Origin: a virus | DNA length: 53,371 bases | Direction: 5' to 3' (one strand) | IMG/VR virus record: IMGVR_UViG_3300020473_000702 | Coordinates: 1-53,371 of that record | Shown: positions 1 to 53,371 of the stretch, one piece after another | How the letters are laid out: each line of letters opens with the position of its first letter | How positions within the stretch are numbered: position 1 is the stretch's first letter | Notes under the pieces: generated by a model | What the model was told of the DNA's origin: nothing | Database searches by the model: none | What the model saw: only the letters and a program-made list of their open reading frames with translations | Made by a program: the position numbers and the translations under genes

Positions 1-144
1 GAGATACAACTAGAGATGTTTCCACCGCCACCACCTAAGACACCGAAGGTTGGTACAGATGCACCACACCATAATATCTTAGAGAAATATTATGGTAAGG
101 ATTGGAAACCAACACCAGTAGAAGGATTGGAGGATCATTACTAA
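1..144 (+). CDS. 3' end of an unrecognised phage protein
   Basis: An open frame enters from the left edge and ends at TAA 142-144, giving the last 47 residues of a protein. The visible part has a run of five prolines followed by a charged, tyrosine-containing tail ending in EDHY. No domain can be recognised. Its stop overlaps the purN start by one base, so the two are probably translated together. In cyanophages this neighbourhood often holds clamp or clamp-loader genes, but nothing in these 47 residues proves that identity. Confidence 0.6.
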   Translation, partial: EIQLEMFPPPPPKTPKVGTDAPHHNILEKYYGKDWKPTPVEGLEDHY

Positions 145-698
145 TGAGATTAGGAGTCATGTGTTCTGGAGAAGGAACTAACTTCGAGAACATTGTACGA
201 TACCCTCAGATGAAACATGAGATTGTGTTAATGATACACAATACTAAACAGTGTGGTGCTGTAGCGAGAGCAGCAAAGTTTGGAATCCCACACGTAAGGA
301 TAGCACACAAAGATGAAGAACAAATGATTCAACTCTTCAAGGCATGGAGGGTTGATCTTGTTGTATTAGCAGGTTACATGAGAGTCCTTAAGAAACCATC
401 TGAGTTCCCATGTCCTATCATAAATGTACACCCATCACTACTACCTAAGTACAAGGGTTTACATGCAGTAGAACAAGCATTAGAATCAGGTGATAAAGAG
501 AGTGGATGCACTGTCCACTATGTTAACGAAGAGCTTGACGGTGGTGATATAATAAGTCAATCAAGAGTTCCTATTTGTCCTGATGATACTGTAGAGACAT
601 TACAACATCGTATCCAACGAGCAGAATATAGACTGCTTCCTTTAGTAATTAATGATTTAGCATATGAGCAAGCCCAAACTAAGTGCATGGTTGTATAG
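144..698 (+). CDS. purN: Phosphoribosylglycinamide formyltransferase (PurN)
   Basis: This 184-residue protein matches GAR transformylase, which transfers a formyl group from 10-formyltetrahydrofolate to GAR in purine synthesis. It starts with the family's MRLGVMCSGEGTNFENI phosphate-binding segment, then has the catalytic NVHPSLLPKYKG segment (Asn and His) and the Asp-containing LDGGDII motif. The length fits the family. I chose ATG 144 because the preceding stop TAA overlaps it and the family N-terminus begins there; an upstream ATG at 102 would add 14 unrelated residues. purN is a known cyanophage auxiliary gene and would boost purine supply for phage DNA synthesis. Its 3' end overlaps gp62 by 35 bases. 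Confidence 0.93.
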   Translation: MRLGVMCSGEGTNFENIVRYPQMKHEIVLMIHNTKQCGAVARAAKFGIPHVRIAHKDEEQMIQLFKAWRVDLVVLAGYMRVLKKPSEFPCPIINVHPSLLPKYKGLHAVEQALESGDKESGCTVHYVNEELDGGDIISQSRVPICPDDTVETLQHRIQRAEYRLLPLVINDLAYEQAQTKCMVV

Positions 699-1050
699 TA
701 TCAACCAAACCAAAAAGAATATGATGGATGAAGATCCATCTTTGGAGAACTCATATCCTAGTTGGATTATTAATAAGTGCCTATCATCCTTTACAGACAC
801 TGTGTTGTTTGCTAATGAGATGAATATGAATTATCATATATCTAAGCGTATGCAATACGACTTTTATATAAATAGTCTGAGACCTAGAAAGAGATTCTCT
901 CCTTGGTCTAAGAAAGAGTCGATTGATTATCTTGATGAAGTTCGTGAGTATTATGGGTATAGCTATACCAAGGCTCTAGAAGTAATCAGGATATTATCAA
1001 CAGATCAACTCGAACATATAAAAAGATCATTGCATAAAGGTGGAAAATAA
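664..1050 (+). CDS. 62: Clamp loader small subunit (gp62-like)
   Basis: The 128-residue product resembles the cyanophage version of T4 gp62, which with gp44 loads the gp45 sliding clamp on DNA. It starts MSKPKLSAWLYSINQTK and is a small, helical, charged protein shorter than T4 gp62 (about 187 residues), as is usual in cyanophages. The place immediately before regA supports the call, because the T4 order groups 43, regA, 62 and 44. It overlaps purN at its start and regA by one base (TAATG) at its end, suggesting coupled translation. The family is poorly conserved, so the call rests on remembered resemblance plus synteny. Confidence 0.8.
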   Translation: MSKPKLSAWLYSINQTKKNMMDEDPSLENSYPSWIINKCLSSFTDTVLFANEMNMNYHISKRMQYDFYINSLRPRKRFSPWSKKESIDYLDEVREYYGYSYTKALEVIRILSTDQLEHIKRSLHKGGK

Positions 1051-1466
1051 TGTCCGTTGATACTGAGATCCAGTGGAAACAGTCTGATATGATTGAGGTA
1101 GGTCTCAAAGAACCAGATGATTTCCTAAAGGTTCGTGAAACATTAACACGAATTGGTGTTGCTTCTAGAAAAGAAAGAAAGATATATCAGTCGTGTCACA
1201 TCTTGCATAAGCAAGGAAAGTATTACATAGTTCACTTCAAGGAACTCTTCGCACTTGATGGTAAGAACACAAACATCACAGAGAATGATATTCAGCGTAG
1301 AAATCGTATAACACAGTTGTTATCTGATTGGGGATTGGTTACGATCATTAATCAGGATAGTGTTGGTGAGCTTGCACCATTAAATCAGATCAAAGTTATA
1401 TCTTTTAAAGAGAAAGGTGATTGGACTTTAGAGTCCAAATATAATATTGGTAAGAAGAAACCGTAA
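1050..1466 (+). CDS. regA: RegA translational repressor of early genes
   Basis: The 138-residue protein has the RegA signature: MIEVGLKEPDDFLKVRETL near the N-terminus and YQSCHILHKQGKYYIVHFKE in the middle. RegA binds the start region of early phage mRNAs and blocks their translation, often including its own. The start ATG 1050 shares its A with the gp62 stop, adding about 13 residues before the methionine that aligns with the T4 start (codon at 1089). The gene is followed by a non-coding gap holding an inverted repeat, after which hsp20 begins. Targets in this phage cannot be read from sequence, but early genes in this block are the natural candidates. Confidence 0.95.
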   Translation: MSVDTEIQWKQSDMIEVGLKEPDDFLKVRETLTRIGVASRKERKIYQSCHILHKQGKYYIVHFKELFALDGKNTNITENDIQRRNRITQLLSDWGLVTIINQDSVGELAPLNQIKVISFKEKGDWTLESKYNIGKKKP

Positions 1467-1487
1467 CATCCGTACTCAGTTTTCTGG

Positions 1488-1550
1488 TTTACCACATGGT
1501 AAATTCAGTCCACCACTGCTTAAATAGTAGTGTGATGCCTTCGGGGTCAC
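1488..1550 (+). promoter_or_regulatory. Structured gap before hsp20: inverted repeat, late-like box, UUCG hairpin
   Basis: Three elements lie in the 113-base gap between regA and hsp20. TTTACCACATGGTAAA at 1488-1503 is an inverted repeat with 6-base arms. TTAAATA at 1520-1526 resembles the T4/cyanophage late promoter box but is 54 bases from the hsp20 start, farther than the other late boxes here. Bases 1532-1550 can fold as GTGA/TCAC around a CC-TTCG-GG tip with an imperfect middle. They could mark regA transcript ends or control hsp20; sequence alone does not decide. Confidence 0.45.
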
Positions 1551-1579
1551 ATTCAATTAGTCGCTTCAAGGAGGACACC

Positions 1580-2023
1580 ATGCGTAGATCATACTGGGAT
1601 ACCTATAGCCCATTTCAATTAGGATTCGATGAAACATTCAACAGACTCGAAAGACTGGCAGAAGCTGGACAAAATTACCCACCCTATAATGTTTTTCATG
1701 GGGGAGATGGTAGAACCGTTCTGGAAATCGCTCTTGCTGGATTTTCAAGAGAAGATATCGAAGTTACCACCGAACAAAACATCTTAACAGTTAAAGCAGC
1801 TGCAGAAGAAAAGGATGAGAGATCCTATACCCATAAGGGTATTGCTACAAGATCATTTGATAGGAGTTGGCAACTAGGAGATTCTATTGAAGTTGAGAAT
1901 GTTGAGTATAAGGATGGATTACTGGTTGTGAATCTTACTAAGGTTCTTCCAGAGAATCAGCAAAAGAAATTCTGGTTCGGCACAGGTGCTGCCAGAGAAA
2001 AGTTAGAGGCTCAGGTCTCTTAG
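1580..2023 (+). CDS. hsp20: Small heat shock protein Hsp20
   Basis: The 147-residue protein has an alpha-crystallin domain: an N-terminal SYWDTYSPFQLGFDETFNRLE arm, then beta-strand segments VLEIALAGFSREDIEV and LTVKA, and the GLLVVNL strand near residue 120. Hsp20 proteins are ATP-independent holdases and are conserved in T4-like cyanophages; a role in virion or replication protein folding is assumed, not proven. ATG 1580 is preceded at 6 bases by AAGGAGG (1568-1574), one of the clearest ribosome sites here; an ATG at 1496 would add 28 unrelated residues. A structured gap precedes it and a hairpin/promoter follows it. Confidence 0.93.
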   Translation: MRRSYWDTYSPFQLGFDETFNRLERLAEAGQNYPPYNVFHGGDGRTVLEIALAGFSREDIEVTTEQNILTVKAAAEEKDERSYTHKGIATRSFDRSWQLGDSIEVENVEYKDGLLVVNLTKVLPENQQKKFWFGTGAAREKLEAQVS

Positions 2024-2050
2024 TGGAGTAGTGGTATTTTGTTATGAATC

Positions 2051-2085
2051 AAAGGGGGAGCTTGACTTTTGTCGAGTTCCCCTTT
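2051..2085 (+). terminator. Hairpin after hsp20, possible terminator
   Basis: AAAGGGGGA (2051-2059) pairs with TTCCCCTTT (2077-2085), and inside it CTTGAC (2061-2066) pairs with GTCGAG (2071-2076) around a TTTT loop, with G2060 bulged. This gives a stem of about 15 pairs including two G-U pairs. There is no long T-run after it, so termination may be partial. The same bases contain the sigma70 promoter. Confidence 0.55.
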
Positions 2086-2090
2086 ATAAT
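2062..2090 (+). promoter_or_regulatory. Sigma70-type promoter for the LSM-like/gp43 block
   Basis: TTGACT (2062-2067) and TATAAT (2085-2090) are separated by exactly 17 bases. This is a near-perfect host sigma70 promoter, 23 bases ahead of the first gene of the block. It probably drives early transcription of the three small genes, gp43 and possibly uvsX and gp41. Confidence 0.85.
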
Positions 2091-2112
2091 GTCTAGATAC
2101 ATCCATTAAAAT

Positions 2113-2496
2113 ATGAGCATCAAACTTATCGTTCTTAATACAGGAGAGCGAGTAGTGGCTGATATACATGAGATGAGGAGAGCTACTATAGATCCTAAAG
2201 AACCTGCTACCATAGGGTATGTTATGGTTCATCCTCAGATCGTTACAGTCTCTAGGGGTATTCCAACTACTCAGAAATTTCAGACTAACGAACCTGAATT
2301 GAAGGTATCTTTTTCCCCTTGGAATCCTTTTGCAAGACATCAACAGTTTCGTTTGAATCTGTATAGTGTTGTTAGTATAAATGATGTTAGGGAAGATGTT
2401 GAGAAGATATATCTTGACGAATTCCATGTAAAAGATTATGAGATGGTTGCAGAGGAACTATCAATTATGTACACTGAACTTACTGAATATTCTTAA
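2113..2496 (+). CDS. Small LSM-like protein, copy 1 of 3
   Basis: No characterised family was recognised for this 127-residue protein. It begins MSIKLIVLNTGERVVADIHEM, followed by a short strand-rich stretch around HPQIVTV and an SPWNPF motif near residue 70. The pattern of an opening strand, a GE turn, a (V/A)AD(I/V)xE strand and a later P-x-x-L/V strand recalls Sm/LSM folds, but this is inference. The next two genes share the pattern, so the three appear to be tandem paralogues. It is the first gene after a strong sigma70 promoter, which implies early expression. It stops one base before the next ATG. Confidence 0.8.
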   Translation: MSIKLIVLNTGERVVADIHEMRRATIDPKEPATIGYVMVHPQIVTVSRGIPTTQKFQTNEPELKVSFSPWNPFARHQQFRLNLYSVVSINDVREDVEKIYLDEFHVKDYEMVAEELSIMYTELTEYS

Positions 2497-2497
2497 T

Positions 2498-2845
2498 ATG
2501 ACTATACAAGTTATTAACATGAAGTATTCCAACGAGCAAATTATTTGTGATGTTGGAGAAGTATTCCATGATCAAGACTCAAAGGAGAAAGGAGAGAAAC
2601 CTATTTGTTTAGCATTCACAGATCCTTATACTCTACATGTTGTAAATGAAACTGAGGAAGGTTATAATATTAACTTCAAGAAATGGAATCCATTTACAGA
2701 TGATAGGCAGTTTAATGTTGGGTTTGATATGATTGGTATAATTAGTAGTGCTAAGCCTGCAGTGCAGAAAGCATATGAACAAAAGATTTTAGCAGACAGT
2801 CAACCAATAGAAGAGACTAATGAAGAAACTACTACGACTGAATAA
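2498..2845 (+). CDS. Small LSM-like protein, copy 2 of 3
   Basis: This 115-residue protein starts MTIQVINMKYSNEQIICDVGEV, aligning with the start of copy 1, and carries FKKWNPFTDDRQFNVGFDMIGII, which aligns with FSPWNPFARHQQFRLNLYSVVSI in copy 1. The C-terminus is a low-complexity acidic/threonine tail. ATG 2498 lies one base past the previous stop and matches the paralogue start; an upstream ATG at 2438 would run through the previous gene. Function is unknown. An RNA-binding or polymerase-accessory role is conceivable from the fold impression and the gp43 linkage, but not shown. Confidence 0.8.
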   Translation: MTIQVINMKYSNEQIICDVGEVFHDQDSKEKGEKPICLAFTDPYTLHVVNETEEGYNINFKKWNPFTDDRQFNVGFDMIGIISSAKPAVQKAYEQKILADSQPIEETNEETTTTE

Positions 2846-3065
2846 TGAACCTTGGATCCTTGCTGATGTATCAGAGATACCAGAGGCAGAATATGGTGAA
2901 CCAGATTGTATTCTGGAAGATCCTATCACATTAGATGGTGAGAGGTGGCCAAAGTATTCAGCAGACTTTCAAATAGTTGTTAGATCTACTGATATAATAG
3001 TGATGGTTAATCCAACAGACGAAGCTTTAAATACAGCAGAAGCAAAAGAACTACTTACTGAATGA
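2820..3065 (+). CDS. Small LSM-like protein, copy 3 of 3
   Basis: This 81-residue protein begins MKKLLRLNNEPWILADVSEI, which lines up with the starts of the two preceding proteins (the xE(P/Q)xxIxxDVxE pattern), followed by GEPDCILEDPITL matching GEKPICLAFTDPYTL of copy 2. It lacks the WNPF segment, so it is a shorter member. The start at 2820 overlaps copy 2 by 26 bases and is supported by the alignment. Its stop TGA overlaps the gp43 ATG (ATGA). Function is unknown. Confidence 0.75.
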   Translation: MKKLLRLNNEPWILADVSEIPEAEYGEPDCILEDPITLDGERWPKYSADFQIVVRSTDIIVMVNPTDEALNTAEAKELLTE

Positions 3066-5554
3066 AATTTTACACCAATGTTGAGCAAGCAGGTCAGAAC
3101 CTTCTTGTCCGTGGTTATGAGGGAGGCAAGGCATTTAAAGATAGGGTTCCATTTAACCCTACTTTATATCTCCCAACATCTAACTTCTCTAAATGGAGAA
3201 CCCTTGAGGGGAAGTGTGTAGAGCCTATGAAGCAAGGTTCCATTGCAGGTGCAAAGGAAACTATAATGAGGTATAGAGATGTTGCTAACATGGAAGTGTA
3301 TGGTAACACAAGATACCTGTATCAGTATATCGCAGAGGAATATTCTGATGATCACATAAAGTTTGATCCCAAGGCAATTAGAGTATTCAACATCGATATT
3401 GAAACTGCTGCAGAGAATGGGTTTCCTGATATCGAAGCAGCAGACCAAGAGATACTAGCGATCAGTATTAAGGACTCCTTTACTGGTCGCATTACTGTCT
3501 TTGGTGCTAGATCATTTGATAATAAACATGAAGATGTAGACTACCTTCATTTTAAAACTGAACAGTCTATGCTATCAGCATTTTTGGAGTACTGGAATGA
3601 AAATTTTCCTGATGTTATTACAGGTTGGAACGTACAACTTTTTGATATTCCCTATATCGCTGGTCGTATTTCTAGGATTCTCGGTGAGAAGTATACTCGT
3701 TATCTTAGCCCGTGGAGGCTTATATCTAGACGTGAAATTTATATCAAGGGGAGAAAGCAAATCGCTTACGATCTTCCAGGAGTATCTACTCTGGATTACC
3801 TCGAGCTATACAGGAAATTCACTTATACAAACCAAGAAAGTTATAGACTTGATCACATCTGCATGGTTGAGCTTGGAGCGAGAAAGTTAGATCACTCTGA
3901 GTATGATACATTCAAAGAGTTCTATCAGAATGATTGGCAGAAGTTTATTGATTACAACATCCATGACGTTAGGTTAGTAGATCAACTTGATGATAAGATG
4001 AAACTACTTGACCTAGCATTTACTATGGCTTATGATGCTAAGGTCAATTATGAAGATGTGTTTAGTCAGGTACGTATGTGGGATAATTACATATACGTTG
4101 AACTTCTTAAGAGGAAGATAGCAATTCCACCTAAGAAGGAGAGTGCAAACAAATCAGAAAAATACGCAGGTGCTTATGTCAAGGAACCGAAGACAGGATT
4201 CTATGATTGGGTTGTTAATTTTGACCTCAATAGCCTGTACCCTCATCTTATTATGCAATATAACATCTCACCAGAGACCCTCTGGGAGACTGGACATCCC
4301 AGTTCGAGCGTTGAGGGGATCTTAAATCAGGAGGTAGAGATAGATGGGACTTATGCAGTTTGTGCGAATGGAGCACAATATAGGAAGGATGTACGAGGAT
4401 TCCTTCCTGAACTTATGGATAAGATGTACAATGAAAGAGTCATCTTCAAGAAGAAGATGCTTAAAGCAAAGCAGGAGTATGAAAAGAATCCTTCTAATGA
4501 ACTCATTAAAGAGATCGCTAGATGTAACAACATACAGATGGCCAAGAAGATCTCACTTAATAGTGCTTATGGTGCTATCGGCAATGAGCACTTCAGGTAT
4601 TATAAGCTTGCTAATGCCGAAGCCATTACCCTTTCTGGCCAAGTATCTATTCGTTGGATAGAGAACAAGATCAATGTTTATCTAAATAAACTACTCTCTA
4701 CAGATAAAGTTGATTACGTTATCGCATCAGACACCGACTCAATATATCTTAATCTCGGACCTCTTGTTAATAAATTTTTTGCTCATAAGTCTGATAATAA
4801 GATTAAGATTGTTGAGCTCTTGGACAAGATCTGTAAAGATCAGTTGGAACCGTTTATCGAGAAGTCTTACCAGGAACTGGCTTCGTATGTCTCGGCGTAT
4901 GAACAGAAAATGATCATGAAGCGAGAGAACATCGCTGATCGTGGTATATGGACTGCTAAGAAGAGATACATATTGAACGTATGGGACTCAGAAGGAGTCC
5001 GTTATAAAGAACCCAAGATGAAAATAATGGGTTTAGAAACAGCGAGGTCATCAACACCTCAGTATTTCAGGGATAAATTATATGCAGCTTTTAAGATTAT
5101 TATCGGCAAAACAAATGATGAACTTGTCTCATTTATCAATGGTGTCAGAGCAGAGACAAAAGATCAACCATACGAGGACATTGCATTTCCAAGGGGGTGC
5201 AACGGTGTTGAGAAATACTTTTCAAGAACCGACATCTATCAAAAAGGAACGCCCATCCACGTAAGGGGTGCTCTGCTTTATAACCATTATGTTAAAAAGA
5301 ATAAGATAGAGAACAAGTATCCTTTAATACAGGAGGGTGAGAAGATAAAATTCATTTATCTTAAGACACCCAATCCTTTTAGGGAGGATTGTATCTCCTT
5401 CTTCAATGAGATTCCAAAGGAGTTTAATATGGAGAAGTATATTGATCACAAGAAACAATTTGAAAAGAGTTTCTTGAAACCACTGGAAAATGTGCTAGAA
5501 TGCATAGGGTGGAACAGTAAAAAAGTTGTTACGATAGGGAGTTTTTTCACATGA
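3062..5554 (+). CDS. 43: DNA polymerase gp43 (family B)
   Basis: This 830-residue replicative polymerase has both activities visible. Exonuclease motifs: Exo I FNIDIETA (about residue 109, D and E), Exo II NVQLFDIPYI, and Exo III YNIHDVRLV. Polymerase motifs: A DLNSLYPHLI (about 388), B KKISLNSAYG (about 494) and C ASDTDSIYL (about 557). All catalytic acidic residues are present. It is somewhat shorter than T4 gp43 (898), as usual for cyanophages. It works with the gp44/62 loader and gp45 clamp. It overlaps the gene before by ATGA and the 59-codon gene after by ATGA. I saw no intein or intron interruption. Confidence 0.98.
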   Translation: MKFYTNVEQAGQNLLVRGYEGGKAFKDRVPFNPTLYLPTSNFSKWRTLEGKCVEPMKQGSIAGAKETIMRYRDVANMEVYGNTRYLYQYIAEEYSDDHIKFDPKAIRVFNIDIETAAENGFPDIEAADQEILAISIKDSFTGRITVFGARSFDNKHEDVDYLHFKTEQSMLSAFLEYWNENFPDVITGWNVQLFDIPYIAGRISRILGEKYTRYLSPWRLISRREIYIKGRKQIAYDLPGVSTLDYLELYRKFTYTNQESYRLDHICMVELGARKLDHSEYDTFKEFYQNDWQKFIDYNIHDVRLVDQLDDKMKLLDLAFTMAYDAKVNYEDVFSQVRMWDNYIYVELLKRKIAIPPKKESANKSEKYAGAYVKEPKTGFYDWVVNFDLNSLYPHLIMQYNISPETLWETGHPSSSVEGILNQEVEIDGTYAVCANGAQYRKDVRGFLPELMDKMYNERVIFKKKMLKAKQEYEKNPSNELIKEIARCNNIQMAKKISLNSAYGAIGNEHFRYYKLANAEAITLSGQVSIRWIENKINVYLNKLLSTDKVDYVIASDTDSIYLNLGPLVNKFFAHKSDNKIKIVELLDKICKDQLEPFIEKSYQELASYVSAYEQKMIMKRENIADRGIWTAKKRYILNVWDSEGVRYKEPKMKIMGLETARSSTPQYFRDKLYAAFKIIIGKTNDELVSFINGVRAETKDQPYEDIAFPRGCNGVEKYFSRTDIYQKGTPIHVRGALLYNHYVKKNKIENKYPLIQEGEKIKFIYLKTPNPFREDCISFFNEIPKEFNMEKYIDHKKQFEKSFLKPLENVLECIGWNSKKVVTIGSFFT

Positions 5555-5730
5555 GCAGAACCGTATGGACAGTCACTTACCAAGATGATCCAATAGAAGC
5601 ACTTGAACCTGAACAGGTTAGAGTTTTTGAAGAACGTGATACTGCAAGACAGTATGCTTTAATGATGGCCAGTGGTGGTCACAACTATGTTAACATGTAT
5701 GAAAGTGAGGTTAATAAATGGGGTTCCTAG
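5551..5730 (+). CDS. Small unknown protein between gp43 and uvsX (59 aa)
   Basis: A 59-residue frame begins with the ATG that overlaps the gp43 stop (ATGA) and ends at TAG 5728-5730, 13 bases inside uvsX. The product starts [17 protein letters not shown] and reads as a soluble protein: a VTY strand, an acidic linker, then a helix [11 protein letters not shown] and a NYVNMYE strand. It fills the whole gap between two core genes, which supports it being real. No family was recognised. Confidence 0.7.
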
Positions 5731-6731
5731 ATACTGTAATTAAAGAGAGTGGGAATGAGTATGCAAGTATCGTCAGCGATGGAGTCGCTGCAGGAGATAC
5801 ATCCAGTTTTGTTGATACAGGTAGCCATATTTTCAATGCTGTCGTTAGCGGATCTTTGTTTGGTGGTATTCCATCCAACAAGGTTACGGCACTTGCAGGG
5901 GAATCTTCCACAGGAAAAACTTTCTTTGCCCTTAGTGTTGTACGTAACTTTCTTAATCAGCACAGTGATGGTGGGGTTATTTATTTTGAGTCTGAATCTG
6001 CTATCTCCAAGGATATGATTGAGAGCAGAGGTATAGATTCCAAACGTATGGTAATCTTTCCTGTTGCTACTATTGAAGAGTTTAGAACACAAGCTACTAG
6101 GATTCTTGATAAGTATCTGAAAGAACCAAAGGATAAGCGTCAACCATTGATGTTTGTTCTTGATTCTCTTGGTATGCTATCAACATCAAAGGAGATGGAA
6201 GACATCTCTAATGATAAACAGGTCAGGGATATGACCAAATCACAGTTGATCAAGGGTGCATTCAGGGTATTGACCTTGAAGCTTGGACAGGCAAAGGTTC
6301 CTATGATTGTTACGAATCACACATATGATGTGATTGGATCCTATGTGCCACAAAAAGAAATGGGTGGTGGAGCTGGACTAAAGTATGCTGCATCTACTAT
6401 AATATATTTGACCAAATCAAAAGAGAAGGAAGGTACAGACCTAGTGGGTAACATCATTAAGTGTGAAGCCAAGAAATCTCGTCTAACCAAGGAGGGTTCT
6501 AAAGTTGCTACTAGATTATACTTCGATGAACGTGGATTGGACAAGTACTATGGACTCTTGGAATTGGGTGAACAGTACAACATCTTTACGAGGGTGGGCA
6601 ACCGTCTCAAGTTCGGTGAAACTTCTGTTTACCCTAAATCTGTTCTTGCTAATCCTGAGAAGTATTTCACAGACGAAGTGATGGCTCAGTTAGAGGAAGC
6701 AGCAAGAACGGAGTATAGTTATGGTAACTGA
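5718..6731 (+). CDS. uvsX: UvsX RecA-like recombinase
   Basis: The 337-residue protein has a RecA-type ATPase core: Walker A GESSTGKT at residues 61-68, a catalytic Glu region in YFESESAIS, and Walker [10 protein letters not shown]. UvsX forms filaments on single-stranded DNA and drives strand exchange in recombination-dependent replication and repair, as in T4. It is slightly shorter than T4 UvsX (about 390). The start ATG 5718 lies inside the 59-codon gene, and the last bases overlap gp41, which suits the joint action of UvsX and the helicase. Confidence 0.96.
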
Positions 6732-8115
6732 GAGGATAGAAAATACTATCCTTCGGAATCTTCTTTGTAATGAGGAGTACTATCGTAAGGTAGTACCTCA
6801 TCTTGATTCAGAGTATTTTCAGGATGCTGTTGATGTAGTTCTCTTTGAAGAGATACAAGATTTTTCAGCTAAGTATGATAAGACTCCTACTAAAGAAGTT
6901 CTAAAAATTAATCTTGGTAATAGGACTGATCTTACAGATGAGACCTATAAAAATGCTTTGATTAGATTGGATGATCTTAACGATGAATGGGTTGATGCTG
7001 ATTGGTTATCTGATTCTACTGAGAAGTGGTGTCAGGATAAAGCAATCTATAATGCATTACTCAAGTCAGTTAAGATTGCTGATGGTAATGATGAAAAGTT
7101 ATCTAAGGATGCTATCCCTAGTATTCTACAGGAAGCTTTAGGTGTATCATTTGATGAGCATGTAGGACATGATTACATAGAGTCTGCTGATAATAGATAT
7201 GAGTTCTACCATAGAGAAGAGGAGAAGATACCATTTGACTTAGAGAAGTTTAATTACATTACTAAAGGTGGTCTTCCTAATAAGACTCTTAACATAGCAC
7301 TTGCTGGTACAGGTGTTGGTAAGTCTCTATTCATGTGTCACATGGCTAGTGCTTGCCTGTTGAGAAGTAAGAATGTTCTCTATGTTACTATGGAGATGTC
7401 TGAGGAAAAGATTGCAGAACGTATTGATGCTAATTGTTTGAATGTTAACATCAAAGATATTGTGGATCTACCTCAGATGATGTTCAGATCTAAGATCGCT
7501 GATCTTGAGAAAAAGACTAAAGGAAAGATTATCATCAAGGAATATCCTACTGCTTCAGCTCATGCTGGACATTTCAGGGCATTACTTAATGAACTAAAAC
7601 TTAAGAAATCATTCAAACCTGATATAATCTTTATAGATTACCTTAACATTTGTGCTAGTGTAAGATATAAAGGACACATTGTTAACTCTTATACCTATGT
7701 TAAAGCGATTGCTGAAGAGCTTCGGGGTCTTGCTGTCGAGTTTGACCTACCGATTGTTAGTGCTACTCAAACTACTCGTTCTGGTTTTGGGTCTAGTGAT
7801 CCTGACCTCACTGACACTTCAGAATCCTTTGGACTCCCTGCTACTGCTGATCTTATGTTCGCTCTCATTTCTAGCGAGGAGCTGGAACAGGAAGGTAGAA
7901 TAATGGTTAAGCAGTTGAAGAACAGGTACAATGATCCTACTTCAAATCGTAAGTTTGTTGTGGGTATAGATAGAGCGAAGATGAAGTTATTTGATGTTGC
8001 AGAATCTACTTCTGATATCATGAGTGAGAAGGAAGAAGATCCAGACGTTAATGCTTTTGACGCAGTAAAACAAAACCAAGACCGCCTTAGTAAATTCGCT
8101 GAATGGAATGTTTAA
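6721..8115 (+). CDS. 41: Replicative DNA helicase gp41 (DnaB family)
   Basis: The 464-residue protein has an N-terminal helical domain and a DnaB-like hexameric helicase core: Walker A GTGVGKS at residues 196-202, Walker [11 protein letters not shown], and the later [12 protein letters not shown] sensor region. It unwinds DNA 5' to 3' at the fork and works with primase gp61, encoded farther along at 16.1 kb. It overlaps uvsX by 11 bases and the next gene by 8. The length matches T4 gp41 (475). Confidence 0.96.
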
Positions 8116-8353
8116 ACACGGAGACATAGTTGAGTTCCGAGGAGATAGAGGTTTCGTTAACTTCTATGATAAAACAGCACCATACTTCACATTGTGTGTG
8201 AGACAATGGGAAGATCCAGGTAAAATGCATGGCGTAAGTCAATGCAATGTCCTAGTGTATCGTACACACTGGGATGAGGTTATAAAGATAGATCCAGCAC
8301 CTAATGCTGATACCTATCACTCACAAGAACACCGTTATTCAGATCCACAATGA
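8108..8353 (+). CDS. Small unknown protein (81 aa)
   Basis: The product begins [20 protein letters not shown]. The repeated GDIVEFRG...GFV pattern suggests a small beta-barrel such as an SH3/KOW-like fold, but that is only an impression from spacing. It overlaps gp41 by 8 bases and mazG by 4 (ATGA), so it is embedded in the replication operon. I recall similar small proteins in cyanophages but no function for them. Confidence 0.75.
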   Translation: MFKHGDIVEFRGDRGFVNFYDKTAPYFTLCVRQWEDPGKMHGVSQCNVLVYRTHWDEVIKIDPAPNADTYHSQEHRYSDPQ

Positions 8354-8760
8354 CACAATCAGTTGATTATGATAAGTACCTAGAGTTTGTCGATGGTACT
8401 ACAAGCCACCCTTCTAAGAGTACAGATGAGTTCATCAATAGAATTAAAGATTTAGAATCTAAGGGTGTTGATATTCCTAGACTTCTTACTGCTGCTGTTG
8501 GTATCAGTGCAGAAGGTGGAGAGTTCACAGAGATAGTAAAGAAGATTGCTTTCCAAGGTAAGGAACTTACAGAAGATACTAAGGTTCATCTTTTAAAAGA
8601 ATTAGGTGATGTGTTCTGGTATATTGCACAAGCTTGTAATGCATTAGATCTAGACTTCCAGACTATAGTAGTTACTAACATGATGAAGTTAGCAGCACGA
8701 TACCCAGATGGTGAGTTTGATATATTCCAATCAGAGAACCGAAAGGAAGGTGATATCTAA
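8350..8760 (+). CDS. mazG: MazG-like nucleotide pyrophosphohydrolase
   Basis: The 136-residue protein has the all-alpha NTP pyrophosphatase signature: EGGEFTEIVKK (E55, E58, E61) and ELGDVFWY (E84, D87), which form the metal site, then KLAARYPDGEF. Cyanophage MazG proteins hydrolyse nucleoside triphosphates; roles in recycling host-derived nucleotides or lowering (p)ppGpp have been proposed, so I keep to the general activity. It overlaps the preceding gene by ATGA and is the last gene before a strong terminator. Confidence 0.92.
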   Translation: MTQSVDYDKYLEFVDGTTSHPSKSTDEFINRIKDLESKGVDIPRLLTAAVGISAEGGEFTEIVKKIAFQGKELTEDTKVHLLKELGDVFWYIAQACNALDLDFQTIVVTNMMKLAARYPDGEFDIFQSENRKEGDI

Positions 8761-8764
8761 GACC

Positions 8765-8796
8765 ATCCCCCTCTAAATACTAGAGGGGGATTTTTT
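8765..8796 (+). terminator. Rho-independent terminator after mazG
   Basis: ATCCCCCTCTA (8765-8775) pairs perfectly with TAGAGGGGGAT (8781-8791) around a 5-base loop, followed by a run of T (8791-8796). This is the strongest terminator in the window and ends the replication operon. Confidence 0.92.
8773..8780 (+). promoter_or_regulatory. Late promoter box CTAAATAC in the terminator loop
   Basis: CTAAATAC at 8773-8780 matches the T4-like cyanophage late box ([CT/TA]TAAATA) and lies 24 bases ahead of the next ATG, similar to other late boxes here (about 24-37 bases). It sits across the stem top and loop of the terminator. Confidence 0.7.
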
Positions 8797-10437
8797 ATGG
8801 CCAATCCAAAAGTAGAATTTAGTTCTACTGATTACAATAGAGTACCACGTACATGTCCTGATAGGAAAGGATTTATTTCTTTGATGGAAGAATTATTCTC
8901 GTGCTCTGATTTCTGGATGGTTAAACAACAAGGTAAAGCAAAGTTTGCTAGGATACCTAAGAATAAAAATCAAATTGATTTATTCACAGATGATCTGGGA
9001 TTTGAATCTGTTATTAAATCTAAGTTGTTGAAGGATAATCAGAAGCAAGAGAAGACTTTTACTGGTACAGGATCAAAGAAGAGTCCAAAGATATTTAATT
9101 ATAAAACCATACCAAATTCATGGTCATCCTATAAGGATTCAGTAGCTATTCAGTGGCTTGATCCAAGAGATGCAAACATACAACAAATTATAACCATAGG
9201 TACAACAGGAAAATCAGGTGAGACTATTAATGCAGCAGCAATGACTAAGGCTCAGGAGATGGGATCTGCTTTTGTTTTTAAGAGAGCTCTCAAGCATGAT
9301 GATAGATGGACTTCATGGGAAAAGTTAAAGGAAGATGATACTGTTAGTACAGAGTTGAATAGGATATGGAAGGATGTTGTAGGGTTGGATCGTGTTACTA
9401 ATGATTGGTATAAGAATTTTTATGCTCAGAATAAAAAATTATTACAGGTAGTTGGTAGCCATCAGTTTACTGAGTTTGAACGTGATGGTGATTTTATGGA
9501 TTGGGTAACAGGATATGTAAGAGATAATGGATGGGCTGCTGGTGGAAAGAAAGATAACTGGAACCCTGCTGATATTTGGATCATGACTAATAAGTGGAGA
9601 GACTGGATTAAGGTACTAGAGGATGCTACTTCTGTACCAAGGTCAGGAGCACATTCAAATATTGGTACTGCTATTGATATACAACTTCTACAGTTCAATG
9701 CGATAATGAGAGCACTGTTTCGTAAGAAAGAGATATGGGGTATATCTCTCAAGAAGGTAAACAAAGATATAGCTGAATGGGCAGAGGTTAATGTTCATTG
9801 GGATAATGATGCTGATAAGAAGTTAGGATTCAATCAGATGAAAGCAATGAGATATACTTATGACTCAACTAATTGTGATTGTGGAAGGAAGGAAGATAAG
9901 AGTGGAACTATTCAACTTGCTACTCAAGATACTAAGTTGAATGTTAAGGGTGCTGGTAGCACCATGTATAAGTTTCAGATAAAAGCAAATGATAGTACTA
10001 AGTTTAGTGGTCTGAAGTATGAACCAACTGATGATACTGCTGGTGCAGCTAGATTGGGTAAAGCAACTGTTGATTATGTTGAGGATCTTTTTAAGAAATA
10101 TGCTGCGAGAATAAAGTTTACTGGTAGTAAAGATGATTATCCACAAGACCCTGATGAATTTTTAAATCAAAAAGATAAATGGATTCATGTGATTGGTAGA
10201 GTTAAAGATCATGGTGTGACAATTCAAACTTCAACAGCATTAGAAGCTTACAATAATATTTTGTTGATCTTTAACAGCAAACCATTTGTTTCTAATTCTA
10301 AACTCATGCAATTATCTTGGTTGGATTCTTTCTTCTCTATTAATGGTAAAGATAATAGAGATAAATTTTTAACTGATATGGTATTCATCGCTCAGAAGAT
10401 GGGTAGAAGATATGGTCCATTTGGTAAGTTATACTAA
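8797..10437 (+). CDS. Unknown late protein with possible PD-(D/E)XK-like motifs (546 aa)
   Basis: No established name was recognised. Visible features: a middle segment ETINAAAMTKAQEMGSAF (residues 142-159), then NWNPADIWIM (254-263) and WGISLKKV (314-321). A conserved Glu helix, a P-A-D-I strand and a G-I-S-L-K strand in this order resemble PD-(D/E)XK nuclease-fold proteins, though the canonical D/E-x-K acidic residue would be Ser here. So either a divergent nuclease or an inactive fold member is possible. It starts the late cassette right after the terminator/late promoter, and its stop shares bases with the next ATG (TAATG). The ligase-like and adenylyltransferase-like neighbours suggest nucleic-acid or nucleotide chemistry late in infection; this is inference. 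Confidence 0.85.
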   Translation: MANPKVEFSSTDYNRVPRTCPDRKGFISLMEELFSCSDFWMVKQQGKAKFARIPKNKNQIDLFTDDLGFESVIKSKLLKDNQKQEKTFTGTGSKKSPKIFNYKTIPNSWSSYKDSVAIQWLDPRDANIQQIITIGTTGKSGETINAAAMTKAQEMGSAFVFKRALKHDDRWTSWEKLKEDDTVSTELNRIWKDVVGLDRVTNDWYKNFYAQNKKLLQVVGSHQFTEFERDGDFMDWVTGYVRDNGWAAGGKKDNWNPADIWIMTNKWRDWIKVLEDATSVPRSGAHSNIGTAIDIQLLQFNAIMRALFRKKEIWGISLKKVNKDIAEWAEVNVHWDNDADKKLGFNQMKAMRYTYDSTNCDCGRKEDKSGTIQLATQDTKLNVKGAGSTMYKFQIKANDSTKFSGLKYEPTDDTAGAARLGKATVDYVEDLFKKYAARIKFTGSKDDYPQDPDEFLNQKDKWIHVIGRVKDHGVTIQTSTALEAYNNILLIFNSKPFVSNSKLMQLSWLDSFFSINGKDNRDKFLTDMVFIAQKMGRRYGPFGKLY

Positions 10438-11633
10438 TGTCTAAGAACACTCACCTAGAACATTTAGAAGATAGCATCTTACTTGATGGTAAGAAGGGTG
10501 CAGAAGATGCATTCAAATTTTTAGATTCTTTGGCTAGAACTTTTACTGGTAAGGGTGCTGGTAATTTTAAGATGACTACGAAGTGGGATGGTGCACCTGC
10601 TATATTCTGTGGACAGTATCCAGGAACAAATCAGTTCTTTGTTGGTACTAAGTCTATCTTTAATAAGGATGCGAAGATTAATTATACTGAAACTGATATT
10701 GATAATAATCATGGTCATGCTCCTGGTCTTACTGCTAAGTTAAAAGCTGCTTTAAAGTATCTTCCTTCTATAGGAATTGAGGGAGTGGTACAGGGAGACT
10801 TATTGTTTACTGATGATAAGAAAGTAGAAGTGGTTGATGGTAAGAAGTCAATTACATTTAAACCAAATACAATAACATATGCTATACCACAAGAAGACAG
10901 TGATTATGAATTGGCTGATGCTGCAAAGATAGGAGTAGTATTTCATACCACATATACTGGTACTAGTATTGAAAGACTTCATGCTTCTTTTGGTTTTGAT
11001 CCATCTACTCTTAAGAAGGATAAAGATGTGTTTGTTATTAGTGCAGAGATAGACACGTTAGGTAAAGATGTTTTATTAACAAGTCAAGAAAAACAGAAGT
11101 TGATTGGTTTGAAGCAGAGTAGCTCACAGTTAGTTAAAACTTGTGGTCCTTTCTTAGATGGTGTAGCAAAGCAGATAGCAGAGAACGATCAACTTACCAT
11201 TGGTGTTAAGCTTAAGCAGTATTTTAATAAGTATGTTCGAGAAGGTAAGCAAGTAGGAAATAGTTTTACTTCTGATTTTAAAGATTACTTTAGTGGTGAG
11301 TGTAAGAAGGCAGCAGATAAAGTAAAGCAACCAAAAACTAAGGCAGCAAAACTTGCTAAGTTATATAATGGTCGTGACTTTATAGATGGTCATGGATCTC
11401 AGTTTGATAATACTGTGAAGTTATATAAGATCATACAGGATGCTAAAGAAATATTTGTTACTAAGCTTGAGAAGGGTGAGAAGTTTGGTACTTATATCAG
11501 AACTGATAATGGTCTTGAGATGACTGCACAAGAAGGATATGTTGCTATTAAAAATGGTAAGGCTACTAAATTGATTAAGAGGTTAGTGTTTAGTCAGGCT
11601 AACTTTGATGTCTCACTCAAGGGTTGGTCATGA
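10437..11633 (+). CDS. Ligase-like covalent nucleotidyltransferase homologue (398 aa)
   Basis: The protein shows the motif order of the ATP-grasp-unrelated DNA/RNA ligase and capping-enzyme superfamily. Motif I is KWDG (K49, D51, G52). Then come a motif Ia-like FFVGTKS, a motif III-like IEGVVQGDLLF (about 114-124), a motif IV-like QEGYVAIKNG (about 365-374) and a motif V-like KLIKRL (about 378-383). An alpha-helical insertion lies between. If active, K49 would carry AMP or GMP. I infer this from motifs alone; phage proteins like this are usually annotated as unknown. It is coupled to the gene before (TAATG) and the adenylyltransferase after (ATGA), suggesting a shared process. Confidence 0.8.
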   Translation: MSKNTHLEHLEDSILLDGKKGAEDAFKFLDSLARTFTGKGAGNFKMTTKWDGAPAIFCGQYPGTNQFFVGTKSIFNKDAKINYTETDIDNNHGHAPGLTAKLKAALKYLPSIGIEGVVQGDLLFTDDKKVEVVDGKKSITFKPNTITYAIPQEDSDYELADAAKIGVVFHTTYTGTSIERLHASFGFDPSTLKKDKDVFVISAEIDTLGKDVLLTSQEKQKLIGLKQSSSQLVKTCGPFLDGVAKQIAENDQLTIGVKLKQYFNKYVREGKQVGNSFTSDFKDYFSGECKKAADKVKQPKTKAAKLAKLYNGRDFIDGHGSQFDNTVKLYKIIQDAKEIFVTKLEKGEKFGTYIRTDNGLEMTAQEGYVAIKNGKATKLIKRLVFSQANFDVSLKGWS

Positions 11634-12202
11634 AAAAAGCTTGGATAGTTTTTGGTAGGTTTAATCCTCCTACTATAGGACATAAAAAAATGATAGACCA
11701 GCTTCAGAAACTTGCTGGTAATGATGATTATATGGTCTGGCCTACCTGGACAAATGATAAAAAGAAGAATCCTTTAAAACATCCAGATAAGGTTAACTGG
11801 ATGATTAAGATGTTTCCAGAACACTCTACTCATATACAGTCTGATAGATCTCTTAAGACTTTACCATTTATTTTACAGCATCTTATGGTGGAAGGTTATA
11901 GTGATGTGGTTATAGTATGTGGTAGTGATAGGACAAAAGCTTTTGATTTTAATATTAAGTATAACAGGGTAGAGACTGGAGATGGTCAAGCTTATTATGC
12001 TTTTGATACTATAAAAATTGATTCAACTGGGTTGAATAGAGATCCAGATTCTGATGGTGCTGAAGGTATGTCTGCATCTAAGATGAGGGATGCTGCTAAG
12101 AAAGTAGATACGGTTAATTTTTTAAAGGGTGTTGAAGGTTTACTAAATACAAGTGATGCTTTAACATTGATGGAAGATGTTCGGGAAGGACTTGGACTGT
12201 GA
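11630..12202 (+). CDS. HIGH-motif nucleotidylyltransferase (NMNAT/PPAT-like, 190 aa)
   Basis: The N-terminus GRFNPPTIGHKKMI (residues about 9-22) holds the T/HxGH motif of the cytidylyl/adenylyl-transferase superfamily. VCGSDR and the late GMSASKMRDAA match the second nucleotide-binding motif (the ISSTxxR-like segment). Enzymes of this family make NAD, CoA or CDP-activated compounds; the substrate cannot be fixed from sequence. ATG 11630 overlaps the previous stop (ATGA); an in-frame TTG at 11624 is less likely. The pairing with a ligase-like gene raises the idea of NAD or nucleotide-cofactor handling, but this is inference. Confidence 0.85.
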   Translation: MKKAWIVFGRFNPPTIGHKKMIDQLQKLAGNDDYMVWPTWTNDKKKNPLKHPDKVNWMIKMFPEHSTHIQSDRSLKTLPFILQHLMVEGYSDVVIVCGSDRTKAFDFNIKYNRVETGDGQAYYAFDTIKIDSTGLNRDPDSDGAEGMSASKMRDAAKKVDTVNFLKGVEGLLNTSDALTLMEDVREGLGL

Positions 12203-12480
12203 AAACATTTAGAGACATTAAAAATCAAGCAGTAAGACAGAACTTCAGACAGAAGGAATGCTTCACTGAGGGACAGACTGTGATGAATGTTAACACTGGT
12301 ATCAAGGGGAAGATAATCCGCACTGGACCGAACTATGTTATTTGTGTTTCTGAAGCCCGAGAAATGTTTAGAGCTTGGGTCAGGGACATAAGAGAAGTCA
12401 ATGAAAGTATAAATAAACCAAGAAGAACAGCCTTTTTTACTCATGGACAAGCAAGCACCTACAACATCAGTGCAACATAA
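12199..12480 (+). CDS. Small unknown protein with GTG start (93 aa)
   Basis: The frame starts with GTG 12199, overlapping the stop of the gene before (GTGA). The product has a basic N-terminus, then GQTVMNVNTGIKGKIIRTG followed by YVICVS, a pattern similar to KOW/SH3-like barrels, and ends FFTHGQASTYNISAT. The 3' part contains a TATAAATA late box and the start of the next gene. Function is unknown; linkage places it in the late cassette. Confidence 0.75.
   Translation: MKTFRDIKNQAVRQNFRQKECFTEGQTVMNVNTGIKGKIIRTGPNYVICVSEAREMFRAWVRDIREVNESINKPRRTAFFTHGQASTYNISAT
12408..12415 (+). promoter_or_regulatory. Late promoter box TATAAATA
   Basis: An exact T4 late consensus TATAAATA lies inside the preceding gene, 28 bases ahead of ATG 12443. 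The spacing equals that of other late boxes in the window, so the charged protein is likely transcribed separately as well as by read-through. Confidence 0.75.
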
Positions 12481-13003
12481 TGATGATTATTCTAAAGCAC
12501 TAATCGAATCATATGCACAGTGGATGGATGGAGATACCTTCCAAGGAACTACCATCAAAGAGGAACCTGCTACTATTGAAACACCAATAGGTACTATACC
12601 TAAGCCTGATTTTGATAAGGAAACTATCCCTACTATTAAAGTGGTCAACACTGATGATGGTAGCACAAAGGATCCTAAGGCTAATGCTGGTGCACCTGAT
12701 AGCACAAAGATCAAGCAGTCACATGGTGCTGAGATAAAGAATAATGCTATTAGTGTTAAGAGAGAAGAGGTTGAAGTTGAGAAGAAGGCAACTAGAGAAG
12801 AATTAGAAGCTAAGTTAGAAGAGATTCTTACAGAACTTAGTGAAATGACTGAGACTACTTTCACTATAACTAAAGAGAGATGGGAGAAAGCAGCTGCAGA
12901 GAGAGAAGGCAAAGTAGTTGAAGAAGAAGCAGGATGTAGTACCAATGAGTCTAAGAAGCAAAAGACCATTGATAAAATAATGAGCTATTCTAGAAAAAAG
13001 TAG
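12443..13003 (+). CDS. Charged coiled-coil protein, zero-frame product (186 aa)
   Basis: The product starts MDKQAPTTSVQHNDDYSKAL, has a proline/threonine-rich disordered stretch, and then a strongly charged helical region (about residues 110-175) rich in Glu and Lys that should form a coiled coil. The zero frame stops at TAG 13001, directly after the heptamer A AAA AAG. A -1 shift there would add 49 residues. No family was recognised. It overlaps the gene before by 38 bases and has its own TATAAATA box upstream. Scaffold-like or nucleic-acid-associated roles are conceivable, but nothing shows this. Confidence 0.8.
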   Translation: MDKQAPTTSVQHNDDYSKALIESYAQWMDGDTFQGTTIKEEPATIETPIGTIPKPDFDKETIPTIKVVNTDDGSTKDPKANAGAPDSTKIKQSHGAEIKNNAISVKREEVEVEKKATREELEAKLEEILTELSEMTETTFTITKERWEKAAAEREGKVVEEEAGCSTNESKKQKTIDKIMSYSRKK

Positions 13004-13046
13004 AAGGGCTTGCACATGATAGATGGGGTCTAGAAGAAGGCAAGTC
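12994..13046 (+). promoter_or_regulatory. Candidate -1 programmed ribosomal frameshift signal
   Basis: A AAA AAG (12994-13000) lies in the correct frame register for tandem -1 slippage, as in E. coli dnaX, and is followed immediately by the zero-frame stop. After a 6-base spacer, GGCTTGC (13007-13013) pairs with GCAAGTC (13040-13046), a 7-pair stem with one G-U and a 26-base loop. The -1 frame has a stop at 12991, so it is open only from the slippery site onward. Confidence 0.65.
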
Positions 13047-13149
13047 AAAAGGAAAAAAGAAAAAGACTGTTGAGATCATGCCTCGTATTGACGATGGTAA
13101 AGATATGAAGAACCCAAAGAAAGGACCAGATATATACGTGAAGGGATAA
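13000..13149 (+). CDS. -1 frame extension of the charged protein (49 aa)
   Basis: After -1 slippage, translation continues VEGLAHDRWGLEEGKSKGK and ends VKG before TAA 13147-13149. The extension is lysine-rich with several KKG/KKK clusters, unlike the acidic parent, and looks coding because no start codon of its own with a ribosome site is present. The shifted product would be 235 residues (12443-13149). The alternative is an assembly or biological one-base indel in the A run. The stop codon is embedded in the late box of the next gene. Confidence 0.6.
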   Translation, partial: VEGLAHDRWGLEEGKSKGKKKKTVEIMPRIDDGKDMKNPKKGPDIYVKG

Positions 13150-13152
13150 ATA
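13145..13152 (+). promoter_or_regulatory. Late promoter box GATAAATA
   Basis: GATAAATA lies 20 bases before ATG 13173 and contains the TAA stop (13147-13149) of the -1 frame extension. Confidence 0.75.
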
Positions 13153-13172
13153 ATACTAATTGAGTTTTTATT

Positions 13173-13766
13173 ATGACATTAGCAAAAGAGGCAATACTCG
13201 AAGCACTTAAGTGTTGTAGAGATGTGTATCCACATAAGCAAGACTTCCTAGTTAGTAGGAAGGTGGAAGGTCATACCATTCTTGCAGTTGAAGGAACAAA
13301 TGAGACTACAGACTGGATAACCAATCTGAAGTTTCTTATTAAACGTGACGATTGTCACAGAGGATTCAAGAACAATGCTAACAGGACACTAGCCGAGCTA
13401 GTGGTAGCATATGAAGGATTGGATCCTAAGAGAAAGCTTGTTATTGCAGGTCATTCTCTTGGTGGAGCAACCGCTACCTTAATTGCAGACTTGTTATGGG
13501 AGTCAGGCAATAAGAATGTAGCCCTAGTAACTGCTGGTTCTCCCAGACCAGGTGGACGTAGGTTAAGAAAGAGGATTAAAGATCTTGAACATCTTCGGTT
13601 TGTGCATGGTGATGACATTGTTCCAGGGACTCCTCCTTGGCTTGCTGGCTATGTACACACTCATCCAGTTATCAAACTAGAAGACGAGAAAGATACTCGT
13701 TTTGATGGAGTTGCTGACCATAATATAGGTGACTATTATGAAGCAGCTCTCAAATATTATAAATAA
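13173..13766 (+). CDS. Lipase-like alpha/beta hydrolase (class 3 lipase family)
   Basis: This 197-residue protein carries the nucleophile elbow GHSLGG (S95), followed by VTAGSPRPGG, HGDDIVPGTPPW (candidate Asp at 147 or 148) and ADHNIGDYY (His 183). This matches the class 3 lipase family. No signal peptide is visible. A late box 20 bases upstream implies late expression, so roles in cell-envelope or thylakoid lipid breakdown at lysis or in the virion are possible. The substrate is unknown. The gene ends inside the TATAAATA box of the next gene. Confidence 0.88.
   Translation: MTLAKEAILEALKCCRDVYPHKQDFLVSRKVEGHTILAVEGTNETTDWITNLKFLIKRDDCHRGFKNNANRTLAELVVAYEGLDPKRKLVIAGHSLGGATATLIADLLWESGNKNVALVTAGSPRPGGRRLRKRIKDLEHLRFVHGDDIVPGTPPWLAGYVHTHPVIKLEDEKDTRFDGVADHNIGDYYEAALKYYK
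13758..13765 (+). promoter_or_regulatory. Late promoter box TATAAATA
   Basis: An exact TATAAATA lies 39 bases before ATG 13805 and overlaps the stop codon TAA 13764-13766 of the lipase gene. Confidence 0.8.
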
Positions 13767-13804
13767 CTTCAGGAAATTAATTGTAAATCAATAGGAATTA
13801 AGTC

Positions 13805-14602
13805 ATGCCCATACTTGGATCTATAGACAGTGCTGATTTTACTGCCACCGTTGCAGTTACTAATGCTTCAGCAACTGTTACTAAAGGCAACGCAGATACT
13901 ATCGTTGCTGGAGATATTATAGTTCTGGACGGTGTTCAGTACTATACTAAGGTAGTCGATGGTAATACTATTACCCTCGGTAAAGCATATGCTGGTAGTA
14001 CCAATGCTACATTAGCAGCAAACAAGGTACAAAGACGTACTGCACCCAAGGCATTGGCTGATTTCCTATTGAGTAATGGAACTTCTACTGCATCTACAAC
14101 TAGTATTGTTGGTGTAAGTCAGGCAGAAGCACAACTCAGTGAGAACAAAGCACGTGGTATCTCTAGTCCTGGATGGTGGGCATATAGGACATATACAGAT
14201 GCTGCTGGTTCCACACGTCATAAGGCAGAATTGATTACATCATACAAAGATGGTACTGCATTCAGTGGAGACTTCACTGATGATACAATTGCTGCTGATA
14301 TTACTTCCTTGATTACAATTGATACCCAACCTGCTAACCAGAATACATCTGGTGGTGGAGCAACATTTACTGTCGCTGCATCTTCTACAGGTTCTGGAGC
14401 ATCTCTCACCTATCAGTGGCAACGACTTGATGTTACTGGTGGAGAATGGACAGATGTATCAGGTGCAACTTCTGCAAATCTCGCACTCACTGGTGAAACT
14501 GCTGATGAGACTGGAGATAAGTTCAGAGTTAAAGTCAACAACTCCATTGGTGGTGTTGAAGTAATCACTGATGGTGCTGCTACACTAACATTCGTTAGCT
14601 AA
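13805..14602 (+). CDS. Virion structural protein with Ig-like domain (265 aa)
   Basis: The N-terminal part is beta-rich (TVAVTNASATVTKGNADTIV) as in small phage structural proteins. Residues from about 175 to 264 form an Ig-like domain: ITIDTQPANQNTSGGGATFTV, then LTYQWQR, SANLALTG, and DKFRVKVNN, with the tryptophan and the D.FxV pattern of Ig domains. Ig domains decorate many phage virions and help bind cell-surface glycans. It sits behind an exact late box. The exact place on the particle is not clear. Confidence 0.85.
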   Translation: MPILGSIDSADFTATVAVTNASATVTKGNADTIVAGDIIVLDGVQYYTKVVDGNTITLGKAYAGSTNATLAANKVQRRTAPKALADFLLSNGTSTASTTSIVGVSQAEAQLSENKARGISSPGWWAYRTYTDAAGSTRHKAELITSYKDGTAFSGDFTDDTIAADITSLITIDTQPANQNTSGGGATFTVAASSTGSGASLTYQWQRLDVTGGEWTDVSGATSANLALTGETADETGDKFRVKVNNSIGGVEVITDGAATLTFVS

Positions 14603-14609
14603 TATGTAA

Positions 14610-14966
14610 ATGAATTTTGATGAATTGAACCAGGACAACTGGTTAATGTTTGCTATTAAAAATTATGATAACCCACTCTCAGTAACCTACGAAGACTTTG
14701 AAGAAGATTTAAAACGCTTCAAATATATTAAGAGACTTCTGAGGAGATATGAAACAAGTGGAGATTTCAAGGTCCATTTGATCCTAAATCATATTATAAT
14801 ACTATATAATGCATTTGGTGATGCAGCAACACCGTTGCTATTCTTTAAGATAGATGCATCACATTGGTCTATACTGAAAGCTTTTATGTTCTTTCTGGAT
14901 AGACTACCACCTACAATAACTACTGGTATTGATCAAGAATGTCTACGTCAACTGAATCTAATTTAA
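14610..14966 (+). CDS. Unknown cyanophage protein (118 aa)
   Basis: A soluble helical protein starting MNFDELNQDNWLMFAIKNYD, with HLILNHIIILYNAFG in the middle and a tyrosine/arginine-rich KYIKRLLRRYE segment. I recall similar proteins in marine phages but cannot name a function. It lies in the late block and its 3' end overlaps the next gene by 28 bases. Confidence 0.8.
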   Translation: MNFDELNQDNWLMFAIKNYDNPLSVTYEDFEEDLKRFKYIKRLLRRYETSGDFKVHLILNHIIILYNAFGDAATPLLFFKIDASHWSILKAFMFFLDRLPPTITTGIDQECLRQLNLI

Positions 14967-15661
14967 AAGAGATGATGGCTGGCGATGGTGCTGCATTACA
15001 AATGCCACCAGCGTTCGTATTTGTTAATGCTAAATCTGCTCGCAAATATAAAAAAGCGAATCAGGATATGGTAGATGGTCGCACTAAAGGTGCTAAAACT
15101 ATGCTCTCTCGTATACAAAAGCGTAAGAAAATGAAAGAAGATCTAGAAACAACTATTTCTGAAGCAGCACCTACTGAAACAGAACGTGCTCAAAAGCAGA
15201 TTGGTCAAATGAAAAAGTTGAAGAGGCAAAAGCAACTTCAAACTAAGAAAGATCAAGCTAAGAAAGGAATGCAGGACAAGTCTAAGGAAATGGATATCCT
15301 TATGAAGGCTCGTCTATCTGACTTTAAGAAGAAAGCTTCTAGTCAAACAAAAAAATTACAAAAGAATGAAGTGGAACACACAGGTGATAATATTATGACT
15401 GAAAATGCAGCAACACAAGATGCTTTAGATGTAGCATTACAAGTAGCGACATCAGAACTTAATCCTAGAGGAGAAACAGAATTTGCTAAGATTACTTTTG
15501 CTGATAAGTCTGAACAGAATTTAGATAATTTCTCTGCTAAGAAGATAGCAGCTGCCTATGCTCAATTGGGTGATGAGCAACAACAGCAGTATAGATTTAT
15601 GTTGAATAAGGATGCGTCAACCTTCCAGTCTGCTCTGGATTTCGCAATTCGTAATACCTAA
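14939..15661 (+). CDS. Lysine-rich unknown protein, possible head-associated (240 aa)
   Basis: The first 60% is very rich in Lys, Gln and Met and should be helical (LSRIQKRKKMKEDLE, KKLKRQKQLQTKKDQ), with a compact C-terminal part after ATG 15393 (MTENAATQDALDVALQVAT). No domain was recognised; an internal start at 15393 could make a separate 89-residue product, but no ribosome site is obvious. The high charge suggests binding of DNA or a scaffold function. The stop overlaps the next start by one base. Confidence 0.75.
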   Translation: MSTSTESNLKEMMAGDGAALQMPPAFVFVNAKSARKYKKANQDMVDGRTKGAKTMLSRIQKRKKMKEDLETTISEAAPTETERAQKQIGQMKKLKRQKQLQTKKDQAKKGMQDKSKEMDILMKARLSDFKKKASSQTKKLQKNEVEHTGDNIMTENAATQDALDVALQVATSELNPRGETEFAKITFADKSEQNLDNFSAKKIAAAYAQLGDEQQQQYRFMLNKDASTFQSALDFAIRNT

Positions 15662-16032
15662 TGGCCGAGAGTATCAACGCTGCTATAATAGAGCGGCTGG
15701 AGAAAGTAGTTGATACTCTCCAAGACAATTCAGTTAAGATGGGAAACCTTCTTGCCGTCCACAACGAGAAGTTGGACAAGCAAGATAGGATTGATGGTGT
15801 TCTCTTTGAGAAGATCGAGTCAGTCCATCGTGAAGTAAACCGTCAAGCAATTGATATAAAGAGGGGTTGTGAAAGGGATATACGTAAGGTTGATGACCGC
15901 CTTAGAGTCATGGAAAAGAAAATGTGGACTATTTTTGGTGCTCTTTCTATTATATCTTTCATCGTTAGTCCAATCGGACAAAGAATCATTAGACCAGCAT
16001 TTCAACCGTCACAAGCAGAGTTGACGAGATAG
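15661..16032 (+). CDS. Coiled-coil membrane protein, XhlA-like (123 aa)
   Basis: The first ~85 residues are a heptad-like helix (IIERLEKVVDTLQDNSV), then VDDRLRVMEKKMWTIFGALSIISFIV runs from a coiled coil into one transmembrane helix (about residues 92-112). The layout is that of XhlA-like or spanin-type phage lysis accessory proteins. The 52.0 kb gene shares the DDR(L/M)RxxEK(K/Q)xW boundary motif, so they look paralogous. No signal peptide is visible and the N-terminus is probably cytoplasmic. A lysis or envelope-binding role is inferred. Confidence 0.75.
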   Translation: MAESINAAIIERLEKVVDTLQDNSVKMGNLLAVHNEKLDKQDRIDGVLFEKIESVHREVNRQAIDIKRGCERDIRKVDDRLRVMEKKMWTIFGALSIISFIVSPIGQRIIRPAFQPSQAELTR

Positions 16033-16049
16033 AATTTTTCTAGTATAGT
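16021..16049 (+). promoter_or_regulatory. Sigma70-type promoter before primase gp61
   Basis: TTGACG (16021-16026) and TATAGT (16044-16049) are 17 bases apart. A perfect inverted repeat, TATAGTA/TACTATA (16044-16050 and 16056-16062), spans the -10 region and the expected start. It would drive gp61, nrdA and nrdB early in infection. Confidence 0.8.
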
Positions 16050-16072
16050 AGTGAGTACTATAAAGGTATTGG

Positions 16073-17059
16073 ATGTCCGTACTAGACGAACAGTACATAA
16101 CACTAGTATCTCACAGGCTTAACCTCTTTTCAAATAAGAAGAGAGGTCTTTATAATTTTAGGTGTCCTTATTGTGGAGACTCTAAAAAGCATAAGAATAA
16201 AGCTAGGGGATACATCTTTCAGATAAAGAATGATTATGTTTACAAGTGTCACAATTGTGGTGTAGGTAGAACACTATCAAATTTTCTGAAGGATCAGGAT
16301 CCATTACTCCATGACCGATATATCATGGAGAAGTTTCGTAGTGGAGACAAAACTGGGTCACGTACATTCACACCCGAACCAAAATTTAAGTTCAAAAATC
16401 CTACTTTCAATACAATTGATTTAGAGAAGATTTCAGAGCTAAATACCTCACATCCAGCAAGAAAATATTTAGAAGATAGGCAGATTAAATGCCTAGATTA
16501 CTTCTACTATTGTCCTAAGTTTAAAGCTTGGACAAACAAACAGAAGAAGACATATGATACAGCAAGAAAGGATAGTCCGAGAATAATTATACCATTTAAA
16601 GACAGTGATGGTAAGCTCTTTGGGTATCAAGGTAGATCGTTAGCCCCTACAGCAAAGATGAGGTATATCACGATCATGCTTGATGAGAGTAGACCTAAGA
16701 TTTTTGGATTGGATAGGATTAATAAGGATAAACCAGTTTACATTACAGAAGGACCATTCGATGCTACATTTCTTAAAAACTCGGTTGCTATGGCTGGCTC
16801 CGATGTTGATCCTAGGACGTATAGTTGGAGCGATTATATTTGGGTTTATGATAATGAACCACGCAACAGAGAAATCGTCAGTAGAATCTCCCGATCCGTG
16901 GATAGAGGAGATAAGGTCGTAATATGGCCTAAGAATATACAGGAGAAGGACATCAATGACATGTTCTTAGCTGGACATAATGTACAAACCGTGGTAGAAT
17001 CAAATGTATACTACGGACTAGAAGCAAACCTTAGACTTAACGATTGGAAAAAAGTATGA
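16073..17059 (+). CDS. 61: DNA primase gp61
   Basis: This 328-residue protein has a four-cysteine zinc finger (C31xxC34 ... C59xxC62) in CPYCGDSKKH and YKCHNCGVG, then a TOPRIM catalytic domain with VYITEGPFDATF (Glu) and WVYDNEPRN (Asp). It makes RNA primers for lagging-strand synthesis on the gp41 helicase. The size is close to T4 gp61 (342). It is the first gene behind a sigma70 promoter and is coupled to nrdA by ATGA. Confidence 0.95.
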   Translation: MSVLDEQYITLVSHRLNLFSNKKRGLYNFRCPYCGDSKKHKNKARGYIFQIKNDYVYKCHNCGVGRTLSNFLKDQDPLLHDRYIMEKFRSGDKTGSRTFTPEPKFKFKNPTFNTIDLEKISELNTSHPARKYLEDRQIKCLDYFYYCPKFKAWTNKQKKTYDTARKDSPRIIIPFKDSDGKLFGYQGRSLAPTAKMRYITIMLDESRPKIFGLDRINKDKPVYITEGPFDATFLKNSVAMAGSDVDPRTYSWSDYIWVYDNEPRNREIVSRISRSVDRGDKVVIWPKNIQEKDINDMFLAGHNVQTVVESNVYYGLEANLRLNDWKKV

Positions 17060-19371
17060 GCAACGGAACAGACATTAAAGTACATAAGCGTGATGGTGCT
17101 ATAGAGGGGTTGAACCTTGAAAAGATTCATAGAGTAGTAGCAGACGCTTGTGAAGGTCTTGGTAGTGGTGTAAGTGCATCACAAATAGAAATGAATTCTG
17201 GTCTACAATTCTATGATGGAATAGAGACACAAGATATTCAAGAAATTCTTGTTAGATCTGCGAGTGATCTGATTAGTTTAGAGCAACCCAACTATCAATT
17301 TGCTGCTGCTAGATTGCTTCTGTATGGTCTTAGAAAGCAGGTGTTTGGATCACAATGGCCAAAGGGATACCCCCATCTATTTGACCATGCTACAGAGTGT
17401 GTAACAAAAGGTGTATATGATGGTAGCATTTTATCTAAATACACCAAAGAAGAGTGGGATAAGATCAACTCTTGGATAGATCATGATCGTGATTTGTTAT
17501 TCACGTATGCTGGTCTTAGACAAGTTGTAGATAAATATCTTGTACAAGATCGTAGTACTAATGAGGTGTATGAGACACCCCAGTACATGTACATAATGAT
17601 TGCGACTACTCTCTTTCAAAGTTATCCCACAGAAACGAGACTGGATTATGTCCGAAGATACTACAACGCAATCAGCAGACACTACATCAACATCCCCACC
17701 CCAGTCATCGCTGGAGTCAGAACACCTATTCGTCAATTTGCATCTTGTGTTCTGGTTGATATTGATGACACCCTCGATAGCATCTTTAGCAGTGATATGG
17801 CTATTGGCAAATATGTCGCACAGAGGGCTGGTATCGGCATTAACGCAGGCAGAATCAGGGGCATCAACAGCAAAATCCGTGGTGGAGAAGTTCAGCACAC
17901 AGGTGTGGTCCCCTTCCTTAAAAAATTCGAGAGTACTGTTAGATGCTGTACGCAAAACGGCATTAGAGGAGGGTCAGCTACTGTCCACTTTCCTATCTGG
18001 CATCAAGAAATCGAAGACATCCTCGTCCTCAAAAACAACAAAGGAACAGAAGACAACAGAGTCAGAAAGTTAGACTACAGCATACAATTATCTAAATTAT
18101 TCTATGAGCGATTTATCCAAAACGGTACTATTAGCCTATTCAGCCCTCATGATGTCCCTGGGTTGTATGACGCTTTTGGTGGCGATACCTTTGACGAACT
18201 CTATACTCGATACGAATCAGACGAATCGATCCCAAGAAGTACCATTGATGCTCAAGAGTTAATTCTTGACCTCTTGAAAGAAAGAGCAGAGACTGGTCGT
18301 ATTTACATCATGAATATTGACCATTGCAACACCCATTCATCCTTTAAGGATAAAGTATACATGAGTAATCTCTGTCAGGAGATCACTTTACCTACTGATC
18401 CTATTCAACATATCGATGGTGGTGGTGAGATAGCATTGTGTATTCTGTCTGCTGTTAATGTAGGTAAACTACGTAACCTGGATGAGATGGAAGAACTATG
18501 TGACCTATCTGTGAGAGCTTTAGAGGAGTTAATTGATTATCAGAAGTATCCAGTAGAAGCAGCACGTAAGAGTACCCTTGCAAGACGTTCTCTTGGTATA
18601 GGATACATTGGTTTAGCACATTATCTTGCTAAGAATGGTGTTAAGTATGAAGATCCAGAAGCATGGAAGTTAGTTCATGACTTGACTGAAGCATTCCAAT
18701 ACAATCTACTCAAAGCATCTAATAAGATTGCTGAAGAAAAAGGATCTTGTGATGGATTCAGTCAAACAAAGTATTTTGATGGTTATCTACCCATAGATAC
18801 TTACAAGAAAGATGTAGATGAAATTGTACCCAACAAACTCAACTATGACTGGGAAGAACTTAGAGAGTCTATCAGAATTCACGGACTCAGACATAGCACT
18901 CTATCGGCACAGATGCCTTCAGAGTCCTCATCGGTTGTCTCTAATGCTACAAATGGTATTGAACCACCCAGAGATTATATCTCAACGAAGAAGTCTAAGA
19001 AGGGACCTCTCAAGCAGATCGTACCTAACATTGCCACCCTTAAGAATAATTACACGCTCTTGTGGGATATGCCTTCTAATGCTGGTTATGTTAATATAGT
19101 AGCAGTGATGCAGAAGTTTTTTGACCAAGCAATCAGTGGTAACTGGAGTTATAATCCACAACAATTTGAGAACAATGAGGTTCCTACTTCAGTGATGGCT
19201 CAAGATTTGTTAACCACTTACAAATATGGTTGGAAGACATCTTATTACCAGAATACATATGATAGTAAGACAGATGAGGTTGATCTAGATTCAAATAAAG
19301 AATCAGTTCAAAATCTTCTAGAAGACATATTTGCTACCGAGGAGGAAGACTGTGATAGCTGCAAAATCTGA
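17056..19371 (+). CDS. nrdA: Ribonucleotide reductase alpha subunit NrdA (class Ia)
   Basis: This 771-residue protein reduces ribonucleoside diphosphates to deoxy forms. The N-terminus HKRDGAIEGLNLEKI is an ATP-cone segment. Active-site parts visible: FASCVLVDIDDTLDS with the first cysteine, SNLCQEITLPT with the Asn-Cys-Glu radical site, and LCILSAVNVG with the partner cysteine. The C-terminus ends EDCDSCKI, the swinging thiol CxxC pair. ATG 17056 overlaps the primase stop; an upstream TTG at 17044 was not chosen. It pairs with the next gene, and the glutaredoxin at 23.8 kb is a likely reductant partner. Confidence 0.97.
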   Translation: MSNGTDIKVHKRDGAIEGLNLEKIHRVVADACEGLGSGVSASQIEMNSGLQFYDGIETQDIQEILVRSASDLISLEQPNYQFAAARLLLYGLRKQVFGSQWPKGYPHLFDHATECVTKGVYDGSILSKYTKEEWDKINSWIDHDRDLLFTYAGLRQVVDKYLVQDRSTNEVYETPQYMYIMIATTLFQSYPTETRLDYVRRYYNAISRHYINIPTPVIAGVRTPIRQFASCVLVDIDDTLDSIFSSDMAIGKYVAQRAGIGINAGRIRGINSKIRGGEVQHTGVVPFLKKFESTVRCCTQNGIRGGSATVHFPIWHQEIEDILVLKNNKGTEDNRVRKLDYSIQLSKLFYERFIQNGTISLFSPHDVPGLYDAFGGDTFDELYTRYESDESIPRSTIDAQELILDLLKERAETGRIYIMNIDHCNTHSSFKDKVYMSNLCQEITLPTDPIQHIDGGGEIALCILSAVNVGKLRNLDEMEELCDLSVRALEELIDYQKYPVEAARKSTLARRSLGIGYIGLAHYLAKNGVKYEDPEAWKLVHDLTEAFQYNLLKASNKIAEEKGSCDGFSQTKYFDGYLPIDTYKKDVDEIVPNKLNYDWEELRESIRIHGLRHSTLSAQMPSESSSVVSNATNGIEPPRDYISTKKSKKGPLKQIVPNIATLKNNYTLLWDMPSNAGYVNIVAVMQKFFDQAISGNWSYNPQQFENNEVPTSVMAQDLLTTYKYGWKTSYYQNTYDSKTDEVDLDSNKESVQNLLEDIFATEEEDCDSCKI

Positions 19372-19384
19372 TGAAATCAGTGGT

Positions 19385-20515
19385 ATGACTGTCTTCAATA
19401 CACAGAAGGTTGATACCACCAAAGGACAAATGTTCTTCGGTCCTCCATTAGGAGTCCAGCGATACGATAAGTTTAAGTATCCTATTTTTGATAAGTTAAC
19501 ACAGACACAGTTAGGTTTCTTTTGGAGACCAGAAGAAGTATCTTTACAGAAAGACAGAGCAGATTATCAGACGTTAAATGCAGCACAAAAACACATATTT
19601 ACAGCCAACCTTAAGTACCAGATCCTCTTGGACAGTGTACAAGGTCGTGCACCTGGTATGGCTTTCATGCCTTACTGTTCACTACCTGAGCTTGAAGGTT
19701 GTATGAATATATGGCAGACTATGGAGATGATTCATAGTAGGTCATACACTCACATCATTAAGAATGTATACCCTGACCCATCAGAAGTCTTTGATACTAT
19801 ACTAGATGATGAAAAGATACTAGCACGTGCTCAGTCAGTTACTAAAGCATATGATGAGTTCATTAATTATGCACAGGAATATGGTCAAAGTAACAGTTGG
19901 AAATCTGATATGAAGGATCATCCTAACTCAGAGTGGACACGTAAAGATTTAAAACGACATTTATATAGAGCAATTGCTAATGTATACATTCTTGAAGGTA
20001 TTCGCTTTTATGTCTCTTTCGCTTGTTCCTTTGCATTTGGTGAGCTTAAGTTACTCGAAGGGTCAGCAAAAATTATCTCCCTTATTGCTAGAGATGAATC
20101 ACAACACATGGGAGTCACGAATAACATCCTTAATAAATGGAACGAAGGAGACGACCCTGAAATGATTGATATAGCAAAGGAAGAAGAGGAGAATGTATAT
20201 CAGATGTTTAGAGATTGTGTATCAGAAGAGATAGAGTGGGCAGAGTATTTGTTTAAGGATGGTAGCATAATTGGACTTAATGATGTATTATTACAGAAGT
20301 ATGTTGAATGGACTGCTAACCGTAGGTTAAAATCAATGGGATTGAAACCTATATACGATACACCGCTAGCCAATAATCCACTACCTTGGACTGCACACTG
20401 GTTATCTTCTAAAGGATTACAAGTAGCACCACAAGAAACAGAGGTTGAGAGCTACATGATAGGCAGTATTAAACAAGATGTTAAGAAAGATACTTTCGCT
20501 GATTTCAAATTATGA
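19385..20515 (+). CDS. nrdB: Ribonucleotide reductase beta subunit NrdB
   Basis: This 376-residue subunit carries the diiron-tyrosyl site: D83 in LLDSVQGR, E114 and H117 in MEMIHSRSYTHI, the radical tyrosine Y121, and a later RDESQH ligand pair. Numbering with the ATG at 19385 is within one residue of E. coli (D84, E115, H118, Y122), which favours this start. A GTG at 19352, with GAGGAGGA five bases upstream, is a real alternative that would add 11 residues and overlap nrdA. The C-terminus TFADFKL is the tail that docks on NrdA. Its stop overlaps the next ATG. Confidence 0.96.
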   Translation: MTVFNTQKVDTTKGQMFFGPPLGVQRYDKFKYPIFDKLTQTQLGFFWRPEEVSLQKDRADYQTLNAAQKHIFTANLKYQILLDSVQGRAPGMAFMPYCSLPELEGCMNIWQTMEMIHSRSYTHIIKNVYPDPSEVFDTILDDEKILARAQSVTKAYDEFINYAQEYGQSNSWKSDMKDHPNSEWTRKDLKRHLYRAIANVYILEGIRFYVSFACSFAFGELKLLEGSAKIISLIARDESQHMGVTNNILNKWNEGDDPEMIDIAKEEEENVYQMFRDCVSEEIEWAEYLFKDGSIIGLNDVLLQKYVEWTANRRLKSMGLKPIYDTPLANNPLPWTAHWLSSKGLQVAPQETEVESYMIGSIKQDVKKDTFADFKL

Positions 20516-20754
20516 CCGACACACCTACACCACGAGACGAGTCGTGGAGAGAAGAATACCTAGGTATGAAAGTTCACGGCAAATTAAACAGAGAATTGCT
20601 GATGAATGGACCGAAGAGTCTATCCCAGAGTTGGTTGATGCAAGCGATGCACAACGACTGGAAGAAGAAGAAAGGTATCAAAGACCCAGAACCACCCGAC
20701 TGCCAGTCGAGCCTCCAAGAGTTCTTCCAGAGGAACAAAGACCAAGGAATTTAA
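20512..20754 (+). CDS. Small unknown protein after nrdB (80 aa)
   Basis: ATG 20512 overlaps the nrdB stop (ATGA). The product begins MTDTPTPRDESWREEYLGMK and contains GPKSLSQSWLMQAMHNDWKK, which looks like a conserved soluble cyanophage protein, though I cannot name it. The neighbouring -1 frame is also open for 336 bases with protein-like codons, so dual coding is possible. It stops 27 bases before the methyltransferase ATG. Confidence 0.7.
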   Translation: MTDTPTPRDESWREEYLGMKVHGKLNRELLMNGPKSLSQSWLMQAMHNDWKKKKGIKDPEPPDCQSSLQEFFQRNKDQGI

Positions 20755-20781
20755 TACCCGATCCGTGGGAAAATTATTATT

Positions 20782-21744
20782 ATGACGATCAAACTGAGAA
20801 AAGAGAGGGTTGAAAACCTCAATAATTATGGCGAAAAATACGACTTAATATACATCGACCCTCCCTTCGGTCTCGATAGGGAGTTCTTCATGTTTGAAGA
20901 GAACAAGAAGGTCTCCTTTGATGATAAATGGGAGTCAACTGATGCCTATATTGAGTGGTATGCTACTGTAATACAGGATTGTTATGCAGCACTGAAACCA
21001 AATGGTTGGTTGTACTGTCACAATAATTTTGATAGTAATGCACTGGTACTAGGTGACCTTACTAAAGAGATTAGAGGTAAGTTTTACACCAATATATCAT
21101 GGAAGAGGTCAGGTCCAAAGAATAATATCAAGAAGGGATGGGGAAACATCGTTGATTCTATCATGACTTTCCGTAAAGGTGACCCATATTTTGATGTTCA
21201 GTACCAACCATTAGATCCTACCTATGAAGCCAACTCATTCAAGAATAAGGATGAGAAAGGGTTCTATGCATTAGGTAAATTGACTGGTGAGAAGTCAAGA
21301 CCAGGTCATAAGTATCAGTACAAGATGTATGATCCTGAGTATGGATGGAGATTTGACTTTGAGAAGACTAAAGAGCTTGATGCTCAAGGTCTGATTCATT
21401 ATGGTAATAACCTACCATACAAAAAGATTTATCTATCTGAGTCTAAAGGGTCTCCCATTCAGAATTTCTGGGATGATATACATTTCATCTCTAGATCAGA
21501 GAAGAATAAGCGTAGGTATCCTACCCAGAAACCCGTAAAGTTATTGGAGAGGATTATCAAGTCATCATGTCCTAAAGATGGGACAGTTTTTGACCCCTTC
21601 TGTGGGTCTGGAACCACTGCTGTAGCAGCATTCAATCTTGATAGAGATTGTACTGTATGTGATGTTAGTGATGAAGCTTTAAAAATAGCACAAGCCGCAC
21701 TAGTCGAGTGTGGTGCTCACACAGAGGAAAGATTAATAGGATAA
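20782..21744 (+). CDS. DNA methyltransferase (beta-class, N6A or N4C type)
   Basis: The 320-residue protein has the catalytic motif IV DPPFG near residue 26-30 (YIDPPFGLDR) and the SAM-binding motif I FDPFCGSGTTAVAA near the C-terminus, so it has the beta-class order. DPPF motifs occur in N6-adenine and N4-cytosine enzymes; the target base is not determined. Between them lies the target-recognition region. It would mark phage or host DNA, possibly to evade host or competitor nucleases. It is followed by a GIY-YIG-like nuclease gene. The stop lies within a late box. Confidence 0.92.
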   Translation: MTIKLRKERVENLNNYGEKYDLIYIDPPFGLDREFFMFEENKKVSFDDKWESTDAYIEWYATVIQDCYAALKPNGWLYCHNNFDSNALVLGDLTKEIRGKFYTNISWKRSGPKNNIKKGWGNIVDSIMTFRKGDPYFDVQYQPLDPTYEANSFKNKDEKGFYALGKLTGEKSRPGHKYQYKMYDPEYGWRFDFEKTKELDAQGLIHYGNNLPYKKIYLSESKGSPIQNFWDDIHFISRSEKNKRRYPTQKPVKLLERIIKSSCPKDGTVFDPFCGSGTTAVAAFNLDRDCTVCDVSDEALKIAQAALVECGAHTEERLIG

Positions 21745-21747
21745 ATA
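21740..21747 (+). promoter_or_regulatory. Late promoter box GATAAATA
   Basis: GATAAATA overlaps the methyltransferase stop (TAA 21742-21744) and lies 25 bases before ATG 21773. Confidence 0.65.
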
Positions 21748-21772
21748 TGGCTAGAGGTATAAAAATTATGAA

Positions 21773-22204
21773 ATGGCTGAGGAGGGAGTTTATGAAAACC
21801 CCTGGTTATATGAAGGTGAACCTTTCATTACTGACCATATTGGCGACCAGTTCGGTTTTGTCTACAGGATTACTAATTTGCAATCGGGTAGGCAATACAT
21901 CGGAAGAAAATATTTCTGGTCAAAGCGTAAACCTAGAGGTGGTAAGAGAAGGGTTACGTCTGAGAGTGACTGGAAAAAATACTACGGAAGCTCTGACGAA
22001 CTTAAGGCAGATAGAAAATTACTTGGGAACACCAACTTCAAGAGAGAAATCTTATCAACCCATACCACCAAAGGCAAGGTAAATTATGAGGAAACAAAAC
22101 AATTGTTTCTTAATAATGTCTTGCAAGAGACCTTGGATGATGGAACACCAGCATATTATAACAGTAACATATTAGGACGCTACTACAGAAAAGATTATGC
22201 CTAA
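21773..22204 (+). CDS. GIY-YIG-like nuclease (143 aa)
   Basis: The sequence GFVYRITNLQSGRQYIGRKY (residues 28-47) has the two GIY-YIG motif halves as FVY and YIG with the conserved Arg, and NYEETKQLF (104-112) supplies the late catalytic Glu. The length is short for a homing endonuclease and no DNA-binding C-terminal domain is obvious, so a free-standing endonuclease is likely. I chose ATG 21773 because the motif frame starts there, just behind a late box; the overlapping frame from 21747 was judged a shadow. It overlaps the next gene by 8 bases. Confidence 0.8.
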   Translation: MAEEGVYENPWLYEGEPFITDHIGDQFGFVYRITNLQSGRQYIGRKYFWSKRKPRGGKRRVTSESDWKKYYGSSDELKADRKLLGNTNFKREILSTHTTKGKVNYEETKQLFLNNVLQETLDDGTPAYYNSNILGRYYRKDYA

Positions 22205-22865
22205 AATTGATGCACGAATTATAAAAAAACAGACTCCAATCTTTGTTACTACAGTTGATGGTTATGAATCAATCAATTCTCATGTGAAGAAGTACATTCT
22301 AGAACTGAAAAAGCAAAACCCTGAAGGGATTGAGAGTAATGTTAGAGCATGGAGAAGTCATTGGTTTACTCATAAGTTAACAGACGTATTTAATCCTCTG
22401 GTAGACATAATGACTTCATGTTGTAATTATGTTAGTAAGGAGTATTATAATGATGGTCATGCTGAGTTTGAACCCTTTAATTTTTGGGTGATGGATTATG
22501 AAGATGGTGATGAGACTCTACATCACAATCATTTTCCCTCTCATTTCTCGGCTGTTTATTATGTTGATGTTGAAGAAGGATGTGCACCTTTAATCATTGA
22601 AGGTGAGAGTATACAACCTGAGAATGGTATGTTAGTTGTATTTCCTGGACATCTAGATCACGAAGTACCAAAAACTAAGGGTAGAAGGATGGCTGCTTCT
22701 GGTAATTTTCATCTAAAACCAATTGATATATACGAAAAACCTCCAGATGATGAGGTGGATAAGTTTAAAGACGAAGGTTTTAGACGAAAAATAGCTGCAG
22801 CTAATAGTGAGGATTACTATACTAAACAACTTAAAAACAAAAAACCCATAGGATTTAAGTCATGA
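22197..22865 (+). CDS. 2-oxoglutarate/Fe(II)-dependent oxygenase family protein
   Basis: This 222-residue protein has the double-stranded beta-helix signature: HHNHFPSHFSAVYYVDVEEG (H109-H112 region), then PENGMLVVFPGHLDHEVP (H155) and RRMAASGNF (R163-R164), giving the Fe ligands and the oxoglutarate-binding Arg. Such oxygenases are frequent in cyanophage genomes; the substrate (protein, nucleic acid or small molecule) is unknown. ATG 22197 is supported by the overlap with the nuclease gene. It overlaps the next gene by ATGA. Confidence 0.85.
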   Translation: MPKIDARIIKKQTPIFVTTVDGYESINSHVKKYILELKKQNPEGIESNVRAWRSHWFTHKLTDVFNPLVDIMTSCCNYVSKEYYNDGHAEFEPFNFWVMDYEDGDETLHHNHFPSHFSAVYYVDVEEGCAPLIIEGESIQPENGMLVVFPGHLDHEVPKTKGRRMAASGNFHLKPIDIYEKPPDDEVDKFKDEGFRRKIAAANSEDYYTKQLKNKKPIGFKS

Positions 22866-23071
22866 TTAACCTTGATGAAAAGTTCCATAACTATCTAGAA
22901 AATGGAGGTAAAACCTTTAGAATTGATGGTGTTAATGAGACCCTTAAGGGTTACGGATACCATTGTGATGGAAACGACATAGTGGGTTACTACGTAACGA
23001 CAACTAACTATAAATTGTACTATAATCTGAATGAACAGTTCCTACGAATGGAATCTTTAAACGAACAATGA
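22862..23071 (+). CDS. Small unknown protein (69 aa)
   Basis: Soluble product starting MINLDEKFHNYLENGGKTFR, with YYVTTTNYKLYYNL strands near its C-terminus. It overlaps the genes on both sides by ATGA, which supports it being translated. No family was recognised. Confidence 0.7.
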   Translation: MINLDEKFHNYLENGGKTFRIDGVNETLKGYGYHCDGNDIVGYYVTTTNYKLYYNLNEQFLRMESLNEQ

Positions 23072-23739
23072 AATTATTTTTAGATACAGCGATAACGGAT
23101 GAAGTCCGTAAACATTTTAAGACTGGTTTGATTGATGGTTTAACTACTAACCCGTCTTTAATCAGAAAGAGTGGTAGAAACCACGAAGAAGTCTATCAAG
23201 AGATCAAAGAGATTGGTGTTACAGACATCAGTATGGAGGTCATTGGTAGTAAAGAGAACATGATCTCTGAGGGTAAGAGACTAGCAAAGAAATTCCCTAA
23301 GTGTGCTACTATTAAAGTACCTTGTACACCTGATGGATTGATGGCTTGTAAGGAACTTTCTGAGAATAATATACGAGTCAATGTTACTCTTATTTTCTCA
23401 CCTTCACAGGCAATTCTTGCTGCTAAAGCAGGTGCTGCATACGTTTCACCATTTGTAGGTCGTGTTGATGATAATTCATTCGGTGGATTGTGTCTTATTA
23501 AGGACATTGCTAACGTATTTGAGAAGCAATCATGGGATTCTACACAAATATTAGCCGCATCTATTAGAGGTGTGAGAGATGTAGGTAGAGCATTTGAATA
23601 TGGTGCTGATATCTGTACTATACCAGTGAAAGTCTTTGAAGGAATGTACAATCATATCCTTACAGATAAGGGGTTGGACATCTTTGATAAGGATTATGCT
23701 GCTTCAATTGAAGGTCAAGCTATACTAAATAGTCCGTAA
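23068..23739 (+). CDS. talC: Transaldolase TalC
   Basis: This 223-residue protein matches the TalC/fructose-6-phosphate aldolase type transaldolase: FLDTA (D6), GLTTNPSL (N28), and the Schiff-base Lys K83 in ATIKVPCT. It moves dihydroxyacetone units between sugar phosphates in the pentose phosphate pathway. In cyanophages it is a well-known auxiliary metabolic gene that redirects host carbon toward ribose and NADPH for nucleotide synthesis. It sits between two small genes and before the glutaredoxin. Confidence 0.97.
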   Translation: MKLFLDTAITDEVRKHFKTGLIDGLTTNPSLIRKSGRNHEEVYQEIKEIGVTDISMEVIGSKENMISEGKRLAKKFPKCATIKVPCTPDGLMACKELSENNIRVNVTLIFSPSQAILAAKAGAAYVSPFVGRVDDNSFGGLCLIKDIANVFEKQSWDSTQILAASIRGVRDVGRAFEYGADICTIPVKVFEGMYNHILTDKGLDIFDKDYAASIEGQAILNSP

Positions 23740-23755
23740 TAAAGACCAACTAAGA

Positions 23756-24013
23756 ATGATCTTTACCATATATTCCAAGCCTGGATGTCCATACTGTGAT
23801 AAATTTAAGGCAGTGTGTGAGCTTTCAGACCTAGAACATGTTATGTATGAGTTAGACACTGACTTTACATCAAAACAATTCTATGAGACATTTGGAGAAG
23901 GTGCTACCTTCCCACAAGTACAGTTAGACACAAGTGGAGAGAGATTACATCTTGGTGGATGTAAAGACTCCATTACATACATGAAAAACAATGAGATTTG
24001 TTGCTTGGTATGA
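23756..24013 (+). CDS. grx: Glutaredoxin
   Basis: An 85-residue glutaredoxin with the active site CPYC (C11, C14), the cis-Pro motif TFPQV and GGCKD. It would reduce disulfides, most likely serving the phage ribonucleotide reductase as NrdC does in T4. The C-terminal CCLV adds two unusual cysteines. Its stop overlaps the next gene by ATGA. Confidence 0.94.
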   Translation: MIFTIYSKPGCPYCDKFKAVCELSDLEHVMYELDTDFTSKQFYETFGEGATFPQVQLDTSGERLHLGGCKDSITYMKNNEICCLV

Positions 24014-24216
24014 TTGAAATTACGCATGAAGAATTTGAAAACGGATACGAAGAGTACTTAACAAAAATCGAAAAGGGAGAACAGTTTCTAATCAGACTAC
24101 CTAGTGGTCGTGCTGTTGCTGCTGTCCCTCAAGATGCTGTTGGGAGCTCTCAGTACATACATCCTTGGTATGATTATCATGAATCTGTGGAAGAACTACA
24201 AGAAAACGCTGGATGA
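24010..24216 (+). CDS. Small protein with Phd-like layout (68 aa)
   Basis: The product begins MIEITHEEFENGYEEYL and runs EKGEQFLIRLPSGRAVAAVP, a strand-helix-strand pattern that resembles Phd/YefM antitoxins (a regulatory strand ending in GxxVAAVxP). There is no obvious toxin partner next to it, so I do not call a toxin-antitoxin pair. The bilin reductase start lies inside its 3' end by 47 bases. It overlaps the glutaredoxin stop by ATGA. Confidence 0.7.
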   Translation: MIEITHEEFENGYEEYLTKIEKGEQFLIRLPSGRAVAAVPQDAVGSSQYIHPWYDYHESVEELQENAG

Positions 24217-24820
24217 TATATTCCCTGAGTTCAAGTTTGAATCTCGGTGGTGTAACTGGTGCAATAAGAATGATCTGAACATGACGGCAGACATTTATAC
24301 TGCCCCACATTTCATTAAATCAAGACAGGTTAACATCTGTAATGATAAGACTGATATCTATAACAATGTAATATACCCTAAGACAGGTGCTAAGGTTCCT
24401 TGTGGATTACTCCCCTGTTTTGGTATGGATCTCATGGGTTTCAGTGAGAAGAAAGTAATCATTGTATTCGATTTTCAACATCCAATAGAAAAGTTCCTGT
24501 TCTCTGTGGACTGGTTACCTAAAGCTACGAAATCATATCGTTTCTTTGAGATGGGTAATCATTTTTCAGAGAATATTTTTGTGCGTTATTGTACATTTGA
24601 TGAGGTTGATGATTATTTGCCTGAGTTTAGACAGTACCTTGAAACATACCGTGATATGATTGATGATTCAAAACCTGTAGGAATTGAAATAGATTCTTAT
24701 AAGGACTTCGATACATACATGAAGAGATTAGATCCTATATTAGGATACCTTACTGGTAATTTTGGTAAGGAGAATGCTAATAGAATGATGGATGAGTTCT
24801 TTTTCCCTTACGCAGAATGA
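24170..24820 (+). CDS. pebS: Ferredoxin-dependent bilin reductase (PebS type)
   Basis: The 216-residue protein closely resembles phycoerythrobilin synthase PebS of cyanophages, which reduces biliverdin in two steps. YPKTGA, LPCFGMDLMGF (D87), FDFQHPIEKFLFSVD, FFEMGNHFSENIFVRYC and DFDTYMKRLDP (D188) align with known PebS segments. D87 and D188 are 101 apart, the same spacing as PebS D105/D206. Relative to the P-SSM2 protein as I remember it, about five residues are inserted before the LPCFGMD motif (AKVPCGLLPCFG) and the N-terminus is shorter. The start is either ATG 24170 or 24179. A two-electron PebA/PcyA type is less likely. Confidence 0.9.
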   Translation: MIIMNLWKNYKKTLDDIFPEFKFESRWCNWCNKNDLNMTADIYTAPHFIKSRQVNICNDKTDIYNNVIYPKTGAKVPCGLLPCFGMDLMGFSEKKVIIVFDFQHPIEKFLFSVDWLPKATKSYRFFEMGNHFSENIFVRYCTFDEVDDYLPEFRQYLETYRDMIDDSKPVGIEIDSYKDFDTYMKRLDPILGYLTGNFGKENANRMMDEFFFPYAE

Positions 24821-25002
24821 GAAAGGAAACAGCAGGTGAAGTCATAGGTAATCCACTATGGTTCACTCCAGTGATGTTACTAGCAATACTATTACTGATA
24901 GAGGGTCTTCATACCTCTGCTCACTTACATCAAGAGTTAGATGTACATGGTATCTGTAGGCAGAATAAGGAGTATATTGAGAGCAAGGAGGACAGTTATT
25001 AA
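24817..25002 (+). CDS. Small single-pass membrane protein (61 aa)
   Basis: The product has one hydrophobic helix, LWFTPVMLLAILLLIEGL (about residues 14-31), followed by a hydrophilic tail. ATG 24817 overlaps the bilin reductase stop (ATGA). No function was recognised. Confidence 0.7.
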   Translation: MRKETAGEVIGNPLWFTPVMLLAILLLIEGLHTSAHLHQELDVHGICRQNKEYIESKEDSY

Positions 25003-25015
25003 ACTGACACACTAG

Positions 25016-25045
25016 TGGACACATTGCCCATTTATATGCTATTAT
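25016..25045 (+). promoter_or_regulatory. Sigma70-type promoter before the structured RNA
   Basis: TGGACA (25016-25021) and TATTAT (25040-25045) are 18 bases apart. A start about seven bases after the -10 box would be near 25052, exactly where the RNA stem P1 begins. Confidence 0.6.
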
Positions 25046-25050
25046 ATGAA

Positions 25051-25165
25051 TGTTGAGGGATAACGGTTCTCTAGCCCCATTTCTGGGGGTTCAGGTGTAA
25101 GCGATTCCCTAGAGGTAAATTTGGGCATATAGGTGAAACCTTGCAGATGCCCCGTTCTCTCAACA
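25051..25165 (+). ncRNA. Structured RNA, riboswitch-like three-way junction
   Basis: P1: 25051-25060 pairs with 25156-25165 (10 pairs, one G-U). P2: CTCTAG 25069-25074 with CTAGAG 25109-25114, stacked on P3 CCCC 25075-25078 with GGGG. P4: GGGCAT 25123-25128 with ATGCCC 25147-25152, enclosing AGGT/ACCT (25131-25134 and 25138-25141) with a GAA loop. The ATG in P4 (25147) begins the next gene and the AGGTG ribosome site is also paired. No Rfam class was recognised with certainty. Confidence 0.6.
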
Positions 25166-25410
25166 CTCCTTTATTATACAGACCCGTGTTCATTTACAAG
25201 CTTTTAGAGTTGGCTGAAGCAGCAATGATTGCCTCAACACTCTCTGTGGGTTTGGTGGCTACTGGTACTGCTGCTATTAAGGGCACAGAACCACCAGACT
25301 TTAGTACATTTGTGGTTGCAATTCAACCACCATATGAGTCTGATGATAAGAGAATATATCCTGAGATCTTAGATGAAAAAACTGATACGGAAATACCTAA
25401 CATTAGTTAA
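25147..25410 (+). CDS. Small membrane-type protein behind structured leader (87 aa)
   Basis: The product starts MPRSLNTPLLYRPVFIYK and has one hydrophobic helix around AAMIASTLSVGLVATGTAA (about 26-44), then an acidic, proline-rich tail. The start codon lies in RNA stem P4, so its translation could depend on the RNA fold. A TTG at 25141 could start two codons earlier, but it is less likely. It overlaps the next gene by 38 bases. No function was recognised. Confidence 0.6.
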   Translation: MPRSLNTPLLYRPVFIYKLLELAEAAMIASTLSVGLVATGTAAIKGTEPPDFSTFVVAIQPPYESDDKRIYPEILDEKTDTEIPNIS

Positions 25411-25723
25411 TAAGATAGAAGAGAGGCACTATTGGCCTCTCTTTATCTTTCTTTCCTTGTACTTTGTAGTACCATACAGTGAGTTTGTAATCACTGCTCT
25501 GATTATATACTACTTTAGAGGAGGAGAGAAGCTTGTAAAGAGAGTGATAAAGTCTATCACTTCAAGACTTCCTGAGTGGGTGACCGTAGGTGGGTCTGTT
25601 ATCTTCTTCCTTGTGATGCTAGATGATACACTCATGTACTTGTCTGTACTTGCTATTGCATACTACAGCAATAAGAAAGCAAAGGAAATAGCTTCAAAGG
25701 ATGAAGCGTTGCAAGACAAATAA
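25373..25723 (+). CDS. Multi-pass membrane protein (116 aa)
   Basis: Basic N-terminus MKKLIRKYLTLVNKIEE, then hydrophobic spans: WPLFIFLSLYFVVPYSEF with VITALIIYYF, WVTVGGSVIFFLVMLDD, and LMYLSVLAIAYYS. Three or four transmembrane helices are likely. Small size and basic ends recall holin-like proteins, but other membrane roles are equally possible. The gene overlaps its predecessor and ends before a sigma70 promoter. Confidence 0.7.
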   Translation: MKKLIRKYLTLVNKIEERHYWPLFIFLSLYFVVPYSEFVITALIIYYFRGGEKLVKRVIKSITSRLPEWVTVGGSVIFFLVMLDDTLMYLSVLAIAYYSNKKAKEIASKDEALQDK

Positions 25724-25737
25724 CTCTGTGCTATAAT
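25709..25737 (+). promoter_or_regulatory. Sigma70-type promoter before the 207-aa gene
   Basis: TTGCAA (25709-25714) and TATAAT (25732-25737) with 17 bases between. The expected start is about 20 bases ahead of ATG 25765. Confidence 0.65.
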
Positions 25738-25764
25738 ACATACCATAACCAAAGATACTATACT

Positions 25765-26388
25765 ATGTCCTGTTCAAAGATTCGCAAGCACCTAGAAGCT
25801 GCAGAAGGAGAGGTTCGTCAAGCACTTACTGCTTCGTTAGAAAATAAGCATGAAGAAAACCTTACACTGCTTGTTGATACACTTAATAATATTAAGGAGT
25901 TGCTAGTTACTACACCTATTCGTGGTGTGGATAATGTAACTGAGCACTACAGAAAGAATGCAGAGCACAACTTTACTATACCAGATCCTGATGGCGGTGT
26001 TAATACAGTTGATGGTTATAAGTTTAACTTAGAGTCTGATATAGATTTAAACACTGGTGGGTATAAGGTTCCAGCAGATATATTACAGTTCCCTACAACT
26101 ATACCAGGTGCTGATATTAAGCTTGATAGCACAAGTGATAATATAACTTTCACTGGTGGTGATTTTAGTGCATGTAATAATGCATCATGGGATTATAATC
26201 TAAGTGGGGTTACTGTAGGAGACATTGATCTTAGTGGTAACTTAGACTTTACTACCAATGATATACATTACACTGATAATGTTGTTAGTCTAGGTGATAC
26301 CAGAGTCGGTAAAGACTTAGATAAGTTAGATGATGTTGTTGATAAAGATAAACATGCACAAGATCTTAATGATCGAGACGGTGAATAA
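25765..26388 (+). CDS. Unknown acidic protein in its own transcription unit (207 aa)
   Basis: The N-terminal third is helical (SKIRKHLEAAEGEVRQALTA, then ENLTLLVDTLNNIKELL); the rest is beta-type and aspartate-rich, with repeated turns such as IKLDSTSDNITFTGGDF and SGNLDFTTNDIHYT. No domain was recognised. It has a strong -10 box with a 17-base spacer in front and a strong terminator behind, so it can be expressed alone, unlike its neighbours. It directly precedes the adhesin locus. Confidence 0.75.
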   Translation: MSCSKIRKHLEAAEGEVRQALTASLENKHEENLTLLVDTLNNIKELLVTTPIRGVDNVTEHYRKNAEHNFTIPDPDGGVNTVDGYKFNLESDIDLNTGGYKVPADILQFPTTIPGADIKLDSTSDNITFTGGDFSACNNASWDYNLSGVTVGDIDLSGNLDFTTNDIHYTDNVVSLGDTRVGKDLDKLDDVVDKDKHAQDLNDRDGE

Positions 26389-26395
26389 TAAACAA

Positions 26396-26417
26396 CCCCC
26401 CTTCGAGGGGGTTTTTT
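26396..26417 (+). terminator. Rho-independent terminator
   Basis: CCCCCT (26397-26402) pairs with AGGGGG (26406-26411) around a TCG loop and is followed by six T (26412-26417). Confidence 0.9.
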
Positions 26418-26422
26418 AATGT

Positions 26423-26430
26423 CTAAATAC
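26423..26430 (+). promoter_or_regulatory. Late promoter box CTAAATAC
   Basis: CTAAATAC just downstream of the terminator, 25 bases before ATG 26455. It has the same form as the box inside the mazG terminator. Confidence 0.7.
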
Positions 26431-26454
26431 ATAAGATAGTACTATGGCTACGGT

Positions 26455-29400
26455 ATGTCTAGAGCAAGAGTTGACCAAATAGTCAATCAGTTAGGAACTG
26501 GATCGGTTGAATTCCCAGAGGGTTTACAAGTTTCTGCTGGAAAAACATTAAAGATTGGTGGACCTGTAGAAGCTTATGGAGGAACTACAGGAACTGCTGG
26601 TCAAATTTTAAAAGCTGGGAACAACTCAGAACTGGTATGGGGTGATAGTGATAGCGTAACTCTTGCTGCTGGTGATGGACCTAATGCAAATCAAAAGGTT
26701 ATTAACCTTACACAAAGTGGTACTGCTGGACAGCAACAGATAGTATTCAGAGCTGGTAGTAATGTAACTCTTACTCGTAGTGTTAATGAAATTATAATTG
26801 ACTCATCATTTGTTAATGATAACACCGTTACTAGACTACAGGCTAGTGGCGGTACTTTAGTATCTGGTGATATAGTTTTCACAGGAGTTGATGCTACAAC
26901 AGTAGCACAGACTGGTCAAACAATTCAGATAGGATCTACTGATACAACATACACTGCTGGAACAGGTATAACTCTTACTGATCTACAGTTTTCTATAGCA
27001 CAGGAAATAGAAACTACATCTACACCTACCTTTGCTTCTCTAACATTAACAGGTAACATTGGTGCAGTAGATGGAAACTTTAGTGGTGATGTTTCAGGTA
27101 CTTGGACTGGTGGTACTATACCTATTGATAAGGGTGGTACTGGTAACACCACAGCATCAGCAGCATTCTTAGGACTTGCTCCTTCCGTTGGTGCTCATAC
27201 TAATAGATTTTTGAAGACAGATGGTAGTAGTATATTCTGGTCAGATCTACCTGCGAGTGGTGGATTTACTCCAAAGACATATGACTTAACTGGTGAAGCT
27301 GGTGGATCATCAAACACCGCTAAGATAAGACTGACTGATAATGATGGTTTAACTGATGATGTAACTCTTGTTGGGCAGAATGATATTACAATCACACGTT
27401 CTGGTAACACTATAAATTTTGGTTCTAGTTTTACTGATAATAATGATAACGATTATGTAGATACTGCTACTCTTACTGGTACAAATTTAGTTTTAGGTAG
27501 AACAGGAGCACTAGCAGATCTCACAGTTGATCTATCATCATTAGGTGGTGGAGGTGGTGGTGGAAGTGATACTGATAGTACCTATGATTTGGATACACAG
27601 GCTACCTCTGGTGGTGTTGCTATTAGATTAGTACCTGGTGGTGATGCTCTTGGTGATCCTATTGATGAAGCAAAAATAATTGGTGGTGCTAACGCAACGG
27701 TTACTAGAGAAGCTAATGGTAATATTACTATAGCTGCTACTGATACAGACACTGATACTATCACAAGGTTGAGGATAACTGGACCAGGAACTACTGGAGG
27801 AGCATATGCTTCTGGTGATATATCATTGCAAGCTAGTGGATCAGTTAGCATGGTTCAGTCTGGTAATACTATTGCTATCACTGCTGATAATAGTAACAGT
27901 TATGTTGATAACGCATACTATAATGCTATAACTGGAGGATTAACTATAGAGAGAACTGATTCGTTACAGGATATTAATGTTCCTGTATCTAATCTACAAG
28001 CGTATCTTGATACTAGGTACGTTACATCAGGTGGTCTTGCAGATGCTAAGATAACTTCTGCAACCTTTAGTTCTAATACTGGTAACCTTACTCTTACTCC
28101 TAATGATGGAACTGGATCTATAGTAGTCAACCTTGACGGACGTTATGTAACAAGTACAGGTGATAATAATTATGTTACTAGTGGTTCATGGCCAGCTGCT
28201 TCTAGTAATCCACCAGGATTCCATGTATCAAGACCAATATTGAGATTAGGTAGGAACGATGGTGTCAATGTAGATATTGAAACAGAAGACTTATATGATT
28301 ATCTTGATGGATTATATGCACCAATTACTGCTAGTGATACTAAAGTAGATAATTTCTCCTTCACTGATGGTAATTTATATCTTTCTGTTAGTGATGGAAC
28401 TAACTACACATACAATCTTGATAACAGATATACAACACATCAAGATTACATAGATACTGCTACTTTTAATACTACTGATGGTGTACTTACATTAACACAG
28501 CAGACAGAAGGTGGTCTTGGTGGTACAACAAGACCAGATATTACTGTTGATTTGGATGGTAGATATAAACTTGCTACTGCTCAAGACGTATCAATTAGTT
28601 CACTGTCTTGGGATGGAAGTGCTGGTACTATCAAAGCTATTAAGAGTGATAGTACTCAAACTGCAAACTGTAATATTGATGGTAGGTATGTTGATACAGT
28701 AAGCTTTAGTGGTGGTGTATTTACTTTCGGTAGAAACAATGGAACTACTACAACAGTAAATCTTCCTGAAGGTAGGGTTGATATTCCTACTGGTACTTCT
28801 ATGTTATTCGCACAGGCTTCAGCACCTGTTGGTTGGGTTAAGTCTACATCGCATAACAATAAAGCACTTAGACTTGTAAATGGTGCTGGTGGTGGTAGTG
28901 GTGGACAGATGGATTTCACTACTGCATTCTCATCTAATATATCTACAGGAGGTAGTATTGATTCTTCAGGTTTAGGTATTAATGGTAGTGTAACATCAGG
29001 ATGGGGTTCTGGAAGTCTTGATTCGGATGGACTCGGTATAAGTGGTTCTCCTGATGGAGGTTATGGATCTGGTGGTGGTATTAATACTTCTGGTCTTAAT
29101 ATTTCTGGTAATCCAGACGTTAACATGGGCAACATCTCATTCAACTCTGGAAACATGAAAGCATATCCAGGTAACCTGTATGCTAGAGCTCATTCTACTA
29201 GCATAAGTCAGATGCCTTATCACGGACACAACTATATTGAAGGAAGACATGAAAGGAGAGGAAACGCTACCGATGATGGTAGAGCACATGTTCTATCCTA
29301 TCATGTAATGGTTCAAACTGGTGGTACTGGATCTGGTAGTGCTCATGGACACTACATAGATGGATATGGTAACGTCTCTGGTAATCCAGGATATAGTGGA

Positions 29401-29628
29401 TCTCTTAGTGCAAGTTCTGGTGATCTTGGTATAGGTGGTAGTGCAAATGTAAACTTCCCTTCTATATCAATTGGTGCAGGTGACTTAGGTATAAGTGGAT
29501 CTGTAACTGATAATCGTGCTATTACCTCATCATTTAATGGTAGTATTAATGGTAATGTTGGATTTACTGCTGGTAATATTGCCTTGAATGTTTCTTATGT
29601 TGATGTTATAATATGTACGAGGACATAA
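26455..29628 (+). CDS. Tail fibre-like structural protein 1 (1057 aa)
   Basis: A long beta-rich, glycine/serine/threonine-rich protein. The N-terminus MSRARVDQIVNQLGTGSVEF parallels the start of the 1845-aa protein. A repeat GGTGNTTASAAFLGL...FLKTDG is shared with it. From about residue 776 the C-terminal part has APVGWVKS followed by glycine/serine repeats and two HxH sites (MPYHGHNY and SAHGHYI), which resembles the end of phage tail collar/short fibre proteins. It probably forms a receptor-binding appendage. A late box precedes it by 25 bases. Confidence 0.85.
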   Translation: MSRARVDQIVNQLGTGSVEFPEGLQVSAGKTLKIGGPVEAYGGTTGTAGQILKAGNNSELVWGDSDSVTLAAGDGPNANQKVINLTQSGTAGQQQIVFRAGSNVTLTRSVNEIIIDSSFVNDNTVTRLQASGGTLVSGDIVFTGVDATTVAQTGQTIQIGSTDTTYTAGTGITLTDLQFSIAQEIETTSTPTFASLTLTGNIGAVDGNFSGDVSGTWTGGTIPIDKGGTGNTTASAAFLGLAPSVGAHTNRFLKTDGSSIFWSDLPASGGFTPKTYDLTGEAGGSSNTAKIRLTDNDGLTDDVTLVGQNDITITRSGNTINFGSSFTDNNDNDYVDTATLTGTNLVLGRTGALADLTVDLSSLGGGGGGGSDTDSTYDLDTQATSGGVAIRLVPGGDALGDPIDEAKIIGGANATVTREANGNITIAATDTDTDTITRLRITGPGTTGGAYASGDISLQASGSVSMVQSGNTIAITADNSNSYVDNAYYNAITGGLTIERTDSLQDINVPVSNLQAYLDTRYVTSGGLADAKITSATFSSNTGNLTLTPNDGTGSIVVNLDGRYVTSTGDNNYVTSGSWPAASSNPPGFHVSRPILRLGRNDGVNVDIETEDLYDYLDGLYAPITASDTKVDNFSFTDGNLYLSVSDGTNYTYNLDNRYTTHQDYIDTATFNTTDGVLTLTQQTEGGLGGTTRPDITVDLDGRYKLATAQDVSISSLSWDGSAGTIKAIKSDSTQTANCNIDGRYVDTVSFSGGVFTFGRNNGTTTTVNLPEGRVDIPTGTSMLFAQASAPVGWVKSTSHNNKALRLVNGAGGGSGGQMDFTTAFSSNISTGGSIDSSGLGINGSVTSGWGSGSLDSDGLGISGSPDGGYGSGGGINTSGLNISGNPDVNMGNISFNSGNMKAYPGNLYARAHSTSISQMPYHGHNYIEGRHERRGNATDDGRAHVLSYHVMVQTGGTGSGSAHGHYIDGYGNVSGNPGYSGSLSASSGDLGIGGSANVNFPSISIGAGDLGISGSVTDNRAITSSFNGSINGNVGFTAGNIALNVSYVDVIICTRT

Positions 29629-29634
29629 CTTAAT

Positions 29635-29964
29635 ATGAAATTAGAATCTGGTGATTACTGCCCACTAATCGGTGGTCCTTGTAAGAAATGGGAATGTAAG
29701 TGGTTCATACAGTTGAGGGGTACTCATCCTCAGACAGGTGAAGAACTTGATGAATGGGATTGTTCTATTAGTATGTTACCTATGCTTATCATTGAAGCAT
29801 CCAGTCAAGCAAGACAGGCTGGTGCTGCTGTAGAGAGCTTTAGGAATGTTAGTTATGAACAGACACAGGAACTGACTAAGGTCATGATACAAGCACAAGA
29901 AATTGTACCTGCTATCTTATCAGAAACTCTAAATAATAAAGGTATCATTGAAAGCGGTAAATGA
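29635..29964 (+). CDS. Small conserved-looking late protein with Cys-rich start (109 aa)
   Basis: The N-terminus holds CPLIGGPCKKWECKW and a further Cys in EWDCSISM; four cysteines within ~45 residues could bind a metal. The C-terminal part is helical. It sits between two long adhesin genes and overlaps the next gene by ATGA. No family was named. Confidence 0.75.
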   Translation: MKLESGDYCPLIGGPCKKWECKWFIQLRGTHPQTGEELDEWDCSISMLPMLIIEASSQARQAGAAVESFRNVSYEQTQELTKVMIQAQEIVPAILSETLNNKGIIESGK

Positions 29965-30578
29965 AATTCTCTATTATAGTTGGTCAAGACATTACTGATG
30001 GAACAGTCAGTTGTGATGGTAAGACATATGGTGAGAGAGATTTTACCAGCAATGCACCAACAGATAAGTGGGAGCATGTTTGGGCTATACATTACGACTC
30101 TGTTAATAATGTTAATTTTATTGAGTGGAAGCAATCTAAACCTGAAGGTAGAGAAGCTTCTACTGAGATGTCTGATGAATTGAGAGACTATTACAATGCA
30201 TGGGCTCGTGCTGAGTGTGAAAAGATAGAAACAGAAATAGCAGCAGCAACACAAGCACAGCAGGATAAAGAAGATAGCGAATACTTAACTGAATGGGATA
30301 ACTGGGGAACTATTGCTGAAAGAAAACAAGCTAGAAGTATGAGAGATGATTTGTTGGAAGTAACAGACCATCATGAATATATTACAAGCCTTAAAAATGA
30401 TGAGTGGGATACTTTTAGACAGTGGGTTAGAGATTTACCAGCAACATTCGCTTCACCATTAGATATTACATTTGAAAACCTACCGTCAGGATACAATACA
30501 AATGTGTTTGGATGCTATGAATCATTCAAATCTGCGGTTCAAAAGGGAAAAGATATAAAGGCACGATTCTCTGGTTGA
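29961..30578 (+). CDS. Possible tail fibre accessory/assembly protein (205 aa)
   Basis: The product has an N-terminal beta part (MKFSIIVGQDITDGTV) followed by a charged helical stretch (DYYNAWARAECEKIETEI) and a C-terminal helical part. Position between adhesin genes and this layout suggest a fibre assembly chaperone or attachment protein; this is inference. Its stop TGA overlaps the next late box. Confidence 0.7.
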   Translation: MKFSIIVGQDITDGTVSCDGKTYGERDFTSNAPTDKWEHVWAIHYDSVNNVNFIEWKQSKPEGREASTEMSDELRDYYNAWARAECEKIETEIAAATQAQQDKEDSEYLTEWDNWGTIAERKQARSMRDDLLEVTDHHEYITSLKNDEWDTFRQWVRDLPATFASPLDITFENLPSGYNTNVFGCYESFKSAVQKGKDIKARFSG

Positions 30579-30584
30579 TAAATA
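30577..30584 (+). promoter_or_regulatory. Late promoter box GATAAATA
   Basis: GATAAATA overlaps the stop TGA (30576-30578) of the preceding gene and lies 29 bases before ATG 30614. Confidence 0.75.
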
Positions 30585-30613
30585 CCTTTGATGCTGTGAT
30601 AAGGCGGTAAATA

Positions 30614-33600
30614 ATGTCCAGAATTAGAGTAAACGAACTCATCAATCAAGGTGGTAGTGGTCCTACCCTTGCAGTCGAAGGTCTTAAGATACCTAGCACT
30701 AAAAATTTAGAAATTGATGGTTCTATTATTCTTAATAGTAACCCAGGATTATCAGGCCAAGTTTTAGGAAGAGGTTCTACAGGACTAGAGTGGTTCAGTA
30801 TTTCCACAACAGATAGTAACACAACTTACGTAGTGTCTGCTGTTGATGGAGTTAATCCAGTAACAGATAAAGTAATTAAATTAACTGCAGGTGGATCAGG
30901 TGGATCAAACTCTGAAGTAGTTCTTGTTGCAGGTTCAAACATAGCTTTATCCAGAGATGGATCTAGGATTACCATTGATGGCAATTTCACAGATACTGAT
31001 ACAGTAACGAAGATAGGTGCTAATGGTACAGGTTATACTGATGGAGATGTATCTATTATTGGTAGCGGTGCTACTAATATTACTCAAAGCGGTAGAACGA
31101 TCACCGTAAATTCAACTGATACAAACACAACATATACAGGAGCTAATGGTGTAACCATTAATTCTGAAAATCAGATTCAGATTGGACAGCCAGTAGGAAC
31201 AACTGACTCTGTAACATTTAACTCTCTTGTAATATCAGGTAATCTTACAGTACAGGGAACGACAACGTACTCTAATGTTACCACTGTTACTACAACAGAT
31301 AAGTTCATATTTTTAAATGATGTCCTCGCCCCTTCAGATAGTATAGCTGATGGTGGTGGTATAAAATTAAAAGGAACTACCGAGCACACTATTCTCTGGG
31401 ATAATAGTGAGGATGCTTGGAAGTCCTCAGAGAACTGGGATCTATCTATAGGTAAGGAATATAAGATCAATGGAATCAGTGTAATAGATTCTACTGGTCT
31501 TGGTAATACTGTAGTAAATTCTAGTCTTACTGGTGTTGGTGCATTAACAACTGGTATTTGGAATGCTAATACTATAGGTATAGCATATGGTGGTACTGGT
31601 GCTACCACAGCGTCAGCAGCAATCACGGCATTGTTACCTGCTCAAGCAGGTAATTCTGGTAGATATCTTACAACAGATGGTAACACATCTAGTTGGGGTC
31701 AGATACCCTCACTGTATGCAGGATGGGCAATAGCAGATGCTACTGTAAATGTTACTATTGCTAGTAATGATATTCTACAAGTAGTAGGTACTGGTGCTAC
31801 TACAGTTAACCTTGATAATACCAATAAGAAATTAACTGTTGACTCTGCAGATACTTTATACTATCTGACTGTAGAGAATGATACACAAGCTAGCACAAAG
31901 ATTGTTCGTTTAACTGATAGTAATTCTAATGCAGAGGAGTTTAAATTAACTGCTGGTACTGGTGTTACTCTTACTAGAGGTGGTGCAAATAACAATGAGT
32001 TAACTTTCTCTGTTGCACAAGACTTAAGTGCTGCTGCAACTCCTACATTTGCTGGTCTTAATGTAACTGGTACATTAGATGCTAATGCATACACTGGTAA
32101 TGCAGATCAGTTATCAGGATTAACAGGAGCAACTTCGGGAACTTATGGTAGTGCTAATACTATACCTATTATTACTGTAAGTCCAACAGGAAGAATAACA
32201 AATATTGCTACTACTTCTGTCTCTGGAGGAGGTGGAGGTGGTACTCCTAATGCTGGTGGAGTAACAGGATCAATACAGTATAATTCTGGTGGTGGTTTTG
32301 CTGGAACTACCAAATTATTATGGGAACCTGGTGGTGGTGAGCTTAGAGTAGATGGTTATATTAATACAGATAATATTGTATCTGCTGCTGGTAATATAAC
32401 TTCTCTTAACATAATAGATTCACTTAAGTTACCTAGTAAGACAACCAGTGAAAGAGATGCATTGAATGTACTCAATGGTACTTTGGTCTATAACAATAGT
32501 TTAAACCAAGTTGAGATGTATCAGGATGGAACTTGGATTCAACTAGGACAGCAAGTAAGTCAAGCAAGTATAGGTGATCTTAGTGATGTAGATACAGAAA
32601 CACTTACGGTAGGACATATACTTAAGTGGGATGGTACTAAATGGTCAGCAGTAGCTGATCATGGTGAAGGTGGTGGAGGTGGAGGTGGTAATGCAGACTT
32701 ATCTCAACTCTCTGTATACACTTTAAATCCTTCAGGTGGTGGTGGATTAACATACAGTCCTTCTAATGGTATATTCACATATGCACCACCAGATCTTAGT
32801 GTTTACCTAACATCATATGAGGAGACTGATCCAGTCTTTGTTGCTTCTGCTGCATATAATATAACTAATGTTCAAACTGCTAACTGGAGTGCTGCATATC
32901 AATGGGGTAATCATGCTAACCAAGGATATCTAACAAATATTTTAAGTGAGAATCTTTCTGATCTGTTTGATGTATCTAATGCTGTACCTTCAGATGGACA
33001 GGTTCTTAAGTGGAGTTCAGCACAGAATAAATGGGCTCCTGGATCTGATCTATCAGGTGGTGGTGGAATTGTAGGTGGATTGACTGCCTTCTCTGTATCT
33101 ACAGGATCACCTGCTTCAGGTGGTGGTAGTTTATCTTATGATAATAATGGTACGTTTACTTTCACACCTGCTGATGTATTTAATGGAGACTATAACAGTT
33201 TAACTAACACACCATCATTGTTTGATGGTACATGGAATTCTCTAACTGGTAAGCCTGCTGTACCATCTACATTAGGTACTATAACAAATGTATCTACTTC
33301 AGTTGATAGTGCTGCTGATGGTAAGGTATTAGCATGGAGTGATAATGATGGACTATGGGTTCCAACTACTATGGCTGCTGCGTCAGGTAGTGATAACTTA
33401 GATGATGTAACAGATAGAGGTAATCAGACTACTAATACTCTTGTTGTTGGTGGTGTTGATGTATCTAATGATGGTACATTGAATGGTGCTTTATCACTTA
33501 TTGATACTGGATCTCACTCGGAGATTAGATTCAGAGCAAATAGTGATACCAGTGTACAGGGAACTATCAAGGGTGAAGAAAGTGATATGTTCATCACCAC

Positions 33601-36151
33601 TGCTAATGGATACGTTAGCATCAATACTTACGCTAGGATATATTCTAATGGTAATGTAGAATTTAATAATGGTAATAATGGTACGTTTAAGGTTAGTGGT
33701 TTAACCTACCCTGCGGCTGACGGGAATCCAGGACAGGTCATGACCACAAATGGGTCGGGTGTTATTAGTTTCACCAACCTTGCTTCAGCTCCAACATCAT
33801 CAGACATACATGATGTTAGTACTAATGGTTCTACTACCAGTAATGTTATTACTGTTGGTGGGTTAGATCTTACAGGTGTGAATCATAAGTTAAGGTTCGG
33901 TCCTTCTCAGACCTTACAGATCTATCATGATACTACAGTAGATCAGATAGTAGGTAACACAGTTGATCTATCATTGAGGACTGTTAACTCTGATCTATTG
34001 ATAGGTTCTACTGGTGGTATAACAAAGATTACTAATGGTGGTGGTGCTAGTGGAGATCTATTAGCACAGTTTGTTAATGGTGGTACAGTTGAGCTCTACC
34101 ATAATGGAACAAAGCGTTTGGAAACCACTGCGACTGGAGTGACGATTTCGAGTGCTCTAGATGTTGGTTCTTTAACCATTGGTGGACAAGGATTTAGGAC
34201 AAGAGATCTTGCTGATGTATCTACTGCTGCTCCTTCACAAGGTCAGATACTGAAGTGGAATGCAAACACAAATCTATATGAACCAGCGTCTGACCTTACT
34301 TCTAGTGGTGGAGGTGGTATAAACCTAACAGATCTATCTGTTAGTACCGTAACAGCAAATGGAGGTGGTGGGTTATCATATAATGCTAACACTGGTGTAT
34401 TTGAATTTACTCCTGCTGTTGTTTCTGCTGCAGACACTCTTGATAATGTTGCTCAAAGAGGTAACACTACTACAACTTCTATCACTGCTCATGGTATTTC
34501 TAGTACCAATGATATTACTGTAGGTGATAGTATCTACCTTAAGATGGGTTCTTCACAGGATTTACAGATCAATCATAGTGGATCTGCTAATATCATTAGT
34601 AGTCCAGGTGGACATCCATTAAGAATTACTGAGAGTGGTGGTAACAGAGCAATTTTCAATGAGTCAGGTTCAGTTGAGTTGTTCTGGAATAAAGTCAAGA
34701 AATTTGAGACTAGTTCATCTGGAATTACAATTAGTGGTGAGATTACTACTACTGGTGGAAACTCAACTAATTGGAATACAGCACATGGATGGGGTAACCA
34801 TGCTAGTGCTGGATATTTAACTGGTTTGAGTGCTAGTTCCCTTAATGATCTATCAGATGTTTCAACAGCATCACCTGGTGCTGGTCAGATATTACAGTAC
34901 AATAGTGCTACATTGAAATGGGAAGCAGCAGATCAGGTGATACCACCTAGCGGTGTTGAGAAGGGTATGATTATAATCTGGTCTGGATCGATCAGTAACA
35001 TACCAGATGGTTGGGCATTGTGTGATGGTTCTGTAGTTAATGGAGAACAGACTCCTGATCTAAGAGATAGGTTTGTTGTTGGTGCTTCCATAGGAACTGG
35101 TAATGTAGGTGAAACATATTCTGTTGGTGATAGTGGTGGTAATGATTTAATAACTCTCACTGAGACTCAGTTACCTTCTCATGCTCATGGGTTGAATGAT
35201 CCTGGACATTCACACACTGCAACTGGACAACATGGACATAGTGTTACTGATAGTGGACATAATCATGACGTAAGTGATAATGGTCACTCTCATAGTTGGA
35301 GTGGTAGTGGATCATCAAGTTCACATAGTCACAACTTCAGTACTGGATCTAGTCAGGGTTCTCACTCTCACTCTATGAGTGGTAGTGTTAGTGGAAACAC
35401 AGGTAGTGGTGGAAATCATGGTCATAGTGTAAGTGATCCTGGACACCAACATACAACTGCTATACCTTCTGGAAGTACAGGTGTTGATACTGATAGTCAT
35501 GGAGCTGATACTACTGTTGTTTCTGGTTCTTCTATAAATTCATCGTGGGCTTCTAATACTGGTATAAGTATTAGTTCTGGTGGTGGCCACAGTCACAGTT
35601 TCTATGGAAATGTTGGTGGTAACACAGGTAGTGCTGGTGGACATACTCATAGTGGTACTACAGGTAGTGCAAGTCCATCTGTTTCTGTATCAGGATCTGT
35701 TGGTAGTTCCAACTCTAGTTTAACTGTAGACAGTGGTGTAGCTGCTATCTCTATAGATTCCACAAACTTAAGTCTTGGTTGTGATACTCAAACTACTGGT
35801 GCTACTGTTCTAAGTACAGGTGGTGCTGGAAACATAGACATTAGACCAAAATATTATGCTCTCTGCTACATCATGAAGGTCTCCAGTGGTTCTGGTAGTG
35901 GTGGTAGTGGTGGTGGTGCTAATGTATCTACTGATGATACTGCTCCAGCAACAGCAACTGATGGAGATTTATGGTGGGATTCAACTGATGGTACACTCAA
36001 GATCTACTACCAAGATCCTGATTCATCACAGTGGGTCTCTGCAACACCACCATTATCTCAAGAGGATTATATTAAATTAAGTGATTTGAAGACTGTCGTT
36101 GCAGCATCTAGTGATTTCGCTGATTTCCAAACAAGAATAGCAGCCCTATAG
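30614..36151 (+). CDS. Giant tail fibre with tail-collar and His-rich tip (1845 aa)
   Basis: The longest protein in the window. The N-terminus MSRIRVNELINQGGSG matches protein 1. The body holds repeated modules: GGTGATTASAAIT, TDPVFVASAAYNITN, WGNHAxxGYL, LDDVTDRGNQTTNT and LDNVAQRGNTTTTS. From about residue 1448 comes a phage tail collar segment (MIIIWSGSISNIPDGWALCD, then TPDLRDRFVVGAS). About residues 1522-1683 are packed with HxH sites, as in T4 long-fibre tips that bind iron. The end carries GDLWWDSTDGTLKIYY, shared with two other adhesins. It is a likely receptor-binding fibre. Confidence 0.9.
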   Translation: MSRIRVNELINQGGSGPTLAVEGLKIPSTKNLEIDGSIILNSNPGLSGQVLGRGSTGLEWFSISTTDSNTTYVVSAVDGVNPVTDKVIKLTAGGSGGSNSEVVLVAGSNIALSRDGSRITIDGNFTDTDTVTKIGANGTGYTDGDVSIIGSGATNITQSGRTITVNSTDTNTTYTGANGVTINSENQIQIGQPVGTTDSVTFNSLVISGNLTVQGTTTYSNVTTVTTTDKFIFLNDVLAPSDSIADGGGIKLKGTTEHTILWDNSEDAWKSSENWDLSIGKEYKINGISVIDSTGLGNTVVNSSLTGVGALTTGIWNANTIGIAYGGTGATTASAAITALLPAQAGNSGRYLTTDGNTSSWGQIPSLYAGWAIADATVNVTIASNDILQVVGTGATTVNLDNTNKKLTVDSADTLYYLTVENDTQASTKIVRLTDSNSNAEEFKLTAGTGVTLTRGGANNNELTFSVAQDLSAAATPTFAGLNVTGTLDANAYTGNADQLSGLTGATSGTYGSANTIPIITVSPTGRITNIATTSVSGGGGGGTPNAGGVTGSIQYNSGGGFAGTTKLLWEPGGGELRVDGYINTDNIVSAAGNITSLNIIDSLKLPSKTTSERDALNVLNGTLVYNNSLNQVEMYQDGTWIQLGQQVSQASIGDLSDVDTETLTVGHILKWDGTKWSAVADHGEGGGGGGGNADLSQLSVYTLNPSGGGGLTYSPSNGIFTYAPPDLSVYLTSYEETDPVFVASAAYNITNVQTANWSAAYQWGNHANQGYLTNILSENLSDLFDVSNAVPSDGQVLKWSSAQNKWAPGSDLSGGGGIVGGLTAFSVSTGSPASGGGSLSYDNNGTFTFTPADVFNGDYNSLTNTPSLFDGTWNSLTGKPAVPSTLGTITNVSTSVDSAADGKVLAWSDNDGLWVPTTMAAASGSDNLDDVTDRGNQTTNTLVVGGVDVSNDGTLNGALSLIDTGSHSEIRFRANSDTSVQGTIKGEESDMFITTANGYVSINTYARIYSNGNVEFNNGNNGTFKVSGLTYPAADGNPGQVMTTNGSGVISFTNLASAPTSSDIHDVSTNGSTTSNVITVGGLDLTGVNHKLRFGPSQTLQIYHDTTVDQIVGNTVDLSLRTVNSDLLIGSTGGITKITNGGGASGDLLAQFVNGGTVELYHNGTKRLETTATGVTISSALDVGSLTIGGQGFRTRDLADVSTAAPSQGQILKWNANTNLYEPASDLTSSGGGGINLTDLSVSTVTANGGGGLSYNANTGVFEFTPAVVSAADTLDNVAQRGNTTTTSITAHGISSTNDITVGDSIYLKMGSSQDLQINHSGSANIISSPGGHPLRITESGGNRAIFNESGSVELFWNKVKKFETSSSGITISGEITTTGGNSTNWNTAHGWGNHASAGYLTGLSASSLNDLSDVSTASPGAGQILQYNSATLKWEAADQVIPPSGVEKGMIIIWSGSISNIPDGWALCDGSVVNGEQTPDLRDRFVVGASIGTGNVGETYSVGDSGGNDLITLTETQLPSHAHGLNDPGHSHTATGQHGHSVTDSGHNHDVSDNGHSHSWSGSGSSSSHSHNFSTGSSQGSHSHSMSGSVSGNTGSGGNHGHSVSDPGHQHTTAIPSGSTGVDTDSHGADTTVVSGSSINSSWASNTGISISSGGGHSHSFYGNVGGNTGSAGGHTHSGTTGSASPSVSVSGSVGSSNSSLTVDSGVAAISIDSTNLSLGCDTQTTGATVLSTGGAGNIDIRPKYYALCYIMKVSSGSGSGGSGGGANVSTDDTAPATATDGDLWWDSTDGTLKIYYQDPDSSQWVSATPPLSQEDYIKLSDLKTVVAASSDFADFQTRIAAL
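32822..32862 (+). repeat. 41-base perfect repeat, copy A
   Basis: Identical over 41 bases to 37229-37269 in the next large adhesin gene, encoding ETDPVFVASAAYNI. Neighbouring DNA diverges at once, which fits recent exchange or gene conversion of a module. Confidence 0.9.
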
Positions 36152-36159
36152 GATAAATA
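36152..36159 (+). promoter_or_regulatory. Late promoter box GATAAATA
   Basis: Directly follows the stop TAG (36149-36151) of the giant fibre gene, 22 bases before ATG 36182. A ribosome site GGAAGGAG lies in between. Confidence 0.75.
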
Positions 36160-36181
36160 AACTGGAAGGAGTAATCTAAGC

Positions 36182-39100
36182 ATGGCCATAAATTTTCCCT
36201 CAACCGCAGGGCAACTAACTGATGGTAGTTTCACCTATACTACAGGTGGGAGGACTTGGGCGTGGGATGGTGTTACTTGGGAAGCTGTTGGTATTGATAG
36301 TACAGGTACTGATGACCTAGCAGTTGTAACTAATAGGGGTGCTACTACTAATGTACAACTTAGTCTTGATGCTGGATTTATAAGTGGTGGTACTTCAACA
36401 TTCACTGGTCTTACTAGTAATGTACAGTGGTCTAGGACTGATAACGCACTGAAATGGGATGATGGATCAGCAGCATTATTTGGTGCTAGTGATGATTTAG
36501 CAATCTCTCACACTACTGCTGAAGGTAATAGGATAGTTGCTCTTGGTGGTTTAGAGATTAATAGTGATGCTATTGCTTTAAAGAATCAAGCAAGCAATGC
36601 TACATTAATTGAAGCATCTTCTGGTACAGGTGGTGAAGTAAAACTATATCAGAATAATGTAGCTAAGGTTACTGTAACAAATTTAAAAACCACTATAGCA
36701 AATACTTTAGAAGCTTCTGGTTTAACTTATCCTTCAAGTGATGGTCTGGCTGGACAAGCTATACTTACTGATGGTTCGGGTGGTCTTAGTTTCGGATCTG
36801 TTTCTGCTTCAGAGACACTTGATAGTGTAGCTGATAGAGGAAGTAGTACCGATCAAACACTATCAATTGGTGGTCTTATATTAAGTGATACAGATTCGAT
36901 AGTTTTTGGTACAGGATCTGATCTAACTATCGTTCATACAGGTAGTAAGAGTCAGATAAGACATTCTAATGCTGGTAATCCACTATCAATTGAGAGTGCA
37001 TATGATGTTAATTTATTAAAGAATGGAACCAGTGACCTTCTTGCTAAGTTTGTTCCTGATGGAGAGGTTAAGTTATATCATTCTGCAGCAGAGAAATTAG
37101 CTACTACGGCGACAGGAATTACAGTTAGTGGTGTTGTTACTGCTACTGGTGGTACTTCAACTGATTGGAATGAGGCTCATGGTTGGGGTGATCATAGTAC
37201 ACAGGGATATTTAACTTCAATATCTGCAGAGACTGATCCAGTCTTTGTTGCTTCTGCTGCATATAATATTACTAATACTAAGATAACTAACTGGGATGCA
37301 GCATATGCATGGGGTGATCATGCTTCTGGTGGGTACGTAGCACTAACTGCTTTGTCTGTTGGTGCACCAAATGCTGCTAGTGGTAACGGAAACATAACAT
37401 ATAACAGTGCAAATGGAGTCTTTTCATTCACCCCACCAGATCTTAGTAATTATTTAACATCTTACACGGAGACCAGCACCCTTGCTAATGTTATTGCTAG
37501 GGGATCAACATCAAATAACTCTGCTACCATTGGTGGTAATGGTAGTACAGGTGGTATCACGCTTGCTGATGGTCTTCTATCAGTAAGAACAGGTACTGGA
37601 AACGTGGCATCTATCGACCTCTATTGTGAGGTTAGTAATGCACATAAGGTAAGTATAAAAGCACCATCACATTCTAACTTCAGTGGTAACATTAACTTCA
37701 CGTTACCTGGAACTCACGGTAGTGTAGATCAAGTTTTACGTACAGATGGATCGGGAAATACAAGTTGGGTTAATCAGACTGGATCTTATACTGAGACTGA
37801 TACACTTTCTTCAGTAACTGGTCGTGGTAGTACAACTACAACTGCTATAACTGTTGGTGGACTGACTGTTTCTGCTGGTAATTCTGTTGCAGAGTTAAAC
37901 TTATCTACTGATAATAATAATCAATATAATGTAACATTAAAAGCTCCATCAGCATCCTTATTATCTGGTAACACAACCTTTGTATTCCCACCAAATAACG
38001 GTAGTGCTAACCAAGTTCTTATCAGTGATGGATCTGGTAATACATCTTGGTCAACTATATCAGGTGGTGGTGGAGGAGGATCTAGTGTTACTATTAATGA
38101 TGCAGCACCTGGATCACCTAGCAGTGGTGATCTATGGTGGAACTCTAACGCTGGTCAGTTAAAGATATACTATAACGATGGTAGTAGTTCGCAGTGGGTT
38201 GATGCTGCTGGTGGTGGTGGAGGTAGTGGTGGTTCTGGTATAACAGTATACTCTGGTGTAGCAAACTATCCACTTGCTTCAACTCATGAAGGACAGATAG
38301 CATATGCTAGTGATATTAATGCAATGCATTACTCTGATGGAAGTGATTGGACAGGTCAGAGAATAGTTACTACAACAGAAAGTGATTCTGATTTTGATAC
38401 CTTGTTAGGTAACTATGAGAAGACATATACTCTTTCTGCGAATGAACATACTGGTGGTACTACATCAGAGAATTCTGCTAGAAAAGTTATTAAGTTAGTA
38501 GATAATAATGGTACAGATGGAGGTAAGTTTACTCTTAATGTTGGTGGTGGTTTAACATCAACACTTACTACTGATGCATGGAGTAACCAATCTATAAACC
38601 TAGGTCTATCTCTTGGAAGTATTCATAACTATACTTTGAGTTCAGATATTAATGCTGGACCTTATGCTACTGATCTAACGCTCCAAGATTCTGTTAGAGG
38701 TATTAGCAATACAATCAAGTTTGCTGGTGCTGATGGACTTACTGTTGAGAGAACAGATGCTAACACAATAACCTTCAGGCAAGGTGGTACTTCGGTTACT
38801 CAGTACACCGATGATATGGCGAAGGATGCTACATGGTCTTCCATAAGCAACGGTACTCATACTGGTATTACTTTTGCCTATGATAGTGGTACAAAATTCC
38901 TCAGTGCTACCGTTACTGGTGGTGGAGGAGGTGGTGGTGGATTAACCTACACATTAACTGGTAGAAATACAAGTTCTACTAATGCATTCATTGATCTAAC
39001 AGATAATGCAGCAACTCCAAATGTTAATAGCATAGAGTTTATTGGTAGTAATGGAACTGATGTTGCATGGGATGGTGCTAACAAAAGAATTACTATCAAC

Positions 39101-39814
39101 AGTAAAGACTATGCAGTAGGAGCTAATGCTGCTGCTAGTGGTGGTGGAGGTTTATCGTTAACTGGTAGCACCTTTACATACACACCACCTGACCTAACAA
39201 GTTTCTTAACATCTGTACCTCAAGCATCAGCAACAATTCTTGGTGGTATTAAAGTAGGTGCTAACCTTACTATGGATGCTGCTACTGGTGTTCTTAGTGC
39301 TAACGCTGGAGCATATACATTACCTACTGCTGGTGTTACTGCTAGTGGAACTCTTGGTGGTGTTAAGGTTGATGGTTCTACTGTTACTATTGATGGTAAT
39401 GGAGTCATCAGTTCAACAGGTGGATCAACTGCTCCATCTATAGGTGATGTTAATGCAACATCAACTAGCATTGCTGATAATGCACGTGGTGAAGTAACAA
39501 TTACAGGACATAAAGGGTATGTTCTTTATAAGATTACTTCATCACATGAAGCTTGGGTAAGATTGTATGTTGATGATGCTACAAGACAAGCTGATAAAGA
39601 TAGAAGTGAAGGTGCTGATCCAGCACCAGGTAGTGGTGTAGTAGCAGAGGTTAGAACTTCTGCAGCAAATCAAGAAGTTCTTATAACACCTGGTGTTATG
39701 GGATTCAATAATAATAATCCAAGAGATGAAAACATTTACGTTTCAATAAATAATAGAAGCGGTTCAGCCGCCACTATACAAGTGACCCTAACCGTTCTAA
39801 AAATAGGAGAGTAG
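36182..39814 (+). CDS. Tail fibre-like structural protein 3 (1210 aa)
   Basis: Starts MAINFPSTAGQLTDGSFTYT with a W-x-W-D-G-x-x-W motif, an N-terminal domain shared with the adhesins at 42.5 and 46.4 kb. The body repeats LDSVADRGSSTDQTLSIGGL-type modules, the TDPVFVASAAYNIT/WGDHA modules, and SGDLWWNSNAGQLKIYY. The last ~125 residues (from about 1086) match the C-terminus of the 290-residue protein at 46.4 kb. It looks like a fibre built from shared parts. A clear ribosome site and late box precede it. Confidence 0.88.
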   Translation: MAINFPSTAGQLTDGSFTYTTGGRTWAWDGVTWEAVGIDSTGTDDLAVVTNRGATTNVQLSLDAGFISGGTSTFTGLTSNVQWSRTDNALKWDDGSAALFGASDDLAISHTTAEGNRIVALGGLEINSDAIALKNQASNATLIEASSGTGGEVKLYQNNVAKVTVTNLKTTIANTLEASGLTYPSSDGLAGQAILTDGSGGLSFGSVSASETLDSVADRGSSTDQTLSIGGLILSDTDSIVFGTGSDLTIVHTGSKSQIRHSNAGNPLSIESAYDVNLLKNGTSDLLAKFVPDGEVKLYHSAAEKLATTATGITVSGVVTATGGTSTDWNEAHGWGDHSTQGYLTSISAETDPVFVASAAYNITNTKITNWDAAYAWGDHASGGYVALTALSVGAPNAASGNGNITYNSANGVFSFTPPDLSNYLTSYTETSTLANVIARGSTSNNSATIGGNGSTGGITLADGLLSVRTGTGNVASIDLYCEVSNAHKVSIKAPSHSNFSGNINFTLPGTHGSVDQVLRTDGSGNTSWVNQTGSYTETDTLSSVTGRGSTTTTAITVGGLTVSAGNSVAELNLSTDNNNQYNVTLKAPSASLLSGNTTFVFPPNNGSANQVLISDGSGNTSWSTISGGGGGGSSVTINDAAPGSPSSGDLWWNSNAGQLKIYYNDGSSSQWVDAAGGGGGSGGSGITVYSGVANYPLASTHEGQIAYASDINAMHYSDGSDWTGQRIVTTTESDSDFDTLLGNYEKTYTLSANEHTGGTTSENSARKVIKLVDNNGTDGGKFTLNVGGGLTSTLTTDAWSNQSINLGLSLGSIHNYTLSSDINAGPYATDLTLQDSVRGISNTIKFAGADGLTVERTDANTITFRQGGTSVTQYTDDMAKDATWSSISNGTHTGITFAYDSGTKFLSATVTGGGGGGGGLTYTLTGRNTSSTNAFIDLTDNAATPNVNSIEFIGSNGTDVAWDGANKRITINSKDYAVGANAAASGGGGLSLTGSTFTYTPPDLTSFLTSVPQASATILGGIKVGANLTMDAATGVLSANAGAYTLPTAGVTASGTLGGVKVDGSTVTIDGNGVISSTGGSTAPSIGDVNATSTSIADNARGEVTITGHKGYVLYKITSSHEAWVRLYVDDATRQADKDRSEGADPAPGSGVVAEVRTSAANQEVLITPGVMGFNNNNPRDENIYVSINNRSGSAATIQVTLTVLKIGE
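37229..37269 (+). repeat. 41-base perfect repeat, copy B
   Basis: Second copy of the sequence at 32822-32862. Confidence 0.9.
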
Positions 39815-39819
39815 TTCCA

Positions 39820-42252
39820 ATGGCAGTAAACTATGGTACAAAGAATGTAAATTCTGATACAGTTGGATGGACTAGACTGGATGTATTAAATGCATTAGAG
39901 GAAGTCTTTTCTGATCTAGGATTTCATGGAGGAACTGCAAAGACTGGTGTTCCTGTATGTGCTTTGTGGCCAGGTCAGACTAATAATGAAGAACCAGTTT
40001 CTCTTTTCAATGGACTAGAGAGTAGTGATCCTGTAAATTATGATTGGATGCATTGTGGTGGTACTCTGACTAATAATAGTAGTAGAGCAGAAAGAAAGTT
40101 TCAAGTAACTGCTAATGGTACTACATCATATTATGTGCAAGAGACTTGGATACCAACTGCACTTAATGCTGGTTCTGATACTCTAACGGTTCCTTATAAT
40201 GATGTACTAACAACAGGAACAGAACTTGTTTTCATTCCTAGTGGTGGAGATGCTAATAATGTTATTGGTGGACTAACACTCAATAAAACTGTCTATGTTA
40301 TTCGTGTCAGTGCTACTGAGATAAAGTTAGCAGAAAACCTAACTAATGCTGGTAATGGTACTGCTATTGATTTAACTGGTGATCCTCCTGGTGGATGGAC
40401 ATCTACTACTAAGTTCTTTACACCACAGTCAGGTTCAGCTAACCAAGCGATCACTACCTATCAAGGTGATCAATTAATATTTAATGTTGATGCTACTGGA
40501 TTCCATATATGTTCTGGTAGTTCGTATGATGCTAATAAAACTTTAGAGTCTGCTAATTCAGCAAACATTGCACATGTACCTGGGCATAGTAGTGGATACC
40601 TTACTGATAATGGTACAACCACAGTCACTTTTGAAACTAAGTATTGGATACAGTCGGAAGATAATACTAATGTAGAAAGCTTTGATAAACCATCTACCTT
40701 ACCAAAAGGTAATGTGCATCAAGGATATCATTATAGTCCAACAGCAGGATTGATTGGACAATCTGGTAGTAGAGTAGTTGAGTATTGTTATGCTAATGAT
40801 ACTAATGCAACTATGAAGGCAAGCATTACTATATTACCAAAGTATACTAGTCAGGCTGAGTACTTTGATCCTTATTGGGATGTTGATATTGCAGGTACTG
40901 TTGGTGGTGCTGCTGCTGAAAAAGTATTGAAGTTAAGAGTATCACGATGGCATTATGGACGTAACTATCAATATAGAGGTCGAGTTAAGTCAGTACATGT
41001 TCTTAATTCAACTGATGGGTGGAGTGGTACTCCAACATTTACTATTTCTGGTACAGATATAGGTGGTGTTACTCCTGGAAATGATGTAAAGTTTGGAACC
41101 AATACAGATGAATCTGCTACTGATGTTGGTGATGGTACATGTAGTCTAGTGTTTACAGATTATGGTGCTGGTACAAGCTTCTATCAGAAGAGTGCTACTG
41201 GTGACTATGCTGTTCTGAAACTAGTACATGATGCTGCTAAAGAATGGGGAACTACTTACTGGGTTTTTGCTCCAAGTCAGACTAATCCCTACACTATGAG
41301 GATATTCGGTGGTGCATATTGGGAGACTCAAAATTGTTGGGGAACGACAGCAACACCAGATAATACTGGTAGATATGATTATGATTGGAAAGGTCTGTAT
41401 GGATTTATGGATGGTGTCTATGCTGGAACTACACACTGGAGTTATTATGTAGATCCACATGATAATCAAGATTATTATTATAAAGCATACTTTGCTGCTT
41501 CTTCTCAACCAACAGATTATAAATTACGTCTTAAGTATTGGAAACCAGTTGCACCAATGGATACTTCCTATGCTGTAATACAATTCCTTCAAGTTGTTAA
41601 TGATCAACCGACAGAGTACTTTACTTTCTCTTTACCTACAGATGGATTTGGAGTTACTAGTCCAGGTGTAGATCTAGATCATTTATTTCATGGTCACATC
41701 GTAGAGTACGATAGAGGATCTGGTGGTACTAACCCTAACCGATCTGTTGATATTGATATGCATCTCCCTGGATATGATTACAGTACTAGTCACCCAGGAT
41801 TTGAACCTGCAAATAGTCAAAGTCTAAGTATGGAGAGTGCATATGGATACTTAAGAAACACTGGAAGTTCATATGGAAGACAAAGAGATAGGTGGTCGGT
41901 TAATATTCATACTGATAATGATTATACTTACAAGAGTATAATACAGTACTATAGGAATCATGTTTATGATAACACTAATTCAGCTATGGATTACTATCGA
42001 CCAATTAAAGGAATACCATTACTGAATTGCTTTGCACCGTGTCCATACTATCTTCCAGATGATTTTGTAATGATACAGATAGCATCTACACCAGGTCTTA
42101 CTGCTTACACGACAGGTGATACTATTACTATTAGTGGTAGTGAAAAGTATGAGATTATAGTAGCAAGTTATGAGAACTCTCAGACTGGTCTTGATCAGGT
42201 GTCTAATGGTTCTACCATTGGTATGGCTTTCTGTGCGAGGATCGTAGGGTAA
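39820..42252 (+). CDS. Large virion structural protein (810 aa)
   Basis: Starts MAVNYGTKNVNSDTVGWTRL, unlike the MAINFP adhesins. It is beta-rich and aromatic-rich with many Tyr and Trp. A region near residues 216-285 (GDQLIFNVDATGFHIC then VTFETKYWIQSED) has a GDxLxF strand and His/Cys positions vaguely like cupredoxin-type domains, which is only an impression. It starts 5 bases after the previous stop and its stop overlaps the next ATG (TAATG). Its location on the particle is unknown. Confidence 0.8.
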   Translation: MAVNYGTKNVNSDTVGWTRLDVLNALEEVFSDLGFHGGTAKTGVPVCALWPGQTNNEEPVSLFNGLESSDPVNYDWMHCGGTLTNNSSRAERKFQVTANGTTSYYVQETWIPTALNAGSDTLTVPYNDVLTTGTELVFIPSGGDANNVIGGLTLNKTVYVIRVSATEIKLAENLTNAGNGTAIDLTGDPPGGWTSTTKFFTPQSGSANQAITTYQGDQLIFNVDATGFHICSGSSYDANKTLESANSANIAHVPGHSSGYLTDNGTTTVTFETKYWIQSEDNTNVESFDKPSTLPKGNVHQGYHYSPTAGLIGQSGSRVVEYCYANDTNATMKASITILPKYTSQAEYFDPYWDVDIAGTVGGAAAEKVLKLRVSRWHYGRNYQYRGRVKSVHVLNSTDGWSGTPTFTISGTDIGGVTPGNDVKFGTNTDESATDVGDGTCSLVFTDYGAGTSFYQKSATGDYAVLKLVHDAAKEWGTTYWVFAPSQTNPYTMRIFGGAYWETQNCWGTTATPDNTGRYDYDWKGLYGFMDGVYAGTTHWSYYVDPHDNQDYYYKAYFAASSQPTDYKLRLKYWKPVAPMDTSYAVIQFLQVVNDQPTEYFTFSLPTDGFGVTSPGVDLDHLFHGHIVEYDRGSGGTNPNRSVDIDMHLPGYDYSTSHPGFEPANSQSLSMESAYGYLRNTGSSYGRQRDRWSVNIHTDNDYTYKSIIQYYRNHVYDNTNSAMDYYRPIKGIPLLNCFAPCPYYLPDDFVMIQIASTPGLTAYTTGDTITISGSEKYEIIVASYENSQTGLDQVSNGSTIGMAFCARIVG

Positions 42253-42527
42253 TGGCTGATTATACTCTTACAGATTTAGGAACTGTACAATCAAAGGGAG
42301 TTCCAGCTACGAGGATGAAGCACACATCAGTTGTGTGGATACTGAAAACTATGTTTAGTTCTTTAGATCATGGTACTGGTATAAGTAATGAATATAACAT
42401 AAGTGATTTGAAATCATCAAATCAAACTACTCCTATTGCAAATGGACATAAGCCAGAGCTTGCAATTGGTAATGGTAGAAGACCTGTCTATGGTCAACAA
42501 TATCCTCGTGGATATTATAATAAATAA
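42252..42527 (+). CDS. Small late protein (91 aa)
   Basis: Begins MADYTLTDLGTVQSKGVPAT and ends with a basic, tyrosine-rich tail RPVYGQQYPRGYYNK. No domain was recognised. Coupled to the gene before (TAATG); its stop overlaps a late box. Confidence 0.75.
   Translation: MADYTLTDLGTVQSKGVPATRMKHTSVVWILKTMFSSLDHGTGISNEYNISDLKSSNQTTPIANGHKPELAIGNGRRPVYGQQYPRGYYNK
42519..42526 (+). promoter_or_regulatory. Late promoter box AATAAATA
   Basis: Overlaps the stop TAA 42525-42527 and lies 20 bases before ATG 42547. A second near-box, TATAAATG (42542-42549), includes that start codon. Confidence 0.6.
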
Positions 42528-42546
42528 CCCAAGGGGTCAGGTATAA

Positions 42547-45483
42547 ATGGCAATAAATTTTCCCAGTAGTCCTAGTGTAAACGATACCCATACCCATAAT
42601 GGTAAGGAGTGGACGTGGAATGGTACATCTTGGGTTCAAAGTACAAATGCAAGCAATTATACTTTACCTATTGCTACTGCTGGTGCTCTCGGTGGTATTA
42701 GGGTAGGCAATAGATTAACAATAGATTCTAGTACAGGTGTCTTGGATGCTGATGTACAAGGGGGCGGTGGATCTTCTTATACTGATAGTGATGTTGATAC
42801 CCACTTAAATCAATCTAATCCTACTAGTGGTCATGTCCTTTCATGGAATGGATCTGATTATGCATGGGTAGCTCAGACTACTGATACAAATACACAACTA
42901 ACAACTGAACAAGTTCAGGACATTGTTGGTGCAATGGTTGATGGTGGAACCGAAACTAGAATAGGTGTAACGTATGATGATACTGCTGGAAAATTAAATT
43001 TTGTTGCTGACGATCAATCATCTACTCCATACACTAACAGTGATGTTGATACACATCTGAATCAATCAAACCCAACTAGCGGATATGTTCTTGCGTGGAA
43101 TGGATCTGACTATACTTGGGTAGCTCAGACTGGTGGAGGAAGTGGTGGATCAGGTGGTAGTATACTACAATTAATACAGGAGATTGGTCCTTCTGGTCAG
43201 ATCAGTGCTGTATCTGGACAGGGTAGCAGTGCTGCTTGGATAGATGTTATTGATAAAGACATTACTATTACTGCTGGTGCTAATAAGAGAGTAAAGATTG
43301 AAGTTAATGGTGAACCTAAATTAGATGGTTTCAGAACCATGAGGTATGAGATCAGATTGATACGTACCACTGGAGGAACTGCAACAACATTATACGAAGG
43401 TTTTCAAGGTCTAGCTGATAGTAGTGATAACTATTCAACTATGAATGGTGTCCTTTACTTAGATACACCAGGTGCAGGTACACACAACTATAAGTATCAG
43501 TTTAGACAGGTAGTAAGTTGGAATAGTAGTACTGCTAAAGTAGAACCTGATTCAATGGTTATGCTTCTCACTGAGATGGATCTTAGTGCTAATGTTTTAT
43601 CTGCTAGTGATGTTGATAACCACTTAAATCAGTCCAATCCTACTAGTGGATATGTTTTAAGTTGGAATGGTAGTGACTATGCATGGGTAGCTCAGACTAC
43701 TGATACTGATACAGTTTATACCAACAGTGATGTTGATACACATCTCAATACAAGTGGTGCTTCTTCAGGTGAAATTCTTCAATGGAATGGATCTGACTAT
43801 GCTTGGGTAGCACAATCTAATACTACTTCATTTATTGCTCTAACTGATACACCAAATTCTTACAGTGCTGATCAGTGGGTAAAGGTTAATGCTGCTGGTA
43901 ATGCTATTGAATTTACTACTGCTCCTGCAGAATCAGATACTCTTGATACAGTAACGGGAAGAGGTGCGACAACTACAAATGATGTAACAGTTGGGAATTT
44001 TATTTGTGATAACTTAACTGTTAATGGTACTCAGACAATAATCGATAGTAACACTGTAAACATTGGAGATAATATTTTAACTCTTAATAGTGATGAATCT
44101 GGTACTCCATCACAGAATGCTGGACTTGAAATTGAAAGAGGTACATATACCAATGTATCAATTCGTTGGAATGAGACTACAGATAAGTGGCAGTATACTA
44201 ATGATGGTAGTAACTATTCTGATATTGGTAGTAGCAATTATACCAACACTGATGTTGATACACATCTGAATCAATCTAATCCTACTAGCGGATATGTTCT
44301 TTCATGGAATGGTTCAGACTATGCATGGGTAGCTCAGACTACTGATACAGATACAAATACATTCACTGGTCTAACAGGTACACCGTCTTCATACACTGCT
44401 AATAAATGGTTGAAGGTAAATGCAGGTGGTACTGCTTTAGAATATACTGATGCTCCTTCTGGAGCTTCTGTTACTGTATCAGACAATGCTCCTTCAGGTC
44501 CAAGTGCTGGTGATCTATGGTGGGACTCTGATAATGGTAGGTTAAAGGTATATTATACTGATGCAACACCTGATTCTCAGTGGGTAGATGCTAGTCCACT
44601 TGGTGCTAACAGTAGTATTGGTGTTGGTAATACAAGTATTTCTATAACTGATACTGGTACTAACGGTACTATCCAATTCAATACAGATGGTACTGACCGT
44701 TGGGAGATCACTAGTGGTGGTCACATTCTTCCAAATACAAATGCTTCATTTGATATAGGTAGTGCAGAGTATAAGGTAAGACACTTGTTCTTATCAGACA
44801 ACAGTCTTAAGTTCGTTGATGATAATAATACAGAACATGCATTGAGTGTTAATAGTAACAAACTACACTACGAAGGCAAAGAGGTTCTAGCAAACTGTGT
44901 CTTTACTGGATTGGATAATAATGATACTGTCAAATATAATGGTACGAACTGGGTTAATGTAGAGTTTCCATCAGCTTTTGATGGAACTTTAGCTGGTGAT
45001 CTAACTGTTGATACTAATGTATTGAAAGTTGATACTGCTCAGAACCAAGTAGGTATTGGTACTGCTAGTCCTAATAGTCTTCTACATTTGTATCAACCTA
45101 CTGATGCTGTGTATATTACCTTTGGTCAAGGTCAACATAATACAAACTACTGGCTTGGAACCACTGGTACTACTGCTGGATTCTTTATAGAGCAAGGTAG
45201 CAGTAATAATAGTTTACTAACAGCAGATGCTTCTGATTATGTTTCATTGTATGGTGCTGGAACCAAGAGGTTTGAGACTACTGCTAGTGGTGTCACGATA
45301 ACAGGAGACATAAGTGTTACTGGTAGTGGTTTATATAATGATGGAGCTTTGGATGCTCGTATTAATACTGCTACTGCTACATCTAATCAACTTCTTAGTT
45401 GGACTGGTAGTGATTACGATTGGATTGATCCACCAACACCAGCACCACCAGCATTTCAATCTAACTGGAGGATACCATTATGA
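42547..45483 (+). CDS. Tail fibre-like structural protein with SDVDTHLN repeats (978 aa)
   Basis: Starts MAINFPSSPSVNDTHTHNGK with WTWNGTSW, the shared N-terminal domain. It contains five copies of a 34-residue module with the core DVDTHLNQSNPTSGYVLSWN followed by GSDYAWVAQT. It also has a RGATTTNDVTVGNF module, GDLWWDSDNGRLKVYY, and a late FETTASGVTITGDI segment typical of marine phage fibres. It ends in PTPAPPAFQSNWRIPL. It is likely to be an adhesin with repeat-based length variation. It overlaps the next gene by 4 bases. Confidence 0.88.
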   Translation: MAINFPSSPSVNDTHTHNGKEWTWNGTSWVQSTNASNYTLPIATAGALGGIRVGNRLTIDSSTGVLDADVQGGGGSSYTDSDVDTHLNQSNPTSGHVLSWNGSDYAWVAQTTDTNTQLTTEQVQDIVGAMVDGGTETRIGVTYDDTAGKLNFVADDQSSTPYTNSDVDTHLNQSNPTSGYVLAWNGSDYTWVAQTGGGSGGSGGSILQLIQEIGPSGQISAVSGQGSSAAWIDVIDKDITITAGANKRVKIEVNGEPKLDGFRTMRYEIRLIRTTGGTATTLYEGFQGLADSSDNYSTMNGVLYLDTPGAGTHNYKYQFRQVVSWNSSTAKVEPDSMVMLLTEMDLSANVLSASDVDNHLNQSNPTSGYVLSWNGSDYAWVAQTTDTDTVYTNSDVDTHLNTSGASSGEILQWNGSDYAWVAQSNTTSFIALTDTPNSYSADQWVKVNAAGNAIEFTTAPAESDTLDTVTGRGATTTNDVTVGNFICDNLTVNGTQTIIDSNTVNIGDNILTLNSDESGTPSQNAGLEIERGTYTNVSIRWNETTDKWQYTNDGSNYSDIGSSNYTNTDVDTHLNQSNPTSGYVLSWNGSDYAWVAQTTDTDTNTFTGLTGTPSSYTANKWLKVNAGGTALEYTDAPSGASVTVSDNAPSGPSAGDLWWDSDNGRLKVYYTDATPDSQWVDASPLGANSSIGVGNTSISITDTGTNGTIQFNTDGTDRWEITSGGHILPNTNASFDIGSAEYKVRHLFLSDNSLKFVDDNNTEHALSVNSNKLHYEGKEVLANCVFTGLDNNDTVKYNGTNWVNVEFPSAFDGTLAGDLTVDTNVLKVDTAQNQVGIGTASPNSLLHLYQPTDAVYITFGQGQHNTNYWLGTTGTTAGFFIEQGSSNNSLLTADASDYVSLYGAGTKRFETTASGVTITGDISVTGSGLYNDGALDARINTATATSNQLLSWTGSDYDWIDPPTPAPPAFQSNWRIPL

Positions 45484-45944
45484 CGGCAACAGTTTATAGA
45501 GGAACACTTTTTGGTGATGCAACAAACCATATCAATAATTTTTATACCAATTCTACTGGTGGTAACGTAAGAATTGTATGGTACTACTTTCATATAGGGA
45601 GTTCTCAGCGATTTAGATTCTATGTTGGTGCATCGACACCGCCATCTCCTGCTTCTTTAGGTCTTTCAACTACTTCTCCAATTGATTATAACTATTACGG
45701 AGATGCTAATACTATTAGAATGGGTGATTTTGGCCAAGGTAATTTCGTAACTGGAAAACATTACGGAATTGCTGGTGATAATCCAGGTGGTGCTACTGCT
45801 GGTTCTAATGGGAATCTCCCAACTGAACTGATATTACCTGCAGGTGATAAAATGTCGTTGTTTATTCCTGAAGAGATAACACCTACTTCTCAAGAATACT
45901 GGGAGTTTGCATTGAGATATAATTTTCTACAAATACCAGAATAA
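45480..45944 (+). CDS. Small adhesin-locus protein, paralogue A (154 aa)
   Basis: Starts MTATVYRGTLFGDATNHINN and is beta-rich (NVRIVWYYFHIG), ending LRYNFLQIPE. The next gene starts MAATVY, has a similar STGGNxRI strand and ends CNIVVIPE, so the two look like tandem paralogues. They may be small head/tail decoration or fibre-tip proteins. Overlaps the preceding gene by ATGA. Confidence 0.75.
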   Translation: MTATVYRGTLFGDATNHINNFYTNSTGGNVRIVWYYFHIGSSQRFRFYVGASTPPSPASLGLSTTSPIDYNYYGDANTIRMGDFGQGNFVTGKHYGIAGDNPGGATAGSNGNLPTELILPAGDKMSLFIPEEITPTSQEYWEFALRYNFLQIPE

Positions 45945-45947
45945 ATT

Positions 45948-46358
45948 ATGGCAGCAACAGTATACAGTTTAAATGCTTCCAGTAACCAGTCTGGAACTCT
46001 ACTTAACCATCAGAACACTTCTGGTGGTAATCAGAGGGTGATTATAAATTATATAAGGATGGCTAAACAGACTTCCACTAATGGATATATGAATATTTTG
46101 TTCGGACCTAGTGGTGATCTTTCTGATCTAAAGATAAGTTATTGTACTGCTTTTGGTAAGCATGTAGCATGTAGTTATGATATGTACAATAATAATGGTC
46201 ACAATGGTCATCTGTTTCAGTCACATAGTGGTTCTGGTGCAAACGAAGAACAAAATGCACCCACAGAAATAATGCTAGCTGATCAGGAGTATTTCCAAAT
46301 CACTTGGTATGGTCCTAACTTTATCAAGGGTTGTAATATAGTAGTAATACCAGAGTAA
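45948..46358 (+). CDS. Small adhesin-locus protein, paralogue B (136 aa)
   Basis: Starts MAATVYSLNASSNQSGTLLN with SGGNQRVIINYIRM, parallel to the gene before it, and has a His/Asn-rich loop NNNGHNGHLFQSHSG. Starts 3 bases after the previous stop. Function unknown; a structural role is inferred from place and composition. Confidence 0.75.
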   Translation: MAATVYSLNASSNQSGTLLNHQNTSGGNQRVIINYIRMAKQTSTNGYMNILFGPSGDLSDLKISYCTAFGKHVACSYDMYNNNGHNGHLFQSHSGSGANEEQNAPTEIMLADQEYFQITWYGPNFIKGCNIVVIPE

Positions 46359-46359
46359 C

Positions 46360-47232
46360 ATGGCCATAAATTTTCCAACATCACCATCAACTAATGATAC
46401 TCATACCCACAGTGGTGTTACGTATGAGTGGGATGGTACTTCATGGCTAGCACAAGGTAGCACAGCAACTTATACCTTACCAACTGCATCATCAACAGTA
46501 CTAGGTGGTATTAAAGTAGGTAATAGATTAACAATAAATTCTGGTGTATTAGAGGCAGACGTACAAGCAAGTACTTATGGTAACAGTGATGTTGATACTC
46601 ATCTTAATCAATCTAATCCTACCAGTGGATATGTTTTAAGTTGGAATGGTAGTGACTATGCATGGGTAGATAACGCAGGTTATAGTAACAGTGATGTTGA
46701 TACACATTTGAATCAATCAAACCCAACTAGCGGTCATGTTCTTAGTTGGAATGGTTCGGACTATGCATGGACAGCTCAGACTGGTACAACTTACAGTGCT
46801 GGTACTGGGTTGAGTCTTGTTGGTACTACATTTAATGTTACTAGTACATACACAAGCTCAAGGACAACTGCAGTTGCAACAACATCAAGTCTAGCTGATC
46901 AAGCATCAGGTAACTTAGACATTACTGCAGCAAAAGCTTACGCACTACTTAAGATACAAACATCACATGCAGCATGGGTAACTCTTTACACTGATACTAC
47001 TAGTAGAACTAGTGATGCTAATAGAAACATAACAACTGATCCACTACCAGGTTCAGGTGTTATTGCAGAGGTACTACTATCTGATGGTGGTGTACAAAAA
47101 ATTTCTCCTGGTTTGATAGGATACAATGATGATGCAACACCAAGTACTACAGTATATGCAAAGGTTCAGAATAGAAGTGGTAGTGCTGCTACCATAATAG
47201 TAACACTCCATTACCTTGCTCTAGAGGGTTAA
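46360..47232 (+). CDS. Short tail fibre-like protein built from shared ends (290 aa)
   Basis: The N-terminus MAINFPTSPSTNDTHTHSGV with WDGTSW is the shared adhesin head. Residues about 73-141 hold two SDVDTHLN modules. The last ~120 residues (from about 169) match the end of the 1210-residue protein: AxxKxYxLxKIxxSHxAWVxLYxD, then PGSGVIAEV, SPGLIGYN and VQNRSGSAATIIVTL. So it is a minimal fibre: head, two repeats and tip. Starts 1 base after the previous stop. Confidence 0.85.
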   Translation: MAINFPTSPSTNDTHTHSGVTYEWDGTSWLAQGSTATYTLPTASSTVLGGIKVGNRLTINSGVLEADVQASTYGNSDVDTHLNQSNPTSGYVLSWNGSDYAWVDNAGYSNSDVDTHLNQSNPTSGHVLSWNGSDYAWTAQTGTTYSAGTGLSLVGTTFNVTSTYTSSRTTAVATTSSLADQASGNLDITAAKAYALLKIQTSHAAWVTLYTDTTSRTSDANRNITTDPLPGSGVIAEVLLSDGGVQKISPGLIGYNDDATPSTTVYAKVQNRSGSAATIIVTLHYLALEG

Positions 47233-47233
47233 T

Positions 47234-50200
47234 ATGGCTCAGTATATTGTAACGCTGAAGCAACGTGATCAGTTGGATGGTTTCTATGCTGATATGAAGG
47301 AAGGTGGGTATAAGCTTATTAGTAAGAGACCTATTAGTAGATGTACACATTATGATCTAACAGAGAGTCAAGCAGATACTATTGCTGGTGACTCTAGAGT
47401 TCTTGCTGTTGAGTTACATCCAGATGAAGATGATAACCTTATAATTGGACCGCATGGATATACTAACAACGAAGTAGCTGTTGCTGCTGGTGATTTTTAT
47501 AAGGGTATTACTTCAGATTCAGGTGATTATCAGTGGGGGCACTTACACTGTGCTGGTGATGATGCACAAAGAAGAAAAGGAACATGGGGTTCTGGATCAG
47601 TCACTGATACTGCTGAATGGTTTAATAATGGTAAGCATGTTGATGTAGTTATCTGTGATAACAATGCTGCTTATGATTGTCAAGAGTGGTACAGTACACA
47701 TGACCCAGCTAAGAATAGATATGTTCAGTATGATTGGTATGCTAACCACAACACAGAGGCTCTTAGTATAGATGATGATGGATACACATCAGCACCTAGT
47801 AACTATACAAAGTACTATCCTAATGCTGGTCACACAGATTATCATGGTACTCATGTAGCAGGTACTGTTGCTGGTAAGTATTATGGATGGGCTACTGAAG
47901 CAAACATCTATACCATTCAGTGTTTGAGTGGGATGGATCCTAATCCATTGCCTACTATGATCATGATGGATTATTTGAGAGCATTCCATAGATCTAAAGC
48001 TATTAATCCAGAGACAGGACATCGGAATCCTACCATTACAAATCATAGTTGGGGTTCGGGATGGGATTTAGGAGCAAATGGTTCAGGTATTTTTGATACT
48101 GGATATACTATTTCAGATATAACTGAAATAGTTTGGAGAGGAACTACATATAACTCATCTAATCCTGGTCCATCTGGTTGGACTATGAGTGGTATTCATC
48201 AGGACTTTGGTATTGGACAAGATAAGACATATATTCCCTACTACAACACAGCAATGGCTGCTGATATTGAGGATGCTGTAGAGGATGGTATAGTAGTTAT
48301 TGCTTCAGCAGGTAACTCAGATTTCTATGTTGCAACTGACTCTACAAGTCCTGATTGGAATAACATTGTCCAGTTTGATACTTCTAAAGTAAGTTTTAAC
48401 ATGTCTGCAGGCCAAGGTCGTGCCTATTATAATAGAGGATCAGCACCAGGAAATGCACCAGGTGCTATCTGTGTTGGTTCTCTTGATAAAGCTAGTGACT
48501 TCTCTAAGTCATCATTCTCATGCTATGGTGAGGCAGTAGATGTATGGGCTCCTGGTACTCATATTAATTCGGCATTTAATTCTCTAGGATATAATGATGC
48601 AAAGTATGGTGGAGATAATTATTTCTATGCTATAAGTGGAACTAGTATGGCTTCACCACAGGTGACTGGAGTTGCAGCATGTCTAGCAACAGGTAAAGAA
48701 AGGTTTACTAACAGTGATGTGAAATCTTTCCTTCAGAACTACTGTAAGGATGGTGATATGACCTTTGATAATACTTATACACCTTCAAGACATGCAGTAT
48801 ATCAACTTACTCTTACTGCAACCACAAATGGTTGGGATGTAAGTGGTCCTGATAGATATAATTCTCATGTTAATGCTATTAATCCTACGATTGAGATCTT
48901 TGAGGGTGATACAGTAGAGTTTGTTTTCAATTCACCTGAACCTCCTCTTTTTGTTACATCATCTCCTGTAACTGGGTTGACTCCTGGTTCACCACCACAA
49001 GGACAAGTCTCTTGGTTCCCACATCAAGGTACTAGTACAAGTGGAACATTCAATGCAACTCCAGGATGGCCAGGTAGTGCTGGTGATTACTACTATGCGT
49101 GTGGTGATATGGGATTATCATTTACTACATGGCCACAAGGTATTCTTAGAGTGCATCCCCCACTACACTATGATGATCCGCATATTGGTGCTGGATCTGT
49201 AAACAAATATTTGTTATCAGCAAACCCAAGACCAGTAGCAGATGGGTTTCCTAGTAGGTGGTATCAGCAACAACTTAAGGGTAGAAGAAGAGATGTAGAA
49301 GCTACCTCAAATAACCCACCCAATATGCAACTCTATCCTAGAGAGAATGTATATCATAGAGGGTTTAAAATACATCAGAGAATACTTTTAGATGAAGCTT
49401 ACTGGATAAATGATGTAACATTACCTTCTAATACTGATAGTACTAATAGTGAAAATCAGGTAAAGGATTTCGCTCTCGATTCTAATGGAAACTTTTGGAT
49501 TTGTGGAGCGAGGGATGATAATGCTGGAGCATTGAATAGTTATATTGTGAACATAACTAAGACAGGTGTATATAATGCATCAGTTGATTGTAATGCTGCT
49601 GATTCTTTAACTCCTTTTGGAATTGCAGTTGATGATAATGATGATATCTATACCTATCATGGGTATGGAAGACTTGCTAAATTTAGTCTGAGTGGTTCTT
49701 CTTTAACTCAGGATTATTGTAGAGAAAGTGAGTGGGGTGGTGGAAGTACTTTTGGTGAGGGTATGGGTGGTAGAGGATGTTTATTTGCTAATGGAACTAA
49801 CCTTACCGTGTGGGGTAATAGATCTGGTATTCATTTAGGACATACTTTTGATGGTTCTACTGGTGATGTAAGTTCTGGTGGTTACACTTATGTTAATGGT
49901 GGTAACCAAGCTTATGTTTATTTCTATGGTGCTAATAAAATAGGTGGTACAATTTATGCATGTGGACGTTCTTATGGTGGAAACACAAACGGTAGCAATG
50001 CTTTTTGGGTAGTAGCAACTGTAGGTTATGGGGTTGCAGGTTCAATGAAGTTTTATAGTGGTGTCTCTAATGCTACATGTTATGGAGTAACAAGAGATTC
50101 TGATAATAAATTTTATGTTTGTGGACAGATGGATAATGTTCCAACACTCATGAAGATTGATGCCTTTAACAATGGTGTTATAGGACAAGGAGTTGCATGG

Positions 50201-50632
50201 GGTAGAAAGTTAAACACCTCTGGTAGGTATAGTGATATTGCTGCTGATTCTCAAGGTTGTGTGTACGCAGCAACTGAAGGTGGTCAGATAGTGAAGTATA
50301 ATAGTAGTGGTACAATCATCTGGGCTAAGTCTGTTGCTAATCAGATTCAGAGAATAACAATAGTAGATGATGTAATACATGGTATTGGTACTATAGGAAA
50401 TACTTCATTTAAAGTTTTCCGATTACCTATCTCAGGTGAGGGTCTTACTGATTGGAGTATCACTGATTATAGTTTCACCTATACTAATCAAGGTGGTCTA
50501 GGTGGTCCCGCTACTCAAAGTGATTTTGGTTCTACTGCAAATAGTGCTGTTATATGGGGTAATTTTACATCTTCTGATTATACTATCAATCTTGCTTCCG
50601 AAGTATTTACTCCGTCTTTAACAAACTTATAA
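47234..50632 (+). CDS. Subtilisin-like serine protease with C-terminal adhesion-type domains (1132 aa)
   Basis: A peptidase S8 domain with a complete triad: D142 in VDVVICDNNA, H204 in HGTHVAG, S471 in SGTSMASPQVTG, and the oxyanion Asn in VVIASAGNSDF. The first ~65 residues resemble an I9-type propeptide (MAQYIVTLKQRDQLDGFYAD). After the protease come a cupredoxin-like stretch (about 554-643; EIFEGDTVEFVFNS and YYYACGDMG) and propeller-like repeats (about 740-1130; FALDSNGNFWICG, GIAVDDNDDIYTY). No signal peptide is visible, so it is more likely a virion part than a secreted enzyme. Its substrate is unknown. Confidence 0.9.
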   Translation: MAQYIVTLKQRDQLDGFYADMKEGGYKLISKRPISRCTHYDLTESQADTIAGDSRVLAVELHPDEDDNLIIGPHGYTNNEVAVAAGDFYKGITSDSGDYQWGHLHCAGDDAQRRKGTWGSGSVTDTAEWFNNGKHVDVVICDNNAAYDCQEWYSTHDPAKNRYVQYDWYANHNTEALSIDDDGYTSAPSNYTKYYPNAGHTDYHGTHVAGTVAGKYYGWATEANIYTIQCLSGMDPNPLPTMIMMDYLRAFHRSKAINPETGHRNPTITNHSWGSGWDLGANGSGIFDTGYTISDITEIVWRGTTYNSSNPGPSGWTMSGIHQDFGIGQDKTYIPYYNTAMAADIEDAVEDGIVVIASAGNSDFYVATDSTSPDWNNIVQFDTSKVSFNMSAGQGRAYYNRGSAPGNAPGAICVGSLDKASDFSKSSFSCYGEAVDVWAPGTHINSAFNSLGYNDAKYGGDNYFYAISGTSMASPQVTGVAACLATGKERFTNSDVKSFLQNYCKDGDMTFDNTYTPSRHAVYQLTLTATTNGWDVSGPDRYNSHVNAINPTIEIFEGDTVEFVFNSPEPPLFVTSSPVTGLTPGSPPQGQVSWFPHQGTSTSGTFNATPGWPGSAGDYYYACGDMGLSFTTWPQGILRVHPPLHYDDPHIGAGSVNKYLLSANPRPVADGFPSRWYQQQLKGRRRDVEATSNNPPNMQLYPRENVYHRGFKIHQRILLDEAYWINDVTLPSNTDSTNSENQVKDFALDSNGNFWICGARDDNAGALNSYIVNITKTGVYNASVDCNAADSLTPFGIAVDDNDDIYTYHGYGRLAKFSLSGSSLTQDYCRESEWGGGSTFGEGMGGRGCLFANGTNLTVWGNRSGIHLGHTFDGSTGDVSSGGYTYVNGGNQAYVYFYGANKIGGTIYACGRSYGGNTNGSNAFWVVATVGYGVAGSMKFYSGVSNATCYGVTRDSDNKFYVCGQMDNVPTLMKIDAFNNGVIGQGVAWGRKLNTSGRYSDIAADSQGCVYAATEGGQIVKYNSSGTIIWAKSVANQIQRITIVDDVIHGIGTIGNTSFKVFRLPISGEGLTDWSITDYSFTYTNQGGLGGPATQSDFGSTANSAVIWGNFTSSDYTINLASEVFTPSLTNL

Positions 50633-50635
50633 ATA
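50628..50635 (+). promoter_or_regulatory. Late promoter box TATAAATA
   Basis: An exact TATAAATA overlaps the protease stop (TAA 50630-50632) and lies 23 bases before ATG 50659. Confidence 0.8.
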
Positions 50636-50658
50636 AAAAAGCCTTATGATGTGTTATA

Positions 50659-51123
50659 ATGGTAGATGAAATAAAAGAAGAGGTAGTAGAAGAGAAAGAA
50701 GAGAAGAAGAAAGGTTTATTTGCTAAGGCAAAAGACGCAATTCTTCCCGACCCCGAAGAGCAAGCAGCCATCATCAGTACAATGGTGAGAATCACAGTGC
50801 TGGCCTGGTCTGGGGGCATCTTAACTTTAAACTATGTCGCCATACCTGGCGTTCCTCAACAGAAAATAGATCCGACATTTATAGCTTCAGTTTTTACAGG
50901 AGTTTTGGCAAGCTTTGGCATCCAGACTGCTTCTAAGAAAGGTGATGGTACTATGAAAATGAACGGCAATGGTAACGGAAACGGCGGTGCTCCTCCTGTT
51001 ACTGCAAAAGATATTGAACAGATCATTGCGAAAGCAGGTCCAGTTCAAACAATAAGAGTTGAACAAGCTCCTTTAAAGATCATCTCTGCTTCAGATGATG
51101 ATAGTAAACCTTATAAATTATAG
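50659..51123 (+). CDS. Two-span membrane protein, holin candidate (154 aa)
   Basis: A charged acidic/lysine N-terminus (EEVVEEKEEKKKGLFAKAKD), then two hydrophobic spans: VRITVLAWSGGILTLNYVAI (about 44-63) and FIASVFTGVLASFGIQTA (about 74-91). A glycine/asparagine linker follows, and a hydrophilic tail. Two spans with a charged start fit a class II holin, but other membrane roles are possible. A late box precedes it. No canonical ribosome site is visible. Confidence 0.7.
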   Translation: MVDEIKEEVVEEKEEKKKGLFAKAKDAILPDPEEQAAIISTMVRITVLAWSGGILTLNYVAIPGVPQQKIDPTFIASVFTGVLASFGIQTASKKGDGTMKMNGNGNGNGGAPPVTAKDIEQIIAKAGPVQTIRVEQAPLKIISASDDDSKPYKL

Positions 51124-51125
51124 TC

Positions 51126-51395
51126 ATGAAAATTAAATTTAATGATATTGCTAATGCAATCAGTGTTATATCAGGAGTATCCCTCGCTGGTATTATTGGT
51201 GTAGGATCCTATGTATATCTAAACAAAGATGCTATCATTGATGACATCAAAGACGCAGCAATTGAGTCTGTTGTTGGTGGTATGGGTGCTGGTGCTCTAG
51301 GTGGTGCTGGTGCTCTTGATCTAAAGTTACCTTCTGATCAAGCGTCTAATCCTACTGCTGCTTCCCCAGCTGCCCCAATTCCATTCCCTAATTAG
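51126..51395 (+). CDS. Small membrane protein (89 aa)
   Basis: The N-terminal span AISVISGVSLAGIIGVGSYV (about residues 11-30) is followed by an acidic/glycine helix IESVVGGMGAGALGGAGALD and a Pro/Ala-rich tail. It is a type common in cyanophages but unnamed. It may work with the preceding gene in the envelope. The stop sits inside the following palindrome. Confidence 0.7.
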   Translation: MKIKFNDIANAISVISGVSLAGIIGVGSYVYLNKDAIIDDIKDAAIESVVGGMGAGALGGAGALDLKLPSDQASNPTAASPAAPIPFPN

Positions 51396-51418
51396 GGAAA
51401 AGGGAAAAAAATTTTCCA
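51384..51418. other. Palindrome and A/T-rich hairpin in the gap
   Basis: TTCCCTAATTAGGGAA (51384-51399) is a perfect palindrome that includes the stop TAG. GGAAAA at 51403 can pair with TTTTCC at 51413-51418. These could be RNA-processing or weak terminator elements before the next gene. Confidence 0.5.
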
Positions 51419-51446
51419 GCAAAAAATTACCCCTTAAGGTTTTCGT

Positions 51447-51704
51447 ATGGACTTCCAGAAGATAGCTTCTACTGGAACGGCTGTGACTGTTCTAGGTACT
51501 GGTGCTTTTGTCGGTGGCAATCATGTCATCGACCAGAACACTGGTGGTCCAGAGCGAAGACAGTCGGAACAGATAGAACAGATAAGGCAGGTGGTAGCAG
51601 AAGAGTTGTACCTTCAACTCAAGGATGCATTCCCGCCTAAAACTGGTGGTGTCTCTGGTAAAAAGGATGCACCACCTTTAAACTATAGACAAGAAATAAA
51701 ATGA
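51447..51704 (+). CDS. Small protein with N-terminal span (85 aa)
   Basis: Starts MDFQKIASTGTAVTVLGTG; the first ~25 residues are hydrophobic and may insert in a membrane. Then EQIEQIRQVVAEELYLQLKD forms an amphipathic helix, and the tail is Lys/Pro-rich. The stop overlaps the next ATG (ATGA). No family was recognised. Confidence 0.7.
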   Translation: MDFQKIASTGTAVTVLGTGAFVGGNHVIDQNTGGPERRQSEQIEQIRQVVAEELYLQLKDAFPPKTGGVSGKKDAPPLNYRQEIK

Positions 51705-52003
51705 GTCATCCTAATGGTTACACCAAAGAGATGATCAAAGAGATCCTTGGTACTTCATGGCCTACTATGGGTGATAGCGAAACTGGTAATGAAATGAGAA
51801 AGAGAAAGGGTAGAGAGATGAGAGAAGGTAAGAGACCTTACCCTACATACCCATCAAAGGAGTCTAGGATAGCAGATAAGTCAGGCAAGTTTGATGAGAA
51901 TGGACAATACATATACCCAGAGGGATCTGGATTTAATTATACACAGTGGTTGTTAGATCATCCAGATTCAGCCGAAGCAGCATCCAGTACAAAAGTATCA
52001 TAA
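51701..52003 (+). CDS. Unknown small protein (100 aa)
   Basis: A hydrophilic protein, MSHPNGYTKEMIKEILGTSW, with a basic middle EMRKRKGREMREGKRPYPTY and an aromatic C-terminal part. It has no membrane span. Overlaps the gene before by ATGA. It ends 9 bases before the next gene. Confidence 0.7.
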   Translation: MSHPNGYTKEMIKEILGTSWPTMGDSETGNEMRKRKGREMREGKRPYPTYPSKESRIADKSGKFDENGQYIYPEGSGFNYTQWLLDHPDSAEAASSTKVS

Positions 52004-52012
52004 GAGGATCCT

Positions 52013-52318
52013 ATGCCTGAATCAGACGCAGAATATTATAAGAAGCAAGCAGATCAAGACGCAAAGCTTGAGAAACTTATTACAAAAGAAGAGCATCTAA
52101 ATGAACAGGTCGATGACCTTGATGATAGGATGCGTAGCTTAGAGAAGCAAGTGTGGGGTGCTGGTGCAGTCCTTGCTGTTATCTTTGGTGGTATTGGTAT
52201 CATCAGTCAGATGGAAGGTGTTAACATGTTCCCAGTAGGAGAGCATGAACATGAGATTGATCGCAAGCATCTCGTAGAGTCTGAGGTGTACAATAAGATG
52301 TTTAATCAAACTAAATGA
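52013..52318 (+). CDS. Coiled-coil membrane protein, paralogue of the 15.7 kb gene (101 aa)
   Basis: A helical charged N-terminus ending DDLDDRMRSLEKQVWGAGAV, then one transmembrane helix VLAVIFGGIGIISQM, and a His/Glu-rich tail with EHEHEIDRKH. The DDR(L/M)RxxEK(K/Q)xW boundary matches the gene at 15661-16032, so it is a second copy of that layout. The tail could bind metal ions. A lysis or envelope-contact role is inferred. Confidence 0.75.
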   Translation: MPESDAEYYKKQADQDAKLEKLITKEEHLNEQVDDLDDRMRSLEKQVWGAGAVLAVIFGGIGIISQMEGVNMFPVGEHEHEIDRKHLVESEVYNKMFNQTK

Positions 52319-53193
52319 GCATTAGAATCCCATTGATAGGGATTGGAAATCAAACTATCCCTAGAGTTACCGTTAATGGTACAGGAATACCTCTTGTGCA
52401 GCCTATTAATTCTGGTGTTAGATCTATTAATACTATTCAGATAGCAGATAACCGTGTCTGGATGCAAGACCCACCTCAAGCAATACCAATAGCGGTTCCA
52501 GTAACAGTTAATGCTGGTACACCTATCGTTAATATGCCTGGTTGTGTAACAGTACACAAAGAGAATGCTAAGAGAGATCCATCTAGAAATAAGAATCTAG
52601 TTAATGATGATCCTAAAGGACAGACCACCTTGTGTGATGCTGGTATGCCTTCATACTTACCAGCAGAATATGATTATAGAGAATTAAGTTGGCAGACAGT
52701 CTATCAGGATCAAGAAGAGGTTGATGAAGGTGTTGAGGCACAAGAACAAGAACCTATAGATGCACCTGCACCACCTCCACCACCCCCTGCAGGTGGTGAG
52801 ACTGCTGAAGAGGTAGAATGTCCTCCATTAAATGCAAGACGCATTGGAGACCTGAATCAAGCAGGTACAGAGAAGATCAAAGAATATAAACTGACAGTTG
52901 ATGGTAAGAGATGTGAAACCATATGGGAACCTGTTCCAGTAATAGAGCAATATCTACCATCTGTTGCTACTGTTAGTACTACTGCGACAATTGCTACTGT
53001 GGCGACAGCGAGTGCCCTATTTGCCAAACCCCTAGCAGATCTGCTCCTGAAGGTTGTGAAACCTGTCGTGAAGAAAGCGATTGCGAAAGTTCAGAAGATG
53101 CTTGGGAAGAATCCACGCCGTCCGACCCTTCAGGAGATACGGACTGATCAGTATCGAGAGAAGAAGGGTTTACTTCCGATGAAGAAGAAGTAG
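52315..53193 (+). CDS. Proline-rich structural-like protein (292 aa)
   Basis: The N-terminus is strand-rich and turn-rich (MSIRIPLIGIGNQTIPRVTV), with repeated PI-type segments, then an acidic linker and a PAPPPPPPAGG run near residue 150. The C-terminal third has a hydrophobic/alanine span (VSTTATIATVATASALFA) and a basic end GLLPMKKK. The last 200 bases run opposite to the minus-strand gene and have a higher GC codon mix than the rest. The structural role is inferred from place and composition. Confidence 0.75.
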   Translation: MSIRIPLIGIGNQTIPRVTVNGTGIPLVQPINSGVRSINTIQIADNRVWMQDPPQAIPIAVPVTVNAGTPIVNMPGCVTVHKENAKRDPSRNKNLVNDDPKGQTTLCDAGMPSYLPAEYDYRELSWQTVYQDQEEVDEGVEAQEQEPIDAPAPPPPPPAGGETAEEVECPPLNARRIGDLNQAGTEKIKEYKLTVDGKRCETIWEPVPVIEQYLPSVATVSTTATIATVATASALFAKPLADLLLKVVKPVVKKAIAKVQKMLGKNPRRPTLQEIRTDQYREKKGLLPMKKK

Positions 53194-53371
53194 AAGGGTC
53201 ATTGAATGTAGGTTGTGGGAAGTCATGGGTGTGAGGTTTGATAGTACCACCTGGATTTGTTACCACAACGTCAGCACATACAGATGCATAAGGTGACTTA
53301 GGATGGAACATGATGCCCTGCTTCAGGAGCTCACCACAATTTTTTAGTCTTGCGATCTCAAAATCTAACCG
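52994..53371 (-). CDS. Partial minus-strand gene, 3' part (125 aa)
   Basis: A reverse-strand frame enters from the right edge and stays open for 125 codons to a stop at 52994-52996. The visible start runs RLDFEIARLKNCGELLKQGI, then HPKSPYASVCADVVVTNPGG and TIKPHTHDFPQPTFND, which look coding. The rest is a Ser/Gln-rich, low-complexity tail (SSSSEVNPSSLDTDQSVSPE). It lies opposite the last 200 bases of the preceding gene. The 5' end lies outside the window. The low-complexity tail may not be functional in itself. Confidence 0.6.
   Translation of the reverse strand, partial: RLDFEIARLKNCGELLKQGIMFHPKSPYASVCADVVVTNPGGTIKPHTHDFPQPTFNDPSTSSSSEVNPSSLDTDQSVSPEGSDGVDSSQASSELSQSLSSRQVSQPSGADLLGVWQIGHSLSPQ

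Follow-up and report, generated by a model that had tools for sequence, protein, structure and literature searches.

A conserved A AAA AAG stop motif and a probable programmed -1 ribosomal frameshift in the S-PM2p145 gene family of T4-like cyanophages

The gene of the S-PM2p145 family (phrog_4359) studied here very probably ends in a dnaX-type programmed -1 ribosomal frameshift site, a reading to which we give, from sequence comparison, a probability of about 0.9. The window, a metagenome contig of 53,371 nucleotides from an IMG/VR virus record, is a fragment of a T4-like cyanophage. Its zero-frame ORF (positions 12443-13003, on the plus strand like the heptamer, stop, hairpin, tail and the two ATAAATA boxes at this locus) encodes 186 amino acids and closes with the codons AGA AAA AAG TAG: the slippery heptamer A AAA AAG is in register at 12994-13000 and the zero-frame stop TAG follows directly 3′ of it at 13001-13003. 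From 13000, the -1 frame continues for 49 codons (VEGLAHDRW...DIYVKG) to a stop at 13147-13149. A sequence-only reading of this stretch had pointed out the heptamer, the stop, a downstream stem and the 49-codon extension, and had taken them for a -1 frameshift signal. This description proved correct base for base, and the interpretation is supported by alignment with relatives, which have preserved heptamer, stop and stem together with coding in the -1 frame. A search of the literature outside subscription journals returned no earlier report of this frameshift in cyanophages.

The site and its conservation in the family

Taken alone, the site is uninformative. The pattern AAAAAAGTRR is seen once in the 53-kb window where 0.9 occurrences are expected by chance; we therefore rejected any claim of significance from the window itself, and the case rests on comparison. 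Wider searches yielded 100 distinct homologous gene ends, and in 69 of them A AAA AAG immediately precedes the zero-frame stop, these counts coming from related sequences and not from independent trials. The -1 frame is open in all 69, and the stop is TAA or TAG in 44 of them and TGA in 25. The motif ends the gene in each of sixteen IMG/VR relatives, down to a best-segment identity of 47%, as well as in the single-cell virus AG-345-P14 and in ten named cyanophages. The heptamer is preceded by GAA, AGA, TCA, GGA or GCA (encoding E, R, S, G or A), a codon whose last base is always A; the residue at this position thus drifts, whereas the final A does not. Moreover, none of the 442 internal Lys-Lys pairs in these genes is written A AAA AAG, compared with about 30 expected from codon use. 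Since no genome-wide avoidance of the heptamer was seen in S-PM2 (15 internal occurrences versus 19.5 expected), we claim this depletion for this gene family only. Judged by comparison, it is the conservation in 69 distinct gene ends that makes the site real.

The sequence-only reading had also placed a -1 stop at 12991. This TAG (12991-12993) is present, but it is no part of the signal, as the -1 frame is open further upstream in relatives with TCA-AAA-AAG. One of the 100 gene ends (L129:1950-2831) is apparently broken; it has neither the normal heptamer end nor the ATG pattern described below, and its appearance suggests an indel within the gene on this contig.

The 7-pair stem and the 6-base spacer that had been described downstream of the heptamer are both there. 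The 5′ arm GGCTTGC (13007-13013) pairs with the 3′ arm GCAAGTC (13040-13046), with one G-U pair, and 6 nt, stop included, separate the heptamer from the stem. An inner helix at 13020-13032 (13020-13024 with 13028-13032), absent from that description, is also predicted. The fold of 13004-13055 has an energy of -13.1 kcal/mol (z = -3.8), and none of 200 dinucleotide shuffles was as low; across 54 distinct ends, the hairpin starts mostly 4-7 nt after the heptamer, with a mean z of -2.5. Among the relatives of the window, the stem exists in the unrelated sequence versions GGCTTGC/GCAAGTC, GGTCTTG/CAAGACC, AGTCTTG/CAAGACT and AGGTGGGCAA/TTGCTCATCT, with both pairing and spacing kept. Covariation was tested in a second group, for which 22 other distinct members were aligned without gaps. 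Two-sided compensatory changes occupied 20 cells, compared with 9.0 +/- 2.7 in shuffles (0/500), and slid versions of the alignment gave at most 12. At two loci, L016 and L030, the stem is weak and often matched by shuffles. Of 60 relatives, 29 have an upstream AGGAG, which mostly lies 8 or 11 nt before the heptamer; a Shine-Dalgarno stimulator of this kind about 10 nt upstream of the heptamer is absent from the window and is optional, not required. The window contains no tRNA genes, and S-PM2 is annotated with a tRNA-Lys TTT.

We propose that most ribosomes would read AAA AAG and stop at TAG, producing the 186-aa protein, and that the hairpin 6 nt downstream would hold a fraction of them. In this fraction, lysyl-tRNA would re-pair from A AAA AAG to AAA AAA, the stop would be missed and 49 more codons would be translated, yielding a protein of 235 aa whose C-terminal tail is basic. 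Slippage in the host, its efficiency, its tandem rather than P-site-only nature and the use of both isoforms are features that we infer. The zero-frame product has a pI of 5.0 and a net charge of -9, and the tail alone a pI of 9.5 and a net charge of +4. One acidic product and one with a basic tail had been anticipated; the tail is indeed basic, but its fusion to the zero-frame product is still acidic overall (pI 5.5).

The -1 tail and the alternatives to frameshifting

The substitution pattern indicates that the -1 tail evolves as a protein, under purifying selection. In the group of the window, pN/pS is 0.22 in the -1 frame versus 0.62 and 2.32 in the other two frames, and in two cyanophage groups it is 0.27 and 0.49, the -1 frame being the lowest each time. 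The tail has a weak match to phrog_11250, and a tblastn search with the tail alone against phages gave no match. The module KKKGLDGKACWKGY belongs to the -1 frame in L016, L018 and L019, where no start codon precedes it, and to the zero frame in S-RIM32 and others. In S-PM2, the gene S-PM2p146 (L034:3217-3510), like its equivalents in other named cyanophages, is annotated as a separate one whose GTG start lies a few codons inside the -1 tail. Present evidence makes S-PM2p146 the C-terminal part of the frameshift fusion. Annotations of these well-studied phages split or mis-start this gene, as at S-PM2p145/p146, so that a protein isoform would have been missed.

Of the alternatives, termination at TAG followed by a restart nearby, the tail then being a separate small protein, survives best, and we nevertheless regard it as improbable for the window. 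It has a clear precedent in a sister lineage. In 30 of the 100 gene ends, the homologous downstream ORF starts at an ATG at the stop (29 as ATGA and one, L261, as TAATG), and these relatives evidently make the tail in this way. They comprise S-RSM4, S-WAM2, ACG-2014e/h, S-H9-1 and two dozen metagenome relatives; their downstream protein carries the same VEVMP-type motif as the tails, and the downstream ORF of S-WAM2 matches phrog_11250, like the tails. Reinitiation is also possible in the 25 heptamer members with a GTGA end, in which the stop overlaps a GTG start. It is ruled out at the junction in the 44 heptamer members, including the window, that have TAA or TAG and no start codon overlapping the stop. 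Neither the window nor its nearest relatives have a start codon at the junction, and there is no start-stop coupling in the window, where the stop is TAG and the tail frame has no start codon before the ATG at 13078, 26 codons in; the residues encoded before this ATG are conserved as protein. Two members with different stops, TAA in L112 and TGA in L096, have kept both heptamer and stem, and reinitiation would give a slippery heptamer no reason for fixation.

Heptamer and ATG never occur together among the 100 gene ends. A quick maximum-likelihood tree, unrooted and built from 93 rows and 118 columns of the N-terminal region, places the two states on the two sides of one branch, with an SH-aLRT support of 100. 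In the sister lineage an ATG takes the place of the frameshift, so the downstream ORF can also exist as a protein of its own, and the fact that this lineage evidently makes the tail separately argues against the fusion being essential in all members. The ATGA relatives S-RSM4, S-WAM2 and ACG-2014e/h share with the window both ORFs, their -1 phase and their locus; they differ in that the downstream ORF has its own ATG and no heptamer, giving two proteins instead of one protein plus a fusion. The locus is a natural experiment in which the same coding parts are joined by a frameshift on one side of the branch and by a start-stop overlap on the other, and it allows a direct test of what is gained from a fixed-ratio fusion compared with two separate proteins.

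Slippage of the RNA polymerase, which would add or drop an A in the run and produce an altered mRNA translated normally into the fusion, is less probable still. All 69 heptamer members do have six A in a row (seven after GAA), but transcriptional slippage in bacteria has been described at stretches of 9 A or T (PMC5009743), and the conserved register, the hairpin and the upstream Shine-Dalgarno sequence act on ribosomes, not on the polymerase. Finally, the sequence-only reading had raised a one-base indel in the A run as the alternative. Such an error of sequencing or assembly, or a decayed gene, can be practically excluded despite the error-prone nature of homopolymer runs and the metagenomic origin of the contig, as the same run and stop recur in 69 distinct sequences from numerous independent assemblies of isolates and metagenomes, purifying selection acts on the tail and no relative with one uninterrupted frame was seen here.

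The gene, its promoters and its protein

The zero-frame ORF matches the phrog_4359 profile with an E-value of 5e-27, and its neighbourhood fits this assignment: a phrog_4808 gene (T4-GC 534 in S-PM2) precedes it, as in named cyanophages, where members of the S-PM2p145 family follow the small T4-GC 534 gene and stand shortly ahead of a head-protein gene. The S-PM2 locus is situated between the cytidyltransferase and head-protein genes. The next gene of the window (13173-13766) encodes an esterase/lipase-like protein (phrog_21992), and its DNA is about 78% identical to that of P-SSM2, in which the annotated neighbour before the esterase/lipase-like gene is a tRNA ligase and not the frameshift gene.

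The sequence ATAAATA, which we take to be the T4-type late promoter box, is located at 12409-12415, inside the upstream gene and 34 nt before the gene start, as a candidate late promoter. An NTAAATA box at most 45 nt upstream of the start was found in all 56 distinct family members checked, mostly at 34 nt. These boxes lend support to the earlier description of the protein as late. A second ATAAATA (13146-13152) overlaps the -1 stop and is a candidate late promoter of the next gene; NTAAATA lies at or beside this stop in 58 of 68 relatives. The zero-frame ORF and the -1 tail together look like a single late transcription unit. Throughout the window, ATAAATA occurs about 27-46 nt before gene starts, as candidate late promoters, at 12409, 13146, 13759, 21741, 30578, 36153, 42520 and 50629, and it is not over-represented in the window in total.

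The protein itself looks low-complexity and modular. A Pfam search with the window protein gave nothing above the cut-off (zinc-knuckle-like Pfam matches in the related locus L002 were also below it), and no similarity to tail assembly chaperones was found in Pfam or PHROGs. Short modules (KGLDGKACWKGY..., DGDGK..., KYERMVKHIKK...) lie upstream of the frameshift in some phages but downstream of it in others, and they also occur in other cyanophage proteins, giving the appearance of modular, shuffled tails; such -1 tails are found at L002:3887-4383, L016, L018 and L019. Because this protein has modules in common with a cyanophage cytidyltransferase family, and because S-SM1 virions were found to contain the T4-GC190 cytidylyltransferase (PMC3037559), our guess would be a late accessory virion or assembly protein.

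A second site and known recoding systems

A mechanical gene set of S-PM2 contains one further gene, S-PM2p156, that ends in A AAA AAG followed by a stop. It encodes a C39-like peptidase (Pfam E-value 2e-13), and its -1 frame contains a complete phage lysozyme of the GH24 type (E-value 1e-21); an 11-pair stem lies 5 nt downstream of the heptamer (L214:15534-16720, corresponding to S-PM2 115534-116720). A survey that included the IMG/VR loci L300-L379 found the heptamer with a lysozyme in the -1 frame in 39 of 57 distinct cyanophage endolysin gene ends, many of them with stems of 9-14 pairs. The peptidase and lysozyme domains are in one frame in ACG-2014f and L379, and the S-SRM01 endolysin has the heptamer plus a nearby ATGA. 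The 'putative lysin' S-PM2p157 is annotated only as the last part, and annotations would thus have missed a bifunctional lysis enzyme; a search of the literature outside subscription journals gave no report of this endolysin site. It is tempting, if rather speculative, to suggest that T4-like cyanophages share A AAA AAG with an immediate stop as a form of late-phase recoding in at least two unrelated genes, namely the S-PM2p145-family protein and the C39-peptidase/lysozyme endolysin, possibly with lysyl-tRNA or release-factor tuning during infection, and interchangeable with ATG coupling at the S-PM2p145 locus.

The site resembles that of Escherichia coli dnaX (tau/gamma) in the same A AAA AAG and in a downstream stem-loop at a similar distance, and many relatives, though not the window, share the upstream Shine-Dalgarno-like element. 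In E. coli dnaX, however, it is the shorter product that arises from the shift, with the stop one codon further on in the -1 frame, whereas in the cyanophage gene the shift would lead to the longer product and the zero-frame stop is directly after the heptamer. A zero-frame stop directly 3′ of the shift site is known from other frameshift genes (PMC5009743). In bacterial dnaX genes with this arrangement, for example in Chlorobium, the frameshift product is the long form, as predicted here, although the protein is unrelated (PMC5009743). Tail assembly chaperones (HK97-like and Vandenendeviridae; PMC3711429, PMC12846349) and T7 gene 10 encode other proteins, without any chaperone similarity in the cyanophage gene, and the cyanophage motif is of poly-A type as opposed to the poly-T type reported for T4-like and T7 cases. 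Nevertheless, they share with the cyanophage gene a -1 shift near the 3′ end, through which a fraction of the product gains a C-terminal extension, as we propose for the S-PM2p145 family.

Follow-up and report, generated by a model that had tools for sequence, protein, structure and literature searches.

In T2- and T6-type phages, the gene for the gp38 adhesin lies directly 3′ of the gp37 fibre gene, and a conserved fibre C-terminus is combined with a variable tip. Tailspikes carrying sugar-cutting enzymes (capsule depolymerases) are likewise well known. Secreted S8 proteases with an I9 propeptide, such as Vibrio PA44 (1s2n), proteinase K and Tk-SP (3afg), offer a third point of comparison. 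The nearest described relatives of the gene studied here are the S8 peptidases of cyanomyoviruses (phrog_9158, T4-GC_292), exemplified by S-H9-1 QPB08157, S-WAM2 AOV61888, P-SSM2 PSSM2_297 and S-SCSM1 ORF228. These proteins are annotated only as hypothetical, as peptidases or, in the case of S-SCSM1 ORF228, as a 'baseplate wedge subunit'. S8 peptidases were reported in P-HM1 and P-HM2 without an assigned role (Sullivan et al. 2010, PMC3037559). A non-exhaustive literature search retrieved no account of a role for a cyanophage virion subtilase, nor of phage cupredoxin tails. Relatives of this subtilase occur in hundreds of viral contigs, but apparently no role has been assigned to it. Cyanophage S8 genes are already known; what appears to be undescribed is the proposed docking pair, the exchange of C-terminal cassettes and the pattern of cupredoxins reported below.

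The DNA analysed (hereafter the window) is the 53,371-nucleotide viral record IMGVR_UViG_3300020473_000702. By its DNA polymerase, which comes closest to the polymerases of Synechococcus myoviruses, for example S-H9-1 and S-RSM4 (77% identity), the window is assigned to a T4-like cyanomyovirus (Kyanoviridae), of which it is a fragment. Its subtilase gene has the family, the triad and the position 3′ of a fibre gene that characterise the other cyanomyovirus S8 peptidases, from which it differs in that its C-terminus is specific to its clade and its cupredoxin domain is degenerate. The likeness to gp37-gp38 is one of layout, comprising the fibre-then-tip gene order, the conserved fibre C-terminus and the variable tip; unlike gp38, the predicted tip protein is a protease with a propeptide. 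With the secreted proteases it shares the propeptide, the catalytic fold and the triad, but it is phage-borne, lacks a signal peptide, has a relaxed Asp motif and carries extra modules. Enzyme-bearing tailspikes resemble it in combining a virion-displayed enzyme with receptor-binding modules; they act on polysaccharide, whereas the enzyme of the window is a predicted protease. The relevant features are as follows.

36182..39814, + strand: second fibre gene, 1210 aa, with the fibre C-terminal domain (CTD) at aa 1090-1208 (locus comparison)
39820..42252, + strand: 'family B' non-protease tip-type protein, 810 aa, directly 3′ of the second fibre gene (locus comparison)
46360..47232, + strand: partner fibre gene, 290 aa, its stop 1 nt 5′ of the subtilase start (ORF, locus comparison)
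46861..47226, + strand: CTD of the partner fibre (P0002 aa 168-289), a predicted beta-sandwich and proposed docking domain (comparison, predicted fold)
47234..50632, + strand: proposed fibre-tip subtilase gene, 1132 aa (phrog_9158, Peptidase_S8)
47237..47416, + strand: I9-like propeptide, aa 2-61 (AlphaFold2, conservation)
47420..47530, + strand: linker of low conservation, aa 63-99, mean identity 0.30, where autoprocessing would probably take place (alignment)
47531..48790, + strand: S8 catalytic domain, aa 100-519, with D142, H204, N361 and S471 (Pfam, alignment, AlphaFold2, Foldseek)
48791..49198, + strand: cupredoxin-like domain, aa 520-655, whose copper ligands the window clade has lost (homology, alignment)
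49229..49342, + strand: conserved R..G..KGRR..YPR segment, aa 666-703 (alignment)
49378..50622, + strand: exchangeable cassette at the C-terminus, encoding a propeller-like region, aa about 716-1130 (DNA comparison, Pfam, AlphaFold2)

The subtilase ORF is intact from its ATG through its stop. Peptidase_S8 (PF00082) matches residues 180-504, scoring 90 bits where the cut-off is 21.8 (E 2.2e-25 with Pfam; 2.6e-28 in another search), a match well above chance level, and the phrog_9158 profile, listed in PHROGs as of unknown function, spans residues 3-512, that is, the propeptide and the catalytic domain (E 6.4e-153). Relatives were found in 38 cyanophage records by tblastn and in at least 569 stretches of IMG/VR by a profile-guided scan, 80 of these stretches being retained for comparison; many of the loci compared are viral contigs picked for their resemblance to the query. 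Close members share 41-49% identity with the window subtilase over about 500 aa. The initial annotation had remarked that subtilases do not belong to the standard structural proteins of T4. In this group they are not unusual, occurring in hundreds of viral contigs and giving exactly one S8 match each in 17 of 20 cyanophage records that had been selected for carrying the subtilase family or the fibre domain. One scan for cellular relatives, made with family-specific patterns, returned seven loci in MAG or bin contigs, possibly viral themselves. The fibre cluster shows no exact TATAAATA late promoter upstream of the subtilase gene, and the motif occurs in the window no more often than expected by chance. 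One T4-like late promoter −10 motif TATAAATA, at 50628-50635, overlaps the subtilase stop just 5′ of the next gene.

The catalytic residues follow the order Asp-His-Ser, complemented by the oxyanion residue N361, in the contexts HGTHVAG, AGN and GTSMASP. In an alignment of 102 distinct family proteins, H204, N361, T470 and S471 are invariant (102/102), and 101 proteins have D142; the one that lacks it, the divergent S-CAM1 protein, is probably misaligned at that position. The four residues Asp, His, Asn and Ser are thus retained in 101-102 of 102 relatives while identity falls to about 27%. A D-[ST]-G flank is usual at the Asp of the S8 family, yet optional. The window protein has DNN instead, a motif found in two of the 102 sequences, alongside DDP (54), DQP (13), DGE (5), DGH (4), DTG (4) and others; DTG or DSG is carried by distant members. 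Since the residues after the Asp vary widely in the clade, DNN is read as a local variant rather than a defect, and the idea that it marks a dead enzyme was ruled out: the flank drifts while the Asp stays. Among close relatives the catalytic domain has a dN/dS of 0.37-0.59. An AlphaFold2 model built from 61 sequences is confident in this domain and poor in the C-terminal half, where pLDDT is mostly below 50; Foldseek against the PDB places the domain with proteinase K-like subtilases (1s2n, E 1.2e-15, target TM 0.75). The active site is intact and conserved, and the protein is probably catalytically active.

The start of the protein is modelled confidently (pLDDT mostly about 90) as a beta-alpha-beta-beta-alpha-beta unit, with strands at residues 2-8, 27-30, 37-42 and 56-61 and helices at 11-23 and 44-51. 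The I9 Pfam profile gave no match in the window subtilase. Mean pairwise identity is 0.53 for this propeptide and 0.54 for the catalytic core, and its dN/dS among close relatives is 0-0.25. The propeptide thus equals the core in conservation, unlike the linker that follows it, a pattern that would fit a functional propeptide succeeded by a cleavable linker. Inspection of the subtilase start revealed no signal peptide, the first propeptide strand beginning at residue 2-3. In these respects the initial annotation, which had proposed an intact D142/H204/S471 triad, a propeptide-like start, an unusual DNN motif and the lack of a signal peptide, has held up.

The gene immediately upstream of the subtilase encodes a short fibre-type N-terminus followed by the CTD, of about 120 aa. 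The comparison comprised 107 distinct subtilase loci, and at the 102 where the upstream gene was in view its product ends with the CTD in 97 cases and in five with another C-terminal domain, for which no sequence relation to the CTD was detected. Of the 94 pairs measured, 78 have a single nucleotide between stop and start, and the others lie between −4 and +3, save one at −32. The CTD occupies the extreme C-terminal end of these fibres, which vary widely at their N-termini; one N-terminus matches a baseplate/fibre connector family. A search of annotated phages with the CTD only, and hence independent of the subtilase, returned 45 records, for the most part the fibre/subtilase pairs already known from the locus comparison. 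The domain is predicted with high confidence to be a beta-sandwich. Since its structure matches are all middling (Foldseek and VIA, best Z 7.8, to many unrelated beta-sandwiches, with no named fold emerging), no named family is claimed for it; a resemblance to the jelly-roll domain of Tk-SP (Z 6.7) is only a lead. Homology between the P-SSM2-type fibre C-terminus and the window-type CTD was considered and found unsupported (profile-comparison probability 0.2%). Gene order and the constancy of the CTD suggest that it may be a docking domain for the tip protein. Separately, the fibre at 42547-45483 holds five copies of a repeat about 30 aa long (SDVDTHLNQSNPTSGYVLSWNGSDYAWVAQ), and the fibre at 46360-47232 holds two; at the DNA level the copies are about 70-94% alike, and fibre genes could recombine through them.

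When the gene after a CTD fibre is not a subtilase, it usually encodes a member of family B. These proteins are 530-930 aa long and conserved at both ends, opening with MAV..NTGW and closing with CPYYLPDDF...ART. Of ten that were tested, nine are mutually related, and family B adjoins a CTD fibre in the cases checked. The window carries both pairs, one CTD fibre followed by family B and another followed by the subtilase. That one CTD precedes both a protease and a non-protease suggests that the tip role is separable from proteolysis. The notion that the CTD is the dedicated substrate of the protease was dropped as a main reading, the CTD also preceding the non-protease family B.

The C-terminal end of the subtilase behaves as an exchangeable cassette in DNA comparisons. 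The window and locus L018 are 94.6% identical in nucleotides over 46782-49377, fail to match as far as 50623 and then resume at 90%; loci L019 and L020 have the same breakpoints, with flanks at 85-87%. Three close relatives whose flanks are 85-95% identical in DNA thus carry ends unrelated to that of the window. In L019 and L020 the replacement module is a glycine-rich domain (Gly_rich_2, PF21722), and L018 and L020 also have a LamG-like stretch, as judged by motif. Elsewhere in the family this region is occupied by an esterase-type alpha/beta-hydrolase, by cupredoxins or by nothing. The subtilase-hydrolase fusions (L012:9989-12913 from S-MbCM7, L055, L070, L072 and L083) bring two predicted hydrolases together within one probable tail protein. 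Just ahead of the cassette in the window lies the segment R..G..KGxR..[FY]PR, present in 95 of 102 members either before or after the inserted modules. Many minimal family proteins end in this segment, which is possibly a docking strand.

Within the cassette, residues about 740-1130 match Reg_prop at 22.4 bits against a cut-off of 20.4, match BamB weakly and are modelled as beta-meanders at low pLDDT. The propeller-like repeats of the initial annotation are accordingly plausible only, given how poorly the C-terminal half is modelled; the more general claim of adhesion-like domains fared better, the C-terminus being an exchangeable module. A pattern search of IMG/VR yielded no homologues of the propeller. 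The only homologue in an annotated phage (about 30% identity) comes from AG-345-P14 (L009:1132-3615), where it lies close to the beginning of another tail-type gene; this suggests movement of the module among tail genes.

Residues 520-655, described initially as cupredoxin-like, are so by homology: they correspond to domains of relatives that match rusticyanin and plastocyanin profiles, one of which (L032) matches PF00127 with an E value of 1.8e-9. The type-1 copper motif H...C-x2-H-x2-M fails in the window, where PLF replaces HPF and CGDM replaces C-x2-H-x2-M, and the structure model of this section is of low confidence. At least one cupredoxin with the motif intact is found in 61 of the 102 family proteins. 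Intact type-1 copper cupredoxins also occur at varying positions in other tail genes, fibre and tip, family B included (L002:14992-16998, L010:9992-12052, L032:473-3589 and others). The S8 domains of S-BM3 and AG-345-F15 each contain an inserted cupredoxin; the divergent S8 proteins with cupredoxins near or inside the protease domain are L137:5316-13262 (S-BM3), L136 (AG-345-F15) and L115:5317-7572 (S-CAM1). Compared with L018, the cupredoxin section has a dN/dS of 1.58 (54.7 nonsynonymous and 11.3 synonymous changes) and the catalytic domain one of 0.46. Positive selection on the section was not retained, the ratio being 0.9-1.0 against L019 and L020, and the L018 value is suggestive only.

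The designation of the protein as virion-type agrees with its conserved position directly 3′ of a fibre gene and with the labelling of a homologue. In S-SCSM1, ORF227 (a fibre), ORF228 (the subtilase), ORF231 (a CTD fibre) and ORF232 (family B) are all labelled 'virion protein'. This label appears to reflect mass spectrometry, because ORF213 and ORF214 bear it and are reported as detected in CsCl-purified virions (PMC9602691), and many neighbouring genes are unlabelled. The text of the S-SCSM1 virion paper (PMC9602691) makes no mention of a protease. ORF228 is a distant homologue (31% over 400 aa), and its fibre has a different C-terminal domain. Proteomics of S-CREM1 detected 14 proteins, with no protease named among them in the text.

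We propose that the gene encodes a virion-borne, self-maturing subtilase at the tail-fibre tip, aimed at host surface proteins, a reading to which we give a probability of about 0.6. According to this scheme the subtilase would be made beside its fibre partner, as gene order indicates, and the predicted I9-like propeptide would maintain the fold of the enzyme and keep it inactive in the cytoplasm of the host, where synthesis proceeds without a signal peptide, and would then be cut in cis. The beta-sandwich of the fibre CTD would dock the subtilase as gp37 docks gp38, a step suggested by the constancy of the CTD and the family B parallel. Displayed on the virion, as the label of the S-SCSM1 homologue suggests, the protein would bind the host surface through its exchangeable end (the degenerate cupredoxin-like domain and the probable propeller), and the protease would cut surface proteins during adsorption. 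More tentatively, at rather less than even odds, the locus may exemplify a general 'plug-in' tip system in which the CTD takes either a subtilase or a member of the second tip family and these tips bear swappable adhesin, esterase and copper-binding cupredoxin modules, the subtilase opening the protein coat of marine picocyanobacteria.

The leading rival is an assembly or maturation protease that trims the partner fibre or a baseplate protein in morphogenesis and is then retained in virions as a by-product. Proteases that mature phage particles are known, the coupling with the fibre gene is constant and tight, and minimal members (551-577 aa) hold little besides the protease and the R..YPR segment. 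However, the fibre CTD is equally conserved beside the non-protease family B, and C-terminal modules swapped in the manner of host-recognition modules, another hydrolase among them, are nothing that such a protease would need; accounting for neither observation, this explanation seems to us unlikely. The three functions offered by the initial annotation separate accordingly: self-maturation and cutting of host surface proteins fit best, and processing of the fibre is less probable, since a non-protease partner is likewise found beside the conserved fibre domain. Enzyme folds can be reused in phage tail parts, and the S8 fold might serve as an adhesin platform to which proteolysis is irrelevant, as the relaxed Asp motif and the cupredoxins inside the S8 domains of S-BM3 and AG-345-F15 would allow. 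Retention of Asp, His, Asn and Ser in essentially all 102 proteins despite their divergence, and conservation of the propeptide equal to that of the core, make a mere scaffold quite improbable. Finally, the protein might act within the host cell, serving takeover, defence or exit, and simply co-purify with virions. This would suit the missing signal peptide, and cyanophage virion preparations do contain non-structural proteins (PMC9602691, PMC10665884). Against such a role stand the fixed position in the fibre locus, the linkage with the fibre C-terminal domain and the adhesion-like, swappable ends, and we hold it to be very improbable.

Because members of the family are annotated as hypothetical proteins or even as baseplate wedge subunits, the finding corrects their annotation. 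Together, the fibre/tip pair and the cassette exchange point to a gene that possibly determines which hosts cyanomyoviruses recognise, a group for which few receptors are known. If the proposal is true, the fibre-tip protease would be a protein-cutting counterpart of the tailspike depolymerases in very abundant marine phages.
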